Below the pieces are notes generated by a model. It worked only from the letters and a program-made list of their open reading frames with translations. It was not told the DNA's origin and ran no database searches. From positions 1 to 26,341 of the forward strand of contig JAFRQC010000184.1 in the NCBI GenBank assembly GCA_017428805.1: DNA of 26,341 nucleotides, written 5' to 3'. The stretch comes from Prevotella sp. Lineage in GTDB: Bacteria; Bacteroidota; Bacteroidia; Bacteroidales; Bacteroidaceae. Positions 1 to 26,341 of the stretch are shown piece by piece. The position numbers and the translations under genes were made by a program. Each line of letters opens with the position of its first letter. Positions within the stretch are counted from its first letter, which is position 1.

Positions 1-114
1 ACCAATGCTTCTGCAGAGTCCCTAAACTCAAAGATCAAGCAATTCCGTGCACAGCTTAGGGGAGTAATCGATGTGGACTTCTTTCTCTATAGGCTGTCAA
101 TGATATACGGATAA
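1..114 (+). CDS. Transposase C-terminus (5' partial), ISL3-like
   Basis: The frame is open from the first base of the window to TAA at 112-114 and gives 37 residues. They contain NASAESLNSKIKQFRAQLRG and end FFLYRLSMIYG. This resembles the C-terminal end of DDE transposases of the IS204/IS1001/IS1096/IS1165 (ISL3) group, where an N-A-x-A-E-x-x-N-x-K-I-K stretch holds the last catalytic Glu, followed by a G-V-x-D-x-x-F-F-L-x-R-L ending. The rest of the gene lies outside the window, so I cannot tell whether the element is intact. The right terminal inverted repeat should lie shortly after base 114, but it cannot be defined without the left end. Family assignment is from memory of the motif and is moderately sure. 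Confidence 0.7.
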   Translation, partial: TNASAESLNSKIKQFRAQLRGVIDVDFFLYRLSMIYG

Positions 115-175
115 ACACAGGAATTTACTGGTGAGCCTAAATTTCTTTTATTTCCTCTATTTCTGCGGGACTTCA

Positions 176-202
176 AATTCGTGAAATTAGTGTAATTCGT
201 GT
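176..202. repeat. Nonamer tandem array (9-bp period)
   Basis: Three direct 9-bp units (AATTCGTGA, AATTAGTGT, AATTCGTGT) lie between the IS remnant and the 3' end of mlaF. Similar 9-bp arrays occur at 15109-15135, in the opposite orientation, and at 26152-26196. No ORF uses this stretch. Confidence 0.7.
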
Positions 203-213
203 TCGAAAAAAAA

Positions 214-987
214 TTATTTGGTGTTCTCTTTCTCGATGACCAGCTGGCGCATGTTCTTGAGGAGGTCGCTGGCGAAGATGAAGTCCGTCAGGCGCGTGTT
301 CGTCGAGTGCATAATCTCGTCGCTCTTCCCCTGCCACTCCTTGTGGCCCTCGTAGATAAAGATGATATTCTCGCCAATACCCATCACCGAATTCATATCG
401 TGGGTATTGATGATCGTCGTAATGTTAAACTCCTTCGTGATGCCCTGCAGCAGATCGTCAATCACGAGACTCGTCTTAGGGTCGAGACCAGAGTTCGGCT
501 CGTCGCAGAAAAGGTACTTCGGATTCAGCGCGATGGCACGTGCAATGGCCACGCGCTTCTGCATACCACCAGATATCTCCCCTGGGAACTTCTCCTCCGC
601 TCCCACGAGATTCACGCGATCCAAGCAGTCCATCGCCCGTTTCCTGCGTTCGCGCAGGTTCATCGTCGAGAACATATCCAGCGGGAACATCACGTTCTCC
701 AGTACCGTCATCGAGTCGAACAGCGCAGCACTCTGGAAGATCATACCCATCTCGCGGCGCATGTGTACTTTCTCACTCTTCGACATCGCCACAAAGTCGC
801 GCCCGTCGTAGAGCACCTGTCCGCTCGTCGGGTCGAACAGTCCCACGAGGTTCTTCATCAGCACCGTCTTTCCCGATCCGCTTTGGCCGATGATGAGGTT
901 CGTCTTGCCGTCCTCAAACACGGTCGAGATGTCCTTCAGCACCTCGCGGCCCTCAAAGCTCTTGCAAAGATTCTTCGTCTCGATCAT
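214..987 (-). CDS. mlaF: MlaF-type ABC transporter ATP-binding protein
   Basis: This 257-residue protein is the ATPase of a Mla/MCE-type transporter, which moves phospholipid between inner and outer membrane for lipid asymmetry. Visible motifs are Walker A GQSGSGKT near residue 35, the ABC signature SGGMQKR followed by VAIARA, Walker B YLFCDEP with NSGLDP after it, and the H-loop NTHD. The length is normal for MlaF. Its ATG overlaps the stop of the upstream permease gene by 4 nt (984-987), so the two are translationally coupled. An MCE-domain (MlaD) gene often follows in Bacteroidales; here the next thing downstream is a noncoding gap and a transposase end, so the substrate-binding partner is not in the window. 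Confidence in the family is high. Confidence 0.93.
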   Translation of the reverse strand: MIETKNLCKSFEGREVLKDISTVFEDGKTNLIIGQSGSGKTVLMKNLVGLFDPTSGQVLYDGRDFVAMSKSEKVHMRREMGMIFQSAALFDSMTVLENVMFPLDMFSTMNLRERRKRAMDCLDRVNLVGAEEKFPGEISGGMQKRVAIARAIALNPKYLFCDEPNSGLDPKTSLVIDDLLQGITKEFNITTIINTHDMNSVMGIGENIIFIYEGHKEWQGKSDEIMHSTNTRLTDFIFASDLLKNMRQLVIEKENTK

Positions 988-1730
988 GACAGCAGCTGGG
1001 TTAGGAAGACATCACTAAACAATATGAGAACGCTCGAGGTGACGACGGCATCCGTCGAGGCCTTGCCCACGTTCACCGATCCGCCCTCCACGGTATAGCC
1101 ACAGAAGGCCGGCACGCTCGAGATGATAAAGGCGAAGAACTGGCTCTTGATGATCGACATCCACATAAACCAGGGCTTGAACGAGTGTTGCAGTCCCAGC
1201 GTCAGGTCGTCAGGCGGCAGCACATGGCCGACATACGCCGTGGCGTAGGCACCAAGGATACCTGTTGCCGAAGAGAAGATCACGAGGAACGGCATGATCG
1301 TCAGCATGCCCATGATCTTCGGCAGGATGAGGTATGAGGCTGAGTTCACACCCATGATCTCCAGGGCGTCGATCTGCTGTGTCACGCGCATCGTGCCAAG
1401 CTCAGAGGCAATGTTCGACCCCACCTTACCGGCAAGGATCAGACACATGATCGAACTCGAGAACTCCAGCAGCAGGATCTCACGCGTGGTATAGCCCGAC
1501 ACCCATCGTGGCATCCACGGGCTTTGGATGTTCAACTTCATCTGGATACAGATCACCGCTCCGATGAAGAACGAGATAAGCAGCACGATACCGATGGAGT
1601 TCACGCCCAGCTGCGCCATCTCCTTCACATACGACTTGAAGAACATGCGCATCCGTTCGGGCACAGAGAACGTCCGTCCCATCACAATCAGGTAGCGACC
1701 CAGTATAGCTAAATATTTCAATAGTATCAT
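984..1730 (-). CDS. mlaE: MlaE-type ABC transporter permease
   Basis: This 248-residue inner-membrane protein is the permease subunit working with MlaF. It has several hydrophobic segments (for example around SIGIVLLISFFIGAVICIQ and MLTIMPFLVIFSSATGILG). The conserved cytoplasmic stretch GKVGSNIASELGTMRVTQQI followed by DALEIMG is the hallmark of the MlaE/YrbE family. The length is typical. The start at 1730 is preceded on the minus strand by repeated purine-rich GGAG blocks, which fit a ribosome-binding region. It lies 38 nt downstream of a clostripain-like lipoprotein gene on the same strand, so the three genes probably share a transcript. Confidence 0.93.
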   Translation of the reverse strand: MILLKYLAILGRYLIVMGRTFSVPERMRMFFKSYVKEMAQLGVNSIGIVLLISFFIGAVICIQMKLNIQSPWMPRWVSGYTTREILLLEFSSSIMCLILAGKVGSNIASELGTMRVTQQIDALEIMGVNSASYLILPKIMGMLTIMPFLVIFSSATGILGAYATAYVGHVLPPDDLTLGLQHSFKPWFMWMSIIKSQFFAFIISSVPAFCGYTVEGGSVNVGKASTDAVVTSSVLILFSDVFLTQLLS

Positions 1731-1731
1731 G

Positions 1732-1766
1732 ACTCCTTACTCCTTCTCTCCTTACTCCTTCTCTCC
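1732..1766 (-). promoter_or_regulatory. Purine-rich tandem repeat with multiple SD-like blocks before mlaE
   Basis: Read on the minus strand, the 35 bases before the mlaE ATG are a tandem repeat (GGAGAGAAGGAGTAA twice, then GGAGTC). They give five GGAG blocks, the last only a few nt from the ATG. Such SD-like sequences are unusual here, because most starts in this window lack one. Confidence 0.6.
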
Positions 1767-1768
1767 TT

Positions 1769-3001
1769 TTATTCCCAAACCTTCCACCACCAAGCCATCA
1801 TCTTGATGTCCTTGTTATACCGATTATAATAGCCGTAATTCGGATCCTGCGGCACGAACAACGACACGCCGTGGAATTTCTCCTCCGTCATCTCGAAGTC
1901 CGAGTAGTGGGTGTACCACGTCTTGTTTACCGTCCAACTCTTGGCGAACGCCTTGTCGATGACCACGCGGTCGAACGCCGCCTTCCACTGTTTGTACTCC
2001 GCGTCGGTGGCATACCGCTTCACGAAGTCACCAGCATCGTAGAAGATGTTATAATAAGGAGAGAAGCTTCTGGACGACTCATTGTAATAATGTATCAGCC
2101 CTGTCATGTCCGGATACTCTGTGTCCAGACGGCTGTAGATGGCCTTCAGCACGTCGCTCGTCGCCTCAGCCAGGGCTACCATCTCGCTCGTCTTCGTCAC
2201 CGATAGCGGCAGACTGCCCTCATAGCAATCGGCATACTTCTGCATGATGCCCCTGGCAGCGTCCTGGCGCTTGAACATTTCAGGCACCACCGTGGCATAA
2301 GGTGCTCCGGGGTCTGGGATTTCTGCTGGCGAGCCGACGATATAGTCCGTCACGTTCCGCAGCTCGTAGATCGACTCCAGACACATGAAGTTACAGCAGT
2401 CTGCGAAGATAAAATCCAGATGCGGCTGCCCCTCCAGAATGTGGCGGATGGTGGGGATGTTCAGGAAGGGGCCGCTGTTTGAATACGGACTGTTGGTACC
2501 GTTGTCAACACCATAGGCTCTCGAATAGGCGATGGAGTCTGCTTTCAGCCAGCCCGAGGCGTGGCTCCACAGCACCAGGCCGTATCCCTCGACGGCGGGG
2601 TAATGGCCATAGGCATACGTCAGCACCTTCTCAAACACGTGCGGGTCGCTCGAATAGTCGTCCTTGTCGCTGATCTGCATATCGGCAATCGACACCGAAT
2701 CCTTCAGCTGTCCGTTCACGATACGTGCCAGCCAGGGCAGCTCATTCTGTTTCGCACGGTCGAACCACACCAACAGCTGGTCGTCCTCCGTCAGCGTGAT
2801 CGAGGCGTCCTTGATCTCTTTGAGGTCTGCATCTGCATAGTTCGACAGCGAGTTCTCAGCCGACATATAGACGAGCACCGTTCGCGTCTGCGGCGTCTTC
2901 TTCTCGTCGTCGTCCTTGCTGCAGGCCGACAGCAATGTCAGGCACGCCAGTGCCACGGCCGCCGTCCACATGAGATGTATCCTTGATGTAAGCTGTTTCA
3001 T
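1769..3001 (-). CDS. Clostripain-family (peptidase C11) lipoprotein
   Basis: This 410-residue protein has a lipoprotein signal: a basic N-terminus, a hydrophobic core, then LLSAC with Cys27 as the lipidated residue, followed by SKDDDEKK, a Bacteroidetes-type acidic lipoprotein export signal. The mature part resembles peptidase C11. TVLVYMSAENSLSNYADADL is the usual opening strand, VLWSHASGW carries the probable catalytic His, and FIFADCCNFMCLE carries the probable catalytic Cys. It is therefore predicted to be a surface or periplasmic cysteine protease with Arg/Lys preference, as in clostripain; the substrate is unknown. A promoter lies 23 nt upstream, and mlaE and mlaF follow on the same strand. 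The functional link to lipid transport is unclear and may be positional only. Confidence 0.85.
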   Translation of the reverse strand: MKQLTSRIHLMWTAAVALACLTLLSACSKDDDEKKTPQTRTVLVYMSAENSLSNYADADLKEIKDASITLTEDDQLLVWFDRAKQNELPWLARIVNGQLKDSVSIADMQISDKDDYSSDPHVFEKVLTYAYGHYPAVEGYGLVLWSHASGWLKADSIAYSRAYGVDNGTNSPYSNSGPFLNIPTIRHILEGQPHLDFIFADCCNFMCLESIYELRNVTDYIVGSPAEIPDPGAPYATVVPEMFKRQDAARGIMQKYADCYEGSLPLSVTKTSEMVALAEATSDVLKAIYSRLDTEYPDMTGLIHYYNESSRSFSPYYNIFYDAGDFVKRYATDAEYKQWKAAFDRVVIDKAFAKSWTVNKTWYTHYSDFEMTEEKFHGVSLFVPQDPNYGYYNRYNKDIKMMAWWWKVWE

Positions 3002-3023
3002 ACCTTATTTATTTTTGACGATG

Positions 3024-3057
3024 CAAAGGTACAACTTTTTTCTGACACTCCAACAAA
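3024..3057 (-). promoter_or_regulatory. Bacteroidetes-type promoter of the clostripain-mlaEF unit
   Basis: On the minus strand TACCTTTG (3031-3024) matches the -7 consensus TAnnTTTG. TTTG at 3057-3054 is a plausible -33 element with a 22-nt spacer, slightly longer than the usual 19-21. Transcription would start near 3018, giving a leader of about 17 nt. Confidence 0.7.
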
Positions 3058-3183
3058 AAACACAGATTTGTTCCAAATTATTTCTGTGATTGCTGTGTGA
3101 ATACAAAGTATAATGTAAAACAATTTCAAAACTGTCACTTTCTTCCCAAAATCCCCGTTTTTAGGCCTATTTCAGCCTCTAGG

Positions 3184-3271
3184 ACTTTCCCCAGGGGAAA
3201 CTTGGACTTTCCCCTAACGAAACTCCCACTTTCCCCTAACGAAACTCCCCGTTTCCCCAAGGCACTCTCAG
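3184..3271 (-). repeat. 22-bp tandem repeat array (dyad unit), copy 1
   Basis: There are four consecutive 22-bp units at 3184, 3206, 3228 and 3250. The second and third are identical, the first shares both ends, and the fourth is degenerate. Read on the minus strand each good unit is a 19-bp imperfect dyad, AGTTTCGTTAGGGGAAAGT or AGTTTCCCCTGGGGAAAGT, plus 3 bp. The same architecture reappears at 23588-23653 on the plus strand. Confidence 0.8.
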
Positions 3272-3339
3272 TGTCTTGTTCTCTGATTTAAATTCTGTAA
3301 AGACTTTTTATTTACTTCTAATATTCTCTTACACATCAT

Positions 3340-3371
3340 TGACGCAGTGACACAGCTACGCAGCTACACAG
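3340..3371. repeat. Octamer tandem array (8-bp period)
   Basis: Four 8-bp units (TGACGCAG, TGACACAG, CTACGCAG, CTACACAG) are followed by CGTCA. The ends TGACGC and GCGTCA are inverted, so the array could also fold as a hairpin. Confidence 0.7.
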
Positions 3372-3393
3372 CGTCATAAGCAAAACACTGATG

Positions 3394-3401
3394 CAAAGAT
3401 A
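3394..3401 (-). promoter_or_regulatory. Leftward -7 promoter element without a nearby gene
   Basis: TATCTTTG on the minus strand fits the Bacteroidetes -7 consensus. No ORF of credible length starts downstream before the clostripain gene at 3001, so it may drive a small RNA or a long alternative leader. A dyad (3409-3425) occupies the stretch between -7 and the expected -33 position. Confidence 0.5.
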
Positions 3402-3408
3402 ACAAAAT

Positions 3409-3458
3409 TGCACTAAAATAGTGCATAAAATAAAAGAAAAATGCACTATGATAGTGCA
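3409..3458. promoter_or_regulatory. Twin operator-like dyads TGCACTA-N3-TAGTGCA
   Basis: TGCACTA-AAA-TAGTGCA (3409-3425) and TGCACTA-TGA-TAGTGCA (3442-3458) are perfect 7+7 dyads. Their centres are 33 bp apart, about three helical turns. The repeated half-site and phasing suggest binding of a dimeric regulator, but which one is unknown. Confidence 0.65.
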
Positions 3459-3536
3459 AATTAACGTATTTTTACGGAAAACACATGAAAAACGTACTTT
3501 TCTTGCATTTGATGAGTTTAACTCAGGAATTTGTTG

Positions 3537-3544
3537 TATCTTTG
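3537..3544 (+). promoter_or_regulatory. -7 promoter element of the DUF3857 gene
   Basis: TATCTTTG followed by GC fits the Bacteroidetes -7 consensus. No good -33 TTTG lies at the standard distance; the nearest, at 3508-3511, has a 25-nt spacer. The leader to the ATG at 3573 would be about 22 nt. Confidence 0.6.
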
Positions 3545-3572
3545 CAGCGAAAATGATAAACCTACCAGAATT

Positions 3573-5072
3573 ATGAGAAAAGGATTGATTTTTAGTCTGA
3601 TAGCTTTGCTGGCGTGGCCCTTTGTGGTGGTGTCGGCACAGAGCCAGGTGAATATGAAGTTCGGCAAGCCGACGAAGGAGGAGTTGCAGATGACGGTCTA
3701 TGAGCCGGAGCCTGATGCCGAGGCCGTGGTGCTGTGCCGGCTGACCGATGTGGAATACACCGTGCAGATGACCAGTTATCTGGTGGACTATCACGAGAAG
3801 TGCCGCATCAAGGTGCTGAAACCCAGCGGCGTGCGGTTTGCGAAGGTGGTCGTGCCGTATCAGGTGAATATGTCGGTAGGCAATAATATCACTGGTCTGA
3901 GAGCCTCGTTTGCAACGATCCCGATGAACAGGGCCAGCGGCGATTCGTATTTCGGCGAAGAGGCTGGTTCGATGTCGGAAGGCGTCTTCGGCACTGATGG
4001 CGACGAGAGCGTGGAGAGCATCAAGGCGACGGCCTTCAACCTGGAAGGCGGCAAGACGGTGAAGACATCCCTGAAAAAAAGCGACATCAAGACCACGAAG
4101 ATCGACGACCATAACTATCAGGTGGAGTTCACCGTGCCGAACGTGAAGGAGGGTACGGTGATTGAATATGAGTACACGATCCACAGTCAGATCTTCTGGG
4201 AACTGCACGACTGGTACGGCCAGTGCGAGATTCCCGTGGCCTTTGCCAAGCTGGACATGAACATCCCCACCTTCCTGATCTTCAATATCGAGGATCACGG
4301 CATCCAGCGCCTGACGTACACGTGCACTGCCGGTTCGATGAACTATAAGGTGGAGAGCGACCCGCTGGCCAAGCCTATGACGGTCACCACCAACCACTAT
4401 GTCTATGTGGGGAGCAGCCTGAAAGGTATGCCGAACGACGGCTATACGTGGAACGTGCAAGACCTGTGGGCAGGCATCACAGCTGAACTGAGGACGTACC
4501 GCCTGCGTGGAATGGGACAGATGGACTATGCCAAGACGTGGGATCAGATAGAGGCGATGATCCTCGACTCTGACGATCTGGGCATACACCTGAACGACCA
4601 CAGTCCGTTGGCCGACGAACTGAAGGAAGCCAAGATCGAAGAGGTCGCCGACCTGCGTGTACGTGCTGCAGCGGTGTGTCAGTTGGTGATGAGCAAGGTG
4701 AAGTGGAACGGCAGGTATGCGCTCAGCCCTGCATCGACGGCTGAGACGTTGAAGAACGGCAGCGGTTCGAATGCCGACATCAATCTGTTGCTCATCCAGT
4801 CGCTCCACGATGTGGGTCTCACGGCTGCTCCCGTGATGCTCAGGACGCGCGATTTGGGACTGTTGCCTTATAATTTCCCCTCGATCAGCAAGTTCTCGAC
4901 GTTCCTCGTGGCAGTCGTCCTGCCAGGTGGCAGCAAGGCCTTCCTCGACGCCTCGTCGAAGCATGGCAAACTGAATGAGCTGCCTGAAGTGATGCGGGTG
5001 GAGAGGGCCCTGTTGGTGCAGAAAGGCAAGAAGGGTGAGTGGGTGAACCTGCAGAAAGAGATTAAAGACTAA
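3573..5072 (+). CDS. DUF3857 / transglutaminase-like secreted protein
   Basis: The protein has 499 residues from the ATG at 3573. The frame stays open upstream to a TTG at 3531, but that lies in the promoter. A signal peptide is clear (MRKGLIFSLIALLAWPFVVVSAQ). The region to about residue 230, with VDYHEKCRIKVL and VKEGTVIEYEYTIHSQ, matches DUF3857. A transglutaminase-like core follows at about residues 365-460 (VCQLVMSKVKWNG, then NADINLLLIQSLHDVGLTA). At the usual Cys position of the core the sequence reads GSGSNADIN, so the catalytic Cys is absent and the fold is probably structural or binding. Proteins of this type usually continue past the core with a C-terminal beta domain; this one stops soon after WVNLQ, so it looks short. 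Function unknown. The next gene starts 14 nt later. Confidence 0.8.
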   Translation: MRKGLIFSLIALLAWPFVVVSAQSQVNMKFGKPTKEELQMTVYEPEPDAEAVVLCRLTDVEYTVQMTSYLVDYHEKCRIKVLKPSGVRFAKVVVPYQVNMSVGNNITGLRASFATIPMNRASGDSYFGEEAGSMSEGVFGTDGDESVESIKATAFNLEGGKTVKTSLKKSDIKTTKIDDHNYQVEFTVPNVKEGTVIEYEYTIHSQIFWELHDWYGQCEIPVAFAKLDMNIPTFLIFNIEDHGIQRLTYTCTAGSMNYKVESDPLAKPMTVTTNHYVYVGSSLKGMPNDGYTWNVQDLWAGITAELRTYRLRGMGQMDYAKTWDQIEAMILDSDDLGIHLNDHSPLADELKEAKIEEVADLRVRAAAVCQLVMSKVKWNGRYALSPASTAETLKNGSGSNADINLLLIQSLHDVGLTAAPVMLRTRDLGLLPYNFPSISKFSTFLVAVVLPGGSKAFLDASSKHGKLNELPEVMRVERALLVQKGKKGEWVNLQKEIKD

Positions 5073-5086
5073 AAATATTGACAGCA

Positions 5087-6163
5087 ATGAAGAAAACGTT
5101 TCTTGGTTTGGTGCTGGCAATGGTGTCAGCAACGGGATATGCCCAGAAGGATGCGCGTATTCAGGAGATCCGCAGCGCGTATGCGAATGCGAAAGCAAAG
5201 ATGTCGAAGAATGGCAAGGACGGCCAGTCGCCGAGGGATCTTTGGATTGAGCGCAACGACGTGATCGACAAGGCAGCAGACGTCACGGAGTGGGAAGGAA
5301 CGACCATTTATTTCGAATCGGACACCGTGGACGGCAGAGAGGTGAACCGTCCCTACTTCATCGTGGAGAACTGGACAGCCCACCAGCACACACGGTATCG
5401 CGAGATGCTGATCAACCCGAAGGACAGCACGCTGATGTTCTGCTACAGGCGTGGCGAGACGGACGCGGGTTTCGTGGTGGAGTCACGCTATTATTACGAC
5501 ACGGAGGGACAGCTCATCGAAGAGAAGCACAATACGTCAAACACGTGGAGTTCAGCTGAGGGAGAACAGGAGGAAGCCAAACGGTATATCGGCCTGTTCA
5601 AAACGGTGACGCAGGGCGTGCTGATCACCCGTGACGGTACGATGACTGATGCACCCAGCGGTCCGGAGAGTGCTGCCAGGCAGGTGGCGCAACGCACGAA
5701 CGAGCAGCAGAAGGCCTATATCCGCAGTCTGTACTCCCAGTCGAAGAAGAAGGTGGCACAGGAGGCGCATGAGTATCAGAAGCGGGATGTCCATATCGTG
5801 CTGCACGACCTGGGCATACTGTGGCCGCCGATGACCACGGAATACAAGTTCTATTTTGACACGAGGGTGGTGGAACTGCCGGATCAGAGGCGGCACGACA
5901 ACTACTGTTATTTCATCTCGGAGCATCGCCAGCGGATGGGATTCGACAGTTATGTTGAGTATCTGTTTGACACGTACAGCCAGGATCTGCTGTTCTACTA
6001 CTGCAAGTGCGCAGAAGAGGACGGACAATGGGAGTGGCGACGCTATTACGACCAGCAGGGCAATTGCTTCGAACAGACTGGCAATAGTGCCGATGACGTG
6101 CCGCTGGACAAGAACGACGCGAAAAATTTACTCGGACTGTTCTATAAAGTGATGAGTGAGTAA
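5087..6163 (+). CDS. Secreted protein of unknown function with two related halves
   Basis: The protein has 358 residues from the ATG at 5087, with signal peptide MKKTFLGLVLAMVSATGYAQ. I do not recognise a named family. The mature protein looks like an internal duplication. Half A (about residues 25-178) starts IRSAYANAKAKM, and half B (about 209-358) starts IRSLYSQSKKKV. Each then has a YF strand, a conserved Y-F-I stretch, an L-x-F-x-Y strand, a V-E-x-R-Y-Y-Y-D or W-R-R-Y-Y-D strand followed by x-x-G, and an ending K-x-x-G-L-F-x-x-V. It is probably periplasmic and co-transcribed with the DUF3857 gene 14 nt upstream. It ends 2 nt before the convergent AraC-type gene. Confidence 0.75.
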   Translation: MKKTFLGLVLAMVSATGYAQKDARIQEIRSAYANAKAKMSKNGKDGQSPRDLWIERNDVIDKAADVTEWEGTTIYFESDTVDGREVNRPYFIVENWTAHQHTRYREMLINPKDSTLMFCYRRGETDAGFVVESRYYYDTEGQLIEEKHNTSNTWSSAEGEQEEAKRYIGLFKTVTQGVLITRDGTMTDAPSGPESAARQVAQRTNEQQKAYIRSLYSQSKKKVAQEAHEYQKRDVHIVLHDLGILWPPMTTEYKFYFDTRVVELPDQRRHDNYCYFISEHRQRMGFDSYVEYLFDTYSQDLLFYYCKCAEEDGQWEWRRYYDQQGNCFEQTGNSADDVPLDKNDAKNLLGLFYKVMSE

Positions 6164-6165
6164 AA

Positions 6166-6723
6166 CTAATCTATCTTGTTATTTTCGCAGAGGAGGCGGA
6201 ATTCGTGGGGTGTCATACCGATGGCGTCCTGAAATTTGCGGTTGAAGGAACGGATGACGGTAAAGCCGGCCTCCTGGGCGCAGGCGGCGATGCTCCACGA
6301 GGATTCTGTCTGCAGGAAGAACATCGAACGCAGCAGGCGGAGATAGTCGAGGTAGTCGTCGAGTGACTTGTGGAGGGTGGAGCGTCGGAAGAGTTCCACG
6401 ATACGCGTCTGGGTGGTGCCGACGAGGTCTGCCATTTCCTTGAGCCCGAAGTCGGGGTTGGTGTAACACTGGCTTTCTTCAAGATGCGTCTCAATGACGG
6501 CCATCAGCTCGTCGTCGTCGCGCAGGTCGGCTTCCTTGAGTAGTTCCTTGTGACGTATGACGAGGTCTTTGAGCATTTCGATGCGACGGCGGACGTCATA
6601 GTAGGCGTCGACCATCTGGCCGAGTTGCATATTGCGGTTGATGAGGTTCACGTTGGCCTCCTGAAGCACTTTCACTTGCGCCTCCAGTTCCTGAATCCGG
6701 GCTTCGTGGTCTTTATTGTTCAT
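6166..6723 (-). CDS. AraC-type transcriptional regulator with N-terminal coiled coil
   Basis: The protein has 185 residues using the ATG at 6723. A longer frame from 6756 would overlap the -7 element, so the internal Met is preferred. Residues about 4-65 are charged and heptad-like (HEARIQELEAQVKVLQEANV), which predicts a coiled coil for dimerisation. The C-terminal half has an AraC/XylS double helix-turn-helix: FGLKEMADLVGTTQTRIVEL for the first helix pair and WSIAACAQEAGFTVIRSFNR, then KFQDAIGMTPHEFR, for the second. There is no periplasmic or ligand-binding domain. It is a DNA-binding regulator of unknown targets; the convergent secreted-protein genes and the divergent lptB are candidates by position only. 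Confidence 0.8.
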   Translation of the reverse strand: MNNKDHEARIQELEAQVKVLQEANVNLINRNMQLGQMVDAYYDVRRRIEMLKDLVIRHKELLKEADLRDDDELMAVIETHLEESQCYTNPDFGLKEMADLVGTTQTRIVELFRRSTLHKSLDDYLDYLRLLRSMFFLQTESSWSIAACAQEAGFTVIRSFNRKFQDAIGMTPHEFRLLCENNKID

Positions 6724-6744
6724 ATTGGTGTTGCTTTGTTGGTG

Positions 6745-6752
6745 CAAAGATA
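6745..6752 (-). promoter_or_regulatory. -7 promoter element of the AraC-type gene
   Basis: TATCTTTG on the minus strand is followed by CACC. It lies 21 nt from the start codon at 6723, which supports that start. Confidence 0.65.
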
Positions 6753-6758
6753 GCAATT

Positions 6759-6786
6759 ATTTACGATTTATGATTTACGATTTACG
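6759..6786. repeat. Heptamer tandem array (ATTTACG type)
   Basis: Four 7-bp units (ATTTACG, ATTTATG, ATTTACG, ATTTACG) lie in the divergent region between the AraC-type gene and lptB, directly behind the minus-strand -7 element. Confidence 0.75.
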
Positions 6787-6810
6787 ATTTTTTGCACGGT
6801 GGCAGCAAAT

Positions 6811-6838
6811 TTTTCACTTTTCACTATTCACTTTTCAC
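6811..6838. repeat. Heptamer tandem array (TTTTCAC type)
   Basis: Four 7-bp units (TTTTCAC, TTTTCAC, TATTCAC, TTTTCAC) end 10 bp upstream of the lptB -7 element and cover the place where a -33 element would sit. Confidence 0.75.
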
Positions 6839-6848
6839 TTCTTTTTCG

Positions 6849-6856
6849 TAACTTTG
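6849..6856 (+). promoter_or_regulatory. -7 promoter element of lptB
   Basis: TAACTTTG followed by CAGC ends only 8 bp before the lptB ATG at 6865. A start site about 6 nt downstream leaves a leader of only 2-3 nt, so the message is probably leaderless. This also argues against the longer in-frame start at 6799. Confidence 0.7.
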
Positions 6857-6864
6857 CAGCCGAT

Positions 6865-7695
6865 ATGGAAGATATTCAGCCACAGGAACAGCCACAAGAG
6901 CAGCCACAGGAGAAGTTGGTCTTGCGCACGGAAGGACTCATCAAACGGTATGGTAAGCGTACCGTTGTGAACGATGTGAGCTTCGACGTGAAGCAGGGTG
7001 AAATCGTAGGTCTGCTGGGTCCCAACGGTGCCGGCAAGACCACCTCGTTCTATATGACCACGGGCCTGATTGTGCCCAACGGCGGACATATCTACCTGGG
7101 CGACGAGGAGGTGACGAAGTATCCTGTTTACAAGCGTGCCCGTGCCGGCATCGGCTATCTGGCGCAGGAGGCGAGTGTGTTCCGCAAGATGAGCGTCGAG
7201 GATAATATCCTGTCGGTGCTAGAGATGACGGGCAAGCCGCGCGACTACCAGTTGAATAAGCTTGAGGAACTGATCAAGGAGTTCCGTCTTGGCAAGGTGC
7301 GTAAGAATAAGGGTGATCAGTTGTCGGGTGGTGAGCGCCGAAGGACGGAGATTGCCCGTTGCCTGGCCATCGAACCGAAGTTTATCATGCTTGACGAGCC
7401 GTTCGCAGGCGTCGACCCCATTGCCGTGGAGGATATCCAATTCATTGTGTGGAAACTGAAGGACCGCAATATCGGCATCCTCATCACCGACCACAACGTG
7501 GAGGATACGCTCTGTATCACGAACCGTGCCTATCTGCTCTTCGAGGGCCGTATCCTCTTTCAGGGCTCACCCGAGGAACTGGCGCAGAACAAGATCGTGC
7601 GTGAGAAATACCTCACCGATTCGTTCGTACTCCGCCAAAAGGACTTCCAGCTGCTCGAAGAGGAACGTAAAGCCAAGGAAGAAGCGGATATGTAG
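6865..7695 (+). CDS. lptB: LptB, lipopolysaccharide export ABC ATPase
   Basis: The protein has 276 residues from the ATG at 6865. LptB is the cytoplasmic ATPase that drives LPS extraction from the inner membrane in the LptB2FG-C-A-D bridge. Walker A is GPNGAGKT, the Q-loop region is [10 protein letters not shown], the signature is LSGGERRR, Walker B is [13 protein letters not shown], and the H-loop is ILITDHNV. The N-terminus carries an extra P-Q-E-Q repeat (residues about 5-19) encoded by a 12-bp DNA repeat, and the C-terminus has an extra charged tail rich in Glu and Lys. The upstream frame extension (6799-6864) is encoded by the heptamer array and the promoter and is rejected. It is transcribed alone or with tig; a large inverted repeat follows the stop codon. 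Confidence 0.93.
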
Positions 7696-7804
7696 TTTAC
7701 AGTTTACGGTTTACAGTTTACAGATGAAATGTTCTAAAGGCTCCTGTTTAGTTAATTATCTATAAAAGTAATCATCTGTAAACCGTAAACCGTAAACTGT
7801 AAAC
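7695..7804. repeat. 32-bp inverted heptamer repeat between lptB and tig
   Basis: The left arm (7695-7726) and right arm (7773-7804) are inverted copies with 31 of 32 positions complementary, separated by 46 bp. Each arm is an array of 7-bp units of the type GTTTACA/TGTAAAC. The left arm begins on the last base of the lptB stop codon, and the right arm ends 11 bp before the tig -7 element. It could act as a bidirectional transcript end, though it has no clear U-tract. Confidence 0.85.
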
Positions 7805-7815
7805 CAAAAAATAAC

Positions 7816-7823
7816 TACCTTTG
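7816..7823 (+). promoter_or_regulatory. -7 promoter element of tig
   Basis: TACCTTTG followed by CACC fits the consensus. The expected -33 position falls in the right arm of the inverted heptamer repeat. The leader would be about 38 nt. Confidence 0.65.
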
Positions 7824-7867
7824 CACCCTAAAATTTGCACGTATAATATAATAAGGTATAAAGAAAG

Positions 7868-9229
7868 ATGAAAATTACATTTGATTGCCCTGATAAAATC
7901 AATGGCGTCATGACTATGGTCATCGAGCCCGCCGACTATCAGGAGAAGGTTGAGAAGACACTGAAAGACTATCGTAAGAAGGCTCAGGTTCCCGGTTTCC
8001 GTCCGGGTCAGGTGCCTATGGGAATGGTCAAGCGTCAGTATGGCACCGCCGTGAAGGTGGAGGAAGTGAACCGCCTGATCAGCGAGAAGCTTTATGGCTA
8101 TATCCAGGAGAACAAGATCCAGATGCTGGGTGAGCCTCTGCCGAATCAGGAGAAGCAGAAACCTCAGGATTTCGAGAAGGAAGGTGATTTGGAGTTCGTA
8201 TTCGACATTGCCGTGGCTCCTGAGATGAAGGCTGAGCTGACGGACAAGGACAAGATCACGTATTATGATATCAAGGTTGACGACAAGCTCGTTGACGACC
8301 AGGTGCAGATGTACGCCTCTCAGGGGGGCGAGTTCAAGGAGGCAGAGACCTTCAGCGGCAACGACACACTGACTGGTGAGCTGCGTGAGCTCGACAAGAA
8401 GGGAAATACCAAGGAGGGCGGCCTCACCAACGAGGCAGCTATGATTATGCCAGCCTATATCAAGGAAGAGAAGCAGCGCAAGATCTTCGACGGTGCGAAG
8501 AAGGGTGACGTCATCACCTTCAATCCGAAGAAGGCTTATCCCGACAATGATGCAGAGGTGGCTGCCCTGCTGAAGGTGCAGAAGGACGATGTGAAGGATC
8601 TGGACAGCGACTTCAGCTACCAGATCAACGAGATCCGTCACTTCCAGCCCGCAGAAATCAATCAGCAGCTGTTCGACCGTGTGTTCGGTGAGGGAACGGT
8701 GAAGGACGAGAAGGCCTTCCGCGAGAAGATCGCCGAGACGATTAAGCCTCAGCTGCAGGCTAACAGCGACTATAAGTTCCTGCTCGACCTGCGTGCCTAT
8801 ATGGAGAATAAGGTGGGCGAAGTGAAGTTCCCTGAGGCTCTGCTGAAGCGCGTGATGATCCAGAACAACCAGGACAAGGGTGCTGACTATGTGGAGAAGA
8901 ACTTCGAGGGTAGCATCAAGGAGCTGAAGTGGCACCTGATCAAGGAGCAGCTCGTGGCTGCCAACGAGATCAAGGTGGAAGAGGCCGACCTGAAGGCCGT
9001 CGCCAAGGATGCCATCCGTCAGCAGTTCGCTCAGTATGGTATGTCGAACGTTCCCGATGACGTTTTGGAGAACTATGCCGCCGAGCAGTTGAAGAAGCGT
9101 GAAAACGTCGATGGATTTGTGGATCGCGCCGTTGATCAGAAACTCGTCGAAAAGCTCAAAACTGTCGTCAAACTGACCAAGAAATCCGTCAGTTTGGAGG
9201 ACTTTAACAAGACGATGCAAGAAAAATAA
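7868..9229 (+). CDS. tig: Trigger factor
   Basis: This 453-residue protein is the ribosome-bound chaperone and peptidyl-prolyl isomerase that meets nascent chains at the exit tunnel. The ribosome-binding N-domain contains the signature VPGFRPGQVP near residue 40. A divergent FKBP-like domain (about 150-240) and a helical C-terminal substrate-binding domain follow. The length is slightly above the E. coli protein and usual for Bacteroidetes. The start ATG at 7868 follows a short AT-rich leader with GAAAG. It is the first gene of the conserved tig-clpP-clpX block but has its own terminator-like hairpin before clpP. Confidence 0.95.
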   Translation: MKITFDCPDKINGVMTMVIEPADYQEKVEKTLKDYRKKAQVPGFRPGQVPMGMVKRQYGTAVKVEEVNRLISEKLYGYIQENKIQMLGEPLPNQEKQKPQDFEKEGDLEFVFDIAVAPEMKAELTDKDKITYYDIKVDDKLVDDQVQMYASQGGEFKEAETFSGNDTLTGELRELDKKGNTKEGGLTNEAAMIMPAYIKEEKQRKIFDGAKKGDVITFNPKKAYPDNDAEVAALLKVQKDDVKDLDSDFSYQINEIRHFQPAEINQQLFDRVFGEGTVKDEKAFREKIAETIKPQLQANSDYKFLLDLRAYMENKVGEVKFPEALLKRVMIQNNQDKGADYVEKNFEGSIKELKWHLIKEQLVAANEIKVEEADLKAVAKDAIRQQFAQYGMSNVPDDVLENYAAEQLKKRENVDGFVDRAVDQKLVEKLKTVVKLTKKSVSLEDFNKTMQEK

Positions 9230-9259
9230 GTATTTTTAGGAAAAAATAACCACTTTATT

Positions 9260-9332
9260 AGAGCGGTTATCGACTTTTTTATGTAACTTTGTGTCCCAAA
9301 CACAAGTGAAAGAAGTCGGTAACCGCTCTTTT
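9260..9332 (+). terminator. Hairpin terminator after tig enclosing the clpP promoter
   Basis: AGAGCGGTTATCGACTT (9260-9276) pairs over 17 positions, one of them a G-U pair, with 9313-9329. The loop is 36 nt, and TTTT follows at 9329-9332. The -7 element of clpP lies inside the loop. A shorter competing hairpin is possible, with ATAACC just upstream (9246-9251) pairing GGTTAT at 9265-9270. Confidence 0.65.
9284..9291 (+). promoter_or_regulatory. -7 promoter element of clpP
   Basis: TAACTTTG followed by TGTC lies in the loop of the tig terminator hairpin. Transcripts starting near 9297 would carry only the right arm of the hairpin in a leader of about 59 nt. Confidence 0.6.
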
Positions 9333-9355
9333 ATATTGAAAAAGGTATTAGAATT

Positions 9356-10030
9356 ATGAATGATAGAAACGATTTTAGAAAGTATGCAGTCCGCCATTTA
9401 GGTATGGACGGACTGACCGTAGACGAAGTGATGAAGGCTCAGGCACAGTATCTGAATCCCTATATCCTCGAGGAGCGTCAGTTGAACGTGACGCAGATGG
9501 ATGTGTTCTCCCGACTGATGATGGACCGTATCATCTTCCTCGGCACGCAGATTGACGATTACACTGCCAACACGCTGCAGGCACAGTTGCTCTACCTCGA
9601 CTCCGTGGACTCAGGTAAGGACATCTCGATCTATATCAACTCACCTGGCGGCAGTGTGACGGCAGGACTGGGCATCTACGACACGATGCAGTTCATCTCC
9701 TCGGATGTGGCAACGATCTGTACGGGTATGGCCGCCTCGATGGGTGCCGTGCTGCTCGTGGCAGGCAAGGAGGGCAAGCGCTCGGCACTGCCCCACAGCC
9801 GTGTGATGATCCACCAGCCCCTCGGAGGCGTGCAGGGACAGGCCTCGGATATCGAGATTGAGGCGAAGGAGATCCTGAAATTCAAGAAGGAACTCTACAC
9901 CATCATTTCAGAACACTCGCATACGCCTTACGACAAGGTGTATGCCGACTCAGACCGTAACTACTGGATGACTGCCGAGGAGGCGAAGGCCTACGGCATG
10001 ATTGACACAGTGCTGAGCAGGAAGCAGTAA
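9356..10030 (+). CDS. clpP: ATP-dependent Clp protease proteolytic subunit
   Basis: This 224-residue serine protease forms the tetradecameric chamber of ClpXP. The catalytic triad is visible: Ser128 in GMAASMGA, His153 in RVMIHQP, and Asp near 200 in DSDRNYWM. INSPGGSVTAGLGIYD is the usual substrate-groove stretch. The N-terminus is about 20 residues longer than E. coli mature ClpP and may include a processed propeptide, as in other Bacteroidetes. It is followed 6 nt later by clpX, clearly one operon. Confidence 0.96.
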   Translation: MNDRNDFRKYAVRHLGMDGLTVDEVMKAQAQYLNPYILEERQLNVTQMDVFSRLMMDRIIFLGTQIDDYTANTLQAQLLYLDSVDSGKDISIYINSPGGSVTAGLGIYDTMQFISSDVATICTGMAASMGAVLLVAGKEGKRSALPHSRVMIHQPLGGVQGQASDIEIEAKEILKFKKELYTIISEHSHTPYDKVYADSDRNYWMTAEEAKAYGMIDTVLSRKQ

Positions 10031-10036
10031 GAATAC

Positions 10037-11263
10037 ATGGCAAAGTTAAGAAAAGAATGTAGTTTCTGCGGACGGACCGAACGCGAGGTCAAACTGCTGA
10101 TCACAGGACTCAACGCTTATATCTGCGAGGACTGTGCCCAGCAGGCCTATCGCATCGTGCAGGAGAATATGCCGAGATTGAACAGCAGTAGTGCCGCTCC
10201 CGCAGAAGATAAGAAGAACAAGGTGCCGAAACCGAAGGAGATCAAGGCCTACCTCGACGAATATGTCATCGGACAGGATGAGGCGAAGAGATACCTCTCG
10301 GTGGCGGTATACAACCACTATAAGCGTCTCGGTCAGGCACCTGACAAGGACGGCGTGGAGATCGAGAAATCGAACATCATTATGGTAGGTTCGACTGGAA
10401 CGGGAAAGACGCTGTTGGCTCGCACCATCGCTAAGCTGCTCGATGTGCCTTTCACTATCGTCGATGCGACGGTACTCACGGAGGCCGGCTATGTGGGCGA
10501 AGACGTGGAGAGCATCCTCACTCGTCTTCTACAGGTGGCCGACTACAATGTGGAGAAGGCCCAGCAGGGAATTGTGTTTATCGACGAGATCGACAAGATC
10601 GCACGCAAGTCCGACAATCCTTCTATCACACGTGACGTCAGTGGCGAAGGTGTCCAGCAGGGACTGTTGAAGTTGTTGGAGGGAACGATTGTCAACGTGC
10701 CTCCAAAGGGTGGGCGTAAGCATCCCGATCAGGATTATATCCACGTGGACACGAGGAATATCCTGTTCATCTGCGGAGGTGCCTTCGACGGCATCGAGCG
10801 GAAGATCGCCCAGCGCCTGAACACCCACGTGGTGGGATACAACTCTGTGCAGAATGTGCAGAAGATTGACAAGAAGGACCTGATGAAGTATGTGCAGCCA
10901 CAAGATCTGAAGGCTTTCGGTATGATTCCTGAGATCATCGGCCGTCTGCCTGTGCTCACTTATCTGAACCCGCTCGACAAGGAGGCTCTCCAGAAAATCC
11001 TGACAGAACCGAAGAACTCGATTGTAAAACAATATAAGAAGCTCTTCGAGTTGGACGGTGTGAAGCTGGAGTTCACAAAGGAAGCCCTTGACGTGATCGT
11101 TGAGAAAGCTATTGAATTCAAGCTTGGTGCCCGTGGACTGCGCTCGATCGTGGAGAATGTGATGATGGAATCTATGTACAATCTGCCATCGCAGAAAGTA
11201 AAGAATTTTAGCGTGACGCCAGAGTATGTCCGTGAACAGCTGGCACAGTCGCGTATGCAATAG
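10037..11263 (+). CDS. clpX: ClpX, ATPase subunit of ClpXP
   Basis: This 408-residue AAA+ unfoldase recognises tagged substrates and feeds them into ClpP. The N-terminal zinc-binding domain has Cys8, Cys11, Cys30 and Cys33 (CSFC and CEDC). Walker A is GSTGTGKT, the pore loop is GYVGEDVES, Walker B is [11 protein letters not shown], and sensor and arginine-finger regions follow ([19 protein letters not shown]). The C-terminal small domain is complete ([15 protein letters not shown]). The length is normal. It starts 6 nt after clpP and is followed 29 nt later by recQ. Confidence 0.97.
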
Positions 11264-11292
11264 AAAAAGAAAAGCCTAATGACTAAACAGAT

Positions 11293-13473
11293 ATGAGTGA
11301 AAAAAGAAATCTGACAGAAGCCCTGAAGAAGTACTTTGGTTTCGACAAGTTCAAGGGAGACCAGGAGCAGATCATCCAGAACCTGCTGGACGGTAACGAC
11401 ACATTTGTGCTGATGCCGACGGGTGGTGGTAAGTCGCTGTGTTATCAGTTGCCATCCCTGCTGATGGAAGGCACGGCCATTGTCATCTCGCCTTTGATAG
11501 CCCTGATGAAGAACCAGGTGGACGTCATCACGAACCTCAGCGAACATGAGGGGACGGCCCACTATCTGAACTCGTCGCTGAACAAAGCCGCCATTGATCA
11601 GGTGAAGAACGACATCCAGGCTGGGATTACCAAACTGCTCTATGTGGCACCCGAGTCGCTGACGAAGGAAGAGAACGTGGAGTTCCTGAAGACGGTGAAG
11701 ATCTCCTTCTACGCCGTCGATGAGGCCCACTGTATCTCAGAGTGGGGACACGACTTCCGCCCTGAGTACCGTCGTATCCGTCCTATCGTCAATGAGATCG
11801 GCAAGGCACCCATCATCGCCCTGACGGCGACAGCCACGGATAAGGTACGTTCCGATATCAAGAAGAACCTGGGTATGGTCGATGCGAAGGAGTTCAAGAG
11901 TTCCTTCAACCGTCCGAACCTCTATTATGAGGTACGTCCGAAGACGAAGGATGTGGACAAGGATATCATCAAGTTCATCAAGCAGCACCCAGGCAAGAGC
12001 GGCATCATTTACTGTTTGTCGCGCAAGAAAGTCGAGGAACTCGCTGCCGTGTTACAGGCCAACGAGATCAAGGCGGCTGCCTATCACGCCGGCCTCGACT
12101 CTGCCACACGAACACAGACACAGGATGATTTCCTGATGGAGAACATCGACGTGATCGTGGCCACCATCGCCTTCGGTATGGGCATCGACAAACCTGATGT
12201 GCGCTTTGTGATCCATTACGACATCCCCAAGTCGCTGGAAGGTTACTACCAGGAGACGGGACGTGCAGGTCGTGACGGCGGCGAAGGCCTTTGCATCGCG
12301 TTCTATTCGAACAAAGACCTGCAGAAACTGGATAAGTTCATGGAGGGTAAGCCCGTGGCCGAACAGGATATCGGGCGCCAGTTGCTTGTGGAGACGGCAG
12401 CCTATGCTGAGACTTCTATCTGCCGCAGGAAGATGCTGCTGCACTATTTCGGTGAGACCTATCCTAAGGATAACTGCGGCAACTGCGACAACTGTCTGCA
12501 TCCCAAGACGGAGATTGAGGCGAAGGATCAGCTGGTCATCGCCCTGAAGGCCATCCTCGAGATCAAGGAGAATTTCCGTGCCGACTATGTCATCGACTTC
12601 ATCACGGGTAAGGAGACCGACGAGATCCTCGCCCACCACCATGAGGACTTTGAGAACTTCGGTGCTGGTGCTGATGACGATGAAAAGATATGGAATCCCG
12701 TTATCCGTCAGGCCCTCATCGCAGGCTATTTGCTGAAAGAGGTGGAGAACTACGGACTGCTGAAGGTGACGGCTGCAGGTAAGAAGTTCCTGAAGTCGCC
12801 CAAGTCGTTTATGATCGTGAAGGATGCAGAGTTCACTGGCGACGAGGATATCCCTGACCACGAGGGAGGCATCAGTGCTCTCGACCCCACGTTGAGTGCG
12901 ATGCTGCGTGAGTTGCGCAAGAAGGTTTCGAAACGGCTGGAACGTCCGCCGTATGTCATCTTCCAGGATGTGTCACTTGAACAGATGGCCACCGATTATC
13001 CCGTCACGCTCGAAGAACTGAAAAATATTCAGGGCGTGGGCGAGGGTAAGGTGAAACAGCCTTATGCCAAGGAGTTCGTGGATCTGATCAAGAACTACTG
13101 CGAGGAGAACGAGATTGAGCGTCAGGTGGATATGCGCGTCCGTACGGTGGCGAAAAAGTCGATGCTGAAGGTGAAGATCATCCAGAGCATCGACCGTCAG
13201 ATCGCCCTCGACGACATCGCCACGGCCCAGGGTATCGAGTTTGAAGAGTTGCTCGACGAGGTGGAGGCCATCGTCTATAGTGGTACGAAACTGAATATCG
13301 ACTACTTCCTCGACGAAGTGATGGACGAGGATCATGTCGATGATATCTACGACTATTTCTGTGAGTCGGATACCGACCGCCTGAGTGTGGCCCAGAAGGA
13401 ATTGGGCGATGAATACTCGGAAGACGAGATCCGTCTCGTGAGGATTAAGTTCCTCTCGGAAATGGCGAATTAA
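11293..13473 (+). CDS. recQ: RecQ-type ATP-dependent DNA helicase
   Basis: The 726-residue protein is a 3'-5' superfamily 2 helicase for recombination and replication repair. The helicase core has FGFDKFKGDQEQII (motif 0), TGGGKSLCYQLP (motif I), VDEAHCISEWGHDFRP (motif II plus aromatic loop), ALTATAT (motif III) and YYQETGRAGRDG (motif VI). The zinc site follows with C-R-R-K-M-L-L-H-Y-F and CGNCDNC. An RQC winged helix and an HRDC-like domain (about residues 540-600, with LKNIQGVGEGK) come next, then a C-terminal helix-turn-helix extension of about 100 residues. The length fits the longer Bacteroidetes RecQ form. It probably belongs to the clpPX transcript (29-nt gap). Confidence 0.94.
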   Translation: MSEKRNLTEALKKYFGFDKFKGDQEQIIQNLLDGNDTFVLMPTGGGKSLCYQLPSLLMEGTAIVISPLIALMKNQVDVITNLSEHEGTAHYLNSSLNKAAIDQVKNDIQAGITKLLYVAPESLTKEENVEFLKTVKISFYAVDEAHCISEWGHDFRPEYRRIRPIVNEIGKAPIIALTATATDKVRSDIKKNLGMVDAKEFKSSFNRPNLYYEVRPKTKDVDKDIIKFIKQHPGKSGIIYCLSRKKVEELAAVLQANEIKAAAYHAGLDSATRTQTQDDFLMENIDVIVATIAFGMGIDKPDVRFVIHYDIPKSLEGYYQETGRAGRDGGEGLCIAFYSNKDLQKLDKFMEGKPVAEQDIGRQLLVETAAYAETSICRRKMLLHYFGETYPKDNCGNCDNCLHPKTEIEAKDQLVIALKAILEIKENFRADYVIDFITGKETDEILAHHHEDFENFGAGADDDEKIWNPVIRQALIAGYLLKEVENYGLLKVTAAGKKFLKSPKSFMIVKDAEFTGDEDIPDHEGGISALDPTLSAMLRELRKKVSKRLERPPYVIFQDVSLEQMATDYPVTLEELKNIQGVGEGKVKQPYAKEFVDLIKNYCEENEIERQVDMRVRTVAKKSMLKVKIIQSIDRQIALDDIATAQGIEFEELLDEVEAIVYSGTKLNIDYFLDEVMDEDHVDDIYDYFCESDTDRLSVAQKELGDEYSEDEIRLVRIKFLSEMAN

Positions 13474-13475
13474 GT

Positions 13476-13555
13476 GTTAAGAATAAAGAGTTAAGAGTTA
13501 AGAATTAAGAAAAATTGTCGGGCGACAATGAATTTCTTAATTCTTAATTCTTCAT
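13476..13555. repeat. Heptamer arrays forming a long hairpin between recQ and guaB
   Basis: Five units of the GTTAAGA type (13476-13510) are followed by a central hairpin ATTGTC-GGGC-GACAAT (13514-13529). Three inverse units of the TCTTAAT type (13535-13555) then pair with the left array over about 20 bp. The structure starts 2 bp after the recQ stop and could end that transcript; the right array covers the -33 region of the guaB promoter. Confidence 0.8.
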
Positions 13556-13571
13556 TTTTGATAAAAATGAG

Positions 13572-13579
13572 TACCTTTG
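13572..13579 (+). promoter_or_regulatory. -7 promoter element of guaB
   Basis: TACCTTTG followed by CACG is a clear match. The leader is about 24 nt and contains AAGAAAGG upstream of the ATG at 13609. Confidence 0.7.
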
Positions 13580-13605
13580 CACGCAATATTTTAAGAAAGG
13601 TATAA

Positions 13606-15096
<1,491 letters not shown>

Positions 15097-15108
15097 TTTT
15101 ATAAAACA

Positions 15109-15135
15109 ACGAATTAAACGAATTTCACGAATTAA
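15109..15135. repeat. Nonamer tandem array between guaB and the first parvulin gene
   Basis: Three 9-bp units (ACGAATTAA, ACGAATTTC, ACGAATTAA) end 4 bp before the next start codon at 15140. The complement resembles the array at 176-202. Confidence 0.75.
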
Positions 15136-15139
15136 ACAG

Positions 15140-16558
15140 ATGAAGTTAAAGATGATACTGGCGGCCTGTCTGATGAGCACAGCCGTCATGGCACAGACAG
15201 ATCCTGTGGTAATGACTGTCAACGGAGTGAATGTAACCCGTTCTGAGTTTGAGTACTCATTTAATAAGAATAACAGCGACGGCGTGATCGATAAGAAAGG
15301 TATCGAGGAATATGCCGACCTTTATGCTATCTATAAGATGAAGGTGGCTGCAGCTCTTGATGCCAAGCTTGACACGCTCAAGTCATTCAAGAATGAGTTT
15401 GTCGTCTATCGGGATATGCAGGTGCTGCCTACGATGACGAGCGATGCAGAGGTGGAAGCAGAGGCCCGCAAGGCCTACGACCGTGCGAAGGAACGTATTG
15501 GCGAGAAGGGGTTGGTCCTTCCTGCACACATCTTCCTCCGTGTCTCCACCAAGGCTAAGCCTGAGGAACAGACGAAAGTCGCTCAGCGCGCAGACTCCAT
15601 CTGGCAGGCCCTCAAGCAGGGTGCAGACTTCGCCGAGCTCTGTAAGAAAGTGTCTCAGGACCGTCGCAGTGCTGCCAATGGTGGTGAACTGGCATGGATA
15701 GGTCCTGGTCAGGTGTATCCGGAGTTCGAAGAGGCCGCTTTTGCCCTCCAGACTGGAGAATTAAGCCGTCCGGTGCTGGCACCAGACGGTTACCACATCA
15801 TCTTGATGAAAGGCCGCAAGCAACTCGAGCCTTTCGAGGAGCTCAAGGATCAGATTATGCGTTCGTTCGAGCAGCAGGGTATCCGTGAGGCTATCGGCCG
15901 TCATAAAGTCCAGAGTGTCGTGAACAGCGGTCAGATGACGGAAGAAGAGTATATTACTCGTCGTACCGACTCTTTAGGTGCTGTTGACTCAGATATGAAA
16001 TACCTCATTCAGGAATATCACGATGGACTGTTGGTCTATGAGATCAGCAACCGTCAGGTGTGGGAGAAGGCTTCGAAGGATGAGGCTGCCCTCGACAATT
16101 GGTTCCGTGCCCATAAGAAGGACTATGCTTTTACGGAGCCCCGTTTCAAGGGTATCGCCTACCATGTGAAGGATCAGGCTGATGTGAAGGCCGTGAAGCG
16201 TTGTGTCAAAGGACTGCCGTTTGGTCAGTGGGCCGATGTCCTGCGCCAGAATTTCAATCCTGACTCCATCATTCGCATCCGTGTGGAACAGGGACTCTTC
16301 AAGCCTGGCGACAGCCGCCTGGTCGATCATAAGATCTTCCGTACAGCACTTGACCAGCCCGTTGAAGTCAACAAGGACTATCCCATCGACGCTGTTTATG
16401 GCAAGAAGCTGAAGAAGCCCGAAGATTATACCGATGTGCGCAGTCAGGTGGTTGAAGATTACCAGCAGGCACTTGAACAGCAGTGGGTGGCTGACCTCCG
16501 CCAGCGCTATCCTGTGAAGATATATGATGATGTATTGAAAACAGTAAATAAACACTGA
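15140..16558 (+). CDS. Periplasmic parvulin-type peptidyl-prolyl isomerase (PpiC-like)
   Basis: The protein has 472 residues from the ATG at 15140. The open frame upstream overlaps guaB and is not used; the signal peptide MKLKMILAACLMSTAVMAQ fixes the start. After a SurA-N-like helical region, a parvulin domain spans about residues 125-230 (LPAHIFLRVSTKAK, DFAELCKKVSQD, GGELAWIGPGQ, PDGYHIILMKG). The C-terminal 230 residues have no recognisable domain. It is a predicted outer-membrane protein chaperone or foldase. Its stop overlaps the start of the surA-like gene by one base (ATGA), so the pair is translationally coupled. Confidence 0.88.
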   Translation: MKLKMILAACLMSTAVMAQTDPVVMTVNGVNVTRSEFEYSFNKNNSDGVIDKKGIEEYADLYAIYKMKVAAALDAKLDTLKSFKNEFVVYRDMQVLPTMTSDAEVEAEARKAYDRAKERIGEKGLVLPAHIFLRVSTKAKPEEQTKVAQRADSIWQALKQGADFAELCKKVSQDRRSAANGGELAWIGPGQVYPEFEEAAFALQTGELSRPVLAPDGYHIILMKGRKQLEPFEELKDQIMRSFEQQGIREAIGRHKVQSVVNSGQMTEEEYITRRTDSLGAVDSDMKYLIQEYHDGLLVYEISNRQVWEKASKDEAALDNWFRAHKKDYAFTEPRFKGIAYHVKDQADVKAVKRCVKGLPFGQWADVLRQNFNPDSIIRIRVEQGLFKPGDSRLVDHKIFRTALDQPVEVNKDYPIDAVYGKKLKKPEDYTDVRSQVVEDYQQALEQQWVADLRQRYPVKIYDDVLKTVNKH

Positions 16559-18018
16559 TGAAGACAATAAGGAATCTGATAGTAACCCTGCTCGTAGGTC
16601 TTCCGTTCATCGGGGCTGCCTTTGCCGGCAATCCCGTCTTATCCGGGTTATCCGGAATCTCCGGAACTTCCAGGCTCCCTGCTGATAGCATCACCGCCGA
16701 CAGCGACTCCGTCCACATGGGCACCGTCATTGACGAGGTCATCTGGGTCATTGGCGACGAGGCCATCCTGAAGTCAGACGTTGAGACATTCCGTATGCAG
16801 GCTGCGATGGAAGGCATGAAGTGGAATGGCGATCCTGACTGTATGATCCCTGAGCAGATTGCTGTACAGAAGCTGTTCAAGCACCAGGCACAGATCGACA
16901 GTATTGAGGTGACCGACGCTGACGTGGCTCCAGAGGTAGAGCAGCATATCAACTACTGGCTCGAAATGGTCGACGGCTCTCGCGAGCGCCTCGAAGAGTA
17001 CCGCCACAAGCCCCTTTCGCAGATCCGTAACGACCTGCGTGAGGAACTGAAAGACCGTCAGATGGTTCAGAAGATGAAGCGTAAGCTCGTTGAGGATATT
17101 GCTGTAACACCTGCCGAGGTACGCCGTTATTTCAAGGACCTGCCACAGGACAGTCTGCCCTTCATCCCCACCGAGGTGGAGGTGGAGATCGTGCAGATGA
17201 CGCCGAAGATTCCTGTTGAGGAGTTGAACCGTGTGAAGGATGAACTCCGTGAATATACGGATCGTGTGAATCGTGGCGATGCCACGTTCTCCACGCTGGC
17301 CCGTCTCTATTCTGAAGACCCTGGAACAGCCCGTCGCGGTGGTGAGTTAGGTCTCTCTGGCCGTGGTATGCTCGACCCCGCCTTCGCCTCGGTGGCCTTC
17401 AACCTCACCGACCCCAAAAAGGTGTCGAAGATTGTGGAGTCAGAGTTTGGCTTCCATATCATCCAGCTCATCGAGAAGCGTGGCGACAAGGTCAATGTGC
17501 GCCATATTCTCCGTAAGCCTGTCGTTTCCGAAGAGGCTATCGAGAAAGCATTGGCCCGACTCGACTCTATCGCTGATGATATCCGTGCAGAGAAGTTCAC
17601 TTTCGAGGATGCTGCCTCGATGCTCTCCGACGATAAGGACACCCGTAATAACAAAGGTCTGATGTCGAACAACGATCCTCAGACAGGCCGTATCACCTCC
17701 CGCTTCAAGATGCAGGACCTGCCGCCAGAGGTGGCCAAGGTGGTAGATACGATGCAGGTGGGACAGGTGTCTCACGCCTTCCAGCTGATCAACCAGCGAG
17801 GTAAGACTGTCTGTGTCATCGCCAAGCTGAAGAACCGTGTGGAGGGCCATAAGGCATCTATCTCTGAGGATTTCCAGACCTTGAAAGATGTGGTGCTGCA
17901 GCGTCGCCAGAACGACCGCATCCATCAGTGGGTTGTCGACAAGATCAAGAGTGTCTACACCCGTCTGAACGAAGACTATCGGGACTGCAAGTTCGAATAC
18001 GAAGGCTGGATCAAATAG
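16558..18018 (+). CDS. surA: SurA-like periplasmic chaperone / PPIase
   Basis: This 486-residue protein has a signal peptide (MKTIRNLIVTLLVGLPFIGAAFA). A SurA N-domain begins VIDEVIWVIGDEAILKSDVE. Two parvulin domains follow, about 195-300 (FSTLARLYSEDPGTARRGGE, ESEFGFHIIQL) and about 305-405 (VNVRHILRKP, then HAFQLINQRGKTVCVI). SurA escorts beta-barrel proteins to the BAM complex. Just after the signal peptide is a Ser/Gly-rich stretch, LSGLSGISGTS, encoded by a TCCGG-containing DNA repeat. The duplicated parvulin architecture and the neighbours (another parvulin, OstA-like) support an outer-membrane biogenesis operon. Confidence 0.9.
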   Translation: MKTIRNLIVTLLVGLPFIGAAFAGNPVLSGLSGISGTSRLPADSITADSDSVHMGTVIDEVIWVIGDEAILKSDVETFRMQAAMEGMKWNGDPDCMIPEQIAVQKLFKHQAQIDSIEVTDADVAPEVEQHINYWLEMVDGSRERLEEYRHKPLSQIRNDLREELKDRQMVQKMKRKLVEDIAVTPAEVRRYFKDLPQDSLPFIPTEVEVEIVQMTPKIPVEELNRVKDELREYTDRVNRGDATFSTLARLYSEDPGTARRGGELGLSGRGMLDPAFASVAFNLTDPKKVSKIVESEFGFHIIQLIEKRGDKVNVRHILRKPVVSEEAIEKALARLDSIADDIRAEKFTFEDAASMLSDDKDTRNNKGLMSNNDPQTGRITSRFKMQDLPPEVAKVVDTMQVGQVSHAFQLINQRGKTVCVIAKLKNRVEGHKASISEDFQTLKDVVLQRRQNDRIHQWVVDKIKSVYTRLNEDYRDCKFEYEGWIK

Positions 18019-18145
18019 CGCTTGCGCTAAATGATAAATGATGAATGATAAATAAAGGAGGATACTGATGCAAAGAAGAGGATCTTTATGGCTGATGGTG
18101 ATAACTTTATCATTTATCATTTTTCATTTATCATTTAGCGAAGCG
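18019..18145. repeat. Inverted heptamer arrays flanking and entering the start of the OstA-like gene
   Basis: The left arm (18019-18056: CGCTTGCGCT, then units AAATGAT, AAATGAT, GAATGAT, AAATAAA) is inverted relative to the right arm (18105-18144: TTTA, then units TCATTTA, TCATTTT, TCATTTA, TCATTTA, then GCGAAGCG). The left arm starts right after the surA stop. The right arm lies inside the next gene and encodes its signal-peptide core. Confidence 0.85.
18054..18061 (+). promoter_or_regulatory. Strong Shine-Dalgarno sequence of the OstA-like gene
   Basis: AAAGGAGG lies 6 nt upstream of the ATG at 18068. A near-perfect SD is unusual in Bacteroidetes and in this window. It sits at the edge of the loop of the inverted heptamer repeat. 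Confidence 0.7.
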
Positions 18146-19798
18146 CAGGCCCAGAAAGGAAAGACGAAGCGCCCAGCCCGCAAGGCGAAGGTCCAGGACT
18201 CCCGCATCTATCTTGTCCACGCCGACGTGCTCCACTACGACCAGCAGATCAATGCCGATGCCACCATCCTCAACGGAAAAGTACACTTTACCCATGAAGG
18301 GGCACGACTCTATTGCGACAGTGCCTATTTCTACGAGGCCTCCAACTCCTTTGAGGCCTTCGGAAATGTGAAGATGTACCAGGGTGACACGCTCTCACTC
18401 TTCAGCGACTATGCCTACTACGACGGCAATGAGCAGATAGCCCGTGCCCGTTACAATGTCGTACTCAAACATCGCAAGACCGTCCTCTATACGGACAGTC
18501 TCGACTTCGACCGTATCTACGACAACGCCTATTTCTTCGAGGGCGGTAAGCTGATTGACGGCAAAACCACGCTCACCTCCGACTGGGGCGAGTACAACAC
18601 CCAGACGAAGATGTCGGTCTTCAACTACGATGTGAAGATGAAGAACCCCGACTTCTTCCTCACGACGGACACACTCTATTACGACACTCACAACTCGATG
18701 GCCCATATCGTCGGACCGTCCGATATCACCTCCGGCGACAACCATATCTATTCCGAGCAGGGCTATTATGATACGAAGCTTGAACGTGCCCGTCTCATGA
18801 ACCGCTCCGTACTTACCAACAATGGTAGGATGCTTGTGGGCGACAGCGTCTACTACGATAGTAAGATGGGCTTCAGTCAGGCGTTCTATGATGTGGTCTA
18901 TGTCGACTCTGTCAATCGCAACAAACTCACGGGCAACTATGGAGAGTACTACGAGAATACGGGCTATGCGATGTGTACGGACAGCGCGGTAGCCATCGAC
19001 TACTCGCAGGGCGACTCCCTCTTCATGCATGCCGATACGTTCAAAGTCGTCACCTTCAACATCGAGACAGACTCTGTCTATCGCAAGATCCATGCGTATC
19101 ATCATGTCCGTACTTTCCGTCAGGACGTGCAGGCCGTCTGCGACTCGCTCGTCTACATCTCAAAGGACTCTTGCATGACGCTATACCACGATCCTATCAT
19201 GTGGAACAACGGCCAGCAGCTGGTGGGCGATCTCGTCAATGTCTATCTGCGTGACTCCGTCATCGATCATACTCACATCATCGGTAACTGTTTCTCCATC
19301 CAACAACTGAAGTCAGATACCGCCTGCTTCAATCAGGTGTCCTCCCGTGAGATGTTCACCTATTTCGTCGAGGGCAAAATCCGCGAGGCTCAGGCGAAGG
19401 ACAATGTGCTTATCGGCTATTACTTCGAGGAGGGCGACACGTTGCCCATCATCTACAACTATCAGGAGACCTCCGAGCTCCGCATGTTCCTCAAGAACCA
19501 GAAACTCGAGAGCGTGTGGACACCGAAGACCACCGGCACGATGTATCCGCTCAACCAGATTCCTGCCGAACGTAAGCGCCTGCCCGGTTTCGCCTGGTAT
19601 GACTACATCCGTCCTCTCAACCGTTACGACATCTTCAACTGGCGTGGCAAGAATGACAAAAAGGGAAATGACAAAAAAGAGATAAGTGAAGACTCGGCTA
19701 TGCCGATCTCTACCGAAGAAACGCAGGAACCTGTTCTCGAAGAGCCTCAGGAACCTGTTGCAGAAGAGCCTCAAGAATCTGCTCCCGCCACAGAGTAA
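18068..19798 (+). CDS. OstA/LptA-like organic solvent tolerance family protein
   Basis: The protein has 576 residues. The N-terminus is a signal peptide (MQRRGSLWLMVITLSFIIFH, then cleavage near AQAQ). The mature part has repeated OstA-like beta-jellyroll segments: HADVLHYDQQINADATILNG, EAFGNVKMYQGDTLSLFSDY and later D-S-x-x-Y-Y-D motifs. It is thus a periplasmic LptA/LptD-N-like protein, presumably in LPS transport, in line with lptB and surA nearby. It lacks the LptD beta-barrel, so it is not full LptD. The C-terminal tail is low complexity (E-E-P-Q-E-P-V repeated two to three times, from about residue 550). The hydrophobic core of the signal peptide (residues about 13-24) is encoded by a heptamer array that is the right arm of an inverted repeat. 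Confidence 0.85.
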   Translation: MQRRGSLWLMVITLSFIIFHLSFSEAQAQKGKTKRPARKAKVQDSRIYLVHADVLHYDQQINADATILNGKVHFTHEGARLYCDSAYFYEASNSFEAFGNVKMYQGDTLSLFSDYAYYDGNEQIARARYNVVLKHRKTVLYTDSLDFDRIYDNAYFFEGGKLIDGKTTLTSDWGEYNTQTKMSVFNYDVKMKNPDFFLTTDTLYYDTHNSMAHIVGPSDITSGDNHIYSEQGYYDTKLERARLMNRSVLTNNGRMLVGDSVYYDSKMGFSQAFYDVVYVDSVNRNKLTGNYGEYYENTGYAMCTDSAVAIDYSQGDSLFMHADTFKVVTFNIETDSVYRKIHAYHHVRTFRQDVQAVCDSLVYISKDSCMTLYHDPIMWNNGQQLVGDLVNVYLRDSVIDHTHIIGNCFSIQQLKSDTACFNQVSSREMFTYFVEGKIREAQAKDNVLIGYYFEEGDTLPIIYNYQETSELRMFLKNQKLESVWTPKTTGTMYPLNQIPAERKRLPGFAWYDYIRPLNRYDIFNWRGKNDKKGNDKKEISEDSAMPISTEETQEPVLEEPQEPVAEEPQESAPATE

Positions 19799-19846
19799 TC
19801 ATCGCTCGGCTTTGCCGCTTTTACAAAGGCGACTGCCGACTAAAAG

Positions 19847-19874
19847 AAAGTTCAAAGTTCAAAGCTCAAAGTTC
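19847..19874. repeat. Heptamer tandem array (AAAGTTC type) abutting the mutL start
   Basis: Four 7-bp units (AAAGTTC, AAAGTTC, AAAGCTC, AAAGTTC) end 1 bp before the mutL ATG, filling the position where an SD would be expected. Confidence 0.8.
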
Positions 19875-19875
19875 A

Positions 19876-21831
19876 ATGTCGGATATCATTTCCCTTCTCC
19901 CTGATAGCGTTGCCAACCAGATAGCCGCTGGTGAGGTGATTCAGCGTCCGGCTTCCGTTGTGAAGGAGCTGGTGGAGAATGCTGTCGACGCAGGGGCCAA
20001 GACCATCCATGTCATCATCGTTGATGCAGGGCGCACCTCTATCCAGGTTATCGACGACGGAAAGGGAATGTCTGAGACCGATGCTCGTCTGTCATTCGAG
20101 CGTCATGCTACGTCGAAGATCCGCAAGGCCGACGACCTCTTTGCCCTCCATACGATGGGCTTCCGTGGTGAGGCCCTCGCCTCCATCGCTGCTGTAGCAC
20201 AGGTGGAGCTGCTTACCCGAATGGCTGACGATGAAATAGGTACGCGCATCCAGATAGCAGCCTCGAAGGTGGTGTCGCAGGAACCCGCTGCTGCTCCTGT
20301 TGGGAGCAGCTTTAAGGTGGACAACCTCTTCTATAATGTTCCAGCCCGACGGAAGTTCCTCAAGTCCAACGCCACCGAACTCAGCAACATCCTTCAGGCT
20401 TTCGAGCGCATCGTGCTCGTCTATCCTGACATCCATTTCATCCTCCACCATAACGGGGCTGAGCTCCAGAACCTCAAGCCTGCCAGCCTGCGTCAGCGTA
20501 TTACAGATGTCTATGGCCGACAGTATTCGCAGGACCTTCTGCCTGTTGAGGTTCAGACCACGCTCTGCAACATCACGGGCTTTGTGGGCAAGCCTGAGAC
20601 GGCCCGTAAGAAGAGCGGTCACGATTTCTTCTTCGTCAATGGGCGATATATGCGTCATCCGTATTTCCACAAGGCCGTTGTCACAGCCTACGACCGTATG
20701 ATACCTGAGGGCATGCAGGTGCCTTATTTCCTCTATATCGATGTCGATCCCGCTGCGGTCGATGTGAATATCCATCCCACGAAGACGGAGATCAAGTTTG
20801 AGAACGAACAAGCCATCTGGCAGGTGCTCACAGCCACCGTCCGCGATGCCTTGGGGCGTTTCTGCGACGTACCGGCTATCGACTTCGATGTGCAGGGAAA
20901 GCCTGAGATTCCTATCTTCGACCCCTCCCGCGATTCCATCGCTGCGCCAAAGGTGAACTACAATCCGGACTACAACCCCTTCCGTTCCCATAGTGAATCT
21001 CACTCTGGCTCAGACATATCATCTATAAACTATAAACAATCAACTATAAACAAGAATAATGTCCCCTCCGACTGGGAACAGCTCTACGACATTGCCAATA
21101 CCTCTCCCTCCCATGAGGAAGACCAATCCCTCTTTCCCACGGATAATTCTGCCTCCTCAGGTAATCATAATTCTCAACTCTCAACTCTCAATTCTCAATT
21201 CCAAACTCTCAATTCTCAATTCGATCCCTCCCCTCTCCACTACCAATACAAGGGCTGTTACATTATGACCGCCGTCAAGTCAGGCCTTATGATCATCGAT
21301 CAGCATCGTGCCGATGTGCGTATCCGTTACGAGCGCTATCTGCAACAGTTCGAAAACCACGCTGCCGCCACCCAGCAGATGCTCTTCCCAGAGTCCGTCC
21401 GTTTCTCACCAGCTGAGTGTGTCATTCTTCAGCAGATACTCCCCAGCCTCGCAGCCATCGGTTTCGATCTCTCCGACCTCGGCGGCAACACCTTCGCCAT
21501 CAACGGCATTCCTGCCGGCCTCGAGGGCATCGATCCTGTCACCCTCCTCCAGCAAATCGTTGCCGATGCCCAAGATGACTCTTTCTGCGACGACTCAGAA
21601 GGGCTTGCCAGCAAATCATCTGTAAACTGTAAACTGTCAACTGTAAACTCAAAAGTAGCCCTCTCCCTCGCTCAGAGCGTTGCCGTTCCCTACGGCCAGG
21701 TCCTTTCCAACGATGAAATGGAACAGCTGGTCAACGAGCTCTTTGCCTGTTCCAATGTCAACTACACGCCCAACGGCAAGGCCATCCTCTCCATCCTTCC
21801 GCAGACAGATATCGAACGCCTTTTTGCCTAA
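19876..21831 (+). CDS. mutL: DNA mismatch repair protein MutL
   Basis: This 651-residue protein couples MutS mismatch recognition to strand removal. The GHKL ATPase domain (about 1-190) has KELVENAVDAGA, DDGKGM, ERHATSKI and MGFRGEALASI. The transducer domain (about 200-330) has NVPARRKF upstream and DFFFVNGRYMRHPYF. A linker follows (about 345-455), then the dimerisation domain (about 455-651). In the endonuclease motif DQHA-x2-E-x4-E, the sequence reads DQHRADVRIRYE, so the first Glu is Val; the C-terminal zinc motif is replaced by TPNGKA. The protein is therefore probably not an endonuclease. Three heptamer arrays lie in frame at residues about 382-394, 432-450 and 581-592. Confidence 0.95.
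   Translation: MSDIISLLPDSVANQIAAGEVIQRPASVVKELVENAVDAGAKTIHVIIVDAGRTSIQVIDDGKGMSETDARLSFERHATSKIRKADDLFALHTMGFRGEALASIAAVAQVELLTRMADDEIGTRIQIAASKVVSQEPAAAPVGSSFKVDNLFYNVPARRKFLKSNATELSNILQAFERIVLVYPDIHFILHHNGAELQNLKPASLRQRITDVYGRQYSQDLLPVEVQTTLCNITGFVGKPETARKKSGHDFFFVNGRYMRHPYFHKAVVTAYDRMIPEGMQVPYFLYIDVDPAAVDVNIHPTKTEIKFENEQAIWQVLTATVRDALGRFCDVPAIDFDVQGKPEIPIFDPSRDSIAAPKVNYNPDYNPFRSHSESHSGSDISSINYKQSTINKNNVPSDWEQLYDIANTSPSHEEDQSLFPTDNSASSGNHNSQLSTLNSQFQTLNSQFDPSPLHYQYKGCYIMTAVKSGLMIIDQHRADVRIRYERYLQQFENHAAATQQMLFPESVRFSPAECVILQQILPSLAAIGFDLSDLGGNTFAINGIPAGLEGIDPVTLLQQIVADAQDDSFCDDSEGLASKSSVNCKLSTVNSKVALSLAQSVAVPYGQVLSNDEMEQLVNELFACSNVNYTPNGKAILSILPQTDIERLFA
21021..21055. repeat. Heptamer array inside mutL, linker copy 1
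   Basis: Five 7-bp units (ATCTATA, AACTATA, AACAATC, AACTATA, AACAAGA) encode the residues SSINYKQSTINKN in the linker. Confidence 0.8.
21170..21225. repeat. Heptamer array inside mutL, linker copy 2
   Basis: Eight 7-bp units of the ATTCTCA type encode a 7-residue peptide repeat (NSQLSTL, NSQFQTL, NSQFD). The same heptamer forms the array before the tRNA gene at 21861-21888. Confidence 0.85.
21617..21651. repeat. Heptamer array inside mutL, C-terminal domain copy
   Basis: Five 7-bp units (CATCTGT, AAACTGT, AAACTGT, CAACTGT, AAACTCA) encode SSVNCKLSTVNS. The array closely matches the right arm of the lptB-tig inverted repeat (7773-7804), which also starts CATCTGT. Confidence 0.85.
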
Positions 21832-21860
21832 AAGGGTTAAAAGCTGTTAATGTAATCATA

Positions 21861-21888
21861 ATTCTCAATTCTCAATTCTCAATTCTCA
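21861..21888. repeat. Heptamer tandem array (ATTCTCA type) upstream of tRNA-Val
   Basis: Four identical 7-bp ATTCTCA units end 11 bp upstream of the -7 element of the tRNA promoter. Confidence 0.85.
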
Positions 21889-21899
21889 ATTATTCTTTG

Positions 21900-21907
21900 T
21901 ACCTTTG
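21900..21907 (+). promoter_or_regulatory. -7 promoter element of tRNA-Val
   Basis: TACCTTTG followed by CACC fits the consensus; the start would lie about 14 nt before the tRNA 5' end. Confidence 0.65.
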
Positions 21908-21926
21908 CACCCGCAATTGAAAACAC

Positions 21927-22001
21927 GGGCGCTTAGCTCAGCTGGTTTAGAGCATCTGCCTTACAAGCAGAGGGTCGGCGGTTCGAATCCGTCAGCGCCC
22001 A
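21927..22001 (+). tRNA. tRNA-Val (anticodon UAC)
   Basis: The cloverleaf folds fully. The acceptor stem GGGCGCT pairs AGCGCCC, the D stem is GCTC/GAGC, and the anticodon stem TCTGC/GCAGA has loop CTTACAA and anticodon TAC at 21962-21964. The T stem is GGCGG/CCGTC with loop TTCGAAT. The discriminator is A and the CCA end is not encoded. The length is 75 nt. Confidence 0.96.
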
Positions 22002-22046
22002 CCTTTAGTTAACATTAACTTTTTTACTAATAAAAACCACAAAGTT

Positions 22047-23351
22047 ATGAAACATTTCATTCATTCAGCCGCAGCTATTATGAGTAGCTTCGTGTGTCTT
22101 GTCAGTTGTACCGAACAGGAGTCAGACCTCTTGTCCGCCAACCAGTCGTCCAACAATCAGCTCAGTATCGTCACCCACACCAGGGAGGGCGAGACGCCTA
22201 TCGCCTCCGTTTACCTCTTCAATGCCAACAACGCGTTTGTCCGCACCCTCCAGACGGATGCCGCAGGCGACTACAGCTCAGCCTCCGCATCAGTAAAACT
22301 GCCTGAAGGCACCTATACCCTTTGTGCCCTCAGCCCTAACGACCTCTCTCATTTCCAGATTCCTGAGACGCTGACGCCCACATCAGCCATCACCCTTGCG
22401 GAAGGCCAGGCGATGAGCGACCTCCTGATCGGCTCAGCAACTACTACGCTCTCTGATGGCGAAAACGGGGAGGTTGATTTGGAACTCCAGCGCAAGGTGC
22501 TTGAACTCTCGTCCATTACCATCAGTCAGGTGCCTGACGGCGTTACAGGCGTCACAGTCTCCATCGCGCCATTCTATTCCGCCATCCAGTTCAATGGTGA
22601 ATACATAGCGACAGACCCCGCAACAGTCACCTTCACTCTTACTGCGACTGCCACCGATGGCGTCTGGCAAGTTGCACCTGAGCAGTTCGTCTTCCCGTCC
22701 GTTGGCAAACCCACTATCACCGTCACCTTTACTCGTGACAACGGGGATCCCGGCATCTACACTTACGAAACAGAATCCGCCTTTTCTGCCAACAACAAGT
22801 ATAACATCGCAGGCACCTACACCGAACCCCTCGGCGTCACCCTCTCAGGTGGCATCACCTCCCAGGAATGGCCTGCCGATCCTGTTGCCATCGATTTTGA
22901 ATTTGACGAAACCAATGCTGGCAACAATTCAGGTGGTAATAGTTCTTCTACTTCTGAAGTTCCTGTAGTAGGTCAGCTATACAATGGTTACTATGTAGTC
23001 TCTGTTGATGCAATTAATAATAACGCCGTTTTGCTAAATAAAAGCAAGATAACAGATGCAAAAGATAATACCTATGAAGACATCCTGTCAAACATTACAA
23101 AACCTCAGGGAGCAACAGGTAATTGGCGAATCCCAACAGTGACAGAGTGTCAAACCTTCCTTTCAGCCCCATCTACCCCTGGCATATTTGGTGACAGTGA
23201 TAAAGAATATTACTATTGCTATAATGAAGGGGCTCTAAATAGATGCCAAGCAGAGAAGTCGTCCGATGGAAATATCACTTTCTCTCTAATGTCTCTTTCT
23301 GGCTTTGTCAGCTTTGTGTTTCTCCGCCCCGTTATAGACATCTCTTACTAA
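22047..23351 (+). CDS. FimB/Mfa2-like fimbrillin-family lipoprotein with C-terminal DUF1566/FISUMP-like domain
   Basis: The 434-residue protein has a lipoprotein signal ending LVSC with Cys21 lipidated. The region to about residue 285 resembles Bacteroidales fimbrial anchor or fimbrillin-like proteins: IASVYLFNANNAFVRTL, then a carboxypeptidase-like turn LPEGTYTLCALS, then GEVDLELQRKVLELSSITIS. After a Gly/Asn/Ser linker (NNSGGNSSST) comes a different C-terminal module of about 130 residues with GNWRIPTVTECQTFL and an ending FLRPVIDISY, similar to C-type-lectin-like DUF1566/FISUMP domains. Codon use changes sharply to AT-rich around 22925, at the linker. It is probably surface-exposed; ligand unknown. 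It lies 45 nt after the tRNA and ends at a clear terminator. Confidence 0.7.
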   Translation: MKHFIHSAAAIMSSFVCLVSCTEQESDLLSANQSSNNQLSIVTHTREGETPIASVYLFNANNAFVRTLQTDAAGDYSSASASVKLPEGTYTLCALSPNDLSHFQIPETLTPTSAITLAEGQAMSDLLIGSATTTLSDGENGEVDLELQRKVLELSSITISQVPDGVTGVTVSIAPFYSAIQFNGEYIATDPATVTFTLTATATDGVWQVAPEQFVFPSVGKPTITVTFTRDNGDPGIYTYETESAFSANNKYNIAGTYTEPLGVTLSGGITSQEWPADPVAIDFEFDETNAGNNSGGNSSSTSEVPVVGQLYNGYYVVSVDAINNNAVLLNKSKITDAKDNTYEDILSNITKPQGATGNWRIPTVTECQTFLSAPSTPGIFGDSDKEYYYCYNEGALNRCQAEKSSDGNITFSLMSLSGFVSFVFLRPVIDISY

Positions 23352-23363
23352 TCTCCCAATAGT

Positions 23364-23400
23364 ATAATCCCGAAGCGTTACAAGTTTCGGGATTATCTTT
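23364..23400 (+). terminator. Rho-independent terminator after the lipoprotein gene
   Basis: ATAATCCCGAA (23364-23374) pairs perfectly with TTCGGGATTAT (23386-23396) over 11 bp with an 11-nt loop, followed by CTTTATATTTT. It lies 12 nt after the stop codon. Confidence 0.85.
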
Positions 23401-23436
23401 ATATTTTGACAGATTACTTTTTTTTGTAATATTGAC

Positions 23437-23843
23437 ATAAGCCTCCATAAATATATTTATCGTATTGATATTCAATACTTTACGCTATGGAGGCTTATGG
23501 TTTTAGCCTCCATATAGCCTCCATTAAGAGGGTTAAAAGTCACATTTTAGTACCTTCTGAGTCTGAATAACGATATTAGTTCATGATAGTTTAGATAGGG
23601 TAAACTATAAGTTTAAGCAGTGTAAACTACCAGTTTAGACTGGATAAACTAACAGTCCAAGCTGCTTATGTGATTATTTAACTACCTTATTATCAATAGA
23701 TTATAGAATATTTAGCCTCACTTTTGTCCATATCTTTCATCATAATACAGTAATTATGGAGGTTATATGGAGGCTTAAATAGTAAGCCTCCATAATATAA
23801 CATATTGGTTTTCAATTATTTATTTAATATTATGGAGGTTTAT
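23437..23843. repeat. 407-bp element with 90-bp inverted arms, each with four TATGGAGGCTTA-like motifs
   Basis: The left arm (23437-23526) and the reverse complement of the right arm (23754-23843) align without gaps; about 66 of 90 positions match by hand. Each arm holds four copies of a 12-bp motif at the same spacing: left at 23437, 23486 (inverted), 23504 and 23515; right at 23830, 23783 (inverted), 23766 and 23754. The 36-bp spacer between the first two motifs contains a small inner dyad in both arms (GTATTGA-TAT-TCAATAC on the left). The 227-bp interior carries a 22-bp dyad array. I recognise no known element. Confidence 0.8.
23588..23653 (+). repeat. 22-bp tandem repeat array (dyad unit), copy 2
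   Basis: Three 22-bp units start at 23588, 23610 and 23632, each a 19-bp dyad AGTTTA-N7-TAAACT plus 3 bp. A decayed fourth unit begins at 23654. The first unit matches the minus-strand unit of the 3184-3271 array at 15 of 22 positions. Confidence 0.8.
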
Positions 23844-23980
23844 AGTAAAATTGATAAAATTTCATGGTTTATCGACTTTAGCTTGTCACTTACGTCTTTA
23901 ACAAGATGCGAACAAACGGCAATAATTATAAAAAATGATATTTTCCTGCTCACAATATTCGCCGTTTGCCAAATTATTCT

Positions 23981-23988
23981 TATCTTTG
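23981..23988 (+). promoter_or_regulatory. -7 promoter element of the antitoxin gene
   Basis: TATCTTTG followed by CCAA fits the consensus; the start would be near 23994, about 23 nt before the preferred ATG at 24017. Confidence 0.6.
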
Positions 23989-24016
23989 CCAACAAATTAT
24001 GATGAAAGGAACAATT

Positions 24017-24247
24017 ATGTCGTACAGTCAATTAGCGCAACTGGAGTTCATGAACGCCATTAATAGCATCAATTCCGAATCAGAACTTAACGATTTCAGG
24101 AATATGCTGTCACATTATTTTGCCCAAAAAGCACAAAGGGCAATTGATGCTTTGTGGGATGAAGGTGTCATTAACAATGACACCATTGAACAATGGGGTG
24201 AAGAACACATGCGTACTCCTTACCACTATGAGGCGAATCGTCCTTGA
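24017..24247 (+). CDS. Antitoxin-like protein paired with a PIN toxin
   Basis: The protein has 76 residues from the ATG at 24017, preceded by AAAGGA at a suitable distance. In-frame ATGs at 23999 and 24002 are alternatives that would be nearly leaderless. It is a small helical, acidic protein (LAQLEFMNAINSINSESELN) ending W-G-E-E-H-M-R-T-P-Y. I know this tail from small proteins encoded just before COG1569-type PIN toxins in Bacteroidales. The next gene starts inside it, at 24228, a 20-nt overlap typical of a toxin-antitoxin pair. It should neutralise the PIN RNase, which is truncated here, so it is probably an orphan antitoxin. Confidence 0.65.
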   Translation: MSYSQLAQLEFMNAINSINSESELNDFRNMLSHYFAQKAQRAIDALWDEGVINNDTIEQWGEEHMRTPYHYEANRP

Positions 24248-24404
24248 CACAAACTGTCTTCTACAGTCACTGCCTTCTTCCAGTCCGTATCATAAGATAT
24301 GGACGGATATACTAAATGGCCAAATTCAGTTGTGTGTCAATACTGAGATTCTGAATGAATATGAAGAGATCCTGGCCAGCAAGACAATTAATAGCCCAAC
24401 ATAG
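24228..24404 (+). pseudogene. Truncated PIN-domain toxin (VapC-like, COG1569 type)
   Basis: The frame starts at the ATG at 24228 with MRRIVLDTNCLLQSL, which carries the first conserved PIN Asp (LDTN). It continues SPYHKIWTDILNG and CVNTEILNEYEEILASK, which carries a further acidic residue. Full proteins of this family have about 140 residues with two more acidic sites. Here homology ends after about 53 residues and the frame stops at 58. The break lies near 24385, where the 3' end of a convergent HigA-like gene begins. It is therefore most likely inactive, cut by arrival of the higBA-like module or by a deletion. Confidence 0.75.
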
Positions 24405-24750
24405 CAGCTGGCGTTATTCCTAAAGTGACACAAAGCAGACGGGCAATTTTCAGCGTAGGCTCTGCCCTACCTGAGACATAGTCGCTTATGCGTGAAGGAC
24501 TAACTCCAATCTCTGCAGCCAACTGTTTCTGACTCATATTCTTCTCGTCCAACGAAAGCTGTATCAACTGCGCTACGGTAGGTTTGCCCATGGGATAGTG
24601 CTCCTTCTCATAATCAATGACAACATCCGACATCATTGTCAACTCCACAGCATTGCGGTCGTTGGCAGGTGTGTTGTCATCTACCATTGGCAACAGTTCC
24701 TCAATTCGTGCCAATGCGAACTTGTATTGCTCTTTAGTAATCTTTGCCAT
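24388..24750 (-). CDS. higA: HigA-like antitoxin with XRE helix-turn-helix
   Basis: This 120-residue protein has an N-terminal half (ALARIEELLPMVDDNTPAND, YEKEHYPMGKPTVAQLIQ) like COG5499 antitoxins. A Cro/C1-type helix-turn-helix follows at about residues 71-112 (MSQKQLAAEIGVSPSRISDY, then PTLKIARLLCVTLGI). It should bind the toxin and repress the shared promoter. It is the second gene of the pair, 17 nt after the toxin gene, in the toxin-first order typical of HigBA. Its 3' end overlaps the end of the truncated PIN gene by 17 nt. Confidence 0.85.
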   Translation of the reverse strand: MAKITKEQYKFALARIEELLPMVDDNTPANDRNAVELTMMSDVVIDYEKEHYPMGKPTVAQLIQLSLDEKNMSQKQLAAEIGVSPSRISDYVSGRAEPTLKIARLLCVTLGITPAAMLGY

Positions 24751-24767
24751 ATTCGTACCTCCTTATA

Positions 24768-25067
24768 TTATATCGTTGAAACGTCTATCTTATCGTATTC
24801 ACTATGAGTACCCACAAATCGGATGAAAATATGCCCGATTGTGAACTTTACAACCACCACAAGTCGATATTTGTTGCCCCTGATGTCAAAGACATAGTGT
24901 TGGCTTCCAACGTAGTCTGTTGTGGGGAAATCTGCCTTTATATCCGACAGGTTCTTCCACTCTGCCTTTTCTGCGATGTCATACCATCGTTCAAGTGCAG
25001 CCTGAGCGTCTCCATGTCCTTCCGAACTATAGAACTCAACTAATCGTCTATGTGATACTATTCTCAT
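24768..25067 (-). CDS. higB: HigB-like mRNA interferase toxin
   Basis: This 99-residue basic protein of the RelE/HigB superfamily (COG4680 type) probably cleaves ribosome-bound mRNA. Recognisable parts are MRIVSHRRLVEFYSSEGHGD, AALERWYDIAEKAEWKNLSD, the central YVFDIRGNKYRLVVVVKF, and the ending IFIRFVGTHSEYDKID with His and Tyr at typical positions. The length is normal and nothing looks broken, so with its antitoxin it seems to be an intact type II pair. A good promoter precedes it and leaves a leader of only a few nt. Confidence 0.88.
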   Translation of the reverse strand: MRIVSHRRLVEFYSSEGHGDAQAALERWYDIAEKAEWKNLSDIKADFPTTDYVGSQHYVFDIRGNKYRLVVVVKFTIGHIFIRFVGTHSEYDKIDVSTI

Positions 25068-25075
25068 TTCGGTTG

Positions 25076-25105
25076 CAAAGTTACATAAAAGTTTTGAATT
25101 TCAAA
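25076..25105 (-). promoter_or_regulatory. Promoter of higB-higA
   Basis: On the minus strand TTTG (25105-25102), an 18-nt spacer and TAACTTTG (25083-25076) form a near-complete Bacteroidetes promoter. The start near 25070 leaves only a few nt before the ATG at 25067. Confidence 0.75.
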
Positions 25106-25149
25106 AGAATAATGATAAAAATTTCTATTATTTAGAATTTTTCTTCTTA

Positions 25150-25272
25150 TTAATAGTCATAGTGACAGTACCCTGGGCCAGCTTGAGGATTTTGAAGAGC
25201 ATTCAGCAGATTCCGGCCCTCATTGCCATCCAGCACCTGCATCTGCTGGATGGCAATCTGATTGAGTTTCAC
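25150..25272 (-). pseudogene. Short protein remnant of unknown origin
   Basis: A 40-codon frame from GTG 25272 to TAA 25150 reads LNQIAIQQMQVLDGNEG, then RNLLNALQNPQAGPGYCHYD. It looks like the C-terminal end of a real protein, but it has no start of its own and a stop codon lies 4 codons upstream of the GTG. I do not recognise the family. A perfect 14-bp hairpin sits inside it. Confidence 0.35.
25222..25257. repeat. Perfect 14-bp hairpin
   Basis: ATTGCCATCCAGCA (25222-25235) is perfectly inverted at 25244-25257 with an 8-nt loop. No T-run follows on either strand, so it is not a standard terminator. Confidence 0.8.
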
Positions 25273-25289
25273 AAGCCTTTTGCCTTAGT

Positions 25290-26148
25290 CTATCGGCCGA
25301 CGGAGAAGTAGACCTTACGCCCATTCTTGATATATATTCCAGGGCAAAGGGCGCTTTCGTCGACACGACGACCCATAAGGTCATAGATGGCATCGGTGGG
25401 GATTCTGTCAATGGAAGTGTGGCTGATGCCAGTAGTGGTAGCGAGGGTGCAGAAAGAGAAATAGGTGGGCTCGTCGTAGTTCGCATTCCCTGCATCTTTC
25501 AGATATTTACCCGTGCCAACGTTCTTCAGGGTGAATCCCTTGCCGTCCGCATAGTCGATATTCCATACGGCACCGTTCTCAAAGTCCTCGCCGTTGCCAT
25601 TGGTCAGTCCGAGGATGAAACAGCACCTCAGCCGTCTCCGGACAGCCGTTGTGCTTGATCCACACATTCAGGTTCTTCTGCACATTCGAGAAGGTCACCA
25701 CGTCGTCGCTGGTGCCGTGGGTGTGGATGATGGGTATCGGTCTCACATTGGGACTGGCCGTCGCTCCGCCCATGGGATAGCCGCTGATGGGGGCGAAGGC
25801 TGCGATACGGTCGGCGATCTTGTTCATGGCATGATAGGTGAACATGCCGCCCATTGAGAATCCCGACAGGTAGACGCGCCCCCGGTCGATGTCGTATTTA
25901 TCCACCATCTCGTCGATGATGGCCAGTACGAAGTTGATGTCGCGGTTGCCGCTGATGTCCCAGCTCTTGTTGATGCCCTCAGGGAAGACGGTGACGAACT
26001 TGGCCGTATCGGCTACCGACTTGATGTCGAGCATGTTCATCTGGTAGGCAGCGTCCTGATTCATACCGTGACAGGAGATCAGCAGCGGACGCTTGGCACC
26101 CAGATCGTTGGGCACATAGATCTTATAATTAGTGGTTGTATTCTTCTG
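25290..26148 (-). pseudogene. Degraded secreted esterase (PHB depolymerase/feruloyl esterase type)
   Basis: The 5' part (frame open 26148-25579) reads KIYVPNDLGAKRPLLISCHG, then WDISGNRDINFVLAIIDEM, then the nucleophile elbow GFSMGG, and HGTSDDVV with the expected Asp. This matches the LpqC/feruloyl-esterase alpha/beta hydrolases. There is no ATG or signal peptide: an in-frame stop lies at 26149-26151, within noncoding repeat. After GCPETAEV (near 25640) the esterase sequence, including the catalytic His, is missing. The remaining sequence continues in another frame (GLTNGNGEDFENGAVWNIDY, then GKYLKDAGNANY). It ends with a Bacteroidales secretion-tail-like IYDLMGRRV, then PGIYIKNGRKVYF. So it has lost its N-terminus, has an internal deletion and is frameshifted. 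Confidence 0.75.
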
Positions 26149-26151
26149 TTA

Positions 26152-26196
26152 AATTTCTGTGTTTTTCTGAATAATTCTTGTCTATCTGTGTAATCT
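26152..26196. repeat. Nonamer array upstream of the esterase remnant
   Basis: Five loose 9-bp units (AATTTCTGT, GTTTTTCTG, AATAATTCT, TGTCTATCT, GTGTAATCT) abut the truncated 5' end of the esterase remnant. The register is approximate. Confidence 0.5.
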
Positions 26197-26251
26197 GTGG
26201 CCCCTTTAATCAACTTTTTTTCGTTAAAAAGCGAATTTTTCCTAAAAAATA

Positions 26252-26282
26252 TTTGGTAATTAGAAAAATATATGTAAATTTG
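26252..26282 (+). promoter_or_regulatory. Full consensus promoter pointing out of the window
   Basis: TTTG (26252-26255), a 19-nt spacer and TAAATTTG (26275-26282) form the best complete Bacteroidetes promoter seen here. The downstream gene is outside the window; an ATG at 26331 (ATGGAAGAG) is a possible start. Confidence 0.7.
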
Positions 26283-26341
26283 CACCGAAAAGCAGGCCTA
26301 AGTGTGGGCATGCGGTAAAATTTGACATCGATGGAAGAGAC

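Follow-up and report, generated by a model that had tools for sequence, protein, structure and literature searches.

The window, as we call the whole stretch of DNA analysed here (26,341 bp), is a chromosomal segment of a Prevotella-like genome. It carries genes for trigger factor, ClpP, ClpX, RecQ, IMP dehydrogenase, PPIases and an OstA/LptD-type protein, as well as MutL, tRNA-Val and an Mfa2-like gene, after which come the element described below and then small genes. The element sits between the apparent terminator of the Mfa2-like gene and the promoter region of the next gene. On its 3' side lies a small pair (23966-24404), made up of a 93-aa ORF and an overlapping ORF that we take to be a cut-short PIN-type toxin, and an HTH protein and a HigB-type toxin are encoded on the minus strand at 24388-25067. 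Four places in other genomes were aligned here and are 74-79% identical to the window over a stretch that starts at about 23911-23972 and extends no further than 24385; similar places were listed in many further genomes. Among the 20 ORFs scanned with Pfam we found no transposase, no integrase or phage-interference gene and, as the original prediction had stated, no recombinase; the window's 26 kb hold no primase-helicase gene.

The nearest relative found, G001, is an uncultured Prevotellaceae MAG that matches the window at 90% identity over 5 kb and at 87% over the 2.2 kb that follow, as far as mutL and tRNA-Val. Synteny stops just after the tRNA-Val (window 22031), and the variable part beyond it contains the element together with the Mfa2-like gene and the toxin genes. 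The search for empty sites that had been proposed for this element therefore yielded no clean example, as the region after tRNA-Val is not syntenic in G001.

Architecture of the element

The original prediction placed at 23437-23843 an element in which eight motif copies form two mirrored clusters on 90-bp inverted arms matching at about 66 positions, and this description proved accurate. In a pairwise comparison, the left arm (23437-23526, plus strand) and the reverse complement of the right arm (23754-23843, minus strand) agree at exactly 66/90 positions without a gap; when 23420-23860 was dinucleotide-shuffled 60 times, no pair of 90-mer arms exceeded 47 identities. The inverted repeat runs slightly beyond these ends (23421-23524 with 23756-23859, 71%), which gives 23421-23859 for the whole element. 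An arm model, R2, of which the window arms are part, matches the left arm at 23438-23527 (E 4.8e-22) and the right arm at 23753-23842 (E 5.6e-22).

Eight AGCCTCCATA-like sites with at most one mismatch begin at 23440+, 23486-, 23505+ and 23516+ in the left arm and at 23755-, 23766-, 23785+ and 23831- in the right arm, so that the steps between them are exactly mirrored (46, 19, 11 / 11, 19, 46 bp). Across the entire window, 10 such matches were observed vs 1.64 expected. Repeat analysis and the motif scan both identified copy 1, TAAGCCTCCATA (23438-23449, plus), the inverted copy 2 (23486-23497, minus), copy 6 (23766-23777, minus) and copy 7 (23783-23794, plus). The motif scan identified copy 3 (23505-23514, plus) and three copies with one mismatch: copy 4 (23516-23525, plus), copy 5 (23755-23764, minus) and copy 8 (23831-23840, minus). 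Each arm also holds the anticipated 36-bp spacer with a small inner dyad: ATTGATATTCAAT (23464-23476) in the left spacer at 23450-23485, and ATTGGTTTTCAAT (23804-23816) in its mate at 23795-23830.

The interior (23528-23752) has 69% A+T, between a left arm of 67% and a right arm of 75%, in a window of 49%. As at iteron origins, phased copies of a short motif thus lie beside an A+T-rich region. Within the interior, the expected array of 22-bp dyads consists of three AGTTTA-N7-TAAACT-N3 units (23588-23650), a kind of array that is dispersed in some related genomes. Consistent with the claim that the element contains no gene, no ORF of at least 60 aa lies wholly within it in the ORF list; a 65-aa ORF begins in the right arm at 23805. 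A chance origin of the element is disfavoured, and a chance or decayed duplication was rejected on the basis of the motif counts, the copies elsewhere and the shuffled arms.

Copies in other genomes and their association with primase-helicase genes

A scan for the exact pattern in one genome per species returned 13 loci. Two of them, L004 (in G001) and L013, both from Prevotellaceae, have the spacing of the window element and the dyad array; the other 11, in other taxa, showed no further clustered motif copies and were therefore treated as chance palindromes. Four arms of the window, L004 and L013 align without gaps, and homology of the window element to L004 (reverse strand) starts at about 23852. 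BLAST with the element matched 7 of 100 relatives of L013's genome, that genome among them, and led to G042, in which the motif GCCTACAT replaces GCCTCCAT.

An eight-arm model, as had been suggested for relatives of the window, gave matches in at least 30 of 299 genomes of G001's genus, a Prevotellaceae genus; this is a lower bound, as stricter filters were applied and at most 14 candidates per genome were scored. By our own count, 13 of the 30 genomes have one or more plus arms with a minus arm next in order, the remainder having single, often weak arms. Copies with conserved motif spacing therefore exist, and the grounds on which the element might have been discounted, a lack of other copies and of conserved spacing, fall away.

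The central arrays have a wider distribution, also occurring alone, without recognisable arms. A two-unit dyad-array pattern (at most 3 mismatches) was found in 16 of 200 genomes of G020's genus, with 85, 72, 61, 48 and 20 matches in the five richest genomes (overlapping units counted separately), and its reversed control gave one match apiece in six genomes. At three G193 loci (L062, L064 and L065), a self-mirrored TAACACCTA motif cluster adjoins, rather than surrounds, the 22-bp array. No nucleotide match to the element was found in plasmid and phage collections, and no match to the exact pattern in viral contigs; a plasmid or phage origin of the element DNA was rejected on these grounds.

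Over nearly its entire length, interior included, the window element is homologous to the region directly upstream of primase-helicase genes at three loci: L057 (65.8% over 415 bp), L134 (66.7% over 421 bp) and L050 (61.3% over 432 bp), the homology to L057 and L134 covering about 23452-23858. The gene next to L057 and L050 encodes PF08800 (BT4734-like primase) and PF05272 (VapE-like helicase) domains in Pfam; at L134, PF08800 alone was tested. An initiator-type gene adjoins the homologous copies at L050, L057, L134, L181 and L261, but not the window element, the functional partner of which is likely to lie outside the window. We know of no assigned role for chromosomal copies of BT4734-like primases.

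The nine genomes reached from the element contain 87 PF08800 matches (5 to 15 each). Upstream regions were examined at 46 of these 87 loci, six picked for a nearby array or element and 40 taken roughly by E-value, a sample that omits most of the weak, long (about 820-950 aa) matches. At least three mirrored motif pairs were present in the 620 bp upstream of 18/46 primase genes and at least four upstream of 8/46, while 28/46 had fewer than three. Dinucleotide shuffles yielded three or more pairs in 1/920 cases. Other ORFs at the same and neighbouring fetched loci had at least three pairs in 3/63 cases and at least four in 1/63, significantly fewer than the primase genes (Fisher, p 8e-6 and 0.004, respectively). 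Without the six picked loci, the counts for primase genes were 14/40 (p 9e-5) and 6/40 (p 0.013). At the best PF08800 locus of eight genomes, mirrored arrays were recognised by eye at 8 loci, and the statistic agreed at 6 of the 8. Starting instead from the arrays listed in two genomes, 6/57 lay less than 1 kb upstream of a PF08800 match, vs 0.21 expected (4/27 in G178 and 2/30 in G020, among the arrays listed for it).

At the loci listed, the primase-helicase gene stands singly among ordinary chromosomal neighbours, and no island was recognised from ORF listings around ten relatives and Pfam scans of ten proteins from such loci. The primase gene has a DUF6078-type gene in its vicinity at L057 (according to Pfam) and in L307, a Parabacteroides record (by annotation); L167 has a frame with a start like that of a DUF6078-type gene. 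Near position 1841 of L163, mirrored tandem runs of 7-bp-spaced TAATGGAT lie upstream of another gene. A related protein (32-35% identity) is encoded in three bacteriophage-labelled and three plasmid-labelled Bacteroides/Parabacteroides records, some of the plasmid labels seeming doubtful to us. Inverted repeats of 28-53 nt, counted without a shuffle control, lie upstream of it in 5 of the 6 records; L309 has 53-nt arms, 22-bp repeats and 23-bp central repeats there, and L308 only a two-copy 22-bp repeat. In viral contigs, a scan for relatives of the linked protein turned up a single distant locus.

A profile of the linked proteins had one match of solved structure, 7pds_A ('Similar to D. nodosus vapE', E 3.6e-13), through the helicase part; we take 7pds to be the Rep helicase of the staphylococcal pathogenicity island SaPI5. 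The PADLOC PrimPol profile matches the N-terminus, and an NCBIfam scan gave only matches far under the cut-off. Structure models were weak, with a mean pLDDT of 41 for the first and of 62 for the second, in which the helicase core was unreliable, but both agree on a C-terminal domain predicted to be winged-helix-like. A PDB fold search with the second model returned no match at E <= 0.001, its non-significant top rows including primase-polymerases, with winged helices lower down among unrelated proteins; given the lack of a significant match and the unreliable helicase core, we place little weight on this search.

Several genomes also carry the module without the gene. At least eight copies are present in G042, the gene being found at L181 only; no gene occurs in the 5 to 17 kb fetched around each of the seven other copies, which are 74.6-78.7% identical to L181. 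Judged by eye, their similarity to L181 fades about 45 bp to the left and about 60 bp to the right of the arms, and the right end varies. For G229, eight gene-less loci were fetched and seven aligned; the aligned copies have mirrored ends, and their 11-bp runs are longer. The G229 assembly yielded no cognate gene. Three ATGACATA copies in G020 have near-identical arms and unrelated flanks, one of them being cut by a contig end, and a gene with the ATGACATA motif was found in G001 but not among the G020 genes examined. A TnpB/OrfB-type gene (L051, 6-1085) lies about 1.2 kb from the gene-less G020 copy at L051. In four G326 copies (L255-L258), the two arms touch with no interior, and their left flanks have not yet diverged where the aligned stretch ends. 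These relatives thus contain short, gene-less elements with inverted ends, located approximately, at several unrelated places, as is characteristic of MITEs.

Among eight genomes searched, an arm or arm pair lies directly upstream of the gene in G300, G114, G261, G152 and G326, the G326 gene being a shorter, helicase-only frame; in G229, G122 and G165, no listed arm position coincides with the region upstream of a gene. Helicase-only relatives of about 400 aa (L267, L269 and L277) also occur beside full-length ones. By eye, L266 and L277 have repeated motifs upstream, and L269 has no arms resembling the solo copies of G229. Copies with cargo between the arms, as had been envisaged, were not what we found: the gene that accompanies such arms is the primase-helicase, and it lies outside them.

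Motif specificity, geometry and constraint

The motif varies with the lineage of the primase (GCCTCCAT, GCCTACAT, GCCTTCAC, ACGTCACT, CCTCTAC and others), and the sites within one element change together while their geometry is largely preserved. We compared motifs with a tree of 44 proteins, from which three of fewer than 500 residues had been dropped and to which that of L261 had been added. Motif labels came from the mirrored-pair statistic, except for L172, L173, L165 and L166, which were read directly, and L261, which was labelled by the arm model. One clade of 18 proteins has a mirrored array in 16 cases, L165 and L166 falling outside it. CCTCTAC belongs to a single clade of four proteins from four genomes (100/100), the ATGACATA and ACTGACAT proteins are sisters (99/97), and the GCCTACAT proteins of L181 and L261 form a weakly supported sister pair (80/55). 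In several groups, the motif therefore tracks the protein lineage in part.

Layout likewise goes in part with protein lineage. The 46/19/11 geometry is preserved in GCCTCCAT, GCCTACAT and GCCTTCAC elements and on one side of a GCCATCAT element. L162, L167, L181 and L261 share the plan of the window, with steps of 46/19/11, or of 44/21/11 for ACGTCACT; L163, a member of their subclade, has 50/15 steps, and tandem 11-bp runs are found in most members of the other subclade. Although closely related and almost the same in the C-terminal domain, L162 and L163 have quite different motifs, a contrast suggesting that the C-terminal domain alone may not set specificity. Either specificity lies elsewhere or the sites can exchange quickly.

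Conservation is concentrated at the sites. In 12 paired elements, the two arms are identical at 438/480 site columns and at 315/624 positions between sites, which argues for bound sites and against a hairpin as the selected feature.

Interpretation and relation to known systems

We consider it moderately probable that the window element is an orphan, MITE-like copy of the iteron-type origin and operator of a primase-helicase selfish gene, acted on in trans. The iteron/origin reading was adopted on account of the 7pds-type helicase, the PrimPol match, the winged-helix-like C-terminus and the known organization of SaPI origins, and among the functions originally suggested for the element, a replication site fits best, given the same structure upstream of primase-helicase genes. 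The arm motifs would be iterons, putative sites for the cognate primase-helicase or for a co-evolving partner, arranged with a fixed helical geometry to the left and right of an A+T-rich centre that contains 22-bp dyads. Initiator complexes might assemble face to face on the two arms and then open the centre. Where the gene is present, the module would serve as a replication origin and probably also as the operator of the gene; gene-less copies would be non-autonomous, MITE-like passengers, dispersed through the action of a cognate primase-helicase in trans. The homology to the upstream module, its dispersal, its geometry and the constraint on its sites are observed; that the primase-helicase binds the sites, that replication starts from them and how the copies spread are inferences.

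An unlikely, though not negligible, alternative is that the element is a MITE of an unidentified transposon, its arms being transposase-binding ends and the primase-helicase genes passengers or preferred neighbours. Dispersed copies with conserved ends and unrelated flanks in G042, G229 and G020, the near-mirrored end sequences in G229 and the TnpB-type gene near L051 would all fit such an origin. However, no transposase was found among the scanned window ORFs, gene-bearing copies carry their gene outside the arms, the motif follows the primase lineage in several groups, and right-hand ends differ among the G042 copies. The early suggestion of transposon ends is partly supported, as the dispersal is transposon-like.

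Somewhat less probable still is that the module acts only as an operator, through which the primase-helicase or a regulator controls its own promoter, gene-less copies being leftovers of deleted genes. Its position between a neighbouring gene and the promoter region of the primase-helicase gene is consistent with this, as is the one additional motif copy that immediately precedes the start codon in the CCTCTAC group. An arrangement of at least eight sites mirrored about a centre nevertheless exceeds what is usual for operators, and gene loss alone hardly explains seven gene-less copies each in G042, at unrelated places, and G229, as aligned.

We reject a structured RNA or terminator, in which the arms would pair as a long hairpin, as very improbable: both strands of the element outscore shuffled sequence in folding by a wide margin (z -9.5 and -8.6), but no Rfam family reaches its gathering threshold there, the arms are complementary at 91% of site columns and at 50% of the positions between sites, and direct-repeat copies within one arm agree in sequence although pairing makes no such demand. 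The invertible DNA segment that had also been considered, given inverted arms around a 227-bp centre, has even less to recommend it, as no recombinase was found among the scanned window ORFs and the arms diverge freely outside the sites (about 50% alike).

Returning to the iteron-type module, we tentatively suggest, as a broader possibility that we hold less firmly, a class of Bacteroidales selfish DNA whose autonomous unit consists of a single primase-helicase gene with its mirrored iteron module, copies of the module alone spreading as non-autonomous satellites. A replication initiator, not a transposase, would act in trans on these satellites, and the sites of a module would shift together with the specificity of the initiator, producing many orthogonal pairs per genome. 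Such a system, if real, would be of a new kind. Should the mirrored arrays prove to be origins, a genome would hold several orthogonal initiator-origin pairs, and three questions would become approachable: what role these primase genes have, how the specificity of an initiator and that of its eight or more sites shift jointly, and whether DNA consisting only of an origin can be spread by a replication initiator in the way that MITEs are by a transposase. In keeping with the suggestion that the element was undescribed, a full-text literature search, to which most subscription papers were inaccessible, returned no description of the module.

Dispersed palindromes are known from REP/REPIN sequences with their RAYTs, and several protein sites per end from Tn7-like elements. 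Unlike in these systems, no such transposase was found among the 20 scanned window ORFs, the sites are of mixed orientation, and the neighbouring gene in relatives is a primase-helicase. In SaPIs, groups of iterons flank an A+T-rich stretch of the origin, and the pairing of Rep with iterons is island-specific. The linked genes share with SaPIs a VapE-like helicase related to 7pds, which the window itself lacks; unlike SaPIs, they stand singly in the chromosome at the loci listed, and they have a BT4734-like primase domain, a 22-bp dyad centre and many gene-less copies. In the available part of one account, SaPI initiators have helicase activity, are accompanied by primases and can drive autonomous replication (PMC7145576). 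The PF08800 domain places the linked genes in the BT4734-like primase family, an AEP family assigned to no clade in the part of its description available, which mentions no upstream origin-like module (PMC5862659). The nearest described element found in the literature, as far as the accessible part of its description goes, is the BrickBuilt MITE of Porphyromonas gingivalis, present in 19 copies in one strain (PMC4596501). Its 23-nt repeat (consensus AGAYCATARTATCCTCTCRTRTG) differs from the 22-bp interior unit of the window element, its ends are small inverted repeats rather than arrays of sites, and no primase link appears in that part of the description; like the module, however, it is an intergenic, dispersed element of Bacteroidales with a tandem repeat between its ends (PMC4596501).
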